Shown: in pieces, positions 1 to 64,000 of the stretch
How positions within the stretch are numbered: the first letter of the stretch is position 1
Layout: every line of letters begins with the position of its first letter
Assembly (NCBI RefSeq): GCF_000193375.1
Contig: NC_015315.1
Location: forward strand, 248,001-312,000
Origin: Thermoproteus uzoniensis 768-20
Lineage (GTDB): Archaea; Thermoproteota; Thermoprotei; Thermoproteales; Thermoproteaceae
Direction of reading: 5' to 3'
DNA: 64,000 nt
Made by a program: the position numbers and the translations under genes
The notes under the pieces: model-generated
The model's database searches: none
Seen by the model: the letters and a program-made list of their open reading frames with translations, nothing else
Told to the model about the DNA's origin: nothing

Positions 1-2067
1 TTCGAGAGCGCTACCTACTACGTGCAAGTCTCGCCGCTCAGCTACGACGCGCTTGTGGTGCCCGTAGTGAGGGGCCTTCTGGCGCCCGGCCAGGTGGTCG
101 AGATACCAATATTTTTCATAAACCCCACCGTAGACGTCGTCAAGGCCTCTGCTAAGTTGGTCGGAGGGCCCTTCACGCAGTTCTCCAACGCCTCTTTGAC
201 CTGCTCCGCCTACGTGCCGCCGGAGTCGAATTCGACCTGCGTCATACCTGCCGTCGTCGAGAGGGGCCTCCAGCCTGGGAGCTACACCGCCGTCCTCAAC
301 GTGACGTATTTAGATACGGCCAACAACGCCACTGTCTCCTTCTCCAAGAACTTCACGGTTGCCGTAGCCCAGCCGGTCAGCTTCAACGTAGGCTTGATAC
401 CGCAGGGCTCCATCGTGCCGGGCCTCCCGACGACTCTGCTCGTCTCTATCTCCGCAGGCGGGCTGGCCCAGCCGACCAACGTGACCGTGACGCCGCTCAA
501 CACAAGCGATATCTCGTTCATCTCGCGCCCCATAAAGCTACCGTTGCTGACCTCGATACAGATACCAGTTGAGGCTATAATTAACAGATACGGCACCATA
601 ACGGCCTCCTTCGAGATCTGCTACTACACGAATATATGTGCCGTCGAGAACGCGAGTCTATACGTGCCGGCCCCCAACTTGGCCATAAACGTCGTCCAGA
701 ACCCGCCTTGGGCCTATCCGGGCTCCATAGTCCAACTCACCGTGACGCTGGCGACGAACCAGCCGGTAGGTCCCCTCACCGTATACATAAACTCCGACAA
801 GCTCGAAGTGTTGGAGGGCGGCGTCTACAATCTGCCGGGCATGGCGCCGGGGGCGCCCGTCACTCTGACCGCACTGGTGGAGGTGCCCAAGGACGCGGCC
901 CCGGGCCTATATCCTCTAACCGTCTCTGCAGGCGGCTACACCTACGAATACCACGTCGACGTGCGGCGGCCGAATTTCGGGGTGGTCGTCGCCGCGAATC
1001 CGCCGACTGCATATCCCGGCGCCGTGGTTGCCCTCAACATCGTCATCACAAGCGATGCGGAGATGCGCGGAGTCTCTGTAAACATCTCGACGCCCCTCGC
1101 GGTACTGGAGGGCGCGTCGTACTACCTCCCCGTCCTGCCGTCGGGCAACCCCGTGACCCTCACAAGCGTCTTGAAGGTGCCGGGGAACGCCGCGCCTGGC
1201 GACTACCCCGTATATGTGTCCGTCGACGGATCTGTCTACGTCTCGTACGTGCACGTCGAGCCGGCCGCTGTGATCATACAGGGCGTGGCCATGGAGCCTC
1301 CTGTCGTAGTCGCCGGCGGTCTGGTGCCCTATATCAAGGCCGTTGTGTCCGTCATCAACACCGGGCTCGTCCCGGCGCGCGGGGCCTCTATATCTATCTC
1401 GGGCGTCCCCGTCGTGGGGAACTCCACAGTGAATGTGGGCGTGTTGCCGCCTGGACAGCCAATACAGATACCTTTCCTGATAAACGCGAGCGCCTTGAGG
1501 CCCGGCCAGTGGACGGCGAATGTCTCTGTTAGCTGGATAGGCGGCGAGGTCTCTTCCGCCGCTCCGCTGACCGTATTGCCGAAGGCGGAACTTAAGGTGT
1601 ACTACAACGTATCCAACGCCCAGCCTGGGTCTACCGCCGTTGTGACCATAACAGTGGTCAACGAGGGCCCCGTACCGGCCAAGATGGTCACGTTACAGTG
1701 GACTCCCAACCAGGTCTTCCAGATACATACGCCGAGCTCAGCGACGCCCACCGCCAATCTCCTAGAGTCCAGCATGAGGCTCCTCGGCGATATATATCCG
1801 GGCCAAAGCGTCACCACGACGTACCTAATAGACGTGTCCAGCAACGTCCCCGACGGGGTCTACTACGCTACCCTTGTGCTCGAGTGGAACGAGACGGGGG
1901 CTCTGGCGCCCGTCGTGGAGACGATCCAGGTACCCATATCTGTTAGGTCTTCGGTAAATCTGCTGGAGGTGGGGCCGCTGGCCGCCGCCTTGCTTATAGT
2001 AATAGTGGGCGTGGCTGTATACCTCAGAAGGCGGAGGTCGGGGAGGTCGCCGCCACCGCCTACTTGA
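1..2067 (+). CDS. Large cell-surface protein with tandem Ig-like (NEW3/COG1361-type) domains, 5' end outside window
   Basis: The reading frame is open from base 1, so the true start and any signal peptide lie upstream; the first in-window start codon is a GTG at 22. The product is rich in Val, Pro, Asn, Ser and Thr, as extracellular beta-sandwich repeats are. Two neighbouring repeats of about 100 residues (roughly codons 225-320 and 325-420) share the pattern AYPG...VLEG..Y.LP...G.PVTLT...VP..AAPG.YP. The C-terminus has one hydrophobic helix (AAALLIVIVGVAVYL) followed by an Arg cluster, the usual anchor of an archaeal surface protein with a short cytoplasmic tail. The role is unknown; S-layer-associated or adhesive functions are possible. 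Membrane anchoring is well supported; specific function is not. Confidence 0.8.
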   Translation, partial: FESATYYVQVSPLSYDALVVPVVRGLLAPGQVVEIPIFFINPTVDVVKASAKLVGGPFTQFSNASLTCSAYVPPESNSTCVIPAVVERGLQPGSYTAVLNVTYLDTANNATVSFSKNFTVAVAQPVSFNVGLIPQGSIVPGLPTTLLVSISAGGLAQPTNVTVTPLNTSDISFISRPIKLPLLTSIQIPVEAIINRYGTITASFEICYYTNICAVENASLYVPAPNLAINVVQNPPWAYPGSIVQLTVTLATNQPVGPLTVYINSDKLEVLEGGVYNLPGMAPGAPVTLTALVEVPKDAAPGLYPLTVSAGGYTYEYHVDVRRPNFGVVVAANPPTAYPGAVVALNIVITSDAEMRGVSVNISTPLAVLEGASYYLPVLPSGNPVTLTSVLKVPGNAAPGDYPVYVSVDGSVYVSYVHVEPAAVIIQGVAMEPPVVVAGGLVPYIKAVVSVINTGLVPARGASISISGVPVVGNSTVNVGVLPPGQPIQIPFLINASALRPGQWTANVSVSWIGGEVSSAAPLTVLPKAELKVYYNVSNAQPGSTAVVTITVVNEGPVPAKMVTLQWTPNQVFQIHTPSSATPTANLLESSMRLLGDIYPGQSVTTTYLIDVSSNVPDGVYYATLVLEWNETGALAPVVETIQVPISVRSSVNLLEVGPLAAALLIVIVGVAVYLRRRRSGRSPPPPT

Positions 2068-2111
2068 CAACCGCCGGGCGACGCTTTTAAAAGAGGTGCG
2101 AGGACGAGCAA

Positions 2112-2540
2112 GTGTTTGTGTCCATCCAACGCGTGCTGGACAAGCTCCAGGCACTCGTAGGCTCTAGAGGCTATGTCTGCTCGCCGAATTCTCTAGATCT
2201 CGAGCTATCTAGCGGGCTGTTCCTCAGCGGATCTGTCGCCGTATTGGGGCTAGAGGGCGGATACAGATGCCTAGACATAGGCGGCCTGGCGGACGCCTTG
2301 AGAACCTTCGCGCATCCTCAGACTATCCAACAAAGCGTCTTCAAGACCCTGAAGCCTCCCTACGTGGAGCTCTACGAGGACGAGAGGAAATACGTGGTGA
2401 TGGGGATATACGACGAGAGAGTCTACATGGCCGAGTGGTCCGGCATCCGCCTCTGTTGTTCCTGGATTGTTGATATAGATGTGGATAGGTACAGGAGGTC
2501 GTACGAGGCGCTTGCCGACTTCCTGTCGAGGGAGGCATGA
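2112..2540 (+). CDS. Conserved hypothetical protein, 142 aa, in an operon with a wHTH regulator and DsrC
   Basis: I do not recognise the family. It is a soluble mixed alpha/beta protein with no signal peptide, no membrane segment and scattered cysteines (two adjacent, in RLCCSW). It starts with GTG; a TTTTAAAA box at about 2085-2092 lies 24 nt upstream, which fits a leaderless transcript. Its stop codon overlaps the ATG of the next gene by 4 nt (ATGA), and that gene in turn overlaps dsrC by 4 nt, so the three are almost certainly one translationally coupled unit. Context therefore suggests a role linked to regulation or delivery of sulfur to DsrC, but nothing in the protein itself shows this. 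Confidence 0.75.
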   Translation: MFVSIQRVLDKLQALVGSRGYVCSPNSLDLELSSGLFLSGSVAVLGLEGGYRCLDIGGLADALRTFAHPQTIQQSVFKTLKPPYVELYEDERKYVVMGIYDERVYMAEWSGIRLCCSWIVDIDVDRYRRSYEALADFLSREA

Positions 2541-3100
2541 GCGCCCTCCTGGAAAGGCTGAACGTGAAGCTGGACGAGAAGGAGCTGAGGATTTTGCTGG
2601 GCATAATCACGAGCGAGCCCACTACGGCGTATAAAGTCGCCGTAGACAACAGGATGCACTTCTCCTACGTCTACAAGAAACTGGAGAGCTTCGAGCGGGA
2701 GGAGCTGGTGGCGTATTTCTGCGAGCCGGGAAACGGCAGGAAACTGTACTACGTATTGCCCAAGGGCATTTTGGCCCTGATGGCATACGAGGCGTTGAGC
2801 CCGCGGATGGCGGCCGACAAGCTCCGCGACCGGTGGAATCTCAAGGACTTCTCCGACGAGGAGGTTCTGGAGCTCGCCGATATATTTCTGAAGAACTATA
2901 GGCCCGGCACGCCGGTCAACGACGCCGTCATGTCAGCCTATGTCCTATATACGAGGTACTTGGCTGGGGAGCTCAACGCAAGGAATAGGGCCGTCCTCAA
3001 CAAGTTCTTCAGGAGGGCCTTTGAGGCGTTGATAGGATTAATAGGGGAGGAGTGCCTACAGAAATGCGGACAGGACATAGCGGCGAGGGACTACATATGA
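2537..3100 (+). CDS. Winged-helix transcriptional regulator (PadR/MarR-like), 187 aa
   Basis: The N-terminal half (about residues 10-85) has the layout of a winged-helix domain: helices around LRILLGIITSEPTTAYKVA, a recognition helix near FSYVYKKLESF, and a basic wing (GNGRKLYYVLPKG). The C-terminal half is helical and could form a dimerisation or ligand domain; it contains a lone C-x3-C pair (ECLQKC). It overlaps the gene before by 4 nt, and its TGA overlaps the dsrC ATG by 4 nt. The obvious inference is a dedicated regulator of the sulfur genes, including its own operon. PadR-like and MarR-like folds cannot be separated by eye. Confidence 0.75.
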   Translation: MSALLERLNVKLDEKELRILLGIITSEPTTAYKVAVDNRMHFSYVYKKLESFEREELVAYFCEPGNGRKLYYVLPKGILALMAYEALSPRMAADKLRDRWNLKDFSDEEVLELADIFLKNYRPGTPVNDAVMSAYVLYTRYLAGELNARNRAVLNKFFRRAFEALIGLIGEECLQKCGQDIAARDYI

Positions 3101-3432
3101 CCGACGTGCGGTGCCCAGGGACGTATAGGGTCGCCGGCAAGGACGTGAAGTTGGACGAGGACTGCTATCTGGAGAACCCCTCCGACTGGGATAGGGAGGT
3201 GGCCAGATGGATCGCCGAGAATCTAGAGGGCATAAGCCTGACCGCTGAGCACTGGCGCGCGGTCGAATACGTCAGGTCCTACTGGGAGAAACACGGCGAG
3301 TGCCCGCCGGTGAGCAGACTGCTTAGAGATCTCGGGATGACCTTCGAGGACCTGTATAGGCTCTTCCCGTCGGGCCCCGCCGAGGGCTTGTGCAGAGTGG
3401 CGGGAGTCCCCAGACCCGGGGGTTGCTCCTAA
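3097..3432 (+). CDS. dsrC: DsrC/TusE-family sulfur carrier protein
   Basis: The 111-aa protein has the DsrC signature: VAGKDVKLDEDCYLENPSDW near the N-terminus, GISLTAEHWRAVEYVR in the middle, and a flexible C-terminal arm LFPSGPAEGLCRVAGVPRP then GGCS. The arm carries both conserved cysteines, Cys99 and the penultimate Cys110, ten residues apart as in true DsrC. TusE-type proteins that work only in tRNA thiolation keep just the last one. DsrC carries sulfur as a trisulfide or persulfide to or from dissimilatory sulfite reductase and heterodisulfide reductase-like partners. No dsrAB is in this window. I chose the ATG that overlaps the preceding stop (ATGA). An in-frame upstream start at 3052 would lie inside the preceding gene and is less likely. 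Confidence 0.9.
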   Translation: MTDVRCPGTYRVAGKDVKLDEDCYLENPSDWDREVARWIAENLEGISLTAEHWRAVEYVRSYWEKHGECPPVSRLLRDLGMTFEDLYRLFPSGPAEGLCRVAGVPRPGGCS

Positions 3433-3487
3433 CGTCTTCGCCGCCAACCGTAGGGATGACTTAAATAATGGCCCTCCCCGCCATGCC

Positions 3488-3928
3488 ATGAGCTCCGAGG
3501 AGCGGATATTCAAGGCCCTTGCCGATCCGCAGAAGCAAGAGGCGCTCGCAGTCCTCCTCGAGAACATAGACGCCGTGAAGGACCTTGTGGTCTTCTTATC
3601 CGAGTTGAGGAACTCCGGCGTGTTCGAGCTTCTAGCGGCCGGCATCGCAGCAGCTAAGGCCCTCTCGGCCGATTTAATAACCAGCAGAGATTTCGCCGAG
3701 AAGTTCGCGAAGTTCGCGGAGCTGGCGTCGGCGGCGTCTGCGGCGGCCTCGAATACCGAGGGCATCGCCTGTATTTCCAAAGCCGTGTCGGGCGCCAACG
3801 CGTCAAGGCCGGTAGGCATTTACGGCCTCCTCCAAGCCCTCCAAGACCCCGACGTGCAGAGAGGGCTCGGCTATATCGTATCCATAGTGAAGGTGCTGGG
3901 ATCTTGCTTAGCGTCGAGACAACAATAG
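3488..3928 (+). CDS. DUF1641 family protein (first of two)
   Basis: A 146-aa alanine- and leucine-rich helical protein ending in the motif typical of DUF1641: D.DVQRGLGYIVSIVKVLG. Proteins of this family commonly sit next to sulfide:quinone oxidoreductases, DsrE/TusA sulfur relay proteins or formate dehydrogenases, and their biochemical role is not established. The same ending recurs in the protein at 8967-9569, directly behind the SQR-type gene. A CTTAAATAA box around 3460 lies about 25 nt before the ATG, giving a separate leaderless promoter just after dsrC. It is probably a cytoplasmic adaptor or membrane-peripheral partner of the sulfur machinery; that role is inferred from context. Confidence 0.8.
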   Translation: MSSEERIFKALADPQKQEALAVLLENIDAVKDLVVFLSELRNSGVFELLAAGIAAAKALSADLITSRDFAEKFAKFAELASAASAAASNTEGIACISKAVSGANASRPVGIYGLLQALQDPDVQRGLGYIVSIVKVLGSCLASRQQ

Positions 3929-3955
3929 ATATAAGCAAGCCAGTTAGGCATTGTC

Positions 3956-4249
3956 GTGTCGGAGTTTAGAGTGCCCGGCGAGGGGGAGATCTTGTGCAAG
4001 GTGTTGGAGCTCCTCGGCGATAACAGAGTCAAGGTCATCTGCCAAGACGGCGAGACGCGGGTGACGAGGATACCCGGACGATATAGGAAAAGACTCTGGC
4101 TAAAACCGGGCGACTACGTCGTGGTCGCCGTTTGGGACTTCGACCCGAAGAAAGGCGATGTTGTACATAAGTACGACAAGAGGGATCTAGACGAGCTGAG
4201 GCGCAGCGGCTACGCCGAGGCTATAGACAATCTGGAAAAACTAGGCTAG
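3956..4249 (+). CDS. eif1A: Translation initiation factor aIF1A
   Basis: A 97-aa OB-fold protein clearly of the eIF1A/IF1 family: VPGEGEILCKVLELLGDNRV, then CQDGETRVTRIPGRYRKRLWL, then GDYVVVAVWDFDP and a charged tail. aIF1A binds the A site of the small ribosomal subunit and helps select the start codon with aIF1 and aIF2. It starts with GTG at 3956. A TATA-like AGATATAAG sits about 25 nt upstream, so the mRNA is probably leaderless. Its position inside a sulfur neighbourhood looks incidental. Confidence 0.95.
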   Translation: MSEFRVPGEGEILCKVLELLGDNRVKVICQDGETRVTRIPGRYRKRLWLKPGDYVVVAVWDFDPKKGDVVHKYDKRDLDELRRSGYAEAIDNLEKLG

Positions 4250-4336
4250 GCCGGCCGCGCGATTTCCGGGAGAGTAGGCTGGCGTGTGTCGAGACGCGCG
4301 GCCTTTGCGGATCCGCCTTGGTGGGTCGGACGTCGT

Positions 4337-5689
4337 TCAGCTATATACATATGGTACGCCTAGCATCTCTGCGACATCCTTGTCCAGGGCGGCTACGTCT
4401 TCCGGACCTACGTCGGCCACGTCGTATTTGCCCAAGGCCGACACCAACATCTGGACCTCGACCTTGAGGGACTCCAGGTAGTTCTCAACGCCCTTCTCGC
4501 CGCGGGCTAGCGCGGCTATAAGGAAGGGCCTCGCCATATATGTGCCGGAGGCCCCCAACGCGAGGCTCTTCACCACGTGGCCTCCGTCGTAGAGCCTGCC
4601 GGCTATCAACAACGATATCTTGTGGCCCTCCTCCCGCGCCTTTCTGATGGCCTTAAGCCCCACCAGGGTCGGATAGCCGAGGTCCTTCATAGCCGCTGTG
4701 GGGGCCATGCCCGTCCCGCCTTCCTTGCCGTCTATCACGACGGCGTCGGCTCCCTCCTCCGCGGCTATTCTGATCACGTCGAGCGCGTCCCTGAATGGCC
4801 CCAGCTTTATCCATATCCTCGCTCTAGGATAGGCGGTTTTCATAAACCGTATAGTGCCAGCTAGGATCTCGGCGGTGAAGGTGCCGGGAACGGAGTACCT
4901 AGTTATATATTTCTTCCTCAGCTCGGCCTCGTCGAATTTATATTTGGCTCTGAGCCTCTCCGCCTGGCTTCTCGGTATTTTTATAACGCCGCCCAGCCCC
5001 GGCTTGGCCCCCTGGCCTATCTTTATCTCGAAGCCTATCTTCCCCTCCTCCAGATACGGCTCGACGTCCTTATCGCTGTAGACCTTGTTCCACAGCTCGT
5101 CGTATGCGTCCTCCACGCTCTGTTGGACGATCACGCCGCCAGCCTTATCTACGTTAGTCAAGTAGGTGAGCAACCTCTCCTTGAACGACGGATGTCCCTT
5201 CGTGAGCCTTTCCGAGTATCCTCTAACCGTAGCCACGTTTTCGCCTATCCCGTAAACGACGCCGAACTTGGCGGCGGCTCGAGCTATCTCGAGAGCAGTC
5301 TTGCTGGCGATGTGGGTGGACCCCATGGAGCCCACGACCACCGGCAACGAAGAGCGGAAGCCTCCCAAGTCGGCGTCTGTTTTGACGTCCATGAAGCTCG
5401 GTTCCCTTAGAAGCTCGGCCACCTTCTCGAGTCGCTTAGGCGTGAAGGCCGGCGGCATCAACACGACAGAGTCGAGCGTCTTGAAACGGGGACAGCCCTT
5501 ATCGTAGATGCCGGAGCCTAAGACGGCCGAGCCGTATGACGCTATCAAGCCGAAGGGATATACGGCATCTTTGCCCTTTAACGCCCTGAAGGAGATCTCA
5601 CCTATAGGATACCCCTCGAGGAAGTCCCTATATCCCCTAAGCAGAAACGTCAAGCCCTTCAACATGACTACTAATCTAGCCGGCAACAC
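4337..5689 (-). CDS. FMN-binding glutamate synthase central/FMN domain protein (archaeal GltB-like)
   Basis: The 450-aa protein corresponds to the FMN domain of the glutamate synthase large subunit without the amidotransferase or glutamine-binding parts. The hallmark IGFEIKIGQGAKPGLGG is followed by a TIM-barrel half with IKLGPFRDALDVIRIA, ADAVVIDGKEGGTG and SLLIAGRLYDGGHVVK. Archaeal glutamate synthases are often split into separate genes of this kind. Alternatively such proteins act as stand-alone FMN oxidoreductases, so the full glutamate synthase reaction is not proven here. The start is GTG at 5689, with TTTATTTAA centred 26 nt upstream; an ATG 24 nt further in (5665) is the alternative. 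The 300 bases to the next gene (5690-5989) hold only the two promoters. Confidence 0.85.
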   Translation of the reverse strand: MLPARLVVMLKGLTFLLRGYRDFLEGYPIGEISFRALKGKDAVYPFGLIASYGSAVLGSGIYDKGCPRFKTLDSVVLMPPAFTPKRLEKVAELLREPSFMDVKTDADLGGFRSSLPVVVGSMGSTHIASKTALEIARAAAKFGVVYGIGENVATVRGYSERLTKGHPSFKERLLTYLTNVDKAGGVIVQQSVEDAYDELWNKVYSDKDVEPYLEEGKIGFEIKIGQGAKPGLGGVIKIPRSQAERLRAKYKFDEAELRKKYITRYSVPGTFTAEILAGTIRFMKTAYPRARIWIKLGPFRDALDVIRIAAEEGADAVVIDGKEGGTGMAPTAAMKDLGYPTLVGLKAIRKAREEGHKISLLIAGRLYDGGHVVKSLALGASGTYMARPFLIAALARGEKGVENYLESLKVEVQMLVSALGKYDVADVGPEDVAALDKDVAEMLGVPYVYS

Positions 5690-5989
5690 CAGTCGACGTA
5701 TTTAACGATATTAAATAAACCATCGGAAAAATATATGGCCTACATCGGCTTCTAACCGAATACACAAGGTTCTCTATCCCGTGATTTAAGGAAATTTATA
5801 CGTCTCATTCCGTTTATCGACAGTCCATAGTGAAACTGAAGTCGATAATAATATATACCGAACATATGCGGATAAATTGGTCATATGTATCGCGCGCTCC
5901 GGAGCAATCCAGATAAGAGCTTCACTATTATCGGCGAATTCATGTATATTTTCTCGTAATGTTTTAAATGAGGCGTCGTAACGTCGGCT

Positions 5990-7036
5990 ATGCCCTACCT
6001 TCACCCGGCTGTCCTTGAGTTCGAGAAGATGGTGGCTGATAAGGAACAGTATAGGAAACAGCTGGAGGAGTGGGTAAAATACTCGTGGCGATGGGCCGTC
6101 ACCGACAAGTACAAGCTCGTGTTTAAGGTCCAGGCCTCTGCCTTGAGGGCGATAAGGGAATTCCTCGACTCTAAGGGCTTCGTCGAGGTCCTTTCGCCGA
6201 TTGTGGGCCCGGTGACTGACCCGGGTATAAGAGGGGCCAAACAAGCCACGATAGACTTCTACGGAGCTGAGTATAAGGTCATGTCGTCCGCTATACTCTA
6301 CAAGCAGTACATGGCGGCGTCTCTTGGCAAGATATATTTCGTCAGCCCCAACATAAGGCTGGAGCCCAACGACAGCATATACACGGGGAGGCACTTGGTC
6401 GAGTTCTACCAAGTCGATATAGAGATGTACAAGGCATCGTACATGGACGCCATGGATGTAGCCGAGGAGCTGGTCACCTATGTCGTTAAGTACATAAAGG
6501 ACGTTCACGGAAAGGAGCTGGAGGCGTTGGGGAGACAGCTCCGCGAATTCCAGAGGCCGTTCAAGCGGTATCAACATAGGGAGGCCGTGGAGTTCGTGAA
6601 CAAGCTCGGCTGTAGGAACCCGCCCAAGGAGGAGCTCATGTGGGAATGCGAGAAGGTCATGTCGGCCCACCACGATTCGCCGTTCTTCGTCTACGATTAC
6701 CCGAGAGGCGCCAGAGGCTTCTACGACAGAGAGGACCCCGAGAGGCGCGGAATACTGAGAGACTTCGACATGCTGTACCCCGAGGGGTTCGGGGAGGCCA
6801 TAAGCGGCGCGGAGCGCGAATACGAGCCCGAGAGGCTCGTCGCGAGGATTAGGGAATCAGGCGAGGACCCCGCCAAGTACCAGTGGTTCCTGCAGATGGC
6901 CAAGGAGCTCTATCCTCTGCAGACAGCAGGATTCGGGATCGGCGTAGAGAGGCTGACGAGGTATCTCTGCGGGCTGAGAGCCGTCTGGGAAGCCCGTCCA
7001 TATCCGAAAGTGGCAGGTATAGTGGGCGGTCCGTAA
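5990..7036 (+). CDS. Archaeal asparagine synthetase related to AsnRS (AS-AR), class II aaRS core without anticodon-binding domain
   Basis: A 348-aa class II aminoacyl-tRNA synthetase catalytic core. Motif 2 is near IRLEPNDSIYTGRHLVEFYQ and motif 3 near GFGIGVERLTRYLCGL. The whole N-terminal OB-fold anticodon-binding domain of AspRS/AsnRS is missing, so it should not charge tRNA. Archaeal paralogues of this form were shown in Pyrococcus to make asparagine from aspartate, ATP and ammonia, and genomes often label them asparagine synthetase A. That function is transferred by similarity. TTTTAAAT at about 5960-5967 sits 26 nt before the ATG. The 3' side converges on the DsrE gene through an A/T-rich spacer that may hold both terminators. 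Confidence 0.85.
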   Translation: MPYLHPAVLEFEKMVADKEQYRKQLEEWVKYSWRWAVTDKYKLVFKVQASALRAIREFLDSKGFVEVLSPIVGPVTDPGIRGAKQATIDFYGAEYKVMSSAILYKQYMAASLGKIYFVSPNIRLEPNDSIYTGRHLVEFYQVDIEMYKASYMDAMDVAEELVTYVVKYIKDVHGKELEALGRQLREFQRPFKRYQHREAVEFVNKLGCRNPPKEELMWECEKVMSAHHDSPFFVYDYPRGARGFYDREDPERRGILRDFDMLYPEGFGEAISGAEREYEPERLVARIRESGEDPAKYQWFLQMAKELYPLQTAGFGIGVERLTRYLCGLRAVWEARPYPKVAGIVGGP

Positions 7037-7062
7037 TTTAAAAAGAAAAAATTGTAAATTAA

Positions 7063-7470
7063 TTATATAAACAGTACTTGGCCTCCTTTGGCTCTTTCGA
7101 GGAACGTGGTGACGCCCACGACGTCGTCTACCAAGGTCGGGTCGAAGTGCTCCTTCTTAAGGCCGGCGGCTTCGGCCATCATGGAGCACACGTAGACCTT
7201 AGCCCCCATCTGCTTCGCCTGCTTGAGCATGTCTTTCCAAGTCGGCGCCTTTATCCTCGCCATGCCTTCCTTGAGCCTCGGCACCATGGCCTCGAACTCC
7301 TTAGGCCATATCTCGGGCGCCGGCTCCTTCAGCAACTTGAACATGGCCCAGCCCGTGAAGAACACATGTACCTCGTATCCCAGAGCCGCCGCGGCTTGCG
7401 ATATGACGCCGACGGGTATCAGCTTGTCGTCGGTCCCCGAGAACACAATCATCGATATCTTCTCCGGCAT
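7063..7470 (-). CDS. DsrE-family sulfur relay protein
   Basis: A 135-aa DsrE/F-like protein: MPEKISMIVFSGTDDKLIPV, then a helix-rich middle (FFTGWAMFKLL), and KVYVCSMMAEAAGLKK with the cysteine where DsrE-like proteins carry persulfide. In the related DsrE3A and TusA systems of Sulfolobales these proteins pass sulfane sulfur to TusA and to Hdr-like complexes. It is transcribed divergently from tusA with an 83-nt AT-rich intergenic region between them. The arrangement dsrE, tusA, SQR-type flavoprotein, DUF1641 makes a role in handling sulfur released by sulfide oxidation likely. Assignment to a DsrE subgroup is not possible by eye. Confidence 0.85.
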   Translation of the reverse strand: MPEKISMIVFSGTDDKLIPVGVISQAAAALGYEVHVFFTGWAMFKLLKEPAPEIWPKEFEAMVPRLKEGMARIKAPTWKDMLKQAKQMGAKVYVCSMMAEAAGLKKEHFDPTLVDDVVGVTTFLERAKGGQVLFI

Positions 7471-7553
7471 GGTTGCCGTCTTCCTAACTCTATATATGTG
7501 CTATTACATGTTTTCATGTAATAAGTCATATAAAAAGTGATGTCAAGGGCGGC

Positions 7554-7793
7554 ATGGCCGAGAACAGAATAAGGGTAGACGCGAGGGGAATAGCTTGTCC
7601 GGGGCCCATCACCGAACTCGTCAAGGCGTATAGGAACGCCAAGAACGGCGATATCATAGAGGTTATGGCCACGGACCCCGGCTTCAAGCCCGACGTAGAG
7701 GCTTGGATTAAACGGACCGGCAACCAGCTCTTGGAGTTCAGAGAGGAGGGAGGGACCTACGTCGCCGTGATTAAGGTCACGGCGAAGAAATGA
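7554..7793 (+). CDS. tusA: TusA/SirA-family sulfur carrier
   Basis: A 79-aa protein with the defining CPGP motif: VDARGIACPGPITELVKA, with Cys15 as the persulfide carrier, and the family's second segment ATDPGFKPDVEAWIKRTGN. TusA moves sulfane sulfur between donors such as DsrE or rhodanese and acceptors such as DsrC or biosynthetic sulfotransferases. Its TGA overlaps the start of the SQR-type gene by 4 nt, so the two are translationally coupled. That coupling, with DsrE upstream and DsrC 4 kb away, ties it to energy or redox sulfur metabolism more than to tRNA thiolation, although both are possible. Confidence 0.92.
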   Translation: MAENRIRVDARGIACPGPITELVKAYRNAKNGDIIEVMATDPGFKPDVEAWIKRTGNQLLEFREEGGTYVAVIKVTAKK

Positions 7794-8974
7794 AAAGACG
7801 CGTCGTAATTATAGGCGGAGGATCCGGCGGCGCGATACTGGCCAACAACCTCCCGCTGGAGGATTTCGAGGTGACTGTAGTCGACAGAAGTCCCTACCAC
7901 TACTATTGGCCCTGGCTGTTATACGTGGCGTTTAGGGGATCCAGAAGGCCTATGAAGCGGGAGATAAGGTCGCTCCTCAAGCCGGGCGTCAACTTCATCC
8001 AGTCGGGCGCTCAGTCCGTCGACCTCAACAACAGGAAGGTCGTCCTCGAGAATGGGAAGACCCTGGATTACGACTATCTGGTCGTGGCCACGGGCTCGCG
8101 GCCTACGTACGGGCTGATAGGCGGCCACGAGAAGGCCGTGGAGAAGTACGGCGACTACCACTCGACTATAGAAAACGCTGAGAGGGTCTGGAAGACCGTC
8201 AACTCGCTCAAACAGGGCACGTTCGCAATAGTTGTCGGCGGGGATCCCTATAGGTGCCCGCCGTCGCCGCTCGAGGGGGTCTTCCTCGCCGAGGAGTTCT
8301 TCAGATCGCGGGGCCTCAGAGATAGGGTCAAGGTGGTGTTCGCAGTGCCCTACCCGCGCCCGTACCCCGCGGAGCCTATGAACGAGGTGGTGGAGCCCCT
8401 CCTGAAGGAGCGCGGCGTGGAGTACATCACGTTCTTCACGCTCGACAGGATAGAGGAGGATAGGAAGGTCGCGGTGTCGATGGAGGGAGAGGAGCTCAAA
8501 TACGACGCACTGGTCGTGGTGCCTCCCCACGTGGGGACCGACATGAAGATCTCGCCCGAGGACGTCCTCACCACCGACAGATTCATACAAGCCGACAAGT
8601 TCACCAATAACATAAAGGGCTTCGACGACGCCTTCGTCATAGGCGATGCGTCGGCAGTGCCGGTCGCCAAGACGGGGGTCACCGCGCACTTGCAGGCTGG
8701 CGTGGTGGCCAGGAGGCTCCAGGGCGAGGACGCCCGCAACAACGGGCGCACGAACTGCCCGTTCGATCTAGGCTACGGCTTGGGGACCTTCGTCATCAGC
8801 GACTACAACAACCCCGTCGTGAAGCTGCCGCCGTCGCGTTTCTCGCACCTGGCCAAGATCGCGTTCGCGGCGGCCTATTGGGATATGGTGAGGTACCCGG
8901 AGCTCTGGAACCCCATATTCGAGGCCTACTTCGAGGCGACGGAGCCAGCGAAGCTCTCGAAGATCTATGTCTGA
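7790..8974 (+). CDS. sqr: Sulfide:quinone oxidoreductase-type FAD flavoprotein
   Basis: A 394-aa flavoprotein disulfide reductase-fold protein. The FAD-binding GGGSGG is at residues 9-14, DYDYLVVATGS ends the first domain, and FDDAFVIGDASAVPVAKTG is the second FAD contact. Two cysteines sit where SQRs have their redox pair: Cys156 in RCPPSPLEG and Cys323 in TNCPFDLG. The tail is rich in aromatic and hydrophobic residues, consistent with membrane attachment. SQR oxidises sulfide to polysulfide at the membrane and reduces quinone. Related type III flavoproteins and flavocytochrome c flavin subunits are alternatives; coupling to tusA and DUF1641 supports a sulfide role. It overlaps tusA by 4 nt and the DUF1641 gene by 8 nt. 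Confidence 0.85.
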   Translation: MKRRVVIIGGGSGGAILANNLPLEDFEVTVVDRSPYHYYWPWLLYVAFRGSRRPMKREIRSLLKPGVNFIQSGAQSVDLNNRKVVLENGKTLDYDYLVVATGSRPTYGLIGGHEKAVEKYGDYHSTIENAERVWKTVNSLKQGTFAIVVGGDPYRCPPSPLEGVFLAEEFFRSRGLRDRVKVVFAVPYPRPYPAEPMNEVVEPLLKERGVEYITFFTLDRIEEDRKVAVSMEGEELKYDALVVVPPHVGTDMKISPEDVLTTDRFIQADKFTNNIKGFDDAFVIGDASAVPVAKTGVTAHLQAGVVARRLQGEDARNNGRTNCPFDLGYGLGTFVISDYNNPVVKLPPSRFSHLAKIAFAAAYWDMVRYPELWNPIFEAYFEATEPAKLSKIYV

Positions 8975-9569
8975 GGCGGATCTAGCCGTTGCCGAGAGCC
9001 TCTCCAAGGCGCTGAGCCCGGAGTCGGCGCGGGCTCTGGCCAAATTCTCTGAGATATTGGTCAAAGCAGACGAGCTGGGGCTTCTGGACACCCTAAAAGA
9101 TCTACTAGACGGCGAGGTCCTAGGCGACGTAGCCAAGAGCCTCTTGAACACAGGCGTCGTCGCGTTGCTCATGAACCTGGACAAGATCTCGGCGGTTCTC
9201 GAGTCGTTGGCCAAGAACGCCGACGCTTTAGCCAAGGCGCTCTCCCTCCTGGAAGGCCTAGAGAGGTCGGGCCTCCTCAACGCCGCGGCTAGTCTGGCGG
9301 AGCCCGAGGTCTTGGGCGAGGCCGCGCAGGCGTATCTGACCACAGGCGCCTTCTATCTGGTTAACGAGGCGCCGAAAATACTAGACGGGCTGGCCTCCGT
9401 GAGGGTAGCCCACGCGTTGGACTCCGCGTTGGCCGAAAGCCGTAGGGCGCAGGCTCCGAGCTTCTTGGAGACCTTAAATACCTTGATGCTGGACGAAGAC
9501 GCCCGTAGAGGGCTCTACTTCTTGGCCTCTCTGCTGAAAAATATAGGGGCGTCTCTAAGGCCTAGATAG
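8967..9569 (+). CDS. DUF1641 family protein (second copy, longer N-terminus)
   Basis: A 200-aa all-helical Ala/Leu-rich protein with internal repeats of the type DLLDGEVLGDVAKSLLNTGVVALL and AASLAEPEVLGEAAQAYLTTGAF, and the DUF1641 ending DEDARRGLYFLASLLKNIG. It starts 8 nt inside the SQR-type gene, so it is coupled to it. DUF1641 proteins are frequent neighbours of sulfide and formate oxidoreductases, which suggests a subunit or assembly partner; no activity is known to me. Its 3' end overlaps the convergent gene at 9562 by 8 nt. The shared family with 3488-3928 suggests one duplicated partner for two sulfur modules. Confidence 0.8.
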   Translation: MSEADLAVAESLSKALSPESARALAKFSEILVKADELGLLDTLKDLLDGEVLGDVAKSLLNTGVVALLMNLDKISAVLESLAKNADALAKALSLLEGLERSGLLNAAASLAEPEVLGEAAQAYLTTGAFYLVNEAPKILDGLASVRVAHALDSALAESRRAQAPSFLETLNTLMLDEDARRGLYFLASLLKNIGASLRPR

Positions 9570-9939
9570 GCACTTGTACCTCCACCTCAACTTCCGGCGG
9601 GGTCTGGTTCTTGTCGACCTTGAGGTAGACCTCCCTCGTGGGGGAGCCCGGCGAGACGCCGTTGCTCAAGGCCCAGAACAATATCGCCGCGTATGCGTTG
9701 TCCACCTTGTCCGAGGAGCCCGTGAACTTGTAGACCGCCATCTTCCCAGCGCCTAGCGTCTTATCGCCGTTGGGATCCGGCGTGAAGACCTCGACGATCA
9801 TATTCGCGCCTTCCTTGCCGTGGAATATCAGTATGACGCCGGGCTTCAGGTCTTGCGCCAGCGCGGATCTGTTCGGCACAGACTTAATTGTGCTGAACCC
9901 TCTCACTTCTTGGACTTCCTTAACCTCGACGTTGGGCAT
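9562..9939 (-). CDS. Conserved hypothetical protein, 125 aa
   Basis: Not recognised. It is a soluble, beta-rich protein with no cysteines, no signal peptide and no membrane segment, and an acidic Val/Glu-rich end (PPEVEVEVQVPI). The central part reads DLKPGVILIFHGKEGANMIV and TLGAGKMAVYKFTGSS, compatible with a small beta-barrel. A TATATAG box at about 9958-9964 lies 22 nt upstream of the ATG, so it is probably leaderless. It is convergent and slightly overlapping with the DUF1641 gene and divergent from sfsA. Confidence 0.65.
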   Translation of the reverse strand: MPNVEVKEVQEVRGFSTIKSVPNRSALAQDLKPGVILIFHGKEGANMIVEVFTPDPNGDKTLGAGKMAVYKFTGSSDKVDNAYAAILFWALSNGVSPGSPTREVYLKVDKNQTPPEVEVEVQVPI

Positions 9940-9978
9940 AGGGCGGGAGGGCTAAGACTATATAAGATTTATGTAGCT

Positions 9979-10674
9979 ATGGCCCCCGCGGTTGGGGACG
10001 TGGTTTACAGATTCGAAGGCCCTCTAAGGCTTGTCGAGATACTCGACAGGCCCAATAGGTTCCTCGTCAGAGTTCTGGACGGAGGCGCCGTCAGGCACTG
10101 CCACCTCCACGACCCGGGGCGTCTGCCGGAGCTAGTGCGTAGGGGCGCTAGAGCCGTTGTGAGGCCCACGCGCGGGGCGAAGACCGACTGCTCCATAACG
10201 GCGGTGGAGGCGCCTAACGGCGTCTGGGTCGTCGCCGATAGCAGGATACACAGCGATGTGGCTTCCTTATTCCTCGGCGGGGCTAGAAGAGAGGTGAAAG
10301 TCGGCAATCACAGGCTCGACTTCCTCCTAGGCGATATGTATGTCGAGGTTAAGGGATGCACGCTGGTCGTCGACGGCAGGGCCATGTTCCCCGACGCCCC
10401 GACAAAGAGAGGGACCGAGCACTTGAGGTTGCTGAGGTCGTTGATGAGGGCCGGCTATAGGGCCAAGGTTGTGGTGCTCGTCATGAGGCCGGACGCGGAG
10501 TGCTTCATGCCTAACTGGGCCACCGACCCCTCGTTCTCCCGCGAATTTGCTATGTTTGTCAAATCCGGCGGGGCCGTAGACGTCCATAGGTTCCGCTACG
10601 CCGACGGCTACGTGATATACGACGGCGATATAGATCTCTGCGACGGTTGGGACCGAGAGGCCCCCGATCTCTAA
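9979..10674 (+). CDS. sfsA: SfsA family protein (sugar fermentation stimulation protein homologue, nuclease-like fold)
   Basis: About 231 aa. The SfsA pattern is clear: FLVRVLDGGAVRHCHLHDPGRL near the N-terminus (an OB-like nucleic-acid-binding part), then the PD-(D/E)xK-like core FLLGDMYVEVKGCTLV with acidic and lysine residues, then FPDAPTKRGTEHLRLL and VVVLVMRPDAECFMPN. The family is universal in archaea; the E. coli member affects maltose genes and the fold is that of a nuclease, but the cellular substrate is not settled. I use the ATG at 9979; a longer upstream frame exists but runs through the divergent promoter. Confidence 0.88.
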   Translation: MAPAVGDVVYRFEGPLRLVEILDRPNRFLVRVLDGGAVRHCHLHDPGRLPELVRRGARAVVRPTRGAKTDCSITAVEAPNGVWVVADSRIHSDVASLFLGGARREVKVGNHRLDFLLGDMYVEVKGCTLVVDGRAMFPDAPTKRGTEHLRLLRSLMRAGYRAKVVVLVMRPDAECFMPNWATDPSFSREFAMFVKSGGAVDVHRFRYADGYVIYDGDIDLCDGWDREAPDL

Positions 10675-10718
10675 GATTGTAGAGAGGGGAACTTTTATAA
10701 CTAGAACTTCGTTGTCGT

Positions 10719-11441
10719 GTGGATGCGATTTACGTAGTTCTTGCAGCGCTCGGGGTTCTTGAGGTCTGGATCGCAGTCTACCTATACAGGTCTCTGAGGA
10801 CGTTGCAGTCGCTCGTATACCCAATACTCGCGAACTTGGTCTGGATAAGGACCCACACCTACACGCTTGTCGATAATTTGACCGATATGCTGGCCGCGCG
10901 CGGCGTCATATCGTCGGAGGAGGTGGTCGCGCTGAAATCTTTGTCGCAACCGAAGATCCCGACGCCTGAGGACCTAGACAAGGTGGAGGAGCTCTTGAGC
11001 AAGAGGCCCGAGGAGTTGACGGACAGCGATCTTAACGAGATCAAGAGGATTGCGCTGGCGCTCCTCACGTGGCCCTCCCAAAACGCGGCGAAGCTGGCGA
11101 TGAAGCTGTTGCTCTTCGCGTCTCAAGTAGAGCGGGGACGGGACGCCGTCAAACTAGCCGATAAGGTCGAGGTCTCCTACATAGCGGAGACTTGCACTGT
11201 CAGGCTACAGCTACGTAGAGGCGAGTCTGTGGAGGTCGTCGAGGAGGCCGACGGCGACTGTGTATCGAAGAGGGTCGAGGCCTTGAGGAGGTTGGCGCGC
11301 CGCGAGGAGCCGGGCGATGCGGCGGCGCTCAACATGTACAGGCTGTGCCGCACCCGCAACGATGCCGGCTGTAGGGCCTTGATGTCGCAGTTAAGCTCGT
11401 TGGAGAGGAAGTCCTTGGATCTCCTCTTGAGGGATGAATAG
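10719..11441 (+). CDS. Membrane-anchored hypothetical protein, 240 aa
   Basis: The N-terminus is a single hydrophobic helix (AIYVVLAALGVLEVWIAVYLY, listed here as two adjoining hydrophobic stretches around residues 3-23). It is followed by a long charged helical region rich in Glu, Lys and Leu with coiled-coil character, and a Cys-containing tail (CTVRLQLRRGESVEV, RLCRTRNDAGCRAL). The likely topology is an N-terminal anchor with a cytoplasmic body. The start is GTG at 10719 with TTTATAA about 23 nt upstream (leaderless). The next gene begins 8 nt before its stop, so the two form an operon. I do not recognise the family. Confidence 0.7.
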   Translation: MDAIYVVLAALGVLEVWIAVYLYRSLRTLQSLVYPILANLVWIRTHTYTLVDNLTDMLAARGVISSEEVVALKSLSQPKIPTPEDLDKVEELLSKRPEELTDSDLNEIKRIALALLTWPSQNAAKLAMKLLLFASQVERGRDAVKLADKVEVSYIAETCTVRLQLRRGESVEVVEEADGDCVSKRVEALRRLARREEPGDAAALNMYRLCRTRNDAGCRALMSQLSSLERKSLDLLLRDE

Positions 11442-11901
11442 GTCGTTTCAGCCGGCTGCCGTCGACCAAGTCCTCGGACTTCTGAGAGTGATATACTCGT
11501 TGGGCGGCAAGACGGATATCTATAGAATCGATGAGGAGGTCGAGATAGACTTCGACGAGATAAGCCTGGCTGTGGGCGCAGCCGAGTCCCTAGGGCTAGT
11601 GGCCGTAAAGGCCGGCGATGTGGAGCTGACGGAGCTGGGCCGTAGGGCCGTCCTAGATCTCGACAGCGTTAAGGCCGAGATCGCCAGAAGGCTCGCCTCG
11701 CTTACTCCCTTCGCAGACATACTCGCGTCGTTAAGTAGGAAGACGCCGTTGCCGCTGAGCGAGGTCACCGAGATGCTCTGCGGGTTGGGCTACTGCGGCG
11801 ATGTGTCTACGAGAAGGGTGATAGCGTGGGCCGTCCTATTCGGCCTGATAGAGATTACTCCGGACGACTTGGTGTTCCCAGGCGCCTGGACGCGGTCTTG
11901 A
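11434..11901 (+). CDS. Stand-alone AAA-associated C-terminal domain protein (AAA_assoc_C-like)
   Basis: The 155-aa sequence resembles the domain found fused to the C-terminus of nitrate/sulfonate-type ABC ATPases (AAA-associated, PF09821-like). It has GGKTDIYRIDEEVEIDFDE, then a helix leading to GLVAVKAGDVELTELGRRAV, and a second helical half with FADILASLSRK. Here it is a separate gene, with no ABC ATPase nearby. It overlaps the membrane-anchored gene upstream by 8 nt, so the two may form a complex at the membrane. It could act as a winged-helix-like regulatory module. The domain match is from memory of the family pattern and is moderate. Confidence 0.6.
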   Translation: MNRSFQPAAVDQVLGLLRVIYSLGGKTDIYRIDEEVEIDFDEISLAVGAAESLGLVAVKAGDVELTELGRRAVLDLDSVKAEIARRLASLTPFADILASLSRKTPLPLSEVTEMLCGLGYCGDVSTRRVIAWAVLFGLIEITPDDLVFPGAWTRS

Positions 11902-11946
11902 AACACGGCGAGGGACACCTTTATTTAGCACATGTAAGTCTTATTG

Positions 11947-12495
11947 ATGTCTTTCAACCTAGTCGTCGCGACCGGCTGGAGGCAGGAGAGGATGTGCATG
12001 GAGGAGCTCTACAAGATCGGCGATATATTAGCGCGGCGAGTGAAAGACGTGTGGTTCACCGGCTTTGACGGACTCCTCACGGCTGAGGTCGAGGGCGATC
12101 CCCTCGAGTTCACGAGGGCGCTCGCCGATTTGGTGTCGTCGGGGTACTACGTGCCCAGGTTCGTCTTGAGGGCAACGCCTATAATGGTGGTCGTCAAAAG
12201 CGACTTGGACGAGGTGGCGAGAGCCGCCTCTGAGCTCGCGGCGAAGCACATAGGGCCCAACGAGACCTTCAAGGTAGAGCTGAAGAAGAGAGGCGTCAAG
12301 TACGACAGACTGGCGGTCATAGACTACGTGGCCAAGGGGATAGACAGAAAGGTCGACTTGACGAGGCCGGACAAGATTTTGTGGATAGAGATGTTCCCTA
12401 CCAGGACGGGGCTCTCCGTCATAACCGAGAGGGACAACTTCTCCCTCATGAGGATGAGGGTGGGTAGCCATGGAGGAGGGGGCTCTGTCCCTTGA
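11947..12495 (+). CDS. THUMP-domain protein (probable tRNA modification factor, Tan1-like)
   Basis: About 182 aa. The beginning VVATGWRQERMCMEEL and the segment EVARAASELAAKHIGPNETFKVELKKRG, which holds the THUMP core, together with LWIEMFPTRTGLSVI near the end, match archaeal THUMP proteins related to Tan1. Tan1 assists N4-acetylcytidine formation in tRNA. THUMP domains bind the acceptor end of tRNA; no catalytic domain is fused here, so a partner enzyme is expected. TTTATTTA at about 11920-11927 is 24 nt before the ATG at 11947, which I prefer to the TTG one codon upstream. It overlaps the following hydrolase gene by 26 nt. Confidence 0.75.
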   Translation: MSFNLVVATGWRQERMCMEELYKIGDILARRVKDVWFTGFDGLLTAEVEGDPLEFTRALADLVSSGYYVPRFVLRATPIMVVVKSDLDEVARAASELAAKHIGPNETFKVELKKRGVKYDRLAVIDYVAKGIDRKVDLTRPDKILWIEMFPTRTGLSVITERDNFSLMRMRVGSHGGGGSVP

Positions 12496-13072
12496 AGGGC
12501 TAAGGATCCGCTACATAAGGAGCGGCGACGGGAAGCCCATAGTCCTCCTACACGGCTATTCGTTCAATGCAGATAATTGGTACTCCTCCGGCGTAGCCCA
12601 GAGCCTCGCCGAGAACTACGCAGTATACGCAATCGATATGCCGTACGGGGCCAAGTCCAAGAGCTCCAAGTTTAGATCAGACGCTAAGGGCTACGCCCGC
12701 TTCTTGAGGAAGATTCTCGATGCCTTCTCGCTGGGCGAGCCGCCTATAGTCGGCCCCTCGATGTCGGGCGAAGTGCTCATGTGGTACGTCGCCTTGGGCT
12801 ATGGGACAGCCCTAGCAGTGCTTGTCGGGCCCGTGGGCCTCGACGACAAGGAGCTACAGAACGGCCTCGCGAAGTCGGGTGCGCGGATCGCCGCCATATG
12901 GGGCGAGAAGGACGAGATATCGCCTCCCTCGATATATGCGCCTCTTCTGAAGAAGATCTTGCCATCGGCAAGGGTCGCCGTACTGCCTGGAGCCGGGCAT
13001 CCGGCCTATCTGGACAAGCCTAGGGAGTTTTTGGAGCTTCTGAAGAGCTTCCTGGCTGAGGCGGGCTATTAG
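12470..13072 (+). CDS. Alpha/beta-hydrolase fold protein
   Basis: A compact 200-aa hydrolase with IVLLHGYSFNADNW as the oxyanion-hole HG motif, GPSMSGE as the nucleophile elbow (G-x-S-x-G), IWGEKDEISPP with the acid residue, and GAGHPAYLDKP with the catalytic histidine. The lid is minimal. Substrate is unknown; small esterases, thioesterases and C-C hydrolases share this layout. It overlaps the THUMP gene by 26 nt upstream and the convergent methyltransferase fusion by 4 nt downstream. Confidence 0.85.
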   Translation: MEEGALSLEGLRIRYIRSGDGKPIVLLHGYSFNADNWYSSGVAQSLAENYAVYAIDMPYGAKSKSSKFRSDAKGYARFLRKILDAFSLGEPPIVGPSMSGEVLMWYVALGYGTALAVLVGPVGLDDKELQNGLAKSGARIAAIWGEKDEISPPSIYAPLLKKILPSARVAVLPGAGHPAYLDKPREFLELLKSFLAEAGY

Positions 13073-13920
13073 GCCTTCTGGAACACCAAGGCGTAGTTGT
13101 GTCCGAGATCTTGGTACTCCACCTCCTTGAAGCCCTTGAAATATTTCCTGACGTCGTCTGGGCTCATTTTCAGGAAACTGGGGGGCCCGAACGGGGAGCC
13201 CGGCTTATGCTCTATCAAGATGACGTGGCCTCCTTGCCTTAATATACGGGCCACCTCTGCCGCGGCCGCCTTCTTGTCGGCTAGGTCGTGGAACACGTTC
13301 GACATAACCACCACGTCGACGGAGTTGCCGGGTATCGACGTGTGGAGCACGTCCTCCCTAAGTATCGAGAGGTTGGGCGCGCCTATCTTCTCGACCTCCT
13401 TGAGGGCCTCCTCGTCTATATCCACGCAGTAGACTCGCGAGGCGATGTCCTTCAACACCTCGCAGAGCCTACCTGCGCCGCATCCCAGATCCGCGGCGAT
13501 GCCGCCCCTAGGGGTGTATTTAAGCAGTAAGGCATATTCGTCCTCTGACACTCCGCGCCAGTGGCCGCCGTGGTGGTGATGTTCGTGGTGCGTAGGGCCC
13601 TCCGCCTCCTTCAATTCGCCTTCGACGAATCTGGCCAACGCCTCCTCGACTAGCCCCTCGTAGACGTACACCTTTAGCCCCCAGACCTTCGCTATCTCGA
13701 AGCCTCTAGGCCCTATCTCGGAGACTATAAGCGCTTGCGCGCCTCGGCGGCGGGCTTCGGCCAACGCCGCGGCGCCTCGCGCCATCTTGGCGTACTTCGC
13801 CGGGTTTTCGACGACCTCGACCAGCTTATATCGGCCGTCCTCGACCTCGTATATGGCTATCTCCTCGCCCTCGCCGGGCCCATCCACCCTATTGCCTGTT
13901 TTCGATATCGCAATTCTCAT
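13069..13920 (-). CDS. Fusion: NifX/NafY-like (dinitrogenase cofactor-type) domain, His-rich linker, SAM-dependent methyltransferase
   Basis: Residues 1-105 look like the NifX/NafY/VnfX small iron-molybdenum-cofactor-binding fold: MRIAISKTGNRVDGP, then AEARRRGAQALIVSEIGP and GLKVYVYEG. A linker with eight histidines (THHEHHHHGGHW) follows. Residues about 130-283 are a class I methyltransferase of the UbiE/type 11 kind: IAADLGCGAGRLCEVL is the SAM-binding loop, and then come VYCVDIDEEAL and VVVMSNVFHDL. The linker could bind a metal. One idea is methylation of, or directed by, a metal or metalloid compound; this is inference. The intact single frame and clean domain borders argue against an assembly artefact. 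Confidence 0.8.
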   Translation of the reverse strand: MRIAISKTGNRVDGPGEGEEIAIYEVEDGRYKLVEVVENPAKYAKMARGAAALAEARRRGAQALIVSEIGPRGFEIAKVWGLKVYVYEGLVEEALARFVEGELKEAEGPTHHEHHHHGGHWRGVSEDEYALLLKYTPRGGIAADLGCGAGRLCEVLKDIASRVYCVDIDEEALKEVEKIGAPNLSILREDVLHTSIPGNSVDVVVMSNVFHDLADKKAAAAEVARILRQGGHVILIEHKPGSPFGPPSFLKMSPDDVRKYFKGFKEVEYQDLGHNYALVFQKA

Positions 13921-13940
13921 GTTTTTCGATATTGATTTGT

Positions 13941-14831
13941 TTATTTAAGGTTTCTCAACGCCTCCGCCAGTCTGACGGCTTGCCAGGTCTCCCTAGGGTT
14001 GTGGGTCCTCACGATGTCGGCGCCGTGTAGCACTGCCAGCGCCTCGGCGGCTACTGAGCCGGGCAGGACCTCGTCGGGAGTCCGCGCGCCGACGAGCCTC
14101 CTTATGAAGGACTTCCTGGATACCCCCACCAACACGGGCCTGCCCAGCTCCTTGAATCTCCCGAGGTTTTTTAAGACGTAGAGGTCCCACCTCCACCAAG
14201 GCCACTGGGGATCGCCGTGTCTATACTCGCCGGCAACTACGTACGGCAGATCTCCCGGAGGCAGGATCGGGAACCCTATGCCGGGATCCACGACGATCTT
14301 TTCCGGATCCACCCCGCATTTAAGGGCGGCGTCGAGGCTCTCCCGCAATGCCGAGATGAGCCTATCCACGGGGTCAGCCCCGGGCCTCGGCTCCCTCTCC
14401 CGGGCCATCAAGACCAACGACGCCCCGTAGTCTTTGACCACCCCACACATCTCGGGGTAGAGCTTGAGGCCCGTCACGTCGTTCACTATAGAGGCCCCTG
14501 CCTTGAGCGCCTCCTCAGCCACTCTGGGCCTATAGGTGTCTACGCTGATGGGCACATCAACGTGTTGGGAAAGGGCCTTGACGACCGGCACGACGCGCTT
14601 CAGCTCCTCCTCTGCAGGCACCCACGTATCCTTATAAGGCGCGGTGGACATGCCTCCCACGTCTATCACGTCCACGAAGCCCCTCCAGCTGGCGGCCAAC
14701 TCCACGGCCTTCTCGGGCGTGGCGGCGATCGAGCTCGCGTAGAAGGACTCGGGCGAGGCGTTTACAACTCCCATAATCCTTACCGGATGGCCGGAGCCCA
14801 CGGGCAGCTTGCCCAAGAGGGCGAGGGGCAT
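13941..14831 (-). CDS. folP: Dihydropteroate synthase-like protein (FolP family)
   Basis: A 296-aa TIM-barrel pterin-binding protein: VRIMGVVNASPESF (the family's first motif), DVGGMSTAPY, VPISVDTYRPRVAEEAL, IVNDVTG, KIVVDPGIGFP and PVLVGVSRKSFI with the phosphate-binding SRKSF. DHPS joins pterin diphosphate and p-aminobenzoate (or, in archaea, an analogue on the route to folate or methanopterin-type cofactors). The archaeal family also includes proteins of unproven activity, so the exact product is open. TTTTAATA about 25 nt upstream gives a leaderless start at 14831. The promoter region is shared with the divergent gene at 14862. Confidence 0.85.
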   Translation of the reverse strand: MPLALLGKLPVGSGHPVRIMGVVNASPESFYASSIAATPEKAVELAASWRGFVDVIDVGGMSTAPYKDTWVPAEEELKRVVPVVKALSQHVDVPISVDTYRPRVAEEALKAGASIVNDVTGLKLYPEMCGVVKDYGASLVLMAREREPRPGADPVDRLISALRESLDAALKCGVDPEKIVVDPGIGFPILPPGDLPYVVAGEYRHGDPQWPWWRWDLYVLKNLGRFKELGRPVLVGVSRKSFIRRLVGARTPDEVLPGSVAAEALAVLHGADIVRTHNPRETWQAVRLAEALRNLK

Positions 14832-14861
14832 ATAAAAGCGGGAAATCCGACTATTAAAAGC

Positions 14862-15287
14862 GTGTGGGACGACGTGAGGAGGGCTGTCGAGGCCATTGAA
14901 GAGCAGTCGGAGTACGAGCGGTCGGTCAAGGCATTTGCCTTGAAGGTTCTGGACTCGTGTAAGAGATCTGGGGACAGGCTGACCCTGGCGTGTTGTCTCA
15001 AGCTCTTCATCGAGATAGGGATCCAGATGCGCTATATGAGGCGCTTCCCTCCCGAGGCTAGGCTCGACGTGCTTAAGAGGCGGGGGCGTAGAGGCGTGTC
15101 CTTCAACATGTCTATGCTCGAGAGGAGCGGGCTGCCGGGGCCGTACAAGAGGCGGGTTTTGAGGACCTATCTAAAAGTCTCGTCGTACGTCCACCCGTCC
15201 CCCGAGGCTATGACAGGCGATATGCCTGACGACTTAGTAACTGAGGTGTTCGAAGTCTTGTCTCTGCTCTATAGTTTTCGTGGATAG
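14862..15287 (+). CDS. Hypothetical helical protein, 141 aa
   Basis: Not recognised. The start is a GTG (reads VWDDVRRAVEAIEEQ) with TATAAAAG about 28 nt upstream, inside the divergent folP start region. The frame is open much further upstream but that part lies antisense to folP and is not credible. The protein is helical and basic in its C-terminal half, with FNMSMLERSGLPGPYKRR and a closing YLKVSSYVHPSPEAM. The pattern S.YVHPS near the end recalls HEPN-like RNA-cleaving or RNA-binding helical bundles, but the catalytic R-x4-6-H is not obvious. It overlaps the next frame's start region slightly. Confidence 0.6.
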   Translation: MWDDVRRAVEAIEEQSEYERSVKAFALKVLDSCKRSGDRLTLACCLKLFIEIGIQMRYMRRFPPEARLDVLKRRGRRGVSFNMSMLERSGLPGPYKRRVLRTYLKVSSYVHPSPEAMTGDMPDDLVTEVFEVLSLLYSFRG

Positions 15288-15318
15288 GAAAAATTTAATT
15301 GTATACCGTAGTCATGCT

Positions 15319-15618
15319 ATGCAACGTGTAGTTAAGACTAAGACCTTCGTGTTCGAGGCGCCCATAAGCGAGGAGATAGTGGCGAGGCTTTCCCAATGGG
15401 GGCGCGTGGCCTCCAAGGGCTCGCTCACAGTCTTCACTATCGATTCGGGCGGCGTCACCACGAAGGTCGTTAAGGAGGACGCCCGCAGTAAGGTACGGCG
15501 TATATATATCGAGCCGCCGTGCGGCTGTCTGCTGGTGCTGGACGAGGTTAGGGATTTCGAGCGCGATACCCTATATTATAGGTTTGTTAAATACGAGCCC
15601 TGCGATCGACATAAATAG
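15319..15618 (+). CDS. Hypothetical protein, 99 aa, directly upstream of the methylthiotransferase gene
   Basis: Small alpha/beta protein with three Cys near the C-terminus (PPCGCLLVLDEVRDF and YEPCDRHK), no membrane segment. I choose the ATG at 15319 because an AAATTTAAT box lies about 24 nt upstream. A GTG at 15280 would overlap the preceding gene. It ends 19 nt before the tRNA methylthiotransferase gene, so co-transcription is likely. The CGC and C.R residues could bind a metal, but there is no recognised motif. Family unknown to me. Confidence 0.6.
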   Translation: MQRVVKTKTFVFEAPISEEIVARLSQWGRVASKGSLTVFTIDSGGVTTKVVKEDARSKVRRIYIEPPCGCLLVLDEVRDFERDTLYYRFVKYEPCDRHK

Positions 15619-15636
15619 CCGGTTCCTATAGGTCGC

Positions 15637-16887
15637 GTGCGGATCTACGTCGAGACCTACGGCTGTTGGCTAGCCAAGGCGGACGCCCAAATACTGTTAC
15701 AGAGGCTGGGCGGCGCCGTGGCCGAGAGCCCGCGCGATGCCGACCTCGTCTTGGTCTACACGTGCGCGGTTAGGGAAGACGGCGAGGTGAGGCAGTTGAG
15801 GAGGCTTGGCCAGCTCGCCTCCGAGTCCAAGAGGCTTGTGGTCGCCGGATGTCTAGCCAAGGCGCGGCCCTACACCATACGGCAGGTGGCCAAGAACGCC
15901 GAGTTGTTGTACCCGGAGCAGGTGGAAGGCGGCGAGGGGCGGAGCATGTCGGTTCTGCCGGAGCCCGACGGAGGCTTAATCTACACAGTGCCCTTACAGG
16001 TGGGGTGTCTCGGCAACTGCACTTTCTGCATAACTAAGTACACTAGAGGCGGCGCCGGCTACGTGAAGAGCGCCCCGCCTGATCTAGTCGTGGAGTACGT
16101 GAAGAAGGCCGTCGCCAAGGGCGCCAAGGAGATCTACTTGACGGGGCAGGACGTCATAACCTATGGCTTCGACGCCAGATGGCGGAGGGGCTGGAACCTC
16201 CCCGACCTTCTCGAGAAAATTCTGTCTCAGGTCGAAGGGGACTATAGGATAAGGATAGGCATGTCGGAGCCGTGGGTGTTCGGGAAGTTCGCCGACGCTA
16301 TTTTAGACATAGTTAAGAGGGACGAGAGGGTTTACAGGTACTTCCATCTGCCGGTCCAGTCGGGTAGCGACGAGGTGTTGCGCAGGATGGGGAGGAGATA
16401 CACCGCCGACGAGTACCGAGGCCTTATCTCCAAGATCAAGAGGGAGCTCAACGACGACGTGTTCGTAGCCACAGACGTGATAGTGGGGTTTCCCGGAGAG
16501 ACCGAGGAGGACTTTAGGGCTACCTTGAGGCTCATGGAGGAGCTGGAGTTCGACAAGGTGCACGTGGCGCGCTACAGCAGGAGGCCGTTCACGGAGGCTT
16601 CTGTGATGCCGGAGCAGATACCGGACGCCGTGAAGAAGCAACGTAGCAAGATCGCCTCAGAGCTCGCGTTGAAGATAGCGCACGCGAGGAACTCCAGACT
16701 GATCGGCAGACGGTTGAAGGTGCTGGTCGATGAAGTCGACCACGGCCTTGTGGTGGGGAGGGCGCCGGACTACAGACAGGTCGTGGTGGGCCGCGGCGAA
16801 GGGCCTCTGGGCTCGTTCCTGGAAGTCGAGATCGAGCGCGCCGAGCCGGTGTACCTCTGGGCCAAAGGCGTCTATAGGACCACTTGA
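15637..16887 (+). CDS. tRNA-t6A methylthiotransferase (archaeal/eukaryal e-MtaB/CDKAL1 type)
   Basis: A 416-aa radical SAM methylthiotransferase in the usual three parts. The N-terminal UPF0004 domain has Cys10 (YGC), Cys43 and Cys72 (AGC) for one 4Fe-4S cluster. The radical SAM core has C-x3-C-x2-C at Cys124, Cys128 and Cys131 (GCLGNCTFC). A C-terminal TRAM domain covers about residues 350-416 ([14 protein letters not shown]). The enzyme adds a methylthio group to N6-threonylcarbamoyladenosine at position 37 of ANN-decoding tRNAs. The sequence [19 protein letters not shown] is typical. GTG start. The gene converges on metG and overlaps it by 16 nt. Confidence 0.93.
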
Positions 16888-18578
16888 TCCCAGGGGTATT
16901 TCTTGCTCCAGCGCTCTTCCCTCAGCCGCCTCAACTCGGCCAACATCGCGTCCAGCTCGTTCTTGTCTATCTTCTTAAACAACGGCTCGACCTCGCCCAG
17001 CTTGATGCCCGGCGCGGGATCGGCGTTGGGCCACCTCACAGGCGGCTGGAGGCCCATCATAGACCAGAGCTTCTCGGCCGACGAGGGTATCACAGGGTAT
17101 AGCAGAGCCGCCAACGCCATCAAGGCCTTGTACGAGTTGTACATGACCGTCCCCGCCTCCTCGGGCCTTTCCTTGACCAACTGCCACGGCGCGCGTAAAT
17201 TGAGGTACTTATTGCCCTCTCTGGCTATCTCGACTGCGTCCATCAAGGCCTCCTTGAGCTCTATCCTATCGTAGTGGGCCTCGGCCGACTTGACGTATTT
17301 GGCCACTGCCTCGACGAACTCGGCGTCGGGAGGCGTCGAGGGGCCGGGTCCCGGCAGAACTCCGCCGAATCTGGTCTTTATAAACGAGAGGACTCTGTGC
17401 GCGAAGTTGCCCACGTCGTCGTTCAGTACTTTGTTCACCACCTCCACGGCGGTCTGCCACGTGAAGTCGACGTCCCTATTCTCGGGCCTCATATAGACCA
17501 AGACGAAGCGCCAGTAGTCCACCGGCATGAGCTTAAGCGCCTCGTCTATCCATATGCCCCATCTACGGCTCTTGGAGAACTTATCGCCTTCGTAGTTCAG
17601 ATATTCCGTCGACGATGTCGTGAGCCTTGTGGTGTAGCCCCCGCCGTTCGCCATTATGAGCGCGGGCAGTATTATGACGTGGAAGGGTATGTTGTCCTTG
17701 CCCACGAAGAACACCGCCTTAGTGGACGGATCTAGCCAGAACTCCCTCCACCTATCCGGCTCGCCTCTCTTCTCGAAGTATTCCTTGACAGCCGAGATGT
17801 AGCCCAGGACCGCCTCGAACCACACGTAGATGGTCTTGCCCTCGGCGCCGGGAAACGGGGCGGGGATCCCCCACTTGTTGTCCCTCGTTATCGCCCTCGG
17901 CCTCAGCCCCTCCTTGAGTATGCCCAGGGCCATCTCCCGCGCGTTTTGGGGCAACTCCTTGTTCCCCTCGACGTATCTCCTCACAGCGTCCTCCAACTTC
18001 CTCAGATCCAAATACCAGTGTTTGGTCCTGCGCCACTCGGGCTTGGCGCCGCAGACAGCGCATCTGGGCTCTATAAGGAGGCGGGGCTCCAGAAGCCTCC
18101 CGCACCTCTCGCATTGATCCCCCCTCGCCCTCTCGTATCCGCAGTAGGGGCATTTCCCTATAACGAACCTATCCGGCAGGAATATCTTGTCGTTGGGACA
18201 GTAGGGCAACTCGTCCTCCTGTGTAAATACATATCCATTTTCGTAGATCTTCTTAAAGAAGTCCTTTGTAAACTCTATATGGGTATTGCTGTGGGTATGC
18301 GTGTATAGGTCAAAGGAAATGTTCCACCGCCTAAACAGCTCGGCAACTATCCCGTGCATCCTCATAGCGTAGTCCTGCGGGTCTACCCCCAGCTGTATCG
18401 CCTCGACCTCTATCGGCGTGCCGTGCATGTCGGAGCCCGAGACGAAGACAACCTCGTGGCCCCTCAGTCTGAGGTAGCGCGCATACACGTCGGCGGACAG
18501 CACCGACCCTATCATGTTGCCGAGGTGCGGCACCGACTGGACGTAGGGCCAGGCGCTGCCGATGACGAATTTAGCCAT
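16872..18578 (-). CDS. metG: Methionyl-tRNA synthetase, catalytic subunit
   Basis: A 568-aa class I synthetase: [14 protein letters not shown] carries the HIGH-type motif (PHLGN), KFSKSRRWG is the KMSKS loop, and two zinc-binding Cys knuckles lie between residues about 145 and 180 ([15 protein letters not shown], and RCAVCGAK). The anticodon-binding helical domain follows. The C-terminal tRNA-binding extension present in many bacterial enzymes is absent and is encoded separately at 19342-19668, as usual in archaea. It charges both initiator and elongator tRNA-Met. It sits in a minus-strand run with uppS and the beta subunit. Confidence 0.97.
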
Positions 18579-18647
18579 AGCTCGACTATCTCGGCTTTAT
18601 TAAGGCTTTAAGAGGTATAGCCCACGGCCGACCTGCCGGAACGCCGG

Positions 18648-19352
18648 CTATCTGCCGAACCTCCTCTGCCGCGTCGCGTATTCCTCCAGGACCGCCCGGA
18701 GATCCTCCCTCTCGATCTCGGGCCAGTATTTGTCGAGGAAAAACAACTCGCTGTACGCCGTCTGATACAGCAGGAAGTTGCTCAGGCGCTTCTCGCCGCC
18801 CGTCCTTATCAACACGTCGGGCTCGGGGTGTTTGAGATATGATGTGTCGAGGCATCGGAACAGGGAATTCTCGTCGACAGCCTCAAGCCTTACCTCCCCG
18901 CTTATTATCCTCTTGATACATCTAACTATCTCGGCCCTCCCGCCGTAGCCTAACGCCAGCGTTAAGTCGTAGTCGCTGTAGGACGACGTGATGTCCTCCA
19001 GCCTCTCCATCTCCTTGACAAGGTCTTGGGGCAACAACGAGCGGTCGCCGATGAACCGCACTCTGACCTTGTTCTCGTGTATTATGGGATCCTCCTGAGT
19101 TCTCCTTATCTCGTTCTTGAAGATCCTGAACAGAACCTCCAGCTCCGCCCTGCTCCTCTGCAGGTTCTCTGTAGATAGCGCGAAGAACGTCATGTGCCGT
19201 ATATCCCTATACTCGAGAACCCACGTCGCGAATTTGCGGACCTTCTCGACGCCGTGTCTATAGGCCTCTACGAGCGATAGGCCGTACTTCCTGGCATATC
19301 TCCTATTCCCGTCAGGTATCACCGCTATATGTCTGGGCAACTCAGCAGACAT
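18648..19352 (-). CDS. uppS: cis-Prenyltransferase (undecaprenyl/polyprenyl diphosphate synthase family)
   Basis: A 234-aa UppS/DHDDS-family enzyme. HIAVIPDGNRRYARK near the N-terminus holds the catalytic Asp14 and the phosphate-binding loop; then come FFALSTENLQRS, LTLALGYGGRAEI and LIRTGGEKRLSNFLL with the second diphosphate site. It condenses isopentenyl diphosphate in cis to make the long polyprenyl or dolichyl carrier used in protein N-glycosylation. That fits the surface glycoproteins and the dolichol-phosphate sugar transferase elsewhere in the window. It overlaps the MetRS beta gene by 11 nt, so the two are translated from one message. Confidence 0.95.
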   Translation of the reverse strand: MSAELPRHIAVIPDGNRRYARKYGLSLVEAYRHGVEKVRKFATWVLEYRDIRHMTFFALSTENLQRSRAELEVLFRIFKNEIRRTQEDPIIHENKVRVRFIGDRSLLPQDLVKEMERLEDITSSYSDYDLTLALGYGGRAEIVRCIKRIISGEVRLEAVDENSLFRCLDTSYLKHPEPDVLIRTGGEKRLSNFLLYQTAYSELFFLDKYWPEIEREDLRAVLEEYATRQRRFGR

Positions 19353-19668
19353 GTTCCCCTACATGTTCGTCTGATGGCTCCAATAAGGTAAGCAGGGTTG
19401 GCTTGTCGCAGGTGGCTAGCAACATGCCCTGGCTCTCATAGCCCATCAACCTCCTCGGCTGGAGGTTCGCCACAACGATTACGTACTTCCCCACCAACGC
19501 CTCCGGCGCGTAGTGCTCGGCTAGGCCGGCCACAATCTGCCTTTTCTCGGACCCTAGATCCACTACGAGCCTTATGAGCTTCTTTGAGCCTTCAATCCTC
19601 TGGGCCTCGAGAACCTTGCCGACCTTTAGCTCTATCTTCTTAAAGTCGTCTATGCTGATAAGGCTCAC
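19342..19668 (-). CDS. metS: Methionyl-tRNA synthetase beta subunit (tRNA-binding EMAPII/Trbp111-type domain)
   Basis: A 108-aa OB-fold tRNA-binding domain: IDDFKKIELKVGKVLEAQRI, LIRLVVDLGSEKRQIVAGL, YVIVVANLQPRRLMGYESQGM. It is the separate homologue of the C-terminal dimerisation domain of bacterial MetRS and binds the tRNA elbow in trans. It lies two genes upstream of metG on the same strand and overlaps uppS. The tail (EPSDEHVGEHVC) is acidic and ends in Cys. The neighbourhood metS-uppS-metG suggests a single transcript starting near 19690, where an AT-rich TATATATA tract is present. Confidence 0.92.
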   Translation of the reverse strand: MSLISIDDFKKIELKVGKVLEAQRIEGSKKLIRLVVDLGSEKRQIVAGLAEHYAPEALVGKYVIVVANLQPRRLMGYESQGMLLATCDKPTLLTLLEPSDEHVGEHVC

Positions 19669-19708
19669 AGAAGGGGGTTTCCGAAATATATATAAGTGTT
19701 ATGTGCGT

Positions 19709-20101
19709 TCAGAGTTTTAAGTCCTTATACGCCGATCCTACCGCATATACGACCACGTTCTTCAACGATACGCCGTCCTTAACCTCGTAGTTTATCTGCA
19801 CCGCCACGCCTTGGGCGATATGGGCGTAGGCAGTCCTCTCGATGAAATTCCCCACTATCCGCTCCTGCACGGGCGTCACCGTGGCGAAGTCCTCGCCGCT
19901 GGCGGCGAGGTAAATGTCGAGCCTCTGCAACAGCCCATCCGCCGACACCCTACATTCTATAAACACCGGGCCGTCCGCCTTCCTGAGCTCTACTGCGACT
20001 CCCATCTTCCTCAGCCGCGACACGACCATAGAAACAGTGGAAACCACCTGGTCCTTGTTCGGCAGAGGCAGAATCAACACGGCCGGCGGAGCCGATATCA
20101 T
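19709..20101 (-). CDS. Hypothetical protein, 130 aa, coupled to the large surface protein gene
   Basis: Soluble alpha/beta protein without cysteines on its surface-like stretches except one (FIECRVSADG). A Ser-rich amphipathic helix (DQVVSTVSMVVSRLRKMG) is followed by alternating strands. No family recognised. Its ATG overlaps the stop codon of the surface protein at 20098-22581 by 4 nt (ATGA), so it is the second gene of that operon; that is the only functional hint. It might assist export or assembly of the surface protein. Confidence 0.65.
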   Translation of the reverse strand: MISAPPAVLILPLPNKDQVVSTVSMVVSRLRKMGVAVELRKADGPVFIECRVSADGLLQRLDIYLAASGEDFATVTPVQERIVGNFIERTAYAHIAQGVAVQINYEVKDGVSLKNVVVYAVGSAYKDLKL

Positions 20102-22581
20102 GAAGTACCGTATTTCCTCCTCTTTAACTTTATCGCCAACACAGCCGCGTAGGCCGATACCGCGGCCACGCCATATCCCAGAACCATTATTAGGGGAACG
20201 CCGAAGAGGCTCTCCACGACGGTCACTGCAACGACGTTGGAGTAGTTCCCAGCTACGTAGGGATTGCCGCTGTAGTACACCTCGACCTCGTAAGAGCCGG
20301 GAGCCGGCAAAGATACCTTGAGCACCTCCTGCGAGCTGTTCACATATTTAGTTAAAGTATAGTTATTTCCTTTATTTATATTAGTAATATATATATAAAT
20401 TATACCATTAATTATATATGATTTAGTGAAAATATGTACGTATATATCTATAGGAGAGTTGGGGACAACGAGCTTCCGCGGTATCTCGATCGCTATATAT
20501 GCTGGGTTCTTCATCACATCGACCGTCAACGAGGAGTTGCACTGGGAATACCGAACATCGCCCTTGAATATGGCGAATATCGTGTGTATGCCGGTGGAGT
20601 TGAAAGATAGGGGCAGGACTTGCGCAGTACCTAGATACTTCCCATCTAGATATATCTCCGGCACTACTGATGAATTTATTAAAATTTCATATTTTCTTAA
20701 AACATATAAAATAGATGAATTTATTAATATATTTATAGTACATTTCGCTTTCTCTACATATATTATTATTGTGGATATCGTATTGGAGTAGTTCTTGGAG
20801 GCGCTCTGGAAATAAGCCGTTATGTTGAAGACGCCGCTCCTGGGCGGGCGCCACGTGGTTTGTACGCGGGGGCTCGGGCCGCTGTAAATCAAAGTGCCGT
20901 TTACGTAGATAGAGATCTGCCCAGGCACTTGCGGAGCCGCCGACACCGATATCGGCACAGACGCGCCGTAGACGGCCCTCTGGGGAGCCTCTATGGACAA
21001 GGCGACGGCCGCGCTCTTTATGAGCAACAAGAACGACGCGCTTGTCGGGTATAGATTCTCATTGCCCATGAACGATACATACACGACATACGAGCCCGCA
21101 GGTAGTGGGGGAAGACGTAGAGTCGTGTTGCCGAAGACGCGCACGAGCATCGTGTAGTTGTTCACCGTGACGTTTAGGAGGCCCGAGATAGGTCTACCGT
21201 AGACGTAGAGGCCCAAAGTGACGTTTGGCATCTCGCCGTATGTCGCCGATATGTATTTCGGAACTACGAGCTCCGGCATCGACTTCGCCACTGCTATCGT
21301 TGCGCTCGCCTTAGCCTCCTTGAAGTTGGCGCTAGACGGCAAGAAAGCCACCGTGACGTTGTGTAGACCGGCTCCCAGCATCAACGTGTCGACGACGGCG
21401 CCGAAGCTCCTCCCATCAACCAATATGATGAACTTGCCGGTAGGCTGCAACGTGGAGCTCGCCGTGGCGTTGAAGACGAGGATCTGGCCGTATGAGGCCA
21501 GCACGACTTGACTTAGCGGCGAGCCGTTCACGTACACTCTGAGACTTACCGGCGCCGGCAATACTCTGAACAGCTTGACGGCGCTCGACTGGGTCGTGTT
21601 AGCGCTGGGACGAGCCACAACGGTTAGGTTGTACGTACCTACATTCAGAACAGGCAGATATAAGGACAGCGGGGTTGTGCCGGACGCCACAAGAGAGCCG
21701 TTTATAAACACATCAACAGTAGATTTATAATAACTATTATATATGTATGTATTTATATTATATTTACTGGTAATGCCATATATAATTGTATTATTTAACT
21801 CGATAGTTATTTTAGGAACTGCCCGGAGGATCGTAATAGTCTCATTGAGCAACACGACACCGCCTTGGCTTAAGGTAAGCGTGTAGTTCCCGGCCGCTAG
21901 GGCGAACGGCGGTATGGATATATCAGATGTCGCTGAGAGCTGAAATCCGCCAATGGACGCCACGGCGGGGCTACTGAGCGGCGGATATAGCGATATATTA
22001 AGCCATTGTCCATAATATATCTTAGTAGTTGAAATTTTTGGAGATACTATATATGTTAAATTAATATAATATGATCCATTTGTTAATAATATATAATAAA
22101 TGCCTGAATAGGGAGGGTTGTATACCGAGTTTATCGGGATATAGGTTCCGTTGACGTACTCGCGGAGGCCGAGACAGTTAGACGAGACATTTATAAATAT
22201 AGATTGAGTATAGTTATATGAATCTATATAATTTATATTACAAATATTTGCTACATTTAATATTTTTTCAGTATTATTTATTGATATAATTACATTGTTA
22301 CCGGTCGGATAGATTCCTATATTTATTATATTATTATACATTTTTTCAAATATTATTAATGCGTTAGATATATTAATTTTAGTATTATTTATATTGATTT
22401 CATTTTTGAATATTATTGTGAGGTTTGTGTAAGTTGCTGAATTCACGACGCTTGGTGTAATGGTAAAGCCGGGTTGCGGCTCGAGGGGAAGGGAAACCTG
22501 GAGCTCTGCGTAAATATTAATAGTGAGTAGAGAGAGTATCGATATGAGCGCCAAGGCTATTACCTTCGACGTATGGGGCAC
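20098..22581 (-). CDS. Large secreted, membrane-anchored surface protein with Ig-like repeats and AT-rich coding islands
   Basis: An 827-aa protein with an N-terminal signal peptide (VIALALISILSLLTINIYAE), several Ig-like beta-sandwich repeats with the recurring pattern AGNYTLTL / ..GTYNLTV.. / ..GVFNITAYF.., many N-x-S/T glycosylation sequons, and a C-terminal anchor helix (PLIMVLGYGVAAVSAYAAVLA) followed by KLKRRK. Four to five blocks of the gene are strongly AT-rich and encode Asn/Ile/Tyr/Lys-rich stretches, while the rest has the G+C-rich style of the genome. The GTG start at 22581 is supported by CTTTATAG centred about 25 nt upstream, which puts promoter and first 38 nt inside the divergent HAD gene. 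Probably an S-layer-associated or adhesive protein. Confidence 0.85.
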   Translation of the reverse strand: MPHTSKVIALALISILSLLTINIYAELQVSLPLEPQPGFTITPSVVNSATYTNLTIIFKNEININNTKINISNALIIFEKMYNNIINIGIYPTGNNVIISINNTEKILNVANICNINYIDSYNYTQSIFINVSSNCLGLREYVNGTYIPINSVYNPPYSGIYYILLTNGSYYINLTYIVSPKISTTKIYYGQWLNISLYPPLSSPAVASIGGFQLSATSDISIPPFALAAGNYTLTLSQGGVVLLNETITILRAVPKITIELNNTIIYGITSKYNINTYIYNSYYKSTVDVFINGSLVASGTTPLSLYLPVLNVGTYNLTVVARPSANTTQSSAVKLFRVLPAPVSLRVYVNGSPLSQVVLASYGQILVFNATASSTLQPTGKFIILVDGRSFGAVVDTLMLGAGLHNVTVAFLPSSANFKEAKASATIAVAKSMPELVVPKYISATYGEMPNVTLGLYVYGRPISGLLNVTVNNYTMLVRVFGNTTLRLPPLPAGSYVVYVSFMGNENLYPTSASFLLLIKSAAVALSIEAPQRAVYGASVPISVSAAPQVPGQISIYVNGTLIYSGPSPRVQTTWRPPRSGVFNITAYFQSASKNYSNTISTIIIYVEKAKCTINILINSSILYVLRKYEILINSSVVPEIYLDGKYLGTAQVLPLSFNSTGIHTIFAIFKGDVRYSQCNSSLTVDVMKNPAYIAIEIPRKLVVPNSPIDIYVHIFTKSYIINGIIYIYITNINKGNNYTLTKYVNSSQEVLKVSLPAPGSYEVEVYYSGNPYVAGNYSNVVAVTVVESLFGVPLIMVLGYGVAAVSAYAAVLAIKLKRRKYGTS

Positions 22582-23296
22582 GATACTGCCCGTAGAGCCC
22601 GCTATAAAGGTTGTCGCCGACGTGTTGACGAAGGCGTTGGGCGGCAGAGTCCAGTGGAGCTCGATCTACTCCTTCGTGCAGGATGAGCGGCGCGCTTTGA
22701 AGCTCGCCCGTAGGGAGAGACAGGAGTTTATCCCTCCCACCTACAACCTTTACAGGATCAAGAGGAAGCTGAAGGAGCGCGGTATTGCCGCGGACTTCGA
22801 CGTGTATGAGGTCCAAAACGAGATAGATGAGGCTGTCAGTAGCCTTGACGTGAAGCCGTTCCAAGACGCGGTGGAGGCGTTGAGGGCTGTGAGGGACGAT
22901 GGATATAAGGTAGGAGTCATTTCCAACATCCTTCTCTGGAGATCTAGGGCCACCAGAGAGCTCCTCTCCAAGCTCGACATAGCGGGGCTGTTAGATGTCC
23001 AGATATATGCCGACGATGTGGGGTCGGTCAAGCCGAGCCCGCGCATATTCGAGATGGCGCTGACGGTGCTTGTGGGCGACATAATACCTGACGTGTACGT
23101 CCACGTAGGCGACGACTTCTACGAGGACTTCGTGGGCGCGTTGATGGCCGACTACGGGTCAATCCTGGTAGACAGAGAAGGCCGTTACATAAAGAGGGAG
23201 TACCACGAGGCGGTGCCGTGCCGCGCCTATATAGTCCGCGACCTCAAAATGATCGGCGTGATCACGCATCAGATAGAGAGTTGCGAGACGAGGTAG
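22544..23296 (+). CDS. HAD-superfamily hydrolase
   Basis: About 250 aa. Motif I is ITFDVWGTILP (DxWxT type, as in the haloacid dehalogenase/REG-2-like branch), motif II VGVISNILLW, motif III the lysine in SVKPSPRIFEMAL, and motif IV VHVGDDFYEDFVGA. A helical cap domain sits between I and II. It is a probable phosphatase with unknown substrate. I choose the ATG at 22544 because TAAATATTA lies about 29 nt upstream; an earlier in-frame start at 22523 is possible. It overlaps the divergent surface-protein gene at its 5' end by 38 nt and the convergent ParA gene by 28 nt at its 3' end. Confidence 0.88.
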   Translation: MSAKAITFDVWGTILPVEPAIKVVADVLTKALGGRVQWSSIYSFVQDERRALKLARRERQEFIPPTYNLYRIKRKLKERGIAADFDVYEVQNEIDEAVSSLDVKPFQDAVEALRAVRDDGYKVGVISNILLWRSRATRELLSKLDIAGLLDVQIYADDVGSVKPSPRIFEMALTVLVGDIIPDVYVHVGDDFYEDFVGALMADYGSILVDREGRYIKREYHEAVPCRAYIVRDLKMIGVITHQIESCETR

Positions 23297-24033
23297 CGGA
23301 TGTAGGACAGCAGAGCCGTCAGCCCCTGCGACTCCTCGGGCCTTAACTTGAGCGACTCTATCTCCAACGCTTGTCTGGAGGCCTCGAAGAGGGGATCTGC
23401 AGGTATTATATGCGGCTCCTCTCCGAACATCTCCCTCACGATATCCGGCCAATTCCGCCCGTACACGCCAGCCACGTCGTGCTCTTTTACATACATATTT
23501 ATGATCGGCCTCAACATCCTTCCGCCGACGATCTTCGAGATCCCGGCCGTCGAGACTATAGAGGACATGTCCGGAGTGACCACGGGGACCACGAAGTCTA
23601 GAAGGCCGGCGATGCTCCAATCGTAGCCGGCAGGCGGCGAGTCGAATATGGCTACCAGCGGGCCGAGCATATCCCCTACCTGTTTCACCAACGCTTCAAG
23701 CAACCTCCTAGAGACTGCGACGGGCTTGTTGAAGAATGAAAAAACCACGTTGAACTCGCCCTGCTGGACTTGCCACCTCCTCAAATAAAACGCTTGGAGG
23801 GGGTTCGATATCCGCCCCTCGAAATATTCCGAGAGGCTAATCAGATTCTGTAAACTATATGAGCCGGCCAACAGCATCGCAGCTGTGCCGATTCCCGGCG
23901 TCGCGTCTATCAACAACACGGGATACTTAGCCTTGTTCCTCAGCGCATATGCGAGCACAACTGCTGTGTTGACCGCTAGGGTGGTCTTGCCAGTGCCGCC
24001 TTTAAGGCCTGATATAAACGCCAGCGTCTTCAT
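23269..24033 (-). CDS. ParA/MinD-family ATPase (chromosome partition or positioning type)
   Basis: A 254-aa deviant Walker ATPase: GLKGGTGKTTLAVN with the signature lysine (Lys11) and Walker lysine (Lys16), LLIDATPGIGT as switch I, and LVAIFDSPPAGYDW as Walker B/switch II. No fused DNA-binding domain, no iron-sulfur CxxC as in Mrp/NBP35, and no obvious C-terminal amphipathic membrane helix as in MinD. This points to ParA/Soj/SegA-like use. It overlaps the next small membrane protein gene by 1 nt, and three small wHTH-like genes follow upstream on the same strand, a plausible partner set. The membrane protein could recruit the ATPase to the membrane. Confidence 0.88.
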   Translation of the reverse strand: MKTLAFISGLKGGTGKTTLAVNTAVVLAYALRNKAKYPVLLIDATPGIGTAAMLLAGSYSLQNLISLSEYFEGRISNPLQAFYLRRWQVQQGEFNVVFSFFNKPVAVSRRLLEALVKQVGDMLGPLVAIFDSPPAGYDWSIAGLLDFVVPVVTPDMSSIVSTAGISKIVGGRMLRPIINMYVKEHDVAGVYGRNWPDIVREMFGEEPHIIPADPLFEASRQALEIESLKLRPEESQGLTALLSYIRYLVSQLSI

Positions 24034-24263
24034 TACAGCTCGGGAGGTTGTGTAGGCCTTTTCTTGAGCTCCTCAGGCGTGGGCTTAGGCTGAAGAACGA
24101 CTGGAAGCCTTTCCTCAACACGTCGCTCTTTTTGCGGTATTAATATAATTATAATACCAATAATATAGACTATAAGTGCAATAAAACTATATATTAATGT
24201 ATGTGGAACTAAAAGTATTAGTACTGCAATCGCCGTCAGCAGTATGCCTAAGTGTTGCCTCAC
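24033..24263 (-). CDS. Small membrane protein with two transmembrane helices, next to ParA
   Basis: A 76-aa protein with two closely spaced hydrophobic helices (LGILLTAIAVLILLV and YSFIALIVYIIGIIIILI) and a cytoplasmic Pro/Lys-rich tail (VVLQPKPTPEELKKRPTQP). The start overlaps the ParA ATG region by 1 nt, so both are translated from one message. The TM region is AT-rich compared with its neighbours because of Ile codons. No family recognised. The tail could contact ParA; this is inference from coupling only. Confidence 0.7.
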   Translation of the reverse strand: MRQHLGILLTAIAVLILLVPHTLIYSFIALIVYIIGIIIILIPQKERRVEERLPVVLQPKPTPEELKKRPTQPPEL

Positions 24264-24285
24264 GTAGCACTAAAAGAGGGATTAA

Positions 24286-24594
24286 TTAAGTTCTTTCGGC
24301 CACAATAATCGTACGCCTAACTATATCGCATATGCCCTCGATGTCATTCCTAGCGGCGGCTTCCCACAACGGCGAGCCGCGCCGTAAGATGTACTTTTTG
24401 CCGATCTTCTCCAGAAGCCCTTGGGCCAGCAACGCCTCGCATATAGCTGCGACCCTCAAGGTGACGGACCGCGTAGTTCTGAACTTCTCCTCGGACCACC
24501 GCGAGACGTCGCCCACGGTGAAGCTGACTACGTTGCCTCTGGCCCCCTCCACCAGCTTAGCAAGGTATCTCCCCAGTATCTCGCAGACTTCCAC
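24286..24594 (-). CDS. Small winged-helix-like protein, 102 aa
   Basis: A helical protein with the layout of a winged helix: SFTVGDVSRWSEEKFRTTRSV, then VTLRVAAICEALLAQG, and a short basic wing GKKYILRRGSPLWE. A C-terminal helix ends in VAERT. Probably binds DNA. It is 22 nt from the membrane protein gene and 32 nt from the next wHTH gene, all in one direction towards parA. It carries a TATATTTAG-type box just upstream (about 24610-24620), so it may have its own promoter. Confidence 0.65.
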   Translation of the reverse strand: MEVCEILGRYLAKLVEGARGNVVSFTVGDVSRWSEEKFRTTRSVTLRVAAICEALLAQGLLEKIGKKYILRRGSPLWEAAARNDIEGICDIVRRTIIVAERT

Positions 24595-24626
24595 GACAGA
24601 GCCTCAATATCTAAATATATAGTTTT

Positions 24627-24926
24627 CTATTGGGACGCAGAGTAGACGAGCCTCCCCTCGTCGTCTAGACGACGCCTTATCTTCCCCGATCTGGTCAGCC
24701 TATCCACGGCCCTCATGATGTCGGCCGTCGTGTACCCCCTGGCCTTCCCCCACTCGAACAGCTCCTCCTTAGGCACTATCCCCCTGCTGGCTATATAGCT
24801 GTACACGTCGTTGTCGACGCCTTCTGGCTGGGCCGGCGCCTCGCGCCTCTCGGCAGACCCGCCGCCTCCCAGGAAATCGAGCAGGCTACCTCCCCTTTTT
24901 TCGCCTTGTTGCCGTCGCTTAGCCAT
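24627..24926 (-). CDS. Small basic protein with C-terminal winged-helix domain, 99 aa
   Basis: The first 35 residues are disordered and basic (MAKRRQQGEKRGGSLLDFLGG, split by Gly-rich stretches). The rest is a wHTH-like unit: NDVYSYIASRGIVPKEELFEWGKARGYT followed by ADIMRAVDRLTRSGKIRRRL and a short strand DEGRLVYSAS. The arrangement disordered tail plus wHTH recalls SegB-like or chromatin proteins, but it is not a recognised SegB. A likely partner of the ParA ATPase in DNA binding. Confidence 0.68.
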   Translation of the reverse strand: MAKRRQQGEKRGGSLLDFLGGGGSAERREAPAQPEGVDNDVYSYIASRGIVPKEELFEWGKARGYTTADIMRAVDRLTRSGKIRRRLDDEGRLVYSASQ

Positions 24927-24945
24927 AAAGTTAGATTCGTCCTAT

Positions 24946-25650
24946 TTATTTCAAACTAGAGATGTGCCTCTCCAGAACACGCGAGGCACATTCAGGATCC
25001 AGTTGTGTTATGCCTAGAGGCCTCTGCTGTTTAGAGCACTCCCTCAGCCACTCGGGCACGTCTTCCACATAGGCAACGCCGCCTATGACCGAGCCGTTGC
25101 TGGCGAAGGCCCGCGCGACTGGGTCTCCCAAATAAACTACGTATCTGCCCTCCTTCTTGACAACGCCTATATCCATTGCGATGGCTAGGAGCGACTTGAA
25201 GGCCACGTTGTTGATCCAGCCCGACGGAGTGATCTCCGACAGTCTCTTATTCAAGGCGCCGTGGAGCTCCTCAGGCGTCGCCGTGCGCATTCTCTCGATC
25301 AGCTCGGCGAAGAGCCTATACTGCGGAAGCGCCGAGTTGAAGAGCGGATGGAAGACCGCGGGGCCTATGGAGCGGTATATCGAGAGCACCTCGTAGGCTA
25401 ACTTTGTCGGTGCGACGTTCTTGCCAGAGACGGTGACCAGCCCCAACCTCTCGAGGAACCGCGTTATGTCGCCTCTCCCCTTGCCGAAGTCTAACCCCTC
25501 CTCTTTCAACTCTTCAAGAGAGATAGAGCCGCGCTGGACCACTGCCTGTAGGTACTTAACGAGTCTGTCGAGCCGGATAGGCGGGAAAGGTATGCTCCTC
25601 TGGACGTGGAACATTGCCATGTGCGGGCTCTCCAATAAATGAAAGAGCAT
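24946..25650 (-). CDS. wHTH-containing protein of unknown family, 234 aa, first gene of the ParA run
   Basis: The N-terminal half reads as a winged helix (LDRLVKYLQAVVQRGSISLEELKEEG, then GDITRFLERLGLVTVSGKNVAPT). The C-terminal half is helical with FKSLLAIAMDIGVVKKEGRYVVYLGDPVARAF, a possible second winged helix. One pair of cysteines lies near the end (ECSKQQRP, DPECASR). It heads a five-gene minus-strand set ending in parA. It is divergent from the PhoU-type gene over an intergenic region that carries palindromes (see 25701-25738). It could be the DNA-binding partner in a partition complex or a local regulator. Confidence 0.68.
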   Translation of the reverse strand: MLFHLLESPHMAMFHVQRSIPFPPIRLDRLVKYLQAVVQRGSISLEELKEEGLDFGKGRGDITRFLERLGLVTVSGKNVAPTKLAYEVLSIYRSIGPAVFHPLFNSALPQYRLFAELIERMRTATPEELHGALNKRLSEITPSGWINNVAFKSLLAIAMDIGVVKKEGRYVVYLGDPVARAFASNGSVIGGVAYVEDVPEWLRECSKQQRPLGITQLDPECASRVLERHISSLK

Positions 25651-25700
25651 TGCGAATCGTCATATCTAGATAATCCGCGGCGCGTCTACATGGAGTGTAC

Positions 25701-25738
25701 GGTTTAAACCTAGGTAATGTTTATTAAACTGTAAACAT
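25701..25738. promoter_or_regulatory. Candidate operator palindromes overlapping the phoU-like promoter
   Basis: Two symmetric sites lie just upstream of the PhoU-like gene. GGTTTAAACC at 25701-25710 is a perfect 10-bp palindrome. ATGTTTA (25717-25723) and TAAACAT (25732-25738) form a perfect 7-bp inverted repeat with an 8-nt spacer. The second site covers the TATA-like TTTATTAAA (25721-25728), which lies about 23 nt before the ATG at 25748, so a protein bound there would block transcription. The PhoU-like protein itself has an N-terminal AbrB-type DNA-binding domain and is a candidate for autoregulation. Confidence 0.55.
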
Positions 25739-25747
25739 CTGATACTT

Positions 25748-26650
25748 ATGGAGATTAGAAAGTTGATAAGGATAGGTGAGAGGTCGTATGGGATAACTCT
25801 TCCGAGGGAATGGGTTGAGTCTAATCAATTGAGGGTAGGTTCTCCCATCAAAATACTTACAGAGGCCAATAAGATCTTGATACTTCCCGCGACAGCGGAG
25901 GGCGTAGCCGTCACAGCCACGCTAAAGGAAGAGGATCCGGAAAAGGCGTTGCGGGACGTCATTGCATATTATATCGAAGGCGTAGACGAGATCGATATCG
26001 AGTCCGGCAACATATCAGCCCTAGTGGGTAGGGTCGAGGGCAGACTACCCGGCGTCGTGGCGTTGGAGTCCGAGGGAAAGCTTAAGCTGAGGATAGTGAC
26101 CAAAGAGGACGTAAATGTGGACGAGGTGGTCAGAAGCATGTACACGACCGTCATGGCCATGTTCCACCTATTCCTCGACTTCATCAGAGAGCATAACGAG
26201 GAAAACGCGAAGGAGCTACTACGCATGGACGACCAGCTGGACCGCCTCTATTTCTTGTCTCTGAGGATCATAAAGAAGAACATATACCAGAACCCGCAGG
26301 GCTTTGTCGACTACGTCATAGTCGTCAAGAACTTGGAGCACATGGGCGACGCCCTTGATCGGGCCACCAACTACCTAAGGCAGAACAAGGTCGGCTGCCA
26401 CAAGGAGCTCGTCAACGAGTTCGAGACTCTGCAGAAATACGCCGAGGAGGCCGCCAAGTCGTTTCTGGAAAACCGGCATGAAGGGGCTCTGAAGACTATA
26501 CTGGAAAGGGAGTCAGTTTTTAAAAGACTCCTGGCGCTCTCAACGTGCGAGGGCGTCGCGCCGATAATGCACGAGGCCATGTTAATAACGGCTCTAGCCG
26601 CGGATATCGCGGAGGCGGCCTACTCGAAGTATATTCGGCAAAGAACATAA
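25748..26650 (+). CDS. PhoU-type regulator with N-terminal AbrB/SpoVT-like DNA-binding domain
   Basis: 300 aa. Residues 1-50 form a swapped-hairpin AbrB domain: MEIRKLIRIGERSYGITLPREWVES, then RVGSPIKILTEANKILILPA. Residues about 110-300 are the PhoU helical bundle with RMDDQLDRLYFLSLRIIKKN and VVKNLEHMGDALDRATNYL, which carry the acidic metal-binding motifs of PhoU (E/DxxxD). Archaeal proteins of this build are annotated as phosphate uptake regulators. No Pst transporter gene is in the window. The ATG fits the TATA box 23 nt upstream. The downstream DUF1614 gene overlaps it or begins exactly at its stop. Confidence 0.88.
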   Translation: MEIRKLIRIGERSYGITLPREWVESNQLRVGSPIKILTEANKILILPATAEGVAVTATLKEEDPEKALRDVIAYYIEGVDEIDIESGNISALVGRVEGRLPGVVALESEGKLKLRIVTKEDVNVDEVVRSMYTTVMAMFHLFLDFIREHNEENAKELLRMDDQLDRLYFLSLRIIKKNIYQNPQGFVDYVIVVKNLEHMGDALDRATNYLRQNKVGCHKELVNEFETLQKYAEEAAKSFLENRHEGALKTILERESVFKRLLALSTCEGVAPIMHEAMLITALAADIAEAAYSKYIRQRT

Positions 26651-27366
26651 GGGGCGGCGGACGCGTCGTCTTCTCGCCGCCCTTTACTGGCATAGTCGGC
26701 GCCATATACGCCATCCTCGCGTTGTTATTAATGCCTTCATATCTAGCCGGCCTAGCGTCGGTGTTGCGTACTATAGGGGTCGGCCTCGCGGAGTCGGTGG
26801 CCGTGGCCGCGGCCTCCACGTTTCTCAGCCTTCTGCTGAGCCCCTTCCACGTAGTGATATATACAGCTAGGAGGAGGGTCTACTATCCCGCATTCGGTGT
26901 TATGTACGTCTTCGGCATACCTATACCTGTGCCCCAGATAGCCGTGCAGGAGCAGATAGCCAGACTCGCCGTGAATATAGGCGGCGCCCTAATACCGCTA
27001 ATTCTATCGACCTATATATTCGCCAAATTGCCCGCGCTGTATATGCTGGGGACGGTCCTAGCTGCCCTAGCCGCATCTGTCGCCGTCTATTTCATGAGCA
27101 GGGTCGTGCCCGGCGTGGGGGTGGTCACTCCGGGTTTCCTCCCACCGATCGTAGCGTTTCTGTTTTCTCTGTGGGCTGGCCGACTAACGCCCGCGGTGGC
27201 CTACATAATAGGCGTCTACGGCACTCTGCTGGGGGCCGACGTCTACAACATTAGGAAGATCCTCGCCCAAATGCCTCCGCTCGCCTCAATTGGCGGGGCC
27301 GGCGTGTGGGACGGCATATACCTCACGGGAATCATGGCGGCTACTTTGGGCTTGTTGTTCAGGTAG
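26545..27366 (+). CDS. DUF1614-family integral membrane protein (start uncertain)
   Basis: A multi-span membrane protein with about six hydrophobic helices, beginning RVVFSPPFTGIVGAIYAILALLL-like (first helix around 26680-26740) and matching the DUF1614 pattern: FGIPIPVPQ, then GGALIPLILSTYI, and a closing GGAGVWDGIYLTGIMA. Function unknown. The only standard start codon upstream of the first helix is the GTG at 26545, which would overlap the phoU-like gene by 106 nt and add 34 residues that look like out-of-frame translation. The family would be expected to begin near 26650. There the sequence is ACATAAGG: an ATA codon at 26647 overlaps the preceding TAA exactly as ATGA overlaps do elsewhere. 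A non-standard start is therefore possible. Confidence 0.75.
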   Translation: MRGRRADNARGHVNNGSSRGYRGGGLLEVYSAKNIRGGGRVVFSPPFTGIVGAIYAILALLLMPSYLAGLASVLRTIGVGLAESVAVAAASTFLSLLLSPFHVVIYTARRRVYYPAFGVMYVFGIPIPVPQIAVQEQIARLAVNIGGALIPLILSTYIFAKLPALYMLGTVLAALAASVAVYFMSRVVPGVGVVTPGFLPPIVAFLFSLWAGRLTPAVAYIIGVYGTLLGADVYNIRKILAQMPPLASIGGAGVWDGIYLTGIMAATLGLLFR

Positions 27367-27586
27367 AGAAATACGGGCGGCGGCATACTTGGGGGGTACG
27401 CCGGGGTTCTAGCAACCGCCCGCTGACACCACCATCTTATGTCTATATATGGCTTTCTATGGATATCAGTAAAATATTAATATTATATAAATCTAAAAAG
27501 TTTTTATTTATTTTCTAATAAGGAATTCGCCCTGTCTATTTGAACATAAATGATGCCATAATAATAATAATTTTAGTTCTCTTTTT
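27367..27586. other. AT-rich intergenic region between convergent genes
   Basis: This 220-bp gap lies between the ends of the DUF1614 gene (plus) and riboflavin synthase (minus). It contains T-rich tracts on both strands (TTTTTATTTATTTTC at about 27499-27513 for the plus strand, an A/T-rich run near 27560-27590 for the minus strand) suitable for archaeal termination. No gene is supported in it. Confidence 0.5.
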
Positions 27587-28042
27587 CTAAATTATAGGAC
27601 CTACGTCCGGCCGACCCTGTCTTAGGCCCATCCCTGCGAACTTGGATAGGTCCCCCCTCATCAACGCCACGAGGTTCCTTGCGTGTTTCCGTGCCCTATC
27701 TACGGCGATCGTCTTGAGCTCCCGCTCGTCGGAGGCCTCGTCCTCGTGAACCGTCACGTCGAGTATGAGGACGTCCATGTGTATCTGGAGCTCGATGAGC
27801 CCAATCGACATGGCCAGATAGCTGAGCTTGTCGGTGAGGGAGGGCCCCACCCAGCCCAAAACGAGCAGAGCCGTACAGCCCTCCCGCGCGAGCTTCTTGG
27901 CGCCCCATATGGTGTTCTTGATTCCGGGCACCGTGACCCTCCTCACCTCGACGTCTGGGGCGAGGCTCTTGATCTCGTCTATGGCCTCCGACGCCATGTC
28001 GACCCTCGCAAACGTGGTGTCGACGACGCCTATGCAGTCCAT
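27587..28042 (-). CDS. ribC: Riboflavin synthase, archaeal type
   Basis: About 151 aa. The archaeal RibC family is clear: CIGVVDTTFARVDMASEAI, RVTVPGIKNTIWGAKKL, LVLGWVGPSLTDKLS, VTVHEDEASDERELKTIA and a closing GMGLRQGRPDVGP. It is related to lumazine synthase rather than to bacterial RibE, and converts two 6,7-dimethyl-8-ribityllumazine molecules to riboflavin. I start it at the ATG at 28042 because family members begin just there and because the TATATATA box at 28061-28068 is 22 nt upstream; an upstream ATG at 28087 would lie beyond that box. Confidence 0.93.
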   Translation of the reverse strand: MDCIGVVDTTFARVDMASEAIDEIKSLAPDVEVRRVTVPGIKNTIWGAKKLAREGCTALLVLGWVGPSLTDKLSYLAMSIGLIELQIHMDVLILDVTVHEDEASDERELKTIAVDRARKHARNLVALMRGDLSKFAGMGLRQGRPDVGPII

Positions 28043-28058
28043 GGGCTGACCACAAACT

Positions 28059-28070
28059 AAATATATATCT
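28059..28070. promoter_or_regulatory. Shared bidirectional TATA box for ribC and the NikR-like gene
   Basis: The symmetric AAATATATATCT is the only TATA-like sequence in the short divergent gap. Its centre (about 28064.5) is 22 nt from the ribC ATG at 28042 on the minus strand and 21-22 nt from the ATG at 28086 on the plus strand. Both distances fit leaderless crenarchaeal promoters, so one palindromic box appears to serve both directions. The two genes can then hardly be transcribed at the same moment from one template. Confidence 0.6.
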
Positions 28071-28085
28071 AGCCCACCAATGTCC

Positions 28086-28454
28086 ATGAAGCGGTTCGGC
28101 GTATCTCTGCCTGACGAGCTGGCGCGCGAGGTAGACAGAATCTCTCAAGAGCTCGGCGTGACCCGTAGCGCCGTGGTTGCACAGGCCGTGTCGAACTTCG
28201 TCCAGACCTACTCGCAACATCTGAGAGACGGCCACAGATGCCTCGGCGCGGTCCTCTCGCTGGCGGAGGGCATGGAGGTCGTCAGCGAGATCATGGAGGA
28301 GTACAAGGATCTCATAGCCAACTACTCGCACATGCATATAGGCGACAGGTGCCTCTCGGTGTTCGTCGTCTACGGCGACGGGAAGAGGGTGGGCGAGTTC
28401 TTGATGGGCCTTTCCGAAAAAGCAGTCAAGACCTTGTTCACGCCCCTAGAATAA
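28086..28454 (+). CDS. NikR-like metal-responsive regulator (ribbon-helix-helix plus ACT-like domain)
   Basis: About 122 aa. The N-terminal ribbon-helix-helix is MKRFGVSLPDELAREVDRI with TRSAVVAQAVSNFVQ. The C-terminal domain has the NikR metal-site pattern in shortened form: YSHMHIGDRCLSVFVVYG (H-x-H-x4-C; E. coli NikR has H-x-H-x5-C), plus an earlier histidine in YSQHLRDGHRCLG. It is probably a nickel- or other metal-sensing repressor. An ATG two codons upstream (28080) is possible, but the promoter spacing favours 28086. Its stop overlaps the start of the CCG-domain gene by one base, so it may control that operon. Confidence 0.8.
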   Translation: MKRFGVSLPDELAREVDRISQELGVTRSAVVAQAVSNFVQTYSQHLRDGHRCLGAVLSLAEGMEVVSEIMEEYKDLIANYSHMHIGDRCLSVFVVYGDGKRVGEFLMGLSEKAVKTLFTPLE

Positions 28455-29371
28455 TGGAGGACTGGATACGCGCCTTGCGGGACCTCGTAGTGGACAACCT
28501 AAAACGTAACAGATTCCCCCTGCCTGCGGATAGATCCATATGTAGCCGGTGGGCCTCCGGCCTGCCCGAGGGAGGCCGCCGCGTGCTGTACAGCTCTTGC
28601 ATGTACCAGCTCGCGCCGCTTATAGCCAAGGCCGTCGACGTGTTGCAGAAGGTCGGCGCCAGCTCCGGAGGCGTGAGGGCCAAGCTGGCGGCTGCCGGGG
28701 CTAGAGTATTCGGCGGATTTCTTCTCAAGCCCTCGGACGAGGAGGCTAGGCGGGCCGACGGCATATTGAGGAACATAGCAACTATGTTGAGCAAGGCCGG
28801 CGTACAGTTCGGCGTTTTGAGAGACGAGCCGTATTCAGGCGCCCTGCTCTACGAGCTGGGGTTCGAGGAGGACTTCGCGTCGTACGCCAGGGAGGTATAT
28901 AGGTACTTCAAGGAGCGGGGCGTGGAGGAGGTCATCACAGTAGACCCCCACACCCATTACGTGCTGGAGAGGGTATATCCCAAATACGTGGAGAGGTTCG
29001 ACCTCAAGGTGGTGAGCTACATGGACCTCGTGAAGCCGTCCAAGGCCTCCGTCGTAAAGGCGGTCGTACACGACTCCTGCCTATACGCCCGGTATCTGGA
29101 CAGATACGACGTGTACAGGCGCCTGCTCGACTCCGTAGGCGTCGTCCACGTGGAGGATCCGTACGTGACCGGCAAGGCCTATTCGGGATGTTGCGGAGGG
29201 CCTATAGAGTCGGTCAGACCGGATGTGGCCGGCGAGGTCGCCAAGATAAGGGTCAGACAGCTCTCCAAGCTCTCCGACACCGTGATCACGGTCTGCCCCA
29301 TATGCTACGTCAACCTCTCCCGGGCGGCGTCGGGGCTCAAGATACTGGACCTCGCCGAGGTGATATCGTGA
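28454..29371 (+). CDS. CCG-domain (HdrB/GlpC/LutA-type) cysteine-rich protein
   Basis: A 305-aa protein with the duplicated cysteine-rich CCG domain seen in heterodisulfide reductase B/D, GlpC and lactate or glycolate oxidase iron-sulfur subunits. The first half carries VLYSSCMYQLAP; the second carries VVHDSCLYARY, GKAYSGCCGGPIESV and TVCPICYVNL. Such domains hold a noncubane 4Fe-4S cluster or bind flavoprotein partners. The ferredoxin-like half is encoded by the next gene, whose GTG start overlaps this stop (GTGA). Together they look like a split electron-transfer subunit for a flavin dehydrogenase or Hdr-like complex. No dehydrogenase is adjacent, so the donor is unknown. Confidence 0.82.
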   Translation: MEDWIRALRDLVVDNLKRNRFPLPADRSICSRWASGLPEGGRRVLYSSCMYQLAPLIAKAVDVLQKVGASSGGVRAKLAAAGARVFGGFLLKPSDEEARRADGILRNIATMLSKAGVQFGVLRDEPYSGALLYELGFEEDFASYAREVYRYFKERGVEEVITVDPHTHYVLERVYPKYVERFDLKVVSYMDLVKPSKASVVKAVVHDSCLYARYLDRYDVYRRLLDSVGVVHVEDPYVTGKAYSGCCGGPIESVRPDVAGEVAKIRVRQLSKLSDTVITVCPICYVNLSRAASGLKILDLAEVIS

Positions 29372-29637
29372 TATCGGAGATCGACCGGTGCGCGCGGTGC
29401 GGCTTCTGCGAGGCGGTATGCCCCACCTACAACGCCGTGAGGATGAGGCATATGGGGCCCCGCGGGAGGCTCCAGATGGCGCGGGCTGTTCTGGACGGCG
29501 GGGTCTCGTCGAGGTATGTGGTGGAGAGCTTGGCCACCTGTCTTAGATGTAGGGCGTGCGAGTTGGTGTGCCCCGCCTCGATAAGGATAGTCGACGCCAT
29601 AGTGGAGGCGAGGAAGAGGCTCTATGCGCGTGCCTAG
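29368..29637 (+). CDS. Two-cluster 4Fe-4S protein (HdrC/GlpC N-terminal type)
   Basis: 89 aa with two classical 4Fe-4S sites: CARCGFCEAVCPTYN and CLRCRACELVCPAS. Between them is a spacer (MGPRGRLQMARAVL) typical of HdrC and of the N-terminal part of GlcF/LutB proteins. The start is GTG at 29368, overlapping the preceding stop as GTGA. With the CCG protein it makes a two-gene version of a normally fused subunit. Electrons would pass from a dehydrogenase through these clusters to the CCG domain or to the quinone pool. Confidence 0.85.
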   Translation: MISEIDRCARCGFCEAVCPTYNAVRMRHMGPRGRLQMARAVLDGGVSSRYVVESLATCLRCRACELVCPASIRIVDAIVEARKRLYARA

Positions 29638-30001
29638 GAGGTTCGTGGAAGAGGCCAGGGAGAGGTGTAGCCCCCGGGAGGAGTGCGCCGCCCTACTGTT
29701 CGGGGCCGGCGACTCGGCGAGCAGGTGGGCCTGGATGGAGAACGTGGCCAAAAGCCCTGTGGAGTTCAAGCTGGATCCCGAGCGCGTGTACGGGGCCATT
29801 GTCGACGCCGAGCGGCTCGGCCTGGAGCTTGTGGCCATATTCCACACGCATCTAGGCGCGCCGGTGCCCAGCCCCCTCGACCTAAAGTACATGAGGATGT
29901 GGCCTGTCGTATGGATCATAGGCCGCGTCGGCACCATGGAGCTCAAGGCCTGGCGCCTCGAACGCGGCGTCTTGCGAGAAGTCGATATATACCTAAGCTG
30001 A
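29624..30001 (+). CDS. JAMM/MPN-domain metalloprotease-like protein
   Basis: 125 aa, a minimal JAB1/MPN domain. Glu39 (WMENVAKSP.EFKLDP) matches the catalytic glutamate strand, and AIFHTHLGAPVPSPLDLKYM carries His74, His76, Ser83 and Asp86. The usual spacing is H-x-H-x7-S-x2-D; here it is x6, one residue short, though all ligand types are kept. Archaeal JAMM enzymes cut ubiquitin-like SAMP proteins from conjugates or process sulfur carriers. A MoaD-like protein ending in Gly-Gly is encoded 2 kb away (32161-32427). Overlaps the iron-sulfur gene by 14 nt. Confidence 0.78.
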   Translation: MRVPRRFVEEARERCSPREECAALLFGAGDSASRWAWMENVAKSPVEFKLDPERVYGAIVDAERLGLELVAIFHTHLGAPVPSPLDLKYMRMWPVVWIIGRVGTMELKAWRLERGVLREVDIYLS

Positions 30002-30010
30002 TATCCCCAT

Positions 30011-30991
30011 ATGCTGATCTTGACGACGCCTATAAACATCAAGTACTTCTCGGGCGTCGAGCTCGAGGCGTACGAGAGGTTCGCCGCACTGCTGGTCTGC
30101 GGATACAAGAAGGTGTTCGTGGTGCCTAAGCTCGAGGAGGGGAGAGTGCCCGGCCCGGCCTACACGTACTCCGACGGGGAGGACCCGGCGGAGGCCTTGA
30201 GGAGGGCCGTGAAGGAGTGCGGAGGCGGCGACGTCGAGGTCGACGGAGGCACCACGTTGAGGGCTTGGGAGATCATAAGGCGGGCTCTCGGCGGAGCCGC
30301 GACGTATAGGATAGCCGACGACTACATAAACGGCCTCAGAGCCGTCAAGCGCCCCGACGAGGTCGAGAGGATATCGAGAGCCGTCAAGGAGATAAAGGAG
30401 GTCATAGCGGAGGCTTACGCCGAGCTTTCGCCCGGCGTCTCCGAGCGGAAGGCGGCCGCCGATATATATCTAAGGCTCGTGGAGCGGGGGCTGAAGCCGG
30501 GCCCTATCTTGGTCCAATTCGGCGAAAACACGGCACTTCCCCACCAAGGCCCTACCGAGAGGAGGCTGAGGGAGGGCGACGTAGTGATAATAGACGTGAC
30601 GGCGGCCTACGAGGGATACTACGGCGATATAACGCGGACCTTCGCGTTCAGAGGCGAGCCAGCCGGCTTTAGGGAGCTCTATACGGCCGTCTCGGAGGCG
30701 CAGGCGGCCGCGATAGCGGCGGCTCGGCCGGGCGTCCGGGCAGGCGACGTCGACGAGGCGGCGAGGTCGATCTTGAGGCGTAGAGGGCTGGAGCGCTATT
30801 TCGTCCACAGGACGGGGCACGGCCTCGGCCTCGAGTTCCACGAGGCCCCGAACATAGCGCCCGGCGAGGGGTATGCCCTGAGAGGCGGCAACGTCTTCAC
30901 GGTCGAGCCGGGCGTCTACGTGCCGGGCCGCTTCGGGATAAGGATCGAGGACGACGTGTTGGTGGAGGAGGGAGGGGCGCGGGTGCTCTAA
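30011..30991 (+). CDS. pepQ: Xaa-Pro dipeptidase/aminopeptidase (M24 family)
   Basis: A 326-aa M24 metallopeptidase. After a creatinase-like N-terminal domain (to about residue 115) comes the pita-bread fold. Metal ligands are in VVIIDVTAAYEGYYGDITRTF (two Asp), TGHGLGLEFHEAP (His), VFTVEPGVY (Glu) and FGIRIEDDVLV (Glu). It releases amino acids from X-Pro dipeptides or peptides in protein turnover. It starts 9 nt after the JAMM gene, so they probably share a message. It converges on dcd with a 4-nt overlap. Confidence 0.93.
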   Translation: MLILTTPINIKYFSGVELEAYERFAALLVCGYKKVFVVPKLEEGRVPGPAYTYSDGEDPAEALRRAVKECGGGDVEVDGGTTLRAWEIIRRALGGAATYRIADDYINGLRAVKRPDEVERISRAVKEIKEVIAEAYAELSPGVSERKAAADIYLRLVERGLKPGPILVQFGENTALPHQGPTERRLREGDVVIIDVTAAYEGYYGDITRTFAFRGEPAGFRELYTAVSEAQAAAIAAARPGVRAGDVDEAARSILRRRGLERYFVHRTGHGLGLEFHEAPNIAPGEGYALRGGNVFTVEPGVYVPGRFGIRIEDDVLVEEGGARVL

Positions 30992-31527
30992 CACTCCGCC
31001 TTAAGGCCCTTAGGCGGCGTCACCCCCCTCTGCCCCAGATACGTGCCGAGGTACTTGGCGGCGCCCTCGGCCTTCACCAGAATTAAGTGGAGGAAGCGGA
31101 GGCCCGGCTTGAGGACTATGGTGTTTGGGGACTCGTTCACGACCTCTATAGTTATGTTGCCCTCGAAACCCGCGTCGACGACGGTGGGGGGTATCACTAG
31201 GCCGTAGCGGGCCAGCGTCGAGCGGAGATTGGCGAGGCCCACCACGTCGTTGGGCATCTTGACGTACTCCTCTGTGGTGAGGAGGACGAAGTTCCTCGGC
31301 GGAATCGCTATCTCCTCCGCCTCCTTGACGACCCTGAAGTGGCGCCTCGCTTCCCCCTCGGCCAGCTCGCACGGCCTTATGGTGGCCCCCTCGTAGGCAT
31401 ATATCGCGTATTCCTTGCCTATACGTAAGTCGAGCCCGTTCTCGCGTATTACGTCGCCCCGAAGCGGCTCTATGGACAACCTGCCGAGGGATACGAGCCT
31501 CTTTATCTCCTCCCCGGTCAATATCAT
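30988..31527 (-). CDS. dcd: dCTP deaminase
   Basis: About 179 aa. The trimeric dUTPase-superfamily pattern is plain: MILTGEEIKRLV at the start, GLDLRIGKEYAIY, ANLRSTLARYGLVIPPTVVDAGFEGNI (split here at the Ser/Arg-rich motif and the catalytic Glu) and a C-terminal GQRGVTPPKG. It deaminates dCTP to dUTP; some archaeal members also hydrolyse to dUMP, which cannot be told from sequence by eye. I chose the ATG at 31527 because the frame upstream (to 31572) has no homology and ATAAAAAC lies about 23 nt before the ATG. Confidence 0.92.
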   Translation of the reverse strand: MILTGEEIKRLVSLGRLSIEPLRGDVIRENGLDLRIGKEYAIYAYEGATIRPCELAEGEARRHFRVVKEAEEIAIPPRNFVLLTTEEYVKMPNDVVGLANLRSTLARYGLVIPPTVVDAGFEGNITIEVVNESPNTIVLKPGLRFLHLILVKAEGAAKYLGTYLGQRGVTPPKGLKAEC

Positions 31528-31642
31528 GGCATAGGACCCCCGGGCGTTTTTATGGCGTCGTCCACAAAACACCGCGAGTATACGTGGCGGCGTCGCTTAT
31601 ACCTGTAAAATACCTTTATATTATGGAAGGGAGGTAGTCGTT

Positions 31643-32164
31643 GTGTTGAGCCAACTGGCGGCCTTTATCCAGAGCGTAAAGGGGTCTATCCTCTTATCCT
31701 GGCTCCTGATGGTCTTGATCGCCGCCGTCCTCGCGCTGATAGCTTCTGGAAGGCCTAGACGGCCCGCCCGGCGCTGGCTCGGCGACTTCTTCGTGAGGTG
31801 GGGCCTCGCCGGGCTCTTCCTCTGGTTCGTCTTCTTCGCCCTATGGGCCCTCCGCGAGGTTCTGGCCCAGAGCTTCGTGTTCCCCGTCGGACCGATCCAG
31901 GGATTTATAGAGAACGCCACGCTCTGGGGCGTGGTCTTGACCGGCTTCCTCACCATCACGTTCTTCGGAGGCACTTTGCTACTCCAGGCGCTGTTCTCCA
32001 AGATAGAAGTACCGGAGGGCGTCGTCTACTACAGACAAGAGGTGATAATGACGCCTCAGAAGATCGCAGGTAGGGAGGTGTTCGCCCATCTGCCCGAGGA
32101 GCCGCCCGAGCTGAGGGAGGAGGCGGCGGCTAGGGAGGCCTTGAAGATAAGACGTGGAGGCTAG
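31643..32164 (+). CDS. Hypothetical membrane protein, 173 aa, three TM helices
   Basis: Hydrophobic helices at about residues 17-35 (LLSWLLMVLIAAVLALIA), 50-72 (WGLAGLFLWFVFFALWAL) and 92-112 (WGVVLTGFLTITFFGGTLLL). A soluble C-terminal part follows with VPEGVVYYRQEVIMTP and an Arg/Glu-rich tail. GTG start with TTTATATTA about 24 nt upstream (leaderless). No family recognised. It converges on the MoaD-like gene with a 4-nt overlap. Confidence 0.7.
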   Translation: MLSQLAAFIQSVKGSILLSWLLMVLIAAVLALIASGRPRRPARRWLGDFFVRWGLAGLFLWFVFFALWALREVLAQSFVFPVGPIQGFIENATLWGVVLTGFLTITFFGGTLLLQALFSKIEVPEGVVYYRQEVIMTPQKIAGREVFAHLPEEPPELREEAAAREALKIRRGG

Positions 32165-32427
32165 CCGCCGTGTATATACGCGAGGATGAGCACGACGTCG
32201 CCCTCCTTCAGCTGAGTGTCTAGGCCCGATAGTAGCCTTATATCCACATCGTTAACCGCTATGTATATGTCCGGCGACAGCTTGTCCCTCCTGCCCTTAA
32301 TCCTCTCATACAGCTTCGGGAAGTCCCTCAACCTCTCTATCAGCTCCCCCACCGTCGAGGCCTCCACCTCGAACTCCCTCCTGCCGGCTAGATACGCCAA
32401 CACGCCCTCCAACAACACGCGGACCAC
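32161..32427 (-). CDS. MoaD/ThiS/SAMP-like ubiquitin-fold protein ending in Gly-Gly
   Basis: An 88-aa beta-grasp protein: VRVLLEGVLAYLAGRREFEVE, TVGELIERLRDFP, DIYIAVNDVDIRLLSGLDT, LKEGDVVLILAYIHGG. The C-terminal GG is the thiocarboxylation or conjugation site. It could be the small molybdopterin synthase subunit (MoaD), a thiamine or cysteine sulfur carrier, or a SAMP-type protein modifier. There is no moaE or thiF-like gene in the window to decide. The JAMM protein at 29624-30001 is a possible processing partner. Confidence 0.85.
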   Translation of the reverse strand: MVRVLLEGVLAYLAGRREFEVEASTVGELIERLRDFPKLYERIKGRRDKLSPDIYIAVNDVDIRLLSGLDTQLKEGDVVLILAYIHGG

Positions 32428-32432
32428 TGAAG

Positions 32433-32894
32433 ATGTCCAGCAGTAAAATAATATGCGCCAGATACGGGCCGGTGGCGCTTAGGCTCAAAGGATCGCGGAT
32501 AGAGCTGTTGGGCAGTTGCCCCAGCTATCTGGAGCTCGAGGAGTTTGTGAAGTACGTGAAACTGGATGTGTCGAGCCCCTTGATCCGCCTCCTGGGCGTT
32601 AGGCGCGGATCCGCGACGTCCTATAAGGAGTTCGGCGCCGCCGTAGGGCTAGGCCCTCGGGCCGCCGGGCTTTTGTTGGCCCGGAACCCCTACCCCGTCG
32701 TCCTGCCCTGCCATAGGGTAGTGAGGTCCGACGGCTCCCTCGGAGGGTATTCTTATGGGGTCGAGCTCAAGAGGGCTCTTCTGGCCTACGAGGGCGTCGA
32801 GATGTGCGGCGGGCGCGTGTGCCGCCTGGCGCGTGTAGAGGAGGTAGACGACGTCGAGGAGGCCTTGTTGCGTAGCTTGGGGCTCCGCAGATGA
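32433..32894 (+). CDS. ogt: Methylated-DNA--protein-cysteine methyltransferase (O6-alkylguanine-DNA alkyltransferase)
   Basis: 153 aa. The active-site motif PVVLPCHRVVRSDGSLGGY holds the acceptor Cys in PCHR. Upstream are SYKEFGAAVGLGPRAAG (the DNA-binding helix-turn-helix) and LLARNPYPV with the Asn hinge. The N-terminal domain is short (about 50 residues), as in other hyperthermophilic archaeal Ogt proteins. It removes alkyl groups from O6-guanine irreversibly. The family usually begins around the CARYGPVALRL segment, so the ATG at 32433 is acceptable; a GTG at 32472 is an alternative. Confidence 0.93.
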   Translation: MSSSKIICARYGPVALRLKGSRIELLGSCPSYLELEEFVKYVKLDVSSPLIRLLGVRRGSATSYKEFGAAVGLGPRAAGLLLARNPYPVVLPCHRVVRSDGSLGGYSYGVELKRALLAYEGVEMCGGRVCRLARVEEVDDVEEALLRSLGLRR

Positions 32895-32919
32895 TATATA
32901 TTGGAAATATCGCCTAGCC

Positions 32920-33153
32920 ATGGTCGTCAAGGTCAAGATAGATCGGCAGAAGTGCGTCGTCGCCCACTTCTGCCTATTCTACGCGCCGACTGTTTTCATC
33001 CCCATGTTGCCTGAGGGGAAGCCGGGCGTTGCCGAGCAGTTCAGGCTCAACGGAAAGATCGACGAGGGGATTGTGCCCGACTCCCTCTACGAGGCCGTCA
33101 AGGAGGCAGAGAAGAACTGCCCCTCGGGCGCCATCAAGGTCTATAAGGAATGA
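32920..33153 (+). CDS. Small ferredoxin with a three-cysteine cluster site
   Basis: A 77-aa ferredoxin: IDRQKCVVAHFCLFYAP and later NCPSGAIKVYKE. Only three cysteines are present (C-x5-C...C-P); the usual second Cys of C-x2-C-x2-C is Ala. This pattern is known from [3Fe-4S] ferredoxins such as those that serve cytochrome P450s, and some 4Fe-4S ferredoxins complete the site with another ligand. It is a cytoplasmic electron carrier with unknown partner. Its stop overlaps the HAD gene by 4 nt (ATGA). Confidence 0.85.
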   Translation: MVVKVKIDRQKCVVAHFCLFYAPTVFIPMLPEGKPGVAEQFRLNGKIDEGIVPDSLYEAVKEAEKNCPSGAIKVYKE

Positions 33154-33773
33154 GGTACAGGGCAATCGTCCTCGACGTAGACGGCGTCTTGACCAACTTC
33201 AGGTCGGCTTGGAAGAGGGTACACGACATACTCGGCATAGACGCCGATATGAATAGGGCCCTATACGAGAGGGGCTACATAGACTACGTCGACTGGGCCG
33301 TGGCGGACGTGGCTCTGTGGCGGGGCGTGCCGAGATATATAGTCGAGGCCCTCTTCAAGCCCCGGGAGGGCTTCGACCAGCTGTGCGACGTCCTGCGCCG
33401 CGGGCCTGCCGTGGCCGTCGCGGTCTCCGCCGGCGTGGGCTACACTAGGAGGCTCGCGCACTGCTTCGCCGAGTTCTACGTAAACGACATAATCTACGAA
33501 GGGGATCTCGTGGCCGGAATAGCCGTGGGCGTGACCAACACTAACAAGGCGGAGGTGGCCGCCAAGGCCCTTTCCAAATACGGCGTATCGCTAGACGAGG
33601 CCGTCGCGGTAGGCGATAGCGAGACCGATCTGCCGCTCCTCGAAGCCGCCGGCTTCTCTATAGCGTTCAACCCCACCAGCAGGCGCGTCGAAGAGGCGGC
33701 CGACGTCGTCATCCGCTCCCAGAAGCTATATGTCCTCGCCAAGTATTTATCGAGTCTACTTTCCTCCAGTTAG
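33150..33773 (+). CDS. HAD-superfamily phosphatase (SerB/phosphoserine phosphatase-like)
   Basis: 207 aa. Motif I IVLDVDGVLTNFRSAW (DxDGV, with D-x-D nucleophile/acid), motif II AVSAGVGYTRR, motif III lysine in NTNKAEVAAKAL, motif IV AVGDSETDLPLLEAAG. The cap is of the helical C1 type with a long basic segment. The pattern is close to phosphoserine phosphatase-like archaeal HAD proteins; the substrate is unproven. It overlaps the ferredoxin gene by 4 nt, an unusual pairing that suggests co-expression. Confidence 0.85.
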   Translation: MRYRAIVLDVDGVLTNFRSAWKRVHDILGIDADMNRALYERGYIDYVDWAVADVALWRGVPRYIVEALFKPREGFDQLCDVLRRGPAVAVAVSAGVGYTRRLAHCFAEFYVNDIIYEGDLVAGIAVGVTNTNKAEVAAKALSKYGVSLDEAVAVGDSETDLPLLEAAGFSIAFNPTSRRVEEAADVVIRSQKLYVLAKYLSSLLSSS

Positions 33774-33908
33774 ATCTATTAACATTAATGATCTATTATG
33801 ATAAATCTCTTGGAAACGCCCTTAAAAATCGTTTTGCTCAATCTAATTAAGTCGTTTATATATACCCATATAGAAGTCTACTAATATATAGGGAAAATCT
33901 TTTTAGAC

Positions 33909-33918
33909 AACAATTGTT
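33909..33918. promoter_or_regulatory. Palindrome between TATA box and start of ppdK
   Basis: AACAATTGTT is a perfect 10-bp palindrome located 9-18 nt before the ppdK ATG (33927), just downstream of a CTTTTTAG TATA-like box centred near 33901. A regulator bound there would block polymerase at the start site. PPDK works in both glycolytic and gluconeogenic directions in Thermoproteus, so growth-dependent control is expected. The regulator is unknown. Confidence 0.4.
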
Positions 33919-33926
33919 CTTTAAAT

Positions 33927-36683
33927 ATGCCTAAAAAGTATGTTTACGACTTCGAAGAGGCCGATTACAGGAACAAGAAGCTCTTCGGCGGCAAGGGGGC
34001 CAGCTTAATACAAATGACGCAGCTCGGGCTGAGGGTCCCCCCCGGCTTTATAATAACTACGGAGGCTTGTAAAGACTTCTTCGCGCCTAGGAGGGCCGAG
34101 ATAGCTGAGCTGGAGGCGCTCCTCGAGAAACAGCCTCCTCCCGAGGTGAGGGACCAGGCGATAGGCAAGCTCTTCGCGTTGATCAACGGTCTGGACTTGC
34201 CGCAAGGCCTCTGGGAGGAGGTCCTGCAACACATGAGGCGTCTCGAGGAGAAGGTGGGCAGGAAATTCGGCGATCCGGAGAACCCGTTGTTGGTCTCTGT
34301 GCGCTCCGGCGCGGCGGTCTCCATGCCCGGCATGATGGACACCGTGCTCAACCTGGGCCTCAACGACCAGACCGTCAAGGGGCTGGCCAAACAGACCGGC
34401 AACGAGTGGTTCGCGTACGACGCCTATAGGCGCTTCGTCAACATGTTCGGCAGAATAGTTCTGGGCATCGACGACAAGCTGTTCTCCTCGGCTTGGGAGG
34501 AGATAAAGAAGAAGTACAACGCCAAGGAGGACCCCGACGTACCTCTAGAGGGTTTGAAAGAGGCCGTCGAACGGTTTAAGGAGATAATAAGGAGACAATA
34601 CGGCGAGTTCCCGCAAGACCCCTGGGAACAGCTCAAGCTGGCCATAAAGGCAGTCTTCCGCTCTTGGGACAGCCCACGCGCCATATTCTACAGAGTAGCC
34701 GAGAAGATAACGCCCGACGTGGCCGACTGCACCGCGGTCAACGTGGTGACGATGGTCTTTGGCAACATGGGCTGGGACTCCGGCACGGGCGTCGTGTTCT
34801 CGCGCGACGTGGCCACCGGCGAGAATAGGCTCTACGGCGAGTTCCTCCCCGTCGCCCAAGGCGAGGACGTAGTCGCCGGCATAAGGACCCCGATGGATAT
34901 AGAGGAGTTCAGGAAGAGGTTCCCGCACCTATACGACGAGCTGTACAAGGGCGTGAAGTTGTTGGAGAAAGCCAACAAGGACGTACAAGACGTCGAGTTC
35001 ACCGTGGAGAGGGGCAAACTCTACTTCCTCCAGTGTCGCAACGCGAAGATGACCCCGCTGGCCAGAGTCAAGACGGCGGTCGATATGGCCAAGGAAGGCG
35101 TTATCACCAAGGAGGAGGCCTTGTTGAAGGTATCGCCTGACCACGTACTCCAGTTGCTCTACCCGCGTATAGATCCCAAGGCCAAGGCCCAGCCGATAGC
35201 CAAAGGCCTCCCCGCGAGCCCCGGCGCCGTGTCGGGCCAGCTGGTGTTCCACCCAGACGACGCCGTGAGGTGGGCGCGCGAGGGCAAGAAGGTGATCTTG
35301 GCCAGAGTGGAGACTAAGCCGGACGACGTCCACGGCTTCTACGCGGCTGTCGGCATCTTGACGAGCAGAGGAGGGATGACCTCCCACGCCGCCGTCGTGG
35401 CCAGAGCCATCGGCAAGCCGGCAGTGGTCGGCGCTGAGGCCTTGGTAATCGACGAGGCGGCCAAGACCATGAGCGTCGGCGGGCAGGTGTTCAAGGAAGG
35501 CGACTGGGTCACCATAGACGGCAACACGGGCAACGTCTACGCCGGGGTGGTGCCCACGGTGGAGCCCGAGCTGATACCGGAGCTGGAGGAGCTGTTGAGC
35601 TGGGCCGACGAGGTCAGAAGGCTCGGCGTGAGGGCCAACGCCGATCTGCCCGAGGACGCCGCCCTGGCCAGGAAGTTCGGCGCTAGGGGCATAGGGCTTT
35701 TGAGGATAGAGCGAATGTTTAGAAAGCCGGAGAGGCTCGATCTGCTTCGCAAAGTGATACTGGCCGAGACCCGCGAGGAGAGGGTCAAACACCTAGAGCC
35801 GCTGTACAGGATGCTGAAGGGCGACTTCAAGGAGATTTTCAAGATCATGGACGGCTTGCCCGTCATCGTCAGGTTGATAGACCCGCCGCTCCACGAATTC
35901 CTGCCGAAGCCCGAGGAGGTCCTGCAACAGATATACGAGGCAAAGGCCGCCGGCAGGGACACAAAGGAGCTGGAGCGGCTCTACGCCAGAGTCAAGGCGT
36001 TGCAGGAGGCCAACCCGATGTTGGGCCACCGCGGCGTGCGCGTCGGCGTGACCTACCCCGAGTTCTACTACTACCTCTCCAGGGCTATAGCTGAGGCCGC
36101 CGCCGAGCTCAAGAAGGAGGGGCACAACCCGGTGGTGGAGATAATGATACCGCAGGTAAGCGACGTGAGGGAGATAAGATATGTCAAGGAAAAGGGCATA
36201 CTCCCCGCACTGCGCGACGTGGAGAAGGAGACAGGCGTGAGGCTGGAGGTCAAGATAGGCACTATGGTGGAGACCGTGAGGGCCGCCCTCACCATGGACC
36301 AGATAGCTAAGGAGGTCGACTTCATAAGCTTCGGGACCAACGACCTGACCCAGGCCGTCTTCAGCTTCAGCAGAGACGACGCCGAGAACAAGTTCATACC
36401 GCAGTATCTAGATCTCAAGATACTCGACGCCGACCCCTTCGAGACGCTGGACGTGGCAGGCGTCGGCAAGCTGGTGGAGCTGGCCGCGCGGACCGCCAAG
36501 GAGGTGAACCCCAAGATAGAGGTCGGCGTATGCGGCGAGCACGGCGGCGATCCCAAGTCCATATACTTCTTCGAAAAGACCGCGGTGGATTACGTCAGCG
36601 CCTCGCCGTTCAGAGTGCCTCTAGCGAGGCTCGCGGCGGCTCAGGCGAGGATACTGGGCGGCGGCAAGGCCGATAGGGAATAA
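33927..36683 (+). CDS. ppdK: Pyruvate, phosphate dikinase
   Basis: A 918-aa enzyme with all three domains. The N-terminal ATP-grasp part has LFGGKGASLIQMTQLGLRVPPGF and VSVRSGAAVSMPGMMDTVLN. The central phosphohistidine domain has ILTSRGGMTSHAAVVARA with the catalytic His. The C-terminal PEP/pyruvate TIM barrel has RGIGLLRIERMF, LGHRGVRVGVTYPEFY, FGTNDLTQ and VGVCGEHGGDP with the catalytic Cys. It interconverts pyruvate, ATP and Pi with PEP, AMP and PPi. Thermoproteus uses PPDK alongside PEP synthase and pyruvate kinase. It is slightly longer than the usual 880 residues. AT-rich upstream DNA (33774-33926) holds its promoter. Confidence 0.97.
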   Translation: MPKKYVYDFEEADYRNKKLFGGKGASLIQMTQLGLRVPPGFIITTEACKDFFAPRRAEIAELEALLEKQPPPEVRDQAIGKLFALINGLDLPQGLWEEVLQHMRRLEEKVGRKFGDPENPLLVSVRSGAAVSMPGMMDTVLNLGLNDQTVKGLAKQTGNEWFAYDAYRRFVNMFGRIVLGIDDKLFSSAWEEIKKKYNAKEDPDVPLEGLKEAVERFKEIIRRQYGEFPQDPWEQLKLAIKAVFRSWDSPRAIFYRVAEKITPDVADCTAVNVVTMVFGNMGWDSGTGVVFSRDVATGENRLYGEFLPVAQGEDVVAGIRTPMDIEEFRKRFPHLYDELYKGVKLLEKANKDVQDVEFTVERGKLYFLQCRNAKMTPLARVKTAVDMAKEGVITKEEALLKVSPDHVLQLLYPRIDPKAKAQPIAKGLPASPGAVSGQLVFHPDDAVRWAREGKKVILARVETKPDDVHGFYAAVGILTSRGGMTSHAAVVARAIGKPAVVGAEALVIDEAAKTMSVGGQVFKEGDWVTIDGNTGNVYAGVVPTVEPELIPELEELLSWADEVRRLGVRANADLPEDAALARKFGARGIGLLRIERMFRKPERLDLLRKVILAETREERVKHLEPLYRMLKGDFKEIFKIMDGLPVIVRLIDPPLHEFLPKPEEVLQQIYEAKAAGRDTKELERLYARVKALQEANPMLGHRGVRVGVTYPEFYYYLSRAIAEAAAELKKEGHNPVVEIMIPQVSDVREIRYVKEKGILPALRDVEKETGVRLEVKIGTMVETVRAALTMDQIAKEVDFISFGTNDLTQAVFSFSRDDAENKFIPQYLDLKILDADPFETLDVAGVGKLVELAARTAKEVNPKIEVGVCGEHGGDPKSIYFFEKTAVDYVSASPFRVPLARLAAAQARILGGGKADRE

Positions 36684-36700
36684 CGCCTTTTTGTCCAACG

Positions 36701-36749
36701 TCAGTCTGGGACGGCCAGCTCATCTAGTCCTCATATCGGACTTCATCAC
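36701..36749 (-). ncRNA. Candidate C/D box sRNA
   Basis: On the minus strand a perfect C box GTGATGA (36749-36743) is followed 35 nt later by a D box CTGA (36704-36701). Between them lies AGATGA (a C'-like box, about 36725-36720) preceded by a weak D'-like GACTA. Total length is near 49 nt, normal for the abundant archaeal 2'-O-methylation guides. Flanking bases give only a weak terminal stem. Chance matches to short boxes are possible, and no target was checked. It lies at the 3' end of the GC-rich minus-strand block. Confidence 0.35.
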
Positions 36750-36754
36750 GATCC

Positions 36755-37090
36755 GGCGCTCCCGGACCTCCCCAGGTTCGCCGCCTTCGCCGGCGCCTCC
36801 AAGCCCTACGGCTTGGGCACGCCGGCTTGGCAAGCCCCGAGGGCCGGGACGTCACGGCCTCCCGGAGAGCCGCGCGGGGGCTACGGCCGGCCCGGCGGGG
36901 TTGCGGGCCCCCCAGACCTAGGGCTCCTTTTGGAGGGGCGGGCGGCGGCCGCCCAGCCCACTGCTACCCCCGTCCTACCGGCGCGCGCCTACCCGCGCGG
37001 CCCGCCGAGAGGGTCCTCAGTCCCGGGTCCCCTCGAACGCCTGCCCGGCGGCTTATGGGTGCTCCGTCGGGGGACGGCCTCTCGGGGGCC
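36755..37090 (-). ncRNA. Probable structured non-coding RNA of unknown class (GC-rich block)
   Basis: The gap 36684-37126 contains no plausible protein gene on either strand and is conspicuously GC-rich. On the minus strand a strong promoter-like GGAAAGATTTAATA (about 37124-37111; TATA part 37117-37111) would start RNA near 37090. There a long helix begins: 37090-37078 pairs with 37012-36999 (GGCCCCCGAGAGG with CCTCTCGG-C-GGGCC). Nested inside are GTCCCC/GGGGAC (37075-37070 with 37032-37027) and small hairpins. Further hairpins follow, including CCAAGCC-GTAG-GGCTTGG near 36800-36817, a GNAR-type loop. SRP RNA and RNase P RNA were considered, but their core motifs were not found. The 3' end is a guess. 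Confidence 0.55.
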
Positions 37091-37110
37091 TAAGGATGTC
37101 CCCGCGGCGA

Positions 37111-37124
37111 TATTAAATCTTTCC
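37111..37124 (-). promoter_or_regulatory. BRE/TATA promoter of the putative structured RNA
   Basis: Read on the minus strand, GGAAAGATTTAATA combines a purine-rich BRE with a TTTAATA TATA element centred near 37114. The predicted start, 24-25 nt downstream (about 37090), coincides with the first base of the longest helix in the block. It lies just 3' of the stop codon of the protein phosphatase gene (37127), so it could also receive read-through from that gene. Confidence 0.5.
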
Positions 37125-37126
37125 GC

Positions 37127-37960
37127 CTATATCTCGACTCTGCGGATCGCCTCGTTGCTCAACAAGTCATAGATCTGGAGCACGCCGCCGTCGAGCACGG
37201 CCACCTTGGGCCTCACGGCCTTATAGGGCCCGGCCCGGCTCGTGAAGACGGTGTGGACCACCCCGTGGTGGCTCACGTAGCCTGCACTGACGTATAGATG
37301 CCCTCTGACGATCGCCTTGAGGCCCTCCTCCTTGAGGAACCTCTCCGTCGGGCCTCTGCCGTAGAGCCATATGCCGGGCCCGCGGGGGCTCGGGGCGTGG
37401 GCCTCGCAGTCGCACGGGTCGTTCCAGAGGGCTTGATAGATGAGGGGGTCCTCTGGCAGCACCAAGTCGCCGCTGGGCTTCGCCAGCTCCGCTATGGACG
37501 CGGGCTCCATGGAGGGCTCCTTGAGCGGTATCCCGCCGTGCACCGCCAAGACCGCGCCGTTGATCCTAGCCGCCACGGGCATCACCGCGAACATCCTCTC
37601 TATATCGCCGTAGAGCTCGCCGCAGTTCGGTATCCTCTTGTACAGACAGAGCTCGTCCATGAAGCCGCCGTCCTCGTTCATCAACGGCGACTCGTGGTTG
37701 CCTCTCAGCACGTAGGCCTTCCCCTCCAGGTACAGCTTGACCACGGTTGTCAAGACCTCGAGGCCCTTATTCCCCCTATCCACGTAGTCGCCCAGAAAGA
37801 GGAACCTCCCGCCATCCCACCTCTTCAAGACCAAGTCTAAGGTCTCCTTATCGCCGTGGAGGTCGCCGACTATCACCAACTTGTCCTCCTCCACGTCCAA
37901 GACCAGACCCCCCTCCTCGAACTTACGCCTAGCGTCGGCAAACAGCTGTCTCAAATCCAC
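37127..37960 (-). CDS. Serine/threonine protein phosphatase, PPP family (PP1/PP2A type)
   Basis: A 277-aa PPP phosphatase with all metal-site motifs: GDLHGD (from about residue 32), GDYVDRGNKG (about 57), RGNHESPL, VLAVHGGIP and a final VRGHLY and HTVFTSR. These residues bind two metals and the phosphate. Archaeal PPP enzymes, including one studied in Thermoproteus tenax, remove phosphate from Ser/Thr. The long acidic insert PCDCEAHAPSPRGPG with two Cys is unusual in this region. It is a single gene on the minus strand. The 120 bp upstream hold no other gene. Confidence 0.93.
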   Translation of the reverse strand: MDLRQLFADARRKFEEGGLVLDVEEDKLVIVGDLHGDKETLDLVLKRWDGGRFLFLGDYVDRGNKGLEVLTTVVKLYLEGKAYVLRGNHESPLMNEDGGFMDELCLYKRIPNCGELYGDIERMFAVMPVAARINGAVLAVHGGIPLKEPSMEPASIAELAKPSGDLVLPEDPLIYQALWNDPCDCEAHAPSPRGPGIWLYGRGPTERFLKEEGLKAIVRGHLYVSAGYVSHHGVVHTVFTSRAGPYKAVRPKVAVLDGGVLQIYDLLSNEAIRRVEI

Positions 37961-38081
37961 GGGACGGACTCGACTCCTAAATATTACGGTTTCAGTCCAG
38001 AAGCCGCCGGCGCAAAGGACCTAGTCCCATCCGAGCTGTAGACGAATTACCAAACAGCGGGGGAATCCGCAGAACACAATT

Positions 38082-39887
38082 TTAACACCTATATACGGCG
38101 TATATAGTCATTTGGGCAGACGACGGGCCGTACTCTATGGTCCCGTATGGCGTCGTGTAGCCCGCGTAGTAGACGTATAGGGTGTAGGGCGTGCCGAACG
38201 GGCCGTAGTTGAAGACGTCTGGGATATCTATGACGGCGGGCTGATGCATCGGGACGCCGTTGACTGTCCCGTAATCGCTACTGGGCAACGTCACTTGCCC
38301 GCTCCACACGAGGTTGCCGTTTTGGTCATAGAGGTATGCGTAGACGGTTCCTCCCGGCACGAGCAGAGGCGTGCCGCCTATCTGGACGTAGGCGGTATAG
38401 GTGTAGTAGCCGTTGCTTCCGCCCGCGGCACAGCCGTAGACATACACCGGGCCTGTGAGGTACGTCGAGGTGGTCGAGGAGTAGTGCCCGGGCGGCGTTG
38501 CGTTGAAGCCCAATATGTACGGGAAGTAGGAATAGCCCGTGGAGCTGGTATACGGCGCCGGGACTGCGGCCGCGAACACGTCGGCATACGCCGGCGTTGA
38601 GGAGCTGAGCCCCAGTCCTATTATGCTCACTTGCGTGTCCGACGCCTGCATCCCTGCAACCAGGTTGAGCAGAAGGTAGGCAGGCCAGCCTTCCGGCACC
38701 CCGATGAGCCTCGCCGCTATAGCGCCCACCGGTATCGTCCCGATCAATCCAAAGGGCTGGTTGTAGGACTGTATGGACGAGAACGGATATTTGTAGCCGG
38801 GTCCGCCGCCGGACGCGTGTGCCTCGTCAAACGGCGCGTACAAGATCGACGAGCCTGTGTAATTATACTGAGCCAATATACTTGATATATAGCTCAAGTC
38901 GTACGAGACGTATAGATTACCGGCTACGGCGTCTATAAACGCCTCGTATGCGTATTGATCTTGCGGCTGTGGTCTGTCGTAGGTCCCGCAGTAGAGCTGA
39001 AACTCGGCGAGCCCGATGGTGCCCACCTGGTATATATAGGCGCCTTCGTTGCCGTAGGCCGGGCCCACGAAGGCCATCTCAAAATAGGCCGCACTGGTCT
39101 GCGCCGAGGCGCCTATAAAGCGGTAGTTAACAGCCGCCGAAGCCCCGAATATGAAGCCGGCGGAGGCCAGGAAGTTTATCACCGCAGAGGTCGTCTGTTG
39201 GCTGTAAGCGCTTAGGGTTCCGCTTAGGCTAGATGTATCGAAGATCCAAGTTATGGGTATCTGCGTCTGTTGCGTCTGAGAGGAGCCGATCAGCTCCCAC
39301 CAACAGCCGGGCGGCGCCGGGGGAGTTGGCGCTTGGGCATTCGTAGCAGTGGACGCCGGCCGTGGATGCGCCGCGCCGCTCGCTATAGGCGCACCGGTCT
39401 CGAGATCTAGTCTCACCGTAGCGTAGTTAAGCCTAGAGGCGGCCAGCAACGGATTCTCCAGCGTATCTATCAGATCTTTAGGCTTATATGTGATAAATAA
39501 CATTTTGTAGTATGTCTTATTTCCGTTAACATACGTCGCGATTATTTCTAGGCCTACTCCATTCTGGCCGTATCCTTTCTCGGCCCATTCTCTTGCTATG
39601 TCTGCGAGGGCGGCGAGCGGTATTTTGGCTGTGCCGTATGTCGCCGTGCCGTTCCATATCTCGACGAGGGCTCTGCGGTGGCTTGGCGGCAGAGCCGCGA
39701 AGGCTTGGACGAAGGCGGGGACGGGGCTCCCGTTTAGGTAAGCCGCCACCGAGATCCCCGGCGCCGCCGAGCCCGACAAGACAGCCAACGCCGCGAGGAG
39801 GGCCGAGACAGCCGCCGCGGCGGCCAACGCCTTGGCCGCATCGACAAGGCCGGCCACAACAAAAAGGAAAAGACACCTAAAAACCAT
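38082..39887 (-). CDS. Secreted Tyr/Ser/Gly-rich surface protein, 601 aa, unknown family
   Basis: The N-terminus is a long Ala-rich hydrophobic signal region (ALAAAAAVSALLAALAVLS) after a short hydrophobic stretch. The rest is extracellular-type: very rich in Tyr, Ser, Gly, Thr and Pro, with almost no Lys in the second half. There is a Pro/Thr linker near residue 185 (APTPPAPPGCWW) and a few cysteines that could form disulfides (PGCWWE, LYCGTYD, VYGCAAGG, final YRC). No C-terminal anchor helix is present; the chain ends in a beta-like segment and Cys, so it may be released or bound to the S-layer. Family not recognised. Confidence 0.75.
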   Translation of the reverse strand: MVFRCLFLFVVAGLVDAAKALAAAAAVSALLAALAVLSGSAAPGISVAAYLNGSPVPAFVQAFAALPPSHRRALVEIWNGTATYGTAKIPLAALADIAREWAEKGYGQNGVGLEIIATYVNGNKTYYKMLFITYKPKDLIDTLENPLLAASRLNYATVRLDLETGAPIASGAAHPRPASTATNAQAPTPPAPPGCWWELIGSSQTQQTQIPITWIFDTSSLSGTLSAYSQQTTSAVINFLASAGFIFGASAAVNYRFIGASAQTSAAYFEMAFVGPAYGNEGAYIYQVGTIGLAEFQLYCGTYDRPQPQDQYAYEAFIDAVAGNLYVSYDLSYISSILAQYNYTGSSILYAPFDEAHASGGGPGYKYPFSSIQSYNQPFGLIGTIPVGAIAARLIGVPEGWPAYLLLNLVAGMQASDTQVSIIGLGLSSSTPAYADVFAAAVPAPYTSSTGYSYFPYILGFNATPPGHYSSTTSTYLTGPVYVYGCAAGGSNGYYTYTAYVQIGGTPLLVPGGTVYAYLYDQNGNLVWSGQVTLPSSDYGTVNGVPMHQPAVIDIPDVFNYGPFGTPYTLYVYYAGYTTPYGTIEYGPSSAQMTIYAVYRC

Positions 39888-39962
39888 TAAGGACGGCTGA
39901 CGAAGCAGAATATACGATCCTTTCCGCCAAGAGGTGCTAGCCTTAATGAGCGCGAGGCGTGC

Positions 39963-41048
39963 TCATATGTATGCTCTATATAGCCTGCCGTATCGCCCCG
40001 GCCTACCGCGGATGGGTATCTCGCGGCCGCATCTGGGGCACTTCCCATCTCTTAGCTCTATTCTGACGGCCCTATCGCCGGCGCGTTTAATGACCGGATA
40101 TCCGCAGTTGGGGCAGTACGTGTGTTGTCCTGGATGGCCGGGCAGATTGCCCACGTATACGTAGTCGAGCTCCCGCCGGGCTCTACGCCATATCTCCTCC
40201 ACCATCTCCGGCGGGGTCGGAGGGTTGTTCAGCCTATGCGCCGGATAGTACGCCGTCACGTGCAGGGGCGTATCTCTGCCGAACGAGGCGACCGCGTCTA
40301 TCACCTCCTCGGCGTCGCCGTCGTTTACGCCGGGTATCACCAGGTAGGTGAACTCCAGATGGACGCCGAGGCTCTTGGCGAGGCGCGAGGTCGCCAGCAC
40401 TTTGTCCAGCTCGGCGGCTAGCCACCTCCTGTAGGTGCTCCGGCCGCCTTTTATGTCCACGTTCATGGCCTCCATCCCGGCCTTTGCCAGCCTCTCGACG
40501 GCTTCCTCCGAGAGGTACCCGTTGGTGTTTATAGACGCGTGTAGGCCTCTGGCGCGCGCCAGCCTGAAGAGGTCCTCCGCGTATTCTGCGAGGAGCGTCG
40601 GCTCGTTGAAGCTCACGTTGACGCCGGAGTCGCCGTTCTCCAAGGCCCACTCCACGATCTTCTCGGGCGGCGCGTATGTCCCCGTGAGGCTCGCGGCCTT
40701 GCTGAGTTGCCAATTCTGGCACCAGGCACAGGGGAAGTTACAGCCCCACGTGCTTATTGTCATGGCCGAGGTGCCGGGGTAGAAGTGGAAGAGGGGCTTT
40801 ATCTCCACGGGCCTCGACTCGGCCGCCGTGAGGAGGCCGTAGACGGCAGTGTACAGCCTCCCGCCTAAGTTGAACCTAACGCCGCAGGCCCCGACGGCTC
40901 CCGGCTCCAGCCTGCACTTCCTGTGGCACAACGTACAGATGGCGGCGCCGCCCGCCGGGATCTGGTAAGGCGACGGCCTCACGTTAGGCAACCTCAACAA
41001 TTCGGCGCTCGGCTTGTACGCGGGCCGGGGCCAGGAGTATATAGGCAC
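39963..41048 (-). CDS. amrS: AmmeMemoRadiSam-system radical SAM enzyme (AmrS-like)
   Basis: A 361-aa radical SAM protein. Before the core is a zinc-ribbon-like ICTLCHRKCRLEPGAVGACGVR. The cluster motif is WGCNFPCAWCQNW (C-x3-C-x2-C); then come GVNVSFNEPTLL, NGYLSEEA and NVDIKGG. A C-terminal rubredoxin-like knuckle CPNCGYP...CPRCGRE follows. This architecture is the AmmeMemoRadiSam radical SAM partner, found with AMMECR1 and Memo proteins; neither partner is in this window. The reaction is unknown. GTG start with TATATAG about 24 nt upstream. Confidence 0.85.
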   Translation of the reverse strand: MPIYSWPRPAYKPSAELLRLPNVRPSPYQIPAGGAAICTLCHRKCRLEPGAVGACGVRFNLGGRLYTAVYGLLTAAESRPVEIKPLFHFYPGTSAMTISTWGCNFPCAWCQNWQLSKAASLTGTYAPPEKIVEWALENGDSGVNVSFNEPTLLAEYAEDLFRLARARGLHASINTNGYLSEEAVERLAKAGMEAMNVDIKGGRSTYRRWLAAELDKVLATSRLAKSLGVHLEFTYLVIPGVNDGDAEEVIDAVASFGRDTPLHVTAYYPAHRLNNPPTPPEMVEEIWRRARRELDYVYVGNLPGHPGQHTYCPNCGYPVIKRAGDRAVRIELRDGKCPRCGREIPIRGRPGRYGRLYRAYI

Positions 41049-41189
41049 GCGTCGAGCTACGCGATAGCTATATACCTACACGCCGCTGTGGCCGCGGCGC
41101 GCGGTTTTTAAAGCTCCTCGGCCATAGGTGCGAGGATCGGGTGACTGGCGAGGGCGAGCCCGAGAGGTGCGGACGCCACCTGCCGGCTC

Positions 41190-41903
41190 TCACAGCTTGA
41201 AGAGCCTAGCCGCGTTTAGATAGAGCTTCTCCTCGGCCTCCTCCGGCGTCGTCCTCCATATCTCGGCGAGGGTCTTGAGGGTTTCCCTAACCATGGGGGG
41301 CTCCAGCCTCAGCCCCCTGTACTCGTAAGGCCCGTCGCTCTCGAGGACCACCATGTCGGGCTTCGCCGCCTCGGCGACGTCTCTGTGCTTTTTCTGTATC
41401 TTGACGGCTGGATTTATCGAGATGTAAAAGCCGTACTGGGCTATCTCCTCCAGGAGGTTCAGAGGACCTGTGTACCAGTGGATGAGGGCTCTGTCGACGT
41501 CGGCTTTCCTCAACGCCTCGACCGCGTCGGCCCAGGCGTCGGGCGCGTGGACGTTCACGACCAAGTCGTACTCTCTGGCCAGGCGGAGGAACTCGGAGAA
41601 GAACTCCCTCTGTTTGTCGTAGGTCTCGGGCACGAACCTCTTGTCGAGGCCCACCTCGCCTATACACGGCGCCTCGCTCCTCTCTATCAGCCGCAACGCC
41701 TCCGAGAGGTCCTCGGGCTTCGCCTTGCCGACGTTCCAGGGGTGGATCCCCAGACACGGCACGACGCCGAACCTCCTCGCCAGCTCCAGAGTCCTCTCGG
41801 AGCTCCTCACGTCGTCGGACACAGCGACGAGCTTAATCCCGGCGAACTTGGCCAGCTCCTCGTCGCCGAACTCGTGGCAGTGGCAGTGGCAGTCGACCAG
41901 CAT
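41190..41903 (-). CDS. TatD-family metal-dependent hydrolase
   Basis: 237-aa TIM-barrel amidohydrolase: MLVDCHCHCHEFG (metal-binding H-x-H), CLGIHPWNV, CIGEVGLDKRFVPE, VNVHAPDAW, ALIHWYTG and VLESDGPYEYRG. TatD proteins are metal-dependent DNases or related hydrolases; archaeal substrates are not defined. The barrel is shorter than in E. coli TatD (about 260 aa) and the first motif has extra Cys/His. It lies 17 nt downstream of the sugar-kinase-like gene on the same strand, so they may be co-transcribed. Confidence 0.88.
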   Translation of the reverse strand: MLVDCHCHCHEFGDEELAKFAGIKLVAVSDDVRSSERTLELARRFGVVPCLGIHPWNVGKAKPEDLSEALRLIERSEAPCIGEVGLDKRFVPETYDKQREFFSEFLRLAREYDLVVNVHAPDAWADAVEALRKADVDRALIHWYTGPLNLLEEIAQYGFYISINPAVKIQKKHRDVAEAAKPDMVVLESDGPYEYRGLRLEPPMVRETLKTLAEIWRTTPEEAEEKLYLNAARLFKL

Positions 41904-41920
41904 GGAGGCTCCGGAGCTCC

Positions 41921-42841
41921 CTATTTAAAACGACACGTCGCCGCGGCGGCCTCCACGAGGCGCTTGCTCAACAAGCCCTTAGCCCTCGCCGCCAACAACG
42001 CGGCGGCGCAGCTCTGCCTCACGGCCGGGCCTCTTATCTCCACGCGGTGCCCCAACGACTCCAGAGCGCCCTCTATGAGCGGCCTCAGCGACGCCTCGTT
42101 GTTGAGGTAGACAGAGCCCGTGAGCGCCACGGGGAGGGGGCCGAGGGCGCGGAGGGCCGCCGCTATGTACTCGGCCACGTGGGCCGCGGCCCGCCTCAAC
42201 AGCTCCTGGGCCTCGGCGCAGGTCTCGGCCAAGGCGAACACCCTAGGCGCGTACTCCGCTATTTTCCCCCGCGGGTTCTCCGACGAGTATATAACGTATA
42301 GAAGCTCGCCCGTGTTCTTGACCCCGTAGTGCTTGAGGACGTCCTCGGCGAAGCAGCTGGGGCTGTCCAGCCCCTCGATCTCCCTCAACGCCCTCCTCAC
42401 GGCCTCTCTGCCCAGATAGTAGGCGCCTCCCTCGTCGCCGAGCAGATGCCCCCATCCCCCCAACCTGACCTTGACCCCGCCCTTGACGCCGAGGAAGCTA
42501 CTGCCCGTCCCCAAGATCCCGACCACGCCGTCGCCGAAGAGAAACGCCGACACGTGGGCCGCCTCCACGTCCTCGACAAACACCGCGTCCTCCAGCCCTA
42601 GGCACTTCTTGAGAGAGCCGGCGAGCCTCTCGTCGACGAGGCCCGCTATGCCCAGCCCCACCGCGTCGGGCTTTACGGTCCCCAGGCCTTCGATGGCTTT
42701 CCCTATATTGCGGCACGCCGTCTCGAGGCCCACCGAGGCGGGGTTCGAGGGGCCCGCATAGGCGAAGGAGACGGCTCCTTCCTCTCTCAACAGGACGGCC
42801 TCGGTCTTCGTGCCGCCGGCGTCTACGCCTATAATAAGCAT
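41921..42841 (-). CDS. BadF/BadG/N-acetylglucosamine kinase-type ATPase
   Basis: A 306-aa ASKHA-fold protein: IIGVDAGGTKTEAVLL (phosphate 1), AVGLGIAGLVDERL, GVVGILGTGSSFLG (phosphate 2), WGHLLGDEGGAYYLGREAV and VALTGSVYLNNE (adenosine loop). The GDEGGAYYLG segment is characteristic of N-acetylglucosamine kinase-like members. It probably phosphorylates an amino sugar. It is divergent from the GlmS homologue at 42887 over a 45-nt promoter gap, which supports an amino-sugar role. Confidence 0.88.
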   Translation of the reverse strand: MLIIGVDAGGTKTEAVLLREEGAVSFAYAGPSNPASVGLETACRNIGKAIEGLGTVKPDAVGLGIAGLVDERLAGSLKKCLGLEDAVFVEDVEAAHVSAFLFGDGVVGILGTGSSFLGVKGGVKVRLGGWGHLLGDEGGAYYLGREAVRRALREIEGLDSPSCFAEDVLKHYGVKNTGELLYVIYSSENPRGKIAEYAPRVFALAETCAEAQELLRRAAAHVAEYIAAALRALGPLPVALTGSVYLNNEASLRPLIEGALESLGHRVEIRGPAVRQSCAAALLAARAKGLLSKRLVEAAAATCRFK

Positions 42842-42886
42842 AAATCCCCCTATAAAAAGTTATTTAAGCCTTTTTGTATACAGATA

Positions 42887-44653
42887 ATGTTTTTTAAGAG
42901 GCGGCTTGGGGCGTATGTGGGCGGCATATTCGGCTTCTACTGCAAGGAGCCGAGGAGCTTGAGGGATATCAAGACCGGTCTGAAGAGGCTCGTCTATAGA
43001 GGCTACGACGGAAGCGGCGCGGCCTACCTCGAGGGGGGCGTTCTGAAGGTCGTGAAGCGCCCGGGCCACGTGGATGGGCTGGAGCTCCCCGACGTGTATG
43101 TCGCAGCGGCGCTCGGCCACACCCGCTACGCGTCGAGGGGCAGAGTCACTCTGGAGAACACTCACCCCCTCTTGGACTGCGGGCGGAGGATAGCGGTGGT
43201 GGTGGACGGGGTGATAGACGGCTACGAGGCGTTGAGGGACGAGCTGGCGGCCGCCGGACATAAATTCACGTCGACCACAGACGCCGAGGTGGTTGCCCAT
43301 CTGCTCGAGGGGGCGGACCCGGCGGCGTTGGCCGAGCGCCTTTCCGGCATGTTCTCCTTCGCCGCCCTCACGGCCGACGGGAGGCTCTTCGCGGTGCAAC
43401 GCGGCCAGCCGCTGGTAGTCGCCGTCTCGGGCAGCTGTTCCTACATATCCAGCGATATAGCCAGCCTCTACGGATTCGCCGAGGAGGCCTACCTGTTGCC
43501 GGAAGGCGCCTACGTGGAGCTGGAGCCCGGCGGCTTCAAGGTGCGGCCCGCGGAGGGGGGCCAGCAACCCGAGAGGAAGAGGGTGAAGGAGCTCCTATAC
43601 GCCGAGAAGGCCGGCTTCCCCCACTTCATGCTCAAGGAGATATATGAAGTGCCGGAGGCCCTTCTGAGGACCAAGGCGGCGCTTATGGAGAAGTACCTAA
43701 GGCTGGCCTCCATGATAGTCCAGGGCGCCAAGAACGTCTACGTCATAGGCAACGGGACGAGCCTCCACGCAGGGATGGTCTCCTCGTACTACTTCGCCGA
43801 TGTGGGGACGCCGGTCGACGTGATCAGCGCCGCCGAGTTCCCCCACTACGCCTTGGAGAACGTCGGCACCGGCACGGTGATATTGGCCATAAGCCAAAGC
43901 GGCGAGACGTCCGACGTCATAAGGAGCATAAGGGCGGCGAGGCGTCAAGGCGCTGTGATAATCGGCGTCACGAACTCCGTCAGCTCCAGACTCGCCATAG
44001 AGTCGAACGTCTATCTGCCCATAACGGCGGGGCCCGAGATGGCCGTGCCCGCCACGAAGACCTTCACGTCTACCCTCGAGACTCTGCTGATATTGGCCTA
44101 CTACGTAGGCCTCCACACGGGCAAGAGGAGCCAGGCCGACCTAAAGGCGCTCGCCGAAAGGATCGACGGGCTCGCCAGAGCTCTGGCGGGCTCTATGCAG
44201 AGCCTCGACAAGGCCGCCGAGGGTCTGGCGGATAGGCTGGCCGCGCGCGGGGCAATCTACGTGGCCGGTAGCGGCATAGTATACCCCGTGGCTCTTGAAG
44301 GCGCGTTGAAGCTCAAGGAGGCCGCCTTGCTCCACGCCGAGGGGATCCAGCTCGGTGAGCTCCTGCACGGCCCCCTCGCCCTGGCGTCGCGGGGGCTCCT
44401 CGTCGCTGTGTTGAGGCCCACGGACAAATCGGCCGCCGACCTCTACAACAAGGCGTTGAAGATAGCGTCGGAGAGGGGGGCCGACGTCTTGACGGTGGGC
44501 CCCGGCGGCGATATGCCGGCCGTTGAGGCGGACAGAGAGCTGGCGCCCATATCGTATGCGGTCTCCCTACAGCTCCTGGCGTATAGGACCGGCGTCAAGG
44601 TCGGCGCGCCCATAGACACCCCGCCGGGGTTGGTCAAGGCCGTGACCGTATGA
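42887..44653 (+). CDS. glmS: Glutamine--fructose-6-phosphate aminotransferase homologue lacking the glutaminase nucleophile
   Basis: 588 aa with the GlmS layout: N-terminal Ntn-amidotransferase domain (to about residue 220) and two SIS sugar-isomerase domains (NVYVIGNGTSLHAG, AISQSGETSDVI; YVAGSGIVYPVALEGALKLKEA; VGAPIDTPPGLVKAVTV at the end). The SIS part is complete. In the amidotransferase part the invariant start Met-Cys-Gly-Ile is V-G-G-I (Gly12 replaces the nucleophile Cys), and the conserved HNG loop is VDG (Asp107 replaces the oxyanion Asn). It should be unable to use glutamine and may use ammonia or a separate donor. Start choice (ATG 42887 or GTG 42917) does not restore a cysteine. 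Overlaps the YbaK gene by 4 nt. Confidence 0.92.
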   Translation: MFFKRRLGAYVGGIFGFYCKEPRSLRDIKTGLKRLVYRGYDGSGAAYLEGGVLKVVKRPGHVDGLELPDVYVAAALGHTRYASRGRVTLENTHPLLDCGRRIAVVVDGVIDGYEALRDELAAAGHKFTSTTDAEVVAHLLEGADPAALAERLSGMFSFAALTADGRLFAVQRGQPLVVAVSGSCSYISSDIASLYGFAEEAYLLPEGAYVELEPGGFKVRPAEGGQQPERKRVKELLYAEKAGFPHFMLKEIYEVPEALLRTKAALMEKYLRLASMIVQGAKNVYVIGNGTSLHAGMVSSYYFADVGTPVDVISAAEFPHYALENVGTGTVILAISQSGETSDVIRSIRAARRQGAVIIGVTNSVSSRLAIESNVYLPITAGPEMAVPATKTFTSTLETLLILAYYVGLHTGKRSQADLKALAERIDGLARALAGSMQSLDKAAEGLADRLAARGAIYVAGSGIVYPVALEGALKLKEAALLHAEGIQLGELLHGPLALASRGLLVAVLRPTDKSAADLYNKALKIASERGADVLTVGPGGDMPAVEADRELAPISYAVSLQLLAYRTGVKVGAPIDTPPGLVKAVTV

Positions 44654-45099
44654 GGAGCTACAAGGCGCAGCTCTTGGGAGTAGAGGTGGAGGTATTGGAG
44701 TTCGACGAAGGCGTAGAGACCGTGGAGAGGGCCTCCAAGGCCAGCGGGGCTCCTCCCGACGCCATAGTGAAGACGCTGTTGGTTAAGGCCGGCGGGGATT
44801 ACGTCGTCGTGCTGGCGAGAGGCAACGTGAGGGTGGACATGGAGGCCCTCTCCAGAGCTTTGGGGGCGCCGGCAACCATGGCCAAGGCCAGAGAAGTGAG
44901 GGAGGTGTTGGGGGTCGAGCCCGGCGCGGTGACCCCCCTCAGCGAGAGGGTGAAGGCGCTTAGGGTCGTGGCGGATCCCGGCATACTCGAACACGAGTAC
45001 GTGCTCGCCGGCGGAGGCGCCGTGAATAGGCTAATAAGGGTAAGGACTGCCGACTTGGTCAACGCGTTGAGGCCCACCTTTCTCGAGGTGTTCAGGTAG
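44650..45099 (+). CDS. YbaK/ProX-type aminoacyl-tRNA deacylase
   Basis: 149 aa of the YbaK/EbsC/ProX family: ASGAPPDAIVKTLLVKAGGDYVVVLARG (the conserved lysine loop), GAPATMAKAREVREVLGVEPGAVTPL and a C-terminal strand VRTADLVNAL. Members hydrolyse mischarged Cys- or Ala-tRNA-Pro and related species. Which substrate this one uses cannot be read off. Coupled to glmS by a 4-nt overlap; its end converges with the small membrane protein gene (8-nt overlap). Confidence 0.88.
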   Translation: MRSYKAQLLGVEVEVLEFDEGVETVERASKASGAPPDAIVKTLLVKAGGDYVVVLARGNVRVDMEALSRALGAPATMAKAREVREVLGVEPGAVTPLSERVKALRVVADPGILEHEYVLAGGGAVNRLIRVRTADLVNALRPTFLEVFR

Positions 45100-45277
45100 C
45101 GCCCTCCTCGCCGCCCTCAGTCCTCTCCTCGAAGACGCCGAGGCCCGCGACCAGCAAGACGACGAACCACGCCAGGGCGAGCAACACGAAGTCGCGCGAC
45201 ACGAGCGCTATCCACGTAAAGGCAAGCGCGAGGAACAGCGATATCGCTAACGCTATTATCTTGTCAAGCTTGAGCAT
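45092..45277 (-). CDS. Small membrane protein, two TM helices, 61 aa
   Basis: Two hydrophobic helices (IIALAISLFLALAFTWIALV and FVLLALAWFVVLLVAGLGVF) separated by a short loop, with an acidic Glu-rich tail (EERTEGGEEGAT). No family recognised. It is followed on the same strand, after 34 nt, by nothing; the CBS gene lies upstream on the same strand with its own promoter. Its short length and hydrophobicity make prediction reasonable but not certain. Confidence 0.6.
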   Translation of the reverse strand: MLKLDKIIALAISLFLALAFTWIALVSRDFVLLALAWFVVLLVAGLGVFEERTEGGEEGAT

Positions 45278-45311
45278 AAGGGGGGCGAAAAAAGGAGTTT
45301 TAAGAATTCCG

Positions 45312-45725
45312 CTAGGCGGGCGGGGCGAACGAGCCCACTAGCTCCGAGAACCGCGCGGCCTCCGCCAGCTGGCCCTCGGCGTCGGCCATATCCGCGGCCG
45401 AGATAACGCCGACGAATCTGCCGCCGACAGTCACGGCCGCCACCGCCGTCCCGGCCGCCATCATGGCCTCGGCGACTCTCCATAAAGGCTCATGCCCCTC
45501 GACCAACAAAGGCGGCTTGTCTACAGCCTCGACGACAGGCGCGTCGGCGGAGACGCCGCGGGCAACCGCCTCGACGATATCGCTCTCGGTCAACAGACCT
45601 ATGACGTGGTCTCCGTCAACAACGGCGGCGCAGACGCCGTCTCGAAGCACGGCCGCTGCGGCGTCGCGTAGCCTATCCCCGAACGAGAGGAGAGCGACTT
45701 TTCTGGCTAATTCAAGGGCTTTCAC
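45312..45725 (-). CDS. Tandem CBS-domain protein
   Basis: 137 aa comprising two CBS motifs: RDAAAAVLRDGVCAAVVDGDHVIGLLTESDI and WRVAEAMMAAGTAVAAVTVGGRFVGVISAADM. CBS pairs bind adenosyl nucleotides and act as energy or ionic-strength sensors on partner proteins. Here the module is stand-alone. GTG start with CTTTTTAACG about 23 nt upstream. The nearest candidate partner is the YeeE/YedE transporter, transcribed divergently, but there is no direct evidence for an interaction. Confidence 0.88.
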   Translation of the reverse strand: MKALELARKVALLSFGDRLRDAAAAVLRDGVCAAVVDGDHVIGLLTESDIVEAVARGVSADAPVVEAVDKPPLLVEGHEPLWRVAEAMMAAGTAVAAVTVGGRFVGVISAADMADAEGQLAEAARFSELVGSFAPPA

Positions 45726-46002
45726 ATAATAAATCCGATTTATCGTTAAAAAGATTATCTTGAATGAGGAATTTTCCTCGATTTACCTATTTAAAAACTT
45801 TCATAAAGTAAAGCGATCAGTCACGTTTAATTTTATATTTTATATATAAATTTATCATTTACATATTTTTAGGAAATTAAAAATTTTTAATAGCATTAAT
45901 ATTTTCCATTTTAAATATATCGATAATCGCCCGGCGGATCGAGCCGACGTTATTTCAAAAATTTGACATAAATACTTAAAAATGGAAAATAAAATCACAA
46001 AC
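45726..46002. other. AT-rich intergenic region with divergent promoters
   Basis: The 277 bp between the CBS gene and the YeeE/YedE gene are very AT-rich (for example 45820-45910) and contain no supportable gene. The ends hold the TATA boxes of the two flanking genes. The middle shows long runs of A and T with short inverted words but no clear palindrome. Confidence 0.4.
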
Positions 46003-47391
46003 ATGGCAAATATACAAGATCCCCAATATCTGAAGGACATGCGGACTCTACACCTCACCGCGTGGTTGTTGCTGCTCCTCTCTCTCGCCATGCTTTTCGG
46101 CGGCATTTACATGCAAGTCGTGCTCCACCAGACGAAGGCCCCGCTGTGGCTCGGCATAGTGGCGGCTCTGCCTCTGGCCATACCTCTAGAGCTCTGGAAC
46201 TTCTCGGACCCGGACACGCTGTTTAGGGTCATGGCGCTTCAGGACAGGTTCTTGATAGCGTGTTTCGGCTTCGCGATAGGCCTCGGAGCCATACTCCTGT
46301 ACGGCCTAAACCTATTCACCGCGCCGAACTTCGGCTTGAAGGCCTTCTTCGTGGGCGGCGTGGTGTTGGGCGGCTTGATATTCGGCGTTGGCGTCGGGCT
46401 CGCCGGCTACTTCCCCGGCACCGTGTGGATAGCGCTGGGGCAGGGCAGGAGGGACGCGCTGTACGCCGTGTTGGGAGGCTTGCTGGGGGCCTTCACGTGG
46501 TCGGTCATATTCGGCTGGGTTAAGCCGTATCTCTGGGACGCGCTGAACTTCGGCACTATAACTTGGCCCCAGCTGTTCGGGATACCGTTCAGCGACAAGG
46601 CCGCCATGTTCGCCAGCGCGGTGATCTTCGGCATAATCATGTTCCTGGTATTTCTCTTCCTGCCGCGCTTCCCCAAACAGCCGGTTAGACAAGCCTGCGG
46701 GTTCCATCTGGCGGGGAAGGGCGGCGCCGTTAGGTACGAGGACGTCATAAGGGAGGAGAAGGCCAAGTACCCAAGGCAGAACAAGTACCTTGTCGAGCTG
46801 ATAAACGAGAGCAGTATCAGGAACGCGAGGTACGTCGTCGTGTTGGGCCTCGCCTTCACCATAGAGGCAGTCGCCGTCATAATACTCCGCCAGATTTTCG
46901 GCGAGTCGACCACCTACTCCTGGATAGGGGCCCAGCTGTCGTATATGGTCAACCCCTATTGGGCCGCCTCCAATCCCTACTTCCAGCTGTTCGGCGGAAT
47001 GCACATCGTGAACGGAGTGCCGGTGGACAAGCCGTTCAGCGAGATAGGCTGGGAGCCCATCACCGATCTGAGCACGTTCCTCGGCGGATTGATATCGTCG
47101 GTGTTCATATCGAGGAGATTCATGGGCTTCAAGAGGCAGATACCCAGGATCTGGGCCCACAGATTCGGCGAGTCTGAGGCCAAGAGGTTTCTCGGCTCCT
47201 TCTTCGGCGCATTTCTAGTCCTCTTCGGCGCTAGGATGGCCAACGGATGCGCCAGCGGGCACATACTCAGCGGCAATATCCAGATGGCCGTCTCCAGCTT
47301 CGTGTTCATGCTGGCCGTTATGGCCGGGGCGGTGATCACGCTCAGATACGTAATGCGCCTGAGGATAAACTCCTGGGGCTACGCCGAATAG
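46003..47391 (+). CDS. YeeE/YedE-family sulfur-compound transporter
   Basis: About 462 aa with roughly ten transmembrane helices in two homologous halves. Each half has the YeeE/YedE core: RFLIACFGFAIGLGAILL and LGSFFGAFLVLFGARMANGCASGHILSG. The GARMANGCASGH motif carries the cysteine known from thiosulfate uptake (TsuA/YeeE), and a further Cys lies in RQACGFH. The family imports thiosulfate or other sulfur species and partners TusA-like proteins. This fits the sulfur genes at 3-9.6 kb. I prefer ATG 46003: CTTAAAAAT lies 25 nt upstream, whereas ATG 45982 overlaps that box. Confidence 0.88.
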   Translation: MANIQDPQYLKDMRTLHLTAWLLLLLSLAMLFGGIYMQVVLHQTKAPLWLGIVAALPLAIPLELWNFSDPDTLFRVMALQDRFLIACFGFAIGLGAILLYGLNLFTAPNFGLKAFFVGGVVLGGLIFGVGVGLAGYFPGTVWIALGQGRRDALYAVLGGLLGAFTWSVIFGWVKPYLWDALNFGTITWPQLFGIPFSDKAAMFASAVIFGIIMFLVFLFLPRFPKQPVRQACGFHLAGKGGAVRYEDVIREEKAKYPRQNKYLVELINESSIRNARYVVVLGLAFTIEAVAVIILRQIFGESTTYSWIGAQLSYMVNPYWAASNPYFQLFGGMHIVNGVPVDKPFSEIGWEPITDLSTFLGGLISSVFISRRFMGFKRQIPRIWAHRFGESEAKRFLGSFFGAFLVLFGARMANGCASGHILSGNIQMAVSSFVFMLAVMAGAVITLRYVMRLRINSWGYAE

Positions 47392-47404
47392 ACAAGCCGC
47401 AAAC

Positions 47405-47436
47405 CCCTTTCTTTTTTCCCAATCTTTTCTTCCTCT
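47405..47436 (+). terminator. T-rich terminator of the YeeE/YedE gene
   Basis: About 15 nt after the stop codon the plus strand reads CCTTTCTTTTTTCCC and then TCTTTTCTTCC, pyrimidine tracts with T5-T6 runs of the kind where archaeal RNA polymerase terminates without a hairpin. The tRNA gene on the opposite strand begins 33 nt further on. Confidence 0.5.
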
Positions 47437-47468
47437 GAGCTAGAATTCGGCGAGCAGAGCTCTATGGA

Positions 47469-47589
47469 AGCCGCCGCCGGGATTTGAACCCTATCCCGAA
47501 CCCCCTCGCGGGGGCTCGACGGGACCTACGGGTCTGCAGCGTCGGCCCCCTGCAGGGTCCGCCGCTATACCGGGCTTAGCTACGGCGGC
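47469..47589 (-). tRNA. tRNA-Cys(GCA) with two introns, no encoded CCA
   Basis: On the minus strand the gene starts GCCGCCGTAGCTAAGC (acceptor stem, U8, D arm) and ends GGTTCAAATCCCGG then CGGCGGC and T73. The mature anticodon loop is CTGCAGA, anticodon GCA; U73 is normal for tRNA-Cys. The 121-nt gene exceeds a 74-nt tRNA by 47 nt. An 18-nt insert (about 47542-47559) contains a decoy CTGCAG and fits best between positions 30 and 31. A 29-nt insert interrupts the T stem after AGGTCCCG. That insert can form CCCCC-GCGA-GGGGG with flanking CCCG/CGGG pairing, a bulge-helix-bulge. Removing both gives perfect acceptor and T stems. Exact splice points are ambiguous by one base. Confidence 0.88.
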
Positions 47590-47638
47590 TCTCAGAACAC
47601 CACGCCTACATTTATTAATTTTGCCTCGTGTAGACGCG

Positions 47639-48160
47639 ATGTACGTGGCCGCGGCGTTCTACTCGCCGATCCACGGCGGGGAGTATGTCAAGAGGGCTTT
47701 CGAGGAGGTGAGGCGCGTTCTGCCCGAGGTGTTGGGCCCCTTCAAGTCTGCCGACGAGGTGCCGGACGCCAAGGCCAAGGTACTGCTGGCCGTCACCTTG
47801 ACGGGCGGCACGGGCGTCGCCGTGGCCGACTACGCGAGGCGTCTGGGCGTCAAGGCCGTGGTGACGCTGGGCTTTCCCGAGCACAACGGCGCCGCGTCGT
47901 CTCTCTCGGCCCGATCCTATCTGGAGGCGGAGGGCGTCAGAGTCTGGCCTCTGCACTGCGCCCCCAGCGGGGACTGCGGCGGCGCGGCCGCGAGCGCCAA
48001 GAAAATCGCGAGGACGGCCGCGCTCTTGACGGCGCCGAGGGTCTTGTTGATAGGGAGGCGTAGCGCCCAGGCGGATAAGTTCTCGGCTAAGTTCGGGGGG
48101 CTCCGTCGACAGGCTCTCGGAGAGGGGCCGCCCTCTGCAGAGCAACCGCACTCGGCGTAG
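47639..48160 (+). CDS. Truncated L-fucose/arabinose isomerase-like protein (N-terminal domain only)
   Basis: About 173 aa. VLLAVTLTGGTGVAVADYARRLG, VVTLGFPEHNGAASSLSARSYL and PRVLLIGRRSAQADKFSAKFG resemble the first Rossmann-like domain of archaeal fucose-isomerase-fold proteins, which normally continue to 350-450 aa. Here the frame ends soon after the GRRS motif in an atypical tail (GEGPPSAEQPHSA). The other frames between 48105 and 48270 contain protein-like scraps, such as NTPVYYAAMSLAINVLTA ending at a TAG near 48259. So the gene is probably frameshifted or truncated. The ATG at 47639 fits TTTATTAAT 25 nt upstream. It lies immediately after the tRNA. Confidence 0.6.
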   Translation: MYVAAAFYSPIHGGEYVKRAFEEVRRVLPEVLGPFKSADEVPDAKAKVLLAVTLTGGTGVAVADYARRLGVKAVVTLGFPEHNGAASSLSARSYLEAEGVRVWPLHCAPSGDCGGAAASAKKIARTAALLTAPRVLLIGRRSAQADKFSAKFGGLRRQALGEGPPSAEQPHSA

Positions 48161-48290
48161 AGAGGCGACTGCACACCACACACGCCGTTCTAAAGCCCGT
48201 TAACACCCCCGTCTACTACGCCGCTATGTCGCTGGCGATCAATGTCCTCACGGCATAGATTAAGCTGATCTACACGGCAATATCTTTAGA

Positions 48291-48399
48291 AAACTTTCCT
48301 ATCATATTTGGGAGCCATTTTGTGAGCGGTTGATGCTAACAAGCTGTGTATTTTACATTGTTGGAAATGGCATGGCTCCCAAATATGATAGGAAAGTTT
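48291..48399. repeat. 109-bp element bounded by perfect 28-bp inverted repeats (MITE-like)
   Basis: The left arm 48291-48318 (begins AAACTTTCCTATCATATTTG) and the right arm 48372-48399 are exact reverse complements over 28 bp, separated by 53 bp without coding capacity. Perfect long terminal repeats around a short core are the mark of a miniature transposable element or the remains of an insertion sequence; a long hairpin terminator is less likely because the core is too long. No clear target-site duplication is visible. The right arm runs straight into GTTTAAATTATAC, which serves as the TATA region of the following gene, so the element supplies part of its promoter. Confidence 0.75.
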
Positions 48400-48424
48400 A
48401 AATTATACACCTTTTACATATTGT

Positions 48425-50326
48425 ATGAAGATGCTACTATTGCTCACCCTTCTAGCGGTAATCGCCATCGCCCAGTTCATACCCCTCGCGGAAGTCCTGG
48501 ACTGGAACGCTAGGCCACTATCATGCGGCACCGTGTTTCTTTTCGACTCGCAGGGCAAGGTGATAGGCACTGTGAAAGTAGTAAATGGCGAACTAGAGAA
48601 GCCGATAAACGCCACTGGGGTTGCCGTGATAAAAATTGCATGGGGCTGGGTCAGCGACCCTGCCGCGGCGACGTGGATATACGACTCGAGCAACCCCCGC
48701 GACGTAATGGAGCTAGGCAACGCCTTGTCGTCTTCGGCAGTTAGGACGTATGTTTATCCCATAACGATTTATGTAGAATACGGCGGTGGGATGCCGGTGA
48801 GCGGCCTCACCGTGGTGGTCGCTGGCTTGGGCTTCTATTCTGTGTCGCGCAGTGGGGCAGATGGCAGCGCCCAAATTGTGGACACGGTGTGCGGAGGGGA
48901 GTTATCACAGATTCCGCCTGGCAACTACACCTACTACGTGTACGATCCGTCTGGCGCATTGGTGGCGAGCGGGAGGTTTGCCATCGCGCGGGGAGCCCCA
49001 GTTTTAGCCGGTCTTGCTATTACGGTTGGCGAGCCGCGGAGCGGCGTGGGTAGCGTCGTGGTGTCTGGCGTGAGGTTTTCTAATGGTAGCGTGGGCAGTC
49101 TGGCAATGCCTGTGGTGGTGGAGGGGGGTAGGTTGGTGCTCCTCGGCGAGTTGCCGCCGAGGTTTGGGAGCGTGGCGGTTTATCTGAGGTCAATTCCAGT
49201 GGGTAACGTCTCTCTTCCGGCTAGGGGCGGGGCCGTCTTGGTGTACAACGGCTCGCGTATGCCGAGTAGCCTCGCCGAGCTGGGCTTGTATGTGAACGTG
49301 ACTGTGAGGGCTGTGGATATGGGCGGGGCCCTGCTGAGGGGCTCGGCGGTTCAAGTGTGGTACGGCGGCCATCTGCTGGCCAATGGGACTGATGAGGTGA
49401 GGGTGGCTCTGCCTCGTTCAGATCTCCTCGGGGGGCCCTACACCGCGGTGGTGGCCTCGCCTGCCGTGTTGCCTAATGGCAGGTTTTTCACTGCCAAGAG
49501 GGAGTTTTCCGTTGGGCGGGAGACGTCGGTGGTGGACGTACGGATTCCCGCCGTGTATACCGTGGTGAGGGTTGTGGATGGATTTGGCGAGCCGCGCCGT
49601 GATTGGCGTGTGGAGATTGTCAACGTCACCTCTGGCTTGGGGGAGGTCAGGGCGTTGCTTATCGAGGGGGAAAAATACGTCGCCAGGGCGATCGGTCTCG
49701 GCTTTACCAACACGACGGTATTCACGCCTGTGTCTGAGGTGTCTGTGGTGATCCCCACGGCCCTAGTCGAGGCGTATGTAGTGGACGGCTTTGGGAGGGT
49801 GAGGGAGGACTGGCCTGTGGAGATCGTGGGCGTGGCCTCCGGGCGGGGGAAGGTGGGGCCTGTGGAGGTCATTGCCGGGGAATACACGGCCAGAGCTGAG
49901 GCGTTTGGCAGGACGTTTCTAAACGAGTCAGTGGTGGAGAAGGGGCAAAGGGCTGTGTTGGTTGTGCACGTCCCCACCGCCAAGATAAAGGTCGCCGTGT
50001 TGGAGGAGAACGGCAAGCCGCCGGCGCAGGTTTATCTAGTGGTGCTCGGGCCTGTGACTATAAACACCACGCAACCAGCTCTGGAGGCCGAGGTGCTCGC
50101 CGGCGAGTACGTGGTGAGGGCTACGGCCGATGGTAGAAACGCCACGGAGCGGGTTGTTTTAAAGCCGGGCGAGGTTAAGGATGTGGTGCTGATGCTACCG
50201 CCGAAGCCGCGGTTCCCGTGGGAGGTGGTAGTGGCGCTCGCAGTAGCCGCCGTGGGGATCGCCACCGCCGTGGTTCACGCGAGGCGCCGCTCGCGGGCTA
50301 GCAAGTCCAGTACCAGTGGCATATAG
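48425..50326 (+). CDS. Membrane-anchored surface protein with repeated beta domains, 633 aa
   Basis: Signal peptide MKMLLLLTLLAVIAIAQF, an extracellular part with many N-x-S/T sites, and a C-terminal anchor (VVVALAVAAVGIATAVVHA) followed by RRRSR. Three neighbouring repeats of about 70 residues (roughly 375-600) share VVDGFG.PR.DW.VEIV.V.SG.G.V..... and end in ..V.VPTA.. Each resembles a carboxypeptidase-regulatory or Ig-like domain. Base use differs from the neighbours: G- and T-rich third positions (GTG, TTT, GGG) rather than the C-rich style elsewhere. This suggests horizontal acquisition or a different history. ATG start; TATA 23 nt upstream at the edge of the inverted-repeat element. Confidence 0.82.
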   Translation: MKMLLLLTLLAVIAIAQFIPLAEVLDWNARPLSCGTVFLFDSQGKVIGTVKVVNGELEKPINATGVAVIKIAWGWVSDPAAATWIYDSSNPRDVMELGNALSSSAVRTYVYPITIYVEYGGGMPVSGLTVVVAGLGFYSVSRSGADGSAQIVDTVCGGELSQIPPGNYTYYVYDPSGALVASGRFAIARGAPVLAGLAITVGEPRSGVGSVVVSGVRFSNGSVGSLAMPVVVEGGRLVLLGELPPRFGSVAVYLRSIPVGNVSLPARGGAVLVYNGSRMPSSLAELGLYVNVTVRAVDMGGALLRGSAVQVWYGGHLLANGTDEVRVALPRSDLLGGPYTAVVASPAVLPNGRFFTAKREFSVGRETSVVDVRIPAVYTVVRVVDGFGEPRRDWRVEIVNVTSGLGEVRALLIEGEKYVARAIGLGFTNTTVFTPVSEVSVVIPTALVEAYVVDGFGRVREDWPVEIVGVASGRGKVGPVEVIAGEYTARAEAFGRTFLNESVVEKGQRAVLVVHVPTAKIKVAVLEENGKPPAQVYLVVLGPVTINTTQPALEAEVLAGEYVVRATADGRNATERVVLKPGEVKDVVLMLPPKPRFPWEVVVALAVAAVGIATAVVHARRRSRASKSSTSGI

Positions 50327-50340
50327 CTCTCCTCTTTAAT

Positions 50341-50875
50341 TTATACTAACGCCGCTAGAGCTCCTGCGATGAAGCTGCCTGTGTGGGCGAAGTAGGCGAC
50401 GCCGCTTTGCGACAGGGTTATGAACTCCAGGTTGCCGTAGAAGAGCTGGTAGAGAAACCAGAACCCGACGTAGGCCCATGCCGGCACCTCGACCATGGTT
50501 ATTAAGAGCACAGGCGTTAGGATGCGGGCTCTCGGATAGAGCACCATGTAGGCGTCGAGCACGCCGCTTATGGCCCGGAGGCCCCGGGCGCCGGCATATA
50601 CGCTTGGCTTGGGCCTGGGTAGCCGACGCCGCCATTGACGAGGCTTGGGTCTCCACCGCCATGTAGTGAGCGAGCGCCGCGGCGAGGCCCCAGAAGGTGT
50701 GGAGGAGGGTACCGTGGCCGTAGTAATCCTCCACGTTGTCGCCGAGCACCCAGAGGTAAAGCGTGTTCCCCACTATGTGGAGCACGCCACAGTGGAGGCG
50801 TCTCGGTGGAGGGTTTTCAAGCCTCCCTTCACGAGGGTGGTGAGGTTGAGGTATCGCCTGACGGAGAAGTCGCAA
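50341..50875 (-). pseudogene. Rhomboid-family intramembrane protease, frameshifted and active site destroyed
   Basis: In one minus frame the sequence reads HCGVLHIVGNTLYLWVLGDNVED, FWGLAAALAHYMAVETQASS: the H.G..H...N..FLW.FGDNVED start of rhomboids. The frame then shifts; a second frame continues ISGVLDAYMVLYPRARI, VPAWAYVGFWFLYQLFYG and GVAYFAHTGSFIAGAL, the rest of the same protein with its catalytic His. The junction corresponds to the GASG active-site serine. In the second frame it reads AGARGLRAISG, with the Ser codon lost and extra bases. The N-terminal part has no proper start. Upstream on the plus strand (about 50885-51000) a membrane-like scrap, YPVALAFFLIGLSLMVYVI, hints at another lost gene. 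Confidence 0.8.
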
Positions 50876-51010
50876 CTCCCGCCTCGACTACCCAGTTGCC
50901 CTCGCCTTCTTCCTCATAGGCCTCTCCCTCATGGTATACGTCATAAAATGCTTCCCAAACTCTTCCTTAGAGACTCCACGCACTTCCCTACACGTAACTT
51001 ATAAGTGTGC

Positions 51011-51042
51011 GTTAACTTTTTAAAGTAAACACAGTATGTAAA
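51011..51042 (+). promoter_or_regulatory. vapBC promoter with operator-like inverted and direct repeats
   Basis: GTTAACTTT-TT-AAAGTAAAC (51011-51030) is an inverted repeat with one mismatch. It covers the TATA box TTTTTAAAG centred about 23 nt before the GTG start at 51044. GTAAAC recurs as a direct repeat at 51025-51030 and 51037-51042. Ribbon-helix-helix antitoxins repress their own operon at sites like this, so autoregulation by VapB is expected. Confidence 0.55.
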
Positions 51043-51043
51043 C

Positions 51044-51268
51044 GTGAGCGTGGTGATCGGCGTGAGGGTGCCCAGGAGGCTGAAGGAGGAGCTCGAAAAA
51101 CTCGGCATAAACTACGCAGAGGAGATAAGGAGGTACCTAGAGCAGAGGGTGCGGGAGGAGAAAGCCAAGAGGCTGGCCGCCGCGCTGGACAGCATATCAG
51201 CCGGACTGGAGATAGACAGCGACTACTCCACCCAGTGGATAAGAGAGGAGCGTGAGGCTCGTAGTTGA
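51044..51268 (+). CDS. vapB: VapB-type antitoxin
   Basis: 74 aa: VVIGVRVPRRLKEELEKLGIN followed by YAEEIRRYLEQRVREEKA, the ribbon-helix-helix layout of an archaeal CopG/VapB antitoxin, then a Glu/Ser-rich tail (DSDYSTQWIREERE) that would wrap the toxin. It starts at a GTG with TATA and operator immediately upstream. The last 17 nt overlap the VapC gene, the usual coupling of a toxin-antitoxin pair. It neutralises VapC by binding and blocking its active site. Confidence 0.88.
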   Translation: MSVVIGVRVPRRLKEELEKLGINYAEEIRRYLEQRVREEKAKRLAAALDSISAGLEIDSDYSTQWIREEREARS

Positions 51269-51668
51269 CGCCTCGGTAGTCGTCAAGTGGGCGCTTCCCG
51301 AGCCCCACCACCAGGAGGCGAGGAGGCTGAGAGACGACCACCTGGCTGGCAGAGTGAGGGCCGCCGCTCCGCCGTGTCTATGGCTCGAGGTGGCCAGCGC
51401 CCTGCGGAAATACGTAATCAGAGGGATAATCGGCAGAGACAAGGCGGTGGAGGCGCTTAGGCTCCTCCACCAGACAGACATCGAGATAATCGACGTCGAG
51501 CCGGCGCGGGTGCTAGAAACGGCGCTGAGGCTAGGAGTCACAGTTTACGATGCGGCGTACATATCACTGGCGGAGTCCCTCGGCGTCGACTTCTACACAG
51601 CAGACGAGAAGCTACTAGGCCGCACCAACGCGAAGCACATCACGCAGTACAAAAGGCCAAGGGGGTGA
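51252..51668 (+). CDS. vapC: VapC-type PIN-domain toxin (RNase)
   Basis: 138 aa with the PIN acidic residues Asp6 (LVVDASVVVKW), Glu46 (LWLEVASAL), Asp100 (TVYDAAYISLAE) and Asp118 (FYTADEKLL). All four are present, so the RNase is predicted active. VapC toxins cleave tRNA or rRNA when VapB is lost. The pair stands in the plasticity zone between a broken rhomboid gene and coding scraps, as toxin-antitoxin modules often do. Confidence 0.92.
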   Translation: MRLVVDASVVVKWALPEPHHQEARRLRDDHLAGRVRAAAPPCLWLEVASALRKYVIRGIIGRDKAVEALRLLHQTDIEIIDVEPARVLETALRLGVTVYDAAYISLAESLGVDFYTADEKLLGRTNAKHITQYKRPRG

Positions 51669-52088
51669 TAGCTCTCCAACAGCGCTCTCGCCACAGCAGT
51701 AGAAATCTCCCTAATTGCGTAGCCACCCCTCTTCGCAACATCGCGTCTGAACCCACCTAAGACGGCCGTCGCGGCGCTTCTGCCATGGGGGCGTGCCAGA
51801 ATTGACGGTGGAGAGGGGCGAGTCCAGATCAGAGGCCGTCCGGCGTCTAGTCCTCAAAGGCGTAGCGCCCCGAAAACCCCCTACCCCCTCCCTAGGCCGC
51901 CTCCAGCACGCCCGCATCCCCGCGGGATTGGACCGGCCGGAGTTGAAATATGGACTGCCGCGAGATCTCTTCTAAGTAAATACGACAGTGATAATTTGGA
52001 AAAGAATAACGGCGGCCGGACGCCTGAGATCCAACCCGTGCTGGGCGTATTCAAGAGGGGCAGGGAGTGAGCCGTCGAGGCCGGAAAG
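51669..52088. pseudogene. Region of coding scraps, including an antitoxin-like remnant
   Basis: No intact gene is supported in these 420 bases. Three scraps stand out. On the minus strand near 51790-51670 a frame reads GGFRRDVAKRGGYAIREIST and ARALLESY. On the plus strand about 51800-51870 reads TVERGESRSEAVRRLVLKGV, like the ribbon-helix-helix of a VapB/CopG antitoxin without a complete gene. Near 52030-52070 a plus frame ends PVLGVFKRGRE and stop. They look like decayed toxin-antitoxin or mobile genes. Confidence 0.45.
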
Positions 52089-53513
52089 CTACTGAAGCAC
52101 GGACCTCAGCACATCGGAGATCTTTTTAGCCACATCGGGGTCCGGCTCCACCTCCTCCGGCCACTGCTCTCCGCCGTATTCCTCCGGGAGCTTCCGCGTG
52201 GCGTCTATGCCGAGCTTGGAGCCGTAGCCGGGCACCGGCGAGCCTGTGTCCAACACGTCCACGTGGGCGCCCGGCACGACCACCACGTCTCTCTGGGGAT
52301 CGACTCGTTGGGCTAAGGCGAAGACGACTTGGTTCAAGTCGTGGACGTCCACGTCGTGGTCCACAACGATGACTATCTTGGTCAGCGACATCATGTGGCC
52401 GAGGCCCCAGAGGGCGGCCATCACCTTCTTGGCCTGCCCCGGATACCTCTTCCTGATGGACACTATGGCGACGCCTTGGTAGAGCCCGTGCTCGGGCAGA
52501 TTCAGGTCGACTATCTCGGGCACCAGGAACCTCAACACGGGGAGGAATATCCTCTCCACCGCCTTCCCCATCCAGGCGTCCTCCAGCGGAGGCTTCCCCA
52601 CGACCGTGCCGTAGTATATAGGGTCCTCCCTCCGGAGGAGGGCCTTGGCCTTGAAGACTGGGTAGAGGCCTCCTCTGTCGTACACGCCGTAGTGGTCGCC
52701 GAAGGGCCCCTCCTTGCGTAGGTCCCTCACGTCGACGCAACCCTCGACGACGGCCTCGGCCCTCGCGGGTATCAAGAGATCCGTCGCGACGCCCTTCGTC
52801 ACCTCGACTCCGTCGCCCTTGACGACGCCGGCGAACAGGTACTCGTCCAGCGGGTAGGGGGTCGGCATCATGCCGCTGAGCATTAAGGCGGGGTCTCCGC
52901 CTATGGCTATGGCCGCGTCGACGCAGCCCTCGGAGCTGGAGAACAGCTCCGCCGCCCTCTTGTGTATCTGGGCGTGGACCACGGCCTCCGTCTTGTTCAG
53001 TATCTGTATCCTGTAGACCCCTATGTTCGTTACCCCCCTCGCGTCCCTCGTGATGAACAGCCCGTAGGTGATGTAGCGCCCCGCGTCCTTCGGCCAAGAC
53101 CTAAACGCCGGGAGCGAGGTCAAGTCTGGGTCGGCCGCCACCTCCTTGACGGGGCCGCCTCTGACCAGCTTCGGCATGTATCTGCCCAACGAGGCCGCCT
53201 CGGCGAACGCCTTGAGCTTTTCCAGGAACGTGGTGGGCGGAGGCGCCGAGAGGGGGGCCAGAAGCCTTTCGCCCACCTCCTCCAGCCTCTCGACGCCGAG
53301 CGCCAGCTTTATTCTGTCCAGAGTGAAGAGGTTTCCGGCCACCCGCCAGCCTGGATGCCCCTTGACCTTCTCGAACAAGAGGGCGGGGCCCTTCCTGTAT
53401 GCGGCCTGCCTTATGGCCTCCGGGATCTCCAGCTCCGGCGAGAGCTCGGCCGACACCCTCCTCAGCTGGCCCCGCGCCTCCAACGCCTCGAGGAACTCTC
53501 TGAGGTCTTCCAT
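52089..53513 (-). CDS. ubiD: UbiD-family decarboxylase
   Basis: About 474 aa with the UbiD pattern: MEDLREFLEALEARGQLRRV, PALLFEKVKGHPGWRVAGNL, NIGVYRIQILNKTEAVVHAQIHKRA (prenyl-FMN region with Asn/Arg), KEGPFGDHYGVYDRGGLYPV (the E...D acid cluster), and HDLNQVVFALAQRVDPQRD. It needs prenylated FMN made by UbiX, which is not in the window. It decarboxylates an aromatic or quinone precursor. The ATG at 53513 has GTTTTTAACC about 24 nt upstream; the in-frame start at 53555 lies beyond that box. UbiA follows 70 nt away on the same strand, pointing to quinone synthesis. Confidence 0.9.
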   Translation of the reverse strand: MEDLREFLEALEARGQLRRVSAELSPELEIPEAIRQAAYRKGPALLFEKVKGHPGWRVAGNLFTLDRIKLALGVERLEEVGERLLAPLSAPPPTTFLEKLKAFAEAASLGRYMPKLVRGGPVKEVAADPDLTSLPAFRSWPKDAGRYITYGLFITRDARGVTNIGVYRIQILNKTEAVVHAQIHKRAAELFSSSEGCVDAAIAIGGDPALMLSGMMPTPYPLDEYLFAGVVKGDGVEVTKGVATDLLIPARAEAVVEGCVDVRDLRKEGPFGDHYGVYDRGGLYPVFKAKALLRREDPIYYGTVVGKPPLEDAWMGKAVERIFLPVLRFLVPEIVDLNLPEHGLYQGVAIVSIRKRYPGQAKKVMAALWGLGHMMSLTKIVIVVDHDVDVHDLNQVVFALAQRVDPQRDVVVVPGAHVDVLDTGSPVPGYGSKLGIDATRKLPEEYGGEQWPEEVEPDPDVAKKISDVLRSVLQ

Positions 53514-53584
53514 GGGCTCTACCACTTGCCGGTTAAAAACTGCGCAGGCGCCCAATGCCGTTCGGCCGGCCCCCGCGAGGCGTT

Positions 53585-54463
53585 CTACAGAAGATAGTTA
53601 GCCAATACCCCTGCCGCGATGAGCAGTCCGACCGACAGATTGGCGTTGAACGCCTCGGGTATCCTTTTCTCGTCCAGCGCCGTTATGGCCGACCACACCT
53701 CTACGGCGGATCCCAAGGCCGTCAACGCGAGGCCGGGCAAGCCGCCGCCTAGCGACAAGTAGTTCCACAGATACAGCGCGGCCGATGCGACCAACAGAAA
53801 GACCCACGAGGCCCTCGCCGCGCGCTCGCCGTAGCAGGCGGGTATGCTCCCCAGCCCCATCCTCCTGTCGAAATCCAGATCCATTTTCGAGTAGAAAGTG
53901 TCGAATCCGGCGACCCAGAGGGCCGATCCCAGCACCAGCAACCACGGCGTGTGCAATACGGCAACGCGTATGTCGTTGCTATATACGGCTATAGATGCGC
54001 CCAACGGCACCAACGCGTAGACGGCGCCTAGGTGTAGGTGCGGGAGGCAGTGGAGGCGCTTCGCGTAGGGGTAGGTCACCGTCACGGCGAGATAGGGGAG
54101 GCTGAGGTAGAGAGGCCACGGGCCCAGCATGGCGGCCGACAGCTCGAAGAGCGCGACTCCTACGGCGAAGGTCGCGTAGGCGCCTCTTAGACTGACGGCG
54201 CCCGTCACCAGCATCCTGCCCTTGGTCCTCGGATTCAAGGCGTCTATTTCGCGGTCGGCGATGTTGTTGTAAGACATCCCGGCTATCCTCAGCCCGACGA
54301 AGGCCGCCGCTATCCAGACGGCTTGCCATAGGGTCAAGGAGCCGCCGGAGGCCTCCAACGCGGCGGCGTAGGCCATAGGGAGCGCGAAGAGGGTGTGCTC
54401 TATCCGCACGAACTTGAGGTACCGCCAGAGGGCCGAGCTGGCCGCCTCGGGATCCCACCTCAC
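53585..54463 (-). CDS. ubiA: UbiA-family prenyltransferase
   Basis: About 292 aa, eight to nine TM helices, with both Asp-rich motifs: YNNIADREIDALNPRTKGR (NxxxDxxxD) and DTFYSKMDLDFDRRMGL. It attaches a polyprenyl chain to an aromatic acid such as 4-hydroxybenzoate or an analogue in quinone synthesis; other UbiA members make lipids or heme A. Pairing with UbiD favours the quinone route. I use the GTG at 54463 (reads VRWDPEAASSALWRY) since the GATAAAATTT promoter element ends near 54490; a TTG at 54487 would overlap it. Confidence 0.88.
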   Translation of the reverse strand: MRWDPEAASSALWRYLKFVRIEHTLFALPMAYAAALEASGGSLTLWQAVWIAAAFVGLRIAGMSYNNIADREIDALNPRTKGRMLVTGAVSLRGAYATFAVGVALFELSAAMLGPWPLYLSLPYLAVTVTYPYAKRLHCLPHLHLGAVYALVPLGASIAVYSNDIRVAVLHTPWLLVLGSALWVAGFDTFYSKMDLDFDRRMGLGSIPACYGERAARASWVFLLVASAALYLWNYLSLGGGLPGLALTALGSAVEVWSAITALDEKRIPEAFNANLSVGLLIAAGVLANYLL

Positions 54464-54486
54464 GTCGGCCCAGCTCGACGGAAACA

Positions 54487-54500
54487 AAAATTTTATCCGG
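54487..54500. promoter_or_regulatory. Shared divergent promoter of ubiA and the ASCH gene
   Basis: The short AT-rich AAAAATTTTATCC is the only such sequence in the gap. Its plus-strand TTTTATCC lies about 22 nt before the GTG at 54517. Read on the minus strand, GATAAAATTT lies about 26-30 nt before the GTG at 54463. It resembles the bidirectional box between ribC and the NikR-like gene. Confidence 0.45.
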
Positions 54501-54516
54501 GCCCGGGGGAACCCAC

Positions 54517-55065
54517 GTGCATTTGATGCTCTCGAGCCGCTACGTCGCCGATCTGCTCTCAGGCAAGAAGAGGGCCACGGTGCGGCTCGGGATTGTGAGG
54601 AGGGATAGAGAGGCCGTGATACACAGCGGGGGCCGAATAGTTGCAGTGGCCGAGGTGCTCGACGTCAGGTACAAGCGGGTGGCCGAGCTGGACGACTTCG
54701 ACGCGGAGCTCGACGGGTACAGCAACGTGGAGGAGCTCAAGAGGGCGTTGAGGAGGCACTACCGCGGTATTAAGGACGACGATGTAGTCTCCATAATAGT
54801 GTTCGGCTCCGTCAAGCCCGTGGATCTGCCGGACGATTGGGCCTACGGCGGGCTGAAGCCCTACGAGCTGGCCGAGCTGGCGCTTAGGCGCCTCGAGCTG
54901 ACCGAGGAGGAGAGGAGGGTCCTAGCCGCCGTCGCCAAGTACAAGAGCGTGAGGAGGGCCGCCGTCAAGCTCTACGGCTCTGTGGAGAGGAGGAGGGCCA
55001 TCAGAAGGCTTTTAAGGACGGTCGCGAGGAGGCTGAGTGGGGATCTCCGCTCGTCCTCGCGATAG
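54517..55065 (+). CDS. ASCH-domain protein with C-terminal helix-turn-helix-like extension
   Basis: 182 aa. Residues 1-115 form an ASCH domain (PUA-like RNA-binding): MLSSRYVADLLSGKKRATVRLGI, GGRIVAVAEVLDVRYKRVAEL and DDVVSIIVFGSVKPVD. The last 55 residues are helical and very basic (KSVRRAAVKLYGSVERRRAIRR, VARRLSGDLRSSSR), like an HTH or RNA-binding tail. ASCH proteins bind RNA or act as small-molecule hydrolases. It is a candidate RNA-processing factor; the target is unknown. GTG start. Confidence 0.85.
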   Translation: MHLMLSSRYVADLLSGKKRATVRLGIVRRDREAVIHSGGRIVAVAEVLDVRYKRVAELDDFDAELDGYSNVEELKRALRRHYRGIKDDDVVSIIVFGSVKPVDLPDDWAYGGLKPYELAELALRRLELTEEERRVLAAVAKYKSVRRAAVKLYGSVERRRAIRRLLRTVARRLSGDLRSSSR

Positions 55066-55070
55066 CTCTG

Positions 55071-55958
55071 TTGCTGGAGGCGCTCGACGTGCCGAGGCGG
55101 TGGCGCGGCTATCTGGTCAGCAGGCTGATCCCGCCCCAGATACATCCCGTCTCCCTGATCTATAAAGCCGCCGCGCGCCTGGTCGCCAGAGGACGCGCCG
55201 CCAGAAACGCCGCGGTGGTGGCCTCGTTCGCCGCGTTGACGGCCGCCGTGTTTTGGATCGCCCAGTCCTACCTCTCGTCGAGCGTCTGGGGGATCTTCTT
55301 GGAGGCCTACCTCCTCAAGCTCTCGTTCTCAGAGAGCCAGATACTCTACCCCTGCGCCTCCGCGTACAGGCTGGACCCCTGCCCTAGGGACGTCGTCCAG
55401 CAGTTCGTGAGACGCGACCTCTCCCGGGCAGACTGCGGCCACGTAGCCTCCGCATGTCTCGAGACGGCCGCGGAGTCGCTTGCAGACTCGTTCGTGTCGC
55501 CGCTCTTCTGGTACGCCATCTTCGGCCTCCCCGGCGCCTGGGTCCAAAGAGTCGTCAACACCCTCGACGGCTTGATCGGCTTTAGGGACTGGGGAACATC
55601 AGGCGCGCCAGCCGCCTATCTCGACACCGCCGTGAACTGGATACCGGCGAGGATCGCCGCCGGGCTCATACTCGCGTCGGCGTATCTGTCCGGCCTCAAG
55701 CCGAATCTGTCCGTCCTAGGCGATAAGTCGGTTGAGAGCCCCAACGCGAGATGGCCTATCTCGGCCATGGCCGCGTCGCTCCGCGTCAGGCTGGAGAAGC
55801 CGGGCTCCTACGCCGTCGGCGTCGGCGATCTGCCTGACCGGGGACAAGTGCAGCGGGGTCTCGAGCTGGTGGCCATATCCGTGGCGCTCTACTCGGCGGC
55901 GCTTATGTCGGCTCTATATTTATATGGGTGTGTTTGGGGGACGCCATGCCTAGGATAG
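55071..55958 (+). CDS. cbiB: Adenosylcobinamide-phosphate synthase (CbiB/CobD)
   Basis: About 295 aa, multi-span membrane protein with the CbiB signatures: HPVSLIYKAAARL, ADSFVSPLFWYAIFGLPGAWV, RVVNTLDGLIGFRD, DTAVNWIPARIAA and SPNARWPISAMAASLRVRLEKPG. It joins cobyric acid and an aminopropanol-type side chain in vitamin B12 synthesis. The start is a TTG at 55071; the frame reads hydrophobic (LVLAIALLLEALDVP) further upstream but has no usable ATG, GTG or TTG there. A TTTTAAGG box at 55009-55016 would start RNA near 55038. The N-terminus is therefore uncertain. Its 3' end overlaps the next gene. Confidence 0.88.
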   Translation: MLEALDVPRRWRGYLVSRLIPPQIHPVSLIYKAAARLVARGRAARNAAVVASFAALTAAVFWIAQSYLSSSVWGIFLEAYLLKLSFSESQILYPCASAYRLDPCPRDVVQQFVRRDLSRADCGHVASACLETAAESLADSFVSPLFWYAIFGLPGAWVQRVVNTLDGLIGFRDWGTSGAPAAYLDTAVNWIPARIAAGLILASAYLSGLKPNLSVLGDKSVESPNARWPISAMAASLRVRLEKPGSYAVGVGDLPDRGQVQRGLELVAISVALYSAALMSALYLYGCVWGTPCLG

Positions 55959-56227
55959 ACGGGAGGATATACCGGTACTATTACTACGCATATATAGGGT
56001 TCGCCGTGGGCGTCGCCGTGTTCTACCTCTACGCCACGTTGGGCGGGTACATAACGCCGAATGTCTCCATAGGCAGCACGTCGTTGAACTTAGCCGAGCT
56101 CGTGGCCGCAGTCTTCGGAGCCGCCACTATCCTAGCCCTATATCTCAGATATGTCGAGGAGGAGAGGGCCAAGGCGGCCGCCCCCCAGAAGCCGGCTAGG
56201 AGGGAGGCGGGCCGGAGGCGCCGTTGA
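55946..56227 (+). CDS. Small membrane protein, two TM helices, basic tail
   Basis: 93 aa: two hydrophobic helices (AYIGFAVGVAVFYLYATL and LAELVAAVFGAATILALYL) and an Arg/Lys/Ala-rich cytoplasmic tail (AAAPQKPARREAGRRRR). The ATG at 55946 is 26 nt after a TATTTATAT box that lies inside the end of cbiB. No family recognised. Its end converges on the radical SAM gene with a 32-nt overlap. Confidence 0.62.
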   Translation: MPRIDGRIYRYYYYAYIGFAVGVAVFYLYATLGGYITPNVSIGSTSLNLAELVAAVFGAATILALYLRYVEEERAKAAAPQKPARREAGRRRR

Positions 56228-57812
56228 GCTTCCTAAGGTATCTAGCCATCCGCCTTGAGCCGGCCGGCGGCGGGTGTGGGATGCCCAGGACGCTTCTGAA
56301 CCCGTGCTCCACCACCACAACGTCTAGCTTCGTCCCGGGAGGTATGCGGAGAGGCAGATAGATCAACAGTGGGTAGGAGCCGGGCTGTCTGGCGTATGTC
56401 CCGCCGCCGTAGTTCTGCTCCGCGACGGCGCCTTTCAAGACGGTCCCTCTAGGCACTATCCTCTCCAGCATAGGCCTATCGAAGTTCTCTCTGACCCAAC
56501 GTTTGAAGGCGTGTACCAGCCTCTTCTTTTCCCTCAGCCTCGCCTCCAGCCTCCTCGCCACGGGCCAGAGCCTGGTGCCGGGGAAGACGAGGACTTGCCG
56601 TATGTTGACTCGCCGCACTAACAAGCCCTCGTCCAAGATCTTCCTCAAGAACTCCTTGTTGAGCTCGTAGGTCTCCTTTGTCTCGCCGGGGAGGCCCAGC
56701 ACGAAGTTTAGGCCGGGCAACAGCCAGGGCATGCCGTTGGGCCCCCTCACCGCGCCCATCCTGCTTATAAGCCGCACCGCCTCGAGGGCCTCGTCGGGCA
56801 TCGCCTTGAGGTTGTTGGCCTTGACCACCTTGGGATCTGCGGTCTCCACGCCCATAGCAGCCACGTTGCCCGGGGTCCCGTACTTCAACAACAGCCGCGT
56901 CACCTCGGCGGACTCCTTCGGCCACCTGGCGACGGTGCCCGGGTTTACGTTGTCTATATGCAGGGTCTCTAGGCCCGGCGCGGCGTTCCTCACGCCCGCC
57001 AGCAGGCGCTCCACGGCGGCCGTGTTGGGCCGAGGCAGATCTACCTTCCCGGTATCCTCGGCCATATAGGCGTAGAAGTCGGCTTGCCTCCCCAGCCTGA
57101 AGTGCACCACGCCGGCTTTGTAGAGCGCCTCGACTTCCCGAGCCACGGCCTCGGGCGATCTGAACTCCACGGCGCCGTAGGCCACTGTGGTGCAGAAAGA
57201 ACAGCCGCCTGAGACGTAGCGGGGACATCCGCTGTATGTCTCTATCTCGGCTACGAGGTTGACGCCGAAGTTCGGGTGTTGCTGTACCACGAAGGCGCCG
57301 CGGACCGCGAACTGGTCCACCAGCTCGTACCCCTCATGAGTGGCGGAGGGGCGCGCCTTCTCTACGCCGAACTTAAGCGCCTCGTAGACGACTAGGTCCA
57401 CATCGCCCGTGGCCACTATGTCGTAATAGCGCTTGAATCGGCCGGGCGGAATCGCCGCGGTGCCGCCCTCTATACCGTAGCCGTAGCGAGCCACCGGCCC
57501 GCCCAATATCTTGACGGGCCCCTCTAGCCTCCCTATGTCGAGCAACTCGTCGTAGGATATCGGCGTCCCGCCCAGATACTTGCCGGGAGTCGTCACGCCC
57601 GCCACGACGACTACCATGTCGAAGCCGGCGAGCGCTCTGAGCGAGGCGGGCCAGTCCCTCCTCAGCGAATCTATCGTGAAGTAGCTCACCTCGTTCCCAG
57701 GGTCGGCCATCTTGACGGCCCCGGCGATGTAGCGGGGATATACGTCGATATAGGGCGGCACTCCCAAGCCGGCGGGCTCGTCAGTATAGCCGTCGACTAT
57801 GGCCACGCGCAC
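56196..57812 (-). CDS. Radical SAM protein with N-terminal B12-binding-like domain (COG1031-type)
   Basis: 538 aa. The first 170 residues resemble the vitamin B12-binding-like Rossmann fold (VAIVDGYTDEPAGLG, VVVVAGVTTPGKYLGGTPISYDEL, KILGGPVARYG). The radical SAM part has ETYSGCPRYVSGGCSFCTT: the three cysteines are spaced C-x7-C-x2-C instead of C-x3-C-x2-C. Later come HIDNVNPGTVARW, VETADPKVVKANNLKAM and NFVLGLPGETKETYELN. The C-terminus is basic. The archaeal family is widespread and of unknown reaction. It overlaps the small membrane gene by 32 nt. Confidence 0.83.
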   Translation of the reverse strand: MRVAIVDGYTDEPAGLGVPPYIDVYPRYIAGAVKMADPGNEVSYFTIDSLRRDWPASLRALAGFDMVVVVAGVTTPGKYLGGTPISYDELLDIGRLEGPVKILGGPVARYGYGIEGGTAAIPPGRFKRYYDIVATGDVDLVVYEALKFGVEKARPSATHEGYELVDQFAVRGAFVVQQHPNFGVNLVAEIETYSGCPRYVSGGCSFCTTVAYGAVEFRSPEAVAREVEALYKAGVVHFRLGRQADFYAYMAEDTGKVDLPRPNTAAVERLLAGVRNAAPGLETLHIDNVNPGTVARWPKESAEVTRLLLKYGTPGNVAAMGVETADPKVVKANNLKAMPDEALEAVRLISRMGAVRGPNGMPWLLPGLNFVLGLPGETKETYELNKEFLRKILDEGLLVRRVNIRQVLVFPGTRLWPVARRLEARLREKKRLVHAFKRWVRENFDRPMLERIVPRGTVLKGAVAEQNYGGGTYARQPGSYPLLIYLPLRIPPGTKLDVVVVEHGFRSVLGIPHPPPAGSRRMARYLRKLNGASGPPPS

Positions 57813-57926
57813 TAGATACCCGACGCGTCCCCTATAAAAGGGCGGCGCCGGCCGCGTGAAGCATCCTTACGCCAACCGCGAGCGCGGAGTTAAGAAAGAG
57901 ATAAATACGCCTCGCTCTAAGCTCTA

Positions 57927-58337
57927 ATGGAAAGGGAAGGACTCCAAGCGGTTAACGCCTGGATCCAGGCGTTTAACAGAATAGGCAAGTCGGAAAGCAA
58001 TTTTCACAGCTTCGAGCTGATAAGGGGCAACGAGACGGTCATGGCGACGCTGGTCCTCCAGGGCATAGAGTCCAGCGGGACGTGTCTAGCCGGCCCGTAT
58101 GCGTTGGCCTCGATCTCGTTGGTCGGCGATAGGGTCAGCCTCAAGCTCGCCTCGGGCAATTACCAGAGGTGCGGGCAGGGCCCGGACGAGACTGCTGAGA
58201 AGAGAGAGCCGGCGCAAGACAAGGTGATCGATCTCGGCAACGACCCGGAGCTCATCAACGCGGTCAAGTCAGTTAAGACCGAGGGCGACTTCGTGAGCCT
58301 TCTCGAGGTGGCGCTGGAGCTCGCCGCGAGCGCCTAG
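57927..58337 (+). CDS. Hypothetical protein, 136 aa
   Basis: Acidic, soluble, alpha/beta protein with two Cys (SGTCLAG and YQRCGQG) and a Glu-rich linker (DETAEKREPAQDK), ending in an Ala-rich helix (LLEVALELAASA). Not recognised. Its ATG lies 20-25 nt after an AGATAAATA box (about 57899-57907). It overlaps the convergent PLD gene by 4 nt. Confidence 0.65.
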   Translation: MEREGLQAVNAWIQAFNRIGKSESNFHSFELIRGNETVMATLVLQGIESSGTCLAGPYALASISLVGDRVSLKLASGNYQRCGQGPDETAEKREPAQDKVIDLGNDPELINAVKSVKTEGDFVSLLEVALELAASA

Positions 58338-59377
58338 GCCTTTCTTTTCCTCCTTCTCCTGCCCCCCGCTGAGAGTATCGCGAGAGCCAGGAGGATCGCT
58401 AGGAGTAGGGCCAACAGATTGGAGAGTTGCGGCGCGCCGATCTGTGCGGCCGGCGTCGTCGAGGCCGTCGCCGAGGATCTGTACGTCGTCGTGCTGGCCG
58501 GCCGCGTCGCGGCTGTCCCGGCCCACTGTTTTATGAGCCCGATCGCCGCGGCGGCGAGGCTAGGGCAACGGAGCAGGAGGCCCAGCTCTCTATTGTTCCT
58601 TATGGAGTTCCCGCTCAAGTTTATAGATCCCACGTAGACGTAGTCGCCCACTACGATGACCTTCGCCGTTAGACCGTCCACCGTCTGTACTCCCGGGACG
58701 TCGGTGACCCTGGCCAGAGCCAAGGCGGCTTTCGACATTAAGGCGTCGGCCAGCCCGGAGCTTTCGTAGATCTCCTCGACGGCCGCGTAGGCCTTGCCCC
58801 TCTGCTGGAGCAACCAGCTCAGATATCGGTAGGAGTTAATCGGCGATATCACCACGCCGGTGTAGTTGTAGCTGGGGTACACGCCGTTGAAGTCGTTCAG
58901 TATCACGGCCGCTATCTCCCGGGCCAACGTGGAGTTCTGGACGACGACGGCGAGCCCCAAGTCGCTCGTCACGCCGGAGTAGGTGGGGTTTATGGACCCT
59001 ATTATCACCGTCTTGTTGTCCACCACGAAGGCCTTGGAGTGGACGAACTTGAAGTCGTAGTTGTATGCGACGTTGACGCCGTTGTTCTTGAGGTAATCCA
59101 CCAACTGCTTCTCCGTTGTCGGGATCCCGCCGTAGACGTTGCCCGACAAGACCACGTAGACTTGCACCCCTCTCTGCGCCAGCGAGGCCAACGTCTGGGC
59201 CAGCTCCCGCCAGGTGAGGGCATAGGCTTCTATGTAGACCGCTTTCTGGGCCTTCGAGATATATCCCAATATTGCTGTTGAGTTCTGCGGACCAACTACG
59301 ACGGCGTTGGGGCATAGGTTGAGCGCCTGTGCCGCGACTATCGGGACGAACAAGATCAACGCCGCCGCCAACCTCAT
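58334..59377 (-). CDS. Secreted, membrane-anchored phospholipase D-family protein
   Basis: 347 aa. Signal peptide MRLAAALILFVPIVAAQ, then a PLD fold. The first HKD motif is complete: FVHSKAFVVDNKTVIIGSIN. The second is TAKVIVVGDYVYVGSINLSG, with His replaced by Thr. A Ser/Thr/Pro-rich stalk (PASTTTYRSSATASTT) leads to a C-terminal anchor helix (LLALLLAILLALAIL) followed by GGRRRRKRKA. It is predicted outside the cell, tethered to the membrane. With one good HKD it could work as a homodimer, like the Nuc endonuclease. Nuclease and lipase are both possible. Confidence 0.85.
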   Translation of the reverse strand: MRLAAALILFVPIVAAQALNLCPNAVVVGPQNSTAILGYISKAQKAVYIEAYALTWRELAQTLASLAQRGVQVYVVLSGNVYGGIPTTEKQLVDYLKNNGVNVAYNYDFKFVHSKAFVVDNKTVIIGSINPTYSGVTSDLGLAVVVQNSTLAREIAAVILNDFNGVYPSYNYTGVVISPINSYRYLSWLLQQRGKAYAAVEEIYESSGLADALMSKAALALARVTDVPGVQTVDGLTAKVIVVGDYVYVGSINLSGNSIRNNRELGLLLRCPSLAAAAIGLIKQWAGTAATRPASTTTYRSSATASTTPAAQIGAPQLSNLLALLLAILLALAILSAGGRRRRKRKA

Positions 59378-59414
59378 GGAGCTGGAGACGCCGGAGTTTA
59401 AATAGGTTCGGCTT

Positions 59415-60860
59415 TCAACGGCCGTAGAGCCGGGCCAGCCGCCTTATCCGCCTGGCCAACGCCCGCCCGGGGAGCTCTGTCATCCTCCAGACCCAGTTTC
59501 CGCCTCTAGTTCCCGGCCTATTTATACGCGCTTCTGGCCCAAGCCCCATGAAGTCCTGCATAGGCACGACGGCCACGTCGGCCACCGAGAAGTACGCCAG
59601 CCTTATGAAGGCCCAGTGTATATCCTTGGCGGAGCGTCTGCCCATGTACTCCAACGCCTCCCTCCTCGCCTTGGGGGACGCCTCGCGGAAGAACCAGCCC
59701 ACTATCGTGTTGTTGTCGTGGGTGCCCGTGTAGACGACCGAGTTCTTGACGTGGTTATGGGGCTTGTGCTCGTTCGCCGGGTTGCCATCCCAGGCGAACT
59801 GCAGCACCCTCATGCCCGGCAACCCGAAGCGGTCTCTCAGCTCCACCACGTCGGGCGTTATGTAGCCGAGATCCTCCGCGATTATCTTGAGCCCGCCCAG
59901 CTCATCCCTCGCCCTTTCCAGGAGCTCCCCGCCCGGAGCGGGGACCCAGCGGCCGTTCACAGCAGTCTTCTCGCCGGCCGGCACCTCCCAGTAGGCGGCA
60001 TAGCCGCGGAAGTGGTCGAGCCTGACGTAGTCGAAGACCGAGAGCGTGTACCTCAGTCTGTCGAGCCACCACCTAAACCCCTCCTTCCTCATGGCGTCCC
60101 AATCGTAGACGGGGTTGCCCCACAGCTGGCCGGTGGGCGAGAAGTAGTCGGGCGGCACCCCCGCCACGTATAGGGGCCGGCCCTCCGCGTCGAGCTTGAA
60201 CAGCTCTCTGTGGGCCCACACGTCGGCGCTGTCGAGGCTCAGGTATATCGGGAGGTCGCCTATGAGGAAGATGCCCAGCGAGTTGGCGTGCCGCTTCAGC
60301 TCGCGCCACTGCGTCCAGAAGAAGTACTGGAGGAGGTACTCAAGCTCTATCCTCCTCCGCAACTTCTCGCGCCACTGCCTCAAGGCCGCCGGATCTCTAT
60401 CCCTCAGCTCCCTCGGCCACTCCACCCAAGGCCGTCCGAAGTACTCCCTCAACGCCGAGTAGAGGGCGTAGTCCTCAAGCCACTCGTTCCTCCCCACGAA
60501 CTCGTCGAGGTCCTTCGGCCTCTCCGCCTCGGCGATTATCTTGACCTTGTAGGCCCGCGCGGCTTCGTAATCGGCGCGGCCCGCCCCGAATTCCGCCGAG
60601 GCGGATCTCCTCAACACGCCTTGCTCCGCCAGGAGCTCCAGGCTTATGTACGCCGGCTCCCCGGCGAAGGACGAGGTGGAGCTGTAGGGCGAGTTGTCGT
60701 ACTCCGGCAACACGGGGTTTAGGGGCAACAGCTGCCAATACGTCTGGCCGGCATCCCTCAAGAACTCCACGAATCGGTACGCGGCGGGCCCCATGTCGCC
60801 GATCCCGTGGGGGCCCGGGAGGGAGAACAGAGGCAGAAGGATCCCCGCCCCCCTCAGCAT
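59415..60860 (-). CDS. malQ: 4-alpha-glucanotransferase (amylomaltase)
   Basis: A 481-aa GH77 enzyme: GAGILLPLFSLPGPHGIGD, NPVLPEYDNSPYSS, DLPIYLSLDSADVWAH, YDWDAMRKEGFRWW, VRLDHFRGYAAYWEVPAGE (nucleophile Asp), IAEDLGYI (acid Glu) and YTGTHDNNTIVGWF. It transfers maltodextrin chains in starch or glycogen metabolism. Slightly short for the family (usually 490-520). ATG 60860 with TTAAAAAG 23 nt upstream on the minus strand. Confidence 0.95.
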   Translation of the reverse strand: MLRGAGILLPLFSLPGPHGIGDMGPAAYRFVEFLRDAGQTYWQLLPLNPVLPEYDNSPYSSTSSFAGEPAYISLELLAEQGVLRRSASAEFGAGRADYEAARAYKVKIIAEAERPKDLDEFVGRNEWLEDYALYSALREYFGRPWVEWPRELRDRDPAALRQWREKLRRRIELEYLLQYFFWTQWRELKRHANSLGIFLIGDLPIYLSLDSADVWAHRELFKLDAEGRPLYVAGVPPDYFSPTGQLWGNPVYDWDAMRKEGFRWWLDRLRYTLSVFDYVRLDHFRGYAAYWEVPAGEKTAVNGRWVPAPGGELLERARDELGGLKIIAEDLGYITPDVVELRDRFGLPGMRVLQFAWDGNPANEHKPHNHVKNSVVYTGTHDNNTIVGWFFREASPKARREALEYMGRRSAKDIHWAFIRLAYFSVADVAVVPMQDFMGLGPEARINRPGTRGGNWVWRMTELPGRALARRIRRLARLYGR

Positions 60861-60890
60861 AGCCTTTTAAGAAGAGGCCCTTTTTAACAT

Positions 60891-61967
60891 GTGAGGAGAG
60901 ACTCCAATGCCGATCCGATGAGGAGCGCTCCTGTGCCGATCTCCGTCGTGGTCCCGACGTATAACGAGGCCGACAACATCAAGCCGTTGGTCGAGGCGCT
61001 GGCCAGAGCCTTCGCCGGCACGCCCTACGAGGTGGTAATCGTCGACGACGGCAGTCCCGACGGCACGGCTGAGATAGCTAGGGAGCTCGCCAAGGAGTAC
61101 CCGGTCAGAGTCGTCTCTAGGCCCCGCCGCCTCGGCCTATCGAGCGCTGTGGTGGACGGCGCCAGGGCGGCCTCGGGCGATGTGGTCGTCGTAATGGACG
61201 CCGATTTCCAACATCCGCCGGAGCTGGCGCCGGCGCTGGCCCAGGCCGTGTTGTCGGGCGCGGAGCTGGCGGTGGGCACTAGGTACGGGAGAGGCGGCGG
61301 GATCGAGGGGTGGTCGCCCGCCCGCCTGCTCATATCGCGGGGGGCCGCCGCGCTGGCCAAGCTCTTGTTGCCGGAGGCAAGGCTCCTCTCAGATCCGGAG
61401 TCGGGTTTCTTCGCCACGAGGAGGGCATGTCTCGCGTCGATCAAGCCGACGGGCCTCTACAAGATACTGCTGGACGTGGCCGTCCAGTGCAGGCCTTCCA
61501 AGATAGCCGAGGTCCCGTACGTCTTCAGGCCGCGGAGGGCGGGGAGGTCTAAGCTGGGGCTGGTACACGTGGCCGACTACCTGGCCCAGCTAATGAGGCT
61601 GGCCGGCTGGAGGCCCTTTAAATTCGCCGCAGTTGGGGCCTCCGGCATAGGCGTCGCTGAGGCCGTCCTCTACGCCTTGAGGGACGTGGCGTACCCCGCC
61701 GCGGCTCTGGCGGCGATAGAGGTATCGCTCACCTCCAACTACGCCCTCAACAAGACGTGGACGTTCAGAGATAGAGAAATGCCGTGGCTGAAGGGCTGGC
61801 TCAAATACCACCTCGCGAACTTCGCCGGCATCGCCGCCAACTACGCCCTCTCGAACGCCCTGGTGCTGGCCGGCACGTCGCGCTATCTGGCCTACCTCCT
61901 CGGCGTGCTCGCCGGCTTCGCCGCCAACTACCTCCTCTCCGAGCTGTACGTGTTCAGAAGGCATTAG
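60891..61967 (+). CDS. Dolichol-phosphate mannosyl/glucosyltransferase-like GT2 fused to a GtrA-like membrane domain
   Basis: 358 aa. The N-terminal GT2 domain has SVVVPTYNEADNI, VIVDDGSPDGTAE and VVVMDADFQHPPEL (DxD), as in DPM1. Residues about 235-358 form four TM helices of the GtrA/DPMS type: KFAAVGASGIGVAEAVLY, LTSNYALNKTWTFRDRE, FAGIAANYALSNAL, LAYLLGVLAGFAANYLLSELYVFRR. It loads a sugar onto the dolichyl carrier for export or N-glycosylation. GTG 60891 has CTTTTAAG 25 nt upstream; an in-frame ATG at 60918 is the alternative. Confidence 0.92.
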   Translation: MRRDSNADPMRSAPVPISVVVPTYNEADNIKPLVEALARAFAGTPYEVVIVDDGSPDGTAEIARELAKEYPVRVVSRPRRLGLSSAVVDGARAASGDVVVVMDADFQHPPELAPALAQAVLSGAELAVGTRYGRGGGIEGWSPARLLISRGAAALAKLLLPEARLLSDPESGFFATRRACLASIKPTGLYKILLDVAVQCRPSKIAEVPYVFRPRRAGRSKLGLVHVADYLAQLMRLAGWRPFKFAAVGASGIGVAEAVLYALRDVAYPAAALAAIEVSLTSNYALNKTWTFRDREMPWLKGWLKYHLANFAGIAANYALSNALVLAGTSRYLAYLLGVLAGFAANYLLSELYVFRRH

Positions 61968-62175
61968 GACTTTACAGAGACGTGCCCAACAAGCCGCGTT
62001 GGGAGATTCCGAAAAACGCGGCGGAGCGCCTCTAGAGGCCGTAGCAACGGCGATCCGCGCAGGGGATAACGTCGCGTGGCCGGCCGGGGCTACTTAGCAG
62101 AGTTGCTACGCGTAGCTCCGCCGTCCGCAAGCTCAAGAAGAGCTTGTCGTAGCCAAGAGGAGGGAGGTGGTGGCT

Positions 62176-63345
62176 CTAGGAGCAGTCGAGCCTCTCGGTG
62201 AGGATGCAACGGATCCTCTTGGGCTTCCTAAACGACTTGACGGCCTCGACGACTACGCCCTCCTTGGCGCGCCTCAGCCTCAACACGTTGTCGACGTAGT
62301 TGGCGAGGCCGTACGACTTGGCCATAGTCCCGACGAAGGCAACGCCGGCCTCCTTCAGAGCCGACAACATTCTCATATTGAGCTCGAAGGCCTTTTCGCC
62401 ATAGACTCTGAACTCCACGTCGAGGCCGTCGGACACTAATAGGTCGGGCCTCGCCTCGTTTATCAGCCTGTAGAACTCGTAGACGTGGGTGCCGTACGTA
62501 GGCGGCTTGACCCTCATAGCCATCACCTCGAAGTCCGCCCCGTACTCCTTCGCCAGCTCCTTTATCTGCCAGGGCTCCTCGGCGAAGGATCTGTATACGA
62601 CTTTATAGCCGTTGGCGGCCGCCGCGGCGGCTATCTTGACCGCCAGCCTGGTCTTGCCGGAGCCGACCGGGCCCAACAACAATGTGTTGCCAAGAAACGA
62701 GCCTCCCACCAGCTCGTCGAGGGCCGTGCCTGTGCGCACCTCGGCCGGCCTCCCCGGCACCGGCTTCAGCTCGTCGAAGAACACCAAGCCGGCCGAGCTA
62801 ATTATGTCGAACTGTCTGCAGTACCCCCCGGGCAGGCCCCTGGCCTTATCTATACACATCTTCCTCTCCGGCACCCCCTCCTCGGTCCTTTCCAGAAACA
62901 GCCTCACGACGTTGTCGGCTGTGTAGAGCACGAAGGGGGGCGTGTCCACCTCCACTGTCATGAAGACGTCGATGGAGGACGGGCGCAGGACCCTATATAG
63001 GGCGTTCAGCATCAACGACCTGCCGCCGACTCCCTCCACCAGAGGCGTGACTGAGTCCAGCACCAAGACGTCCGGCCTACGCTCGGCCACATAATCCAGC
63101 AACCTGTTCCAGAAAGCCTCGGGCTCCGCCATCACCGCCTCCCAGAAATCAACGCCCTCCAGCTTGTAGCCCAGCCCGGCGGCCTCTTGGAGGAACAGAT
63201 CCTTCCCCTCATACAGCGAAACCCACAGCACCCTCTTGCCAGCGCGTAGCGCCTCGTGCGCCATCCTCATGCACAGACTCGTCTTGCCTGTGCCGGGCTC
63301 GCCGACTATGGCGGTCACCCCCCTCAGCTCCAGGCCGGCACTCAT
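62176..63345 (-). CDS. KaiC-like double RecA-fold ATPase
   Basis: 389 aa with two ATPase units. Unit 1 has GEPGTGKTS (residues 15-23) and LVLDSVTPL. Unit 2 has GPVGSGKTR (about residue 225) and LLVSDGLDV. Two Cys-containing motifs (CIDKARGLPGGYCRQF) lie between. The C-terminus ends in RCILTERLDCS. KaiC-like proteins in archaea take part in signal transduction or DNA functions; no KaiB is nearby. Its ATG overlaps the small upstream gene by 4 nt, so the two form one unit. Confidence 0.88.
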   Translation of the reverse strand: MSAGLELRGVTAIVGEPGTGKTSLCMRMAHEALRAGKRVLWVSLYEGKDLFLQEAAGLGYKLEGVDFWEAVMAEPEAFWNRLLDYVAERRPDVLVLDSVTPLVEGVGGRSLMLNALYRVLRPSSIDVFMTVEVDTPPFVLYTADNVVRLFLERTEEGVPERKMCIDKARGLPGGYCRQFDIISSAGLVFFDELKPVPGRPAEVRTGTALDELVGGSFLGNTLLLGPVGSGKTRLAVKIAAAAAANGYKVVYRSFAEEPWQIKELAKEYGADFEVMAMRVKPPTYGTHVYEFYRLINEARPDLLVSDGLDVEFRVYGEKAFELNMRMLSALKEAGVAFVGTMAKSYGLANYVDNVLRLRRAKEGVVVEAVKSFRKPKRIRCILTERLDCS

Positions 63346-63632
63346 GCCCTAGCCCTCTTGGCCCACGCCTTCTCGTCGCTCAACATAGCCCTCAGCGTCT
63401 TCAAGTCCACCACTTCGCCCTTTCTCATAAGCCACTTCCTAAGCATATTCAAAAATAGCTCTGCGTTGTGCTCTCCTACCGCTTCTATTAAAGCATAGTA
63501 TAGGCGCCAGGGCTCGTGCTCCGCCACCTCCTCGAACGTTTTCCCTACTGTGTATCTAAACCTGAAAGCTATTAATAGCCTTAGCGAGATCTCCAGAGAT
63601 CTATAGAACCTCAAAAGATCATCGGAGTCCAT
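63342..63632 (-). CDS. Small helical protein coupled to the KaiC-like ATPase, 96 aa
   Basis: A helical protein with TVGKTFEEVAEHEPWRLY and GEHNAELFLNMLRKWLM, then a basic tail (KRARA). It overlaps the KaiC-like gene by 4 nt (ATGA), so it probably works with it as adaptor or partner. A partial, diverged second copy lies 120 nt upstream (63751-63906). The ATG at 63632 is about 27 nt from an ATATTTAAAT box. Family not named here; the GxxNAExFL motif looks conserved. Confidence 0.75.
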   Translation of the reverse strand: MDSDDLLRFYRSLEISLRLLIAFRFRYTVGKTFEEVAEHEPWRLYYALIEAVGEHNAELFLNMLRKWLMRKGEVVDLKTLRAMLSDEKAWAKRARA

Positions 63633-63750
63633 AGCATCTGCTCTACTGCCTCGTCAATTTAAATATTGCTGATTTAAATAAGTCATTATTTTTAGAAAAG
63701 AAAATATAGATTAATATTCATTTTTATTTAATTTATTTTTGTTAATATCT

Positions 63751-63906
63751 TTAAGCTATTTTGTAAATAAATGATAAATATAGAAATATTTCGGCATTAT
63801 ATCGACCTAATACAGACGACAAGACATCGAAGATATCTCCCGGCTTCTCGGAAACAAGTCCGATGAAGTCCTTATCCGTCGCTATTTTTAGCCTTATATT
63901 GATAAC
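63751..63906 (-). pseudogene. Decayed paralogue of the KaiC partner protein
   Basis: On the minus strand an open stretch of 51 codons, bounded by TAA at both ends, reads KIATDKDFIGLVSEKPGDIF and VLSSVLGRYNAEIFLYLS. It aligns without gaps to residues 29-63 of the neighbouring small protein (KTFEEVAEHEPWRLYYAL, then IEAVGEHNAELFLNML): K.F, P, L, G.[HY]NAE[LI]FL are shared. There is no ATG, GTG or TTG before the homologous part, and flanking DNA is AT-rich and decayed. So it is a remnant, or a very short gene using an unusual start. The region 63907-63970 holds only the promoter of the next gene. Confidence 0.6.
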
Positions 63907-63971
63907 TTACCTATATATAAGATCTAAATATTGAAAGAATTCTATATAAAGATTCACTATATCTGGGCTCG

Positions 63972-64000
63972 ATGATAGACCTCTCACCGACTTGCACAAA
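63972..64000 (+). CDS. Start of a gene running past the window end
   Basis: An ATG at 63972 opens MIDLSPTCTK to the end of the window. TATATAAAG at 63944-63952 is centred 24 nt upstream, the spacing seen for the leaderless genes here. The coding part is only 10 codons, so product and even reality are uncertain. Confidence 0.3.

Follow-up and report, generated by a model that had tools for sequence, protein, structure and literature searches.

A permuted SRP RNA gene of Thermoproteus between ppdK and a phosphatase gene in Thermoproteus uzoniensis

The block at positions 36684-37126 of the window, by which we mean the whole 64-kb stretch of Thermoproteus uzoniensis DNA that was analysed, holds a structured-RNA gene on its minus strand, namely a permuted gene encoding the RNA component of the signal recognition particle (SRP), which guides protein export in the cell. 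Our analysis almost certainly identifies it as the Thermoproteus permuted SRP RNA gene, whose endonuclease-cut ends would be joined in helix 8 to yield a circular 307-nt RNA. The RNA is not new, since it has been published for the genus and for this species, and the proposal of the initial annotation that the block encodes a likely new class of RNA is superseded (PMC4731332). Plagens et al. 2015 (eLife, PMC4731332) described the permuted SRP RNA gene of T. tenax between ppdK and ppa, with a 23-nt leader, an adjoining C/D box sRNA and a 309-nt RNA, and a similar permuted gene with a bulge-helix-bulge motif was reported for T. uzoniensis. At the level of sequence, the swapped order, an SRP fold with covariation, the conserved motifs and the cut-site geometry were established here for the gene itself. 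The transcript ends, circularity, in vitro endonuclease cleavage and protein binding are carried over from T. tenax by analogy (PMC4731332), and the RNA is probably processed in T. uzoniensis in the same way.

Locus and homology searches

The block is flanked by ppdK (33927-36683, plus strand), which an ortholog of a HAD hydrolase gene adjoins, and by a gene for a calcineurin-like metallophosphatase (37127-37960, minus strand). No conserved protein gene was found between these two flanks (36684-37126), and the block has a G+C content of 72%, compared with 59% in the window as a whole and 60-62% in the genes on either side, in agreement with its first description as GC-rich and gene-free. The G+C content rises to 78% in the core at 36759-37065, and only 0.06% of the 307-nt stretches of the window are as G+C-rich as this core. 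Plus-strand open reading frames within the block, such as 36813-37172, overlap conserved RNA structure and were rejected as chance readings of GC-rich sequence. Scans of the block for bacterial-type promoters and terminators gave no result, as expected in an archaeon.

We then compared the window with Rfam, a check that had been proposed with the initial annotation. No family reached its gathering score anywhere in the 64 kb. When the thresholds were relaxed, the block's strongest match was a sub-threshold one to Archaea_SRP (RF01857; 36849-36760, model positions 120-255), whose 19.5 bits as encoded fall short of the gathering score of 96.5 bits, a threshold for annotation and not a biological requirement. 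The low score arises because the permuted gene starts and ends inside helix 8. A match to HOXA11-AS1_3 in the block (E 1.9) was dismissed as chance, and RNase P RNA was likewise rejected, as the block has no match to type T (RF02357) and the genome carries its copy elsewhere (G000:C1:1810769-1810975). The canonical SRP RNAs of Pyrobaculum-like genomes (G007, G009-G018) score 69.9-87.7 bits, also under the gathering score of RF01857, indicating that routine annotation misses them too.

When the DNA of the block was searched against 61 genomes, four full-length relatives were found in the genus, together with weak partial matches in Pyrobaculum-like genomes. The partial matches in G007, G009, G012 and G017 lay inside or overlapped SRP RNA loci marked by RF01857. 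A canonical SRP RNA match was found in none of the six genus genomes, including this complete one, and all 16 other sampled genera have one. The SRP54 gene is present in all six genus genomes and the SRP19 gene in five, missing from the 76%-complete G005. On the searched genomes, the genus is thus without a canonical SRP RNA gene although its SRP proteins are present.

Permuted order and SRP fold

The predicted mature RNA extends on the minus strand from its 5' end at 37065 to its 3' end at 36759 (307 nt), its ends being placed by homology with the junction GGTCCGGGAG|GGAGCACG of the canonical Pyrobaculum RNA. By the same canonical-junction rule, the length is 307 nt in the window and 309 nt in G002, which we take to be the T. 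tenax genome. The latter equals the length published for the T. tenax RNA (PMC4731332). The canonical 3' part, comprising the 3' sides of helix 8 and helix 5, is encoded first (36962-37065, minus strand; alignment A2), and the canonical 5' part, comprising helices 3 and 4, the 5' side of helix 5, helix 6 and the 5' side of helix 8, is encoded second (36759-36961, minus strand), where both a profile match and the sub-threshold RF01857 match fall.

To quantify this order, we built a profile from 11 canonical SRP RNAs and scored it on the gene as encoded and after de-permutation. Canonical positions 30-210 matched 36939-36759 of the window on the minus strand. Across species, the part encoded second was matched by positions 19-222; the part encoded first was matched in G002 and G003 by positions 202-291, demonstrating that the halves are swapped. 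De-permutation raised the score of the window gene from 14.9 to 34.6 bits and lifted those of the other four species from 12.8 to 35.5, 21.0 to 47.6, 22.3 to 49.4 and 22.2 to 43.7 bits. A rotation scan in steps of 10 gave a maximum in the form of a broad plateau around the proposed cut, and the best other rotation tried for the window gene exceeded 34.6 bits by at most 0.4 bits. The halves swapped back are in the exact canonical order of Pyrobaculum, and the Thermoproteus gene is without helix 1.

The initial annotation had reported that the SRP helix 8 motif was absent. The motif is present and was missed because the permutation divides it, leaving ...GGUCCGGGAG (36771-36759) at the gene's 3' end and GGAGCAC... 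(37065-37059) at its 5' end. Once 36759 is joined to 37065, the sequence reads GGUCCGGGAG-GGAGCAC and agrees at every letter with the helix 8 tip of the canonical relatives. The junction sequence GGTCCGGGAGGGAGCAC does not differ from its canonical counterpart, and the SRP54-binding motif is complete once both ends are joined. Both its 5' part, GGAGGUCCGGGAG (36759-36771, minus strand), and its 3' part, GGAGCAC (37059-37065, minus strand), are invariant in 16 of 16 sequences, as is the GNAR tetraloop GUAG (36809-36806) of helix 6 (36799-36816, minus strand), the SRP19 site.

The consensus fold of the five rotated Thermoproteus sequences contains the Alu-side helices 3 and 4, a long helix 5, helix 6 with GUAG and helix 8, with a compensatory change in 20 of its 115 pairs. 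Helix 3 (36954-36936) and helix 4 (CTCC-AAAA-GGAG, 36935-36924), which together span 36924-36954 of the minus strand, both carry such changes. We further aligned the five sequences with the 11 canonical relatives (A2, 16 sequences). In this alignment, 94.7% of cells pair under the SRP fold and compensatory changes occur in 42 of 87 pairs, with a covariation score of 0.391. Slid controls, with partners moved by 1-3 columns, gave at most 52.5% of cells pairing, 12-19 compensatory pairs and a score of at most 0.104; this control retains the relatedness of the sequences but favours a structure taken from the same alignment. None of 500 shuffles, which ignore relatedness, reached the observed pairing or covariation values. 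These results bear out the view that the minus strand encodes a stable structured RNA, with the SRP fold as its structure.

Gene ends, processing site and alternative readings

The minus-strand BRE/TATA element noticed earlier, GGAAAGATTTAATA (37124-37111, with the TATA box TTAATA at 37116-37111), was recovered, and a TTAATA- or TATATAA-like box stands at the same place in four of five aligned Thermoproteus upstream regions. In both T. tenax and T. uzoniensis, TTAATA lies 26 nt upstream of the start (PMC4731332). The minus-strand transcript would begin some 23 nt before 37065; the published 23-nt leader of T. tenax would put the start near 37088, close to the 37090 predicted before. The leader that is presumably removed in processing would then occupy 37066-37088 of the minus strand, its length being that of T. 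tenax (PMC4731332).

At the 5' end, the bulge-helix-bulge geometry was read directly on the minus strand (37065-37071), with the helix strand CCCG at 37071-37068 and the bulge AC|G at 37067-37065. At the 3' end (36758-36764, minus strand), the helix strand CGGG lies at 36764-36761 and the bulge AG|C at 36760-36758, in accordance with this geometry and with the motif published for T. uzoniensis (PMC4731332). CCCG with a 3-base bulge in the leader and CGGG with a 3-base bulge at the 3' end are found at the predicted ends in all five species. The outer helix of the motif is irregular as read, and no regular one was confirmed. Under energy minimisation, most of the five precursors had the leader paired with their 3' end, in a register slightly off that of the bulge-helix-bulge.

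We propose that leader and trailer pair through CCCG and CGGG to form the bulge-helix-bulge, which the tRNA splicing endonuclease would cut after AC (37066) and after AG (36759). The mature ends would then be joined within the helix 8 tip by a tRNA ligase, presumably RtcB, as the earlier authors also inferred (PMC4731332), and the resulting circular 307-nt RNA would bind SRP19 and SRP54. In T. tenax, circularity was demonstrated by junction-crossing RNA-seq reads and Northern blots, a recombinant splicing endonuclease cleaved the substrate in vitro, and binding of SRP19 and SRP54 was shown (PMC4731332). In G002 (L067:3264-3270), only two bases separate the end of the mature SRP RNA from the stop codon of the phosphatase gene, which is convergent with it, indicating that this gene and the trailer half of the cut site overlap in antisense.

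It is very improbable that the RNA of T. uzoniensis stays uncircularised and functions instead in linear permuted form or as two paired halves. In favour of this, the native-order fold is nearly as stable as the rotated one (-210.7 versus -212.7 kcal/mol), but the cut-site geometry is kept in five species, the T. tenax reads cross the junction, and an open S-domain of T. tenax binds SRP19 and SRP54 poorly (PMC4731332).

The initial annotation had further built its RNA around a 13-bp helix between 37090-37078 and 37012-36999. The complementarity itself exists in the window (13 pairs, one bulge, -26.7 kcal/mol), but it is not conserved, and at the aligned positions of four congeners the pairing drops to -9.5, -6.7, -14.9 and -2.6 kcal/mol. 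The 5' arm falls within the discarded leader or immediately upstream of it, the 3' arm pairs elsewhere in the SRP fold, with 36858-36871, and the helix is not part of the mature fold. The SRP fold itself covaries extensively. A new class of structured RNA with this leader helix as its core is, on these grounds, scarcely credible.

The halves in the wrong order and the missing helix 1 might also be expected of a broken or relic gene with a functional canonical copy elsewhere, a reading to which we give next to no credence, as no canonical copy was found in this complete genome or in the other five of the genus, the motifs are all intact, the structure is under selection, and the T. tenax RNA is expressed and bound by its proteins (PMC4731332).

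The neighbouring C/D box sRNA, gene order and known systems

Downstream of the permuted SRP RNA gene, pattern matching located a C/D box sRNA gene (36701-36749, minus strand; C box GTGATGA, D box CTGA). The pattern with its conserved guide, TGATGA...GCCGTCCCAGNCTGA, is present once per genome in 16 of the 19 genomes of the family. The conserved guide adjoining the D box is GCCGTCCCAG, and the D guide GCCGUCCCAG is conserved across the family. No complementary 9-mer to the D guide was found in the 16S or 23S loci, and the D' guide yielded no more than one match of 9 nt, in the 23S rRNA locus.

In nine Pyrobaculum-like genomes with both genes on one contig, the C/D sRNA and the canonical SRP RNA gene are 3-6 kb apart, meaning that they were already neighbours before the permutation. 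In all four of these nine that were checked (L091-L094), it stands directly after the HAD hydrolase gene. We also read the gene orders of five Thermoproteus genomes (the window and loci L067, L068, L069 and L070) in the direction of ppdK. The order was ppdK, C/D reverse, SRP reverse, phosphatase in the window genome and G001; ppdK, C/D reverse, SRP forward, phosphatase in G002 and G003; and ppdK, SRP reverse, C/D reverse, phosphatase in G004. These three arrangements in five genomes indicate that local inversion or movement of the two RNA genes has taken place after the permutation, and such variation in order or orientation appears not to have been reported before. Tentatively, and with slightly less than even confidence, we suggest that the pair is a local rearrangement hot spot and that these same rearrangements may have produced the permutation in situ; its origin by this local process is our hypothesis.

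A universal RNA in the wrong order, restored by circularisation, is a published curiosity, and the candidate is thereby settled. Permuted genes are invisible to standard covariance models, with the result that Rfam scans give no SRP RNA in the genus; a rotated Thermoproteus SRP model would mend the annotation of all its sequenced species. The five-genome comparison adds independent covariation support and material on the origin of the permutation.

Compared with the published permuted SRP RNA of T. tenax and T. uzoniensis (PMC4731332), the gene likewise lies between ppdK and a gene for a protein phosphatase and has the same adjacent C/D box sRNA, the TTAATA box, the length rule, the split in helix 8, the loss of helix 1 and the bulge-helix-bulge at its ends. 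Nothing essential differs, although the SRP gene of the presumed T. tenax genome G002 is inverted with respect to its neighbours when compared with the window. With the canonical archaeal SRP RNA (RF01857; G007, G009-G018), it shares helices 3, 4, 5, 6 and 8, the GNAR loop, the SRP54 motif and covariation, but its halves are swapped, its ends lie in helix 8 and not in helix 1, helix 1 is absent, and the Rfam model does not detect it. RNase P RNA type T (RF02357), which the initial annotation had considered, is also a structured RNA of the Thermoproteaceae, with its gene elsewhere in the genome. As in permuted and split tRNA genes (PMC4731332), the splicing endonuclease would set the ends at a bulge-helix-bulge and ligation would restore the canonical order, but the SRP product is no tRNA and, by analogy with T. 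tenax, would stay circular.
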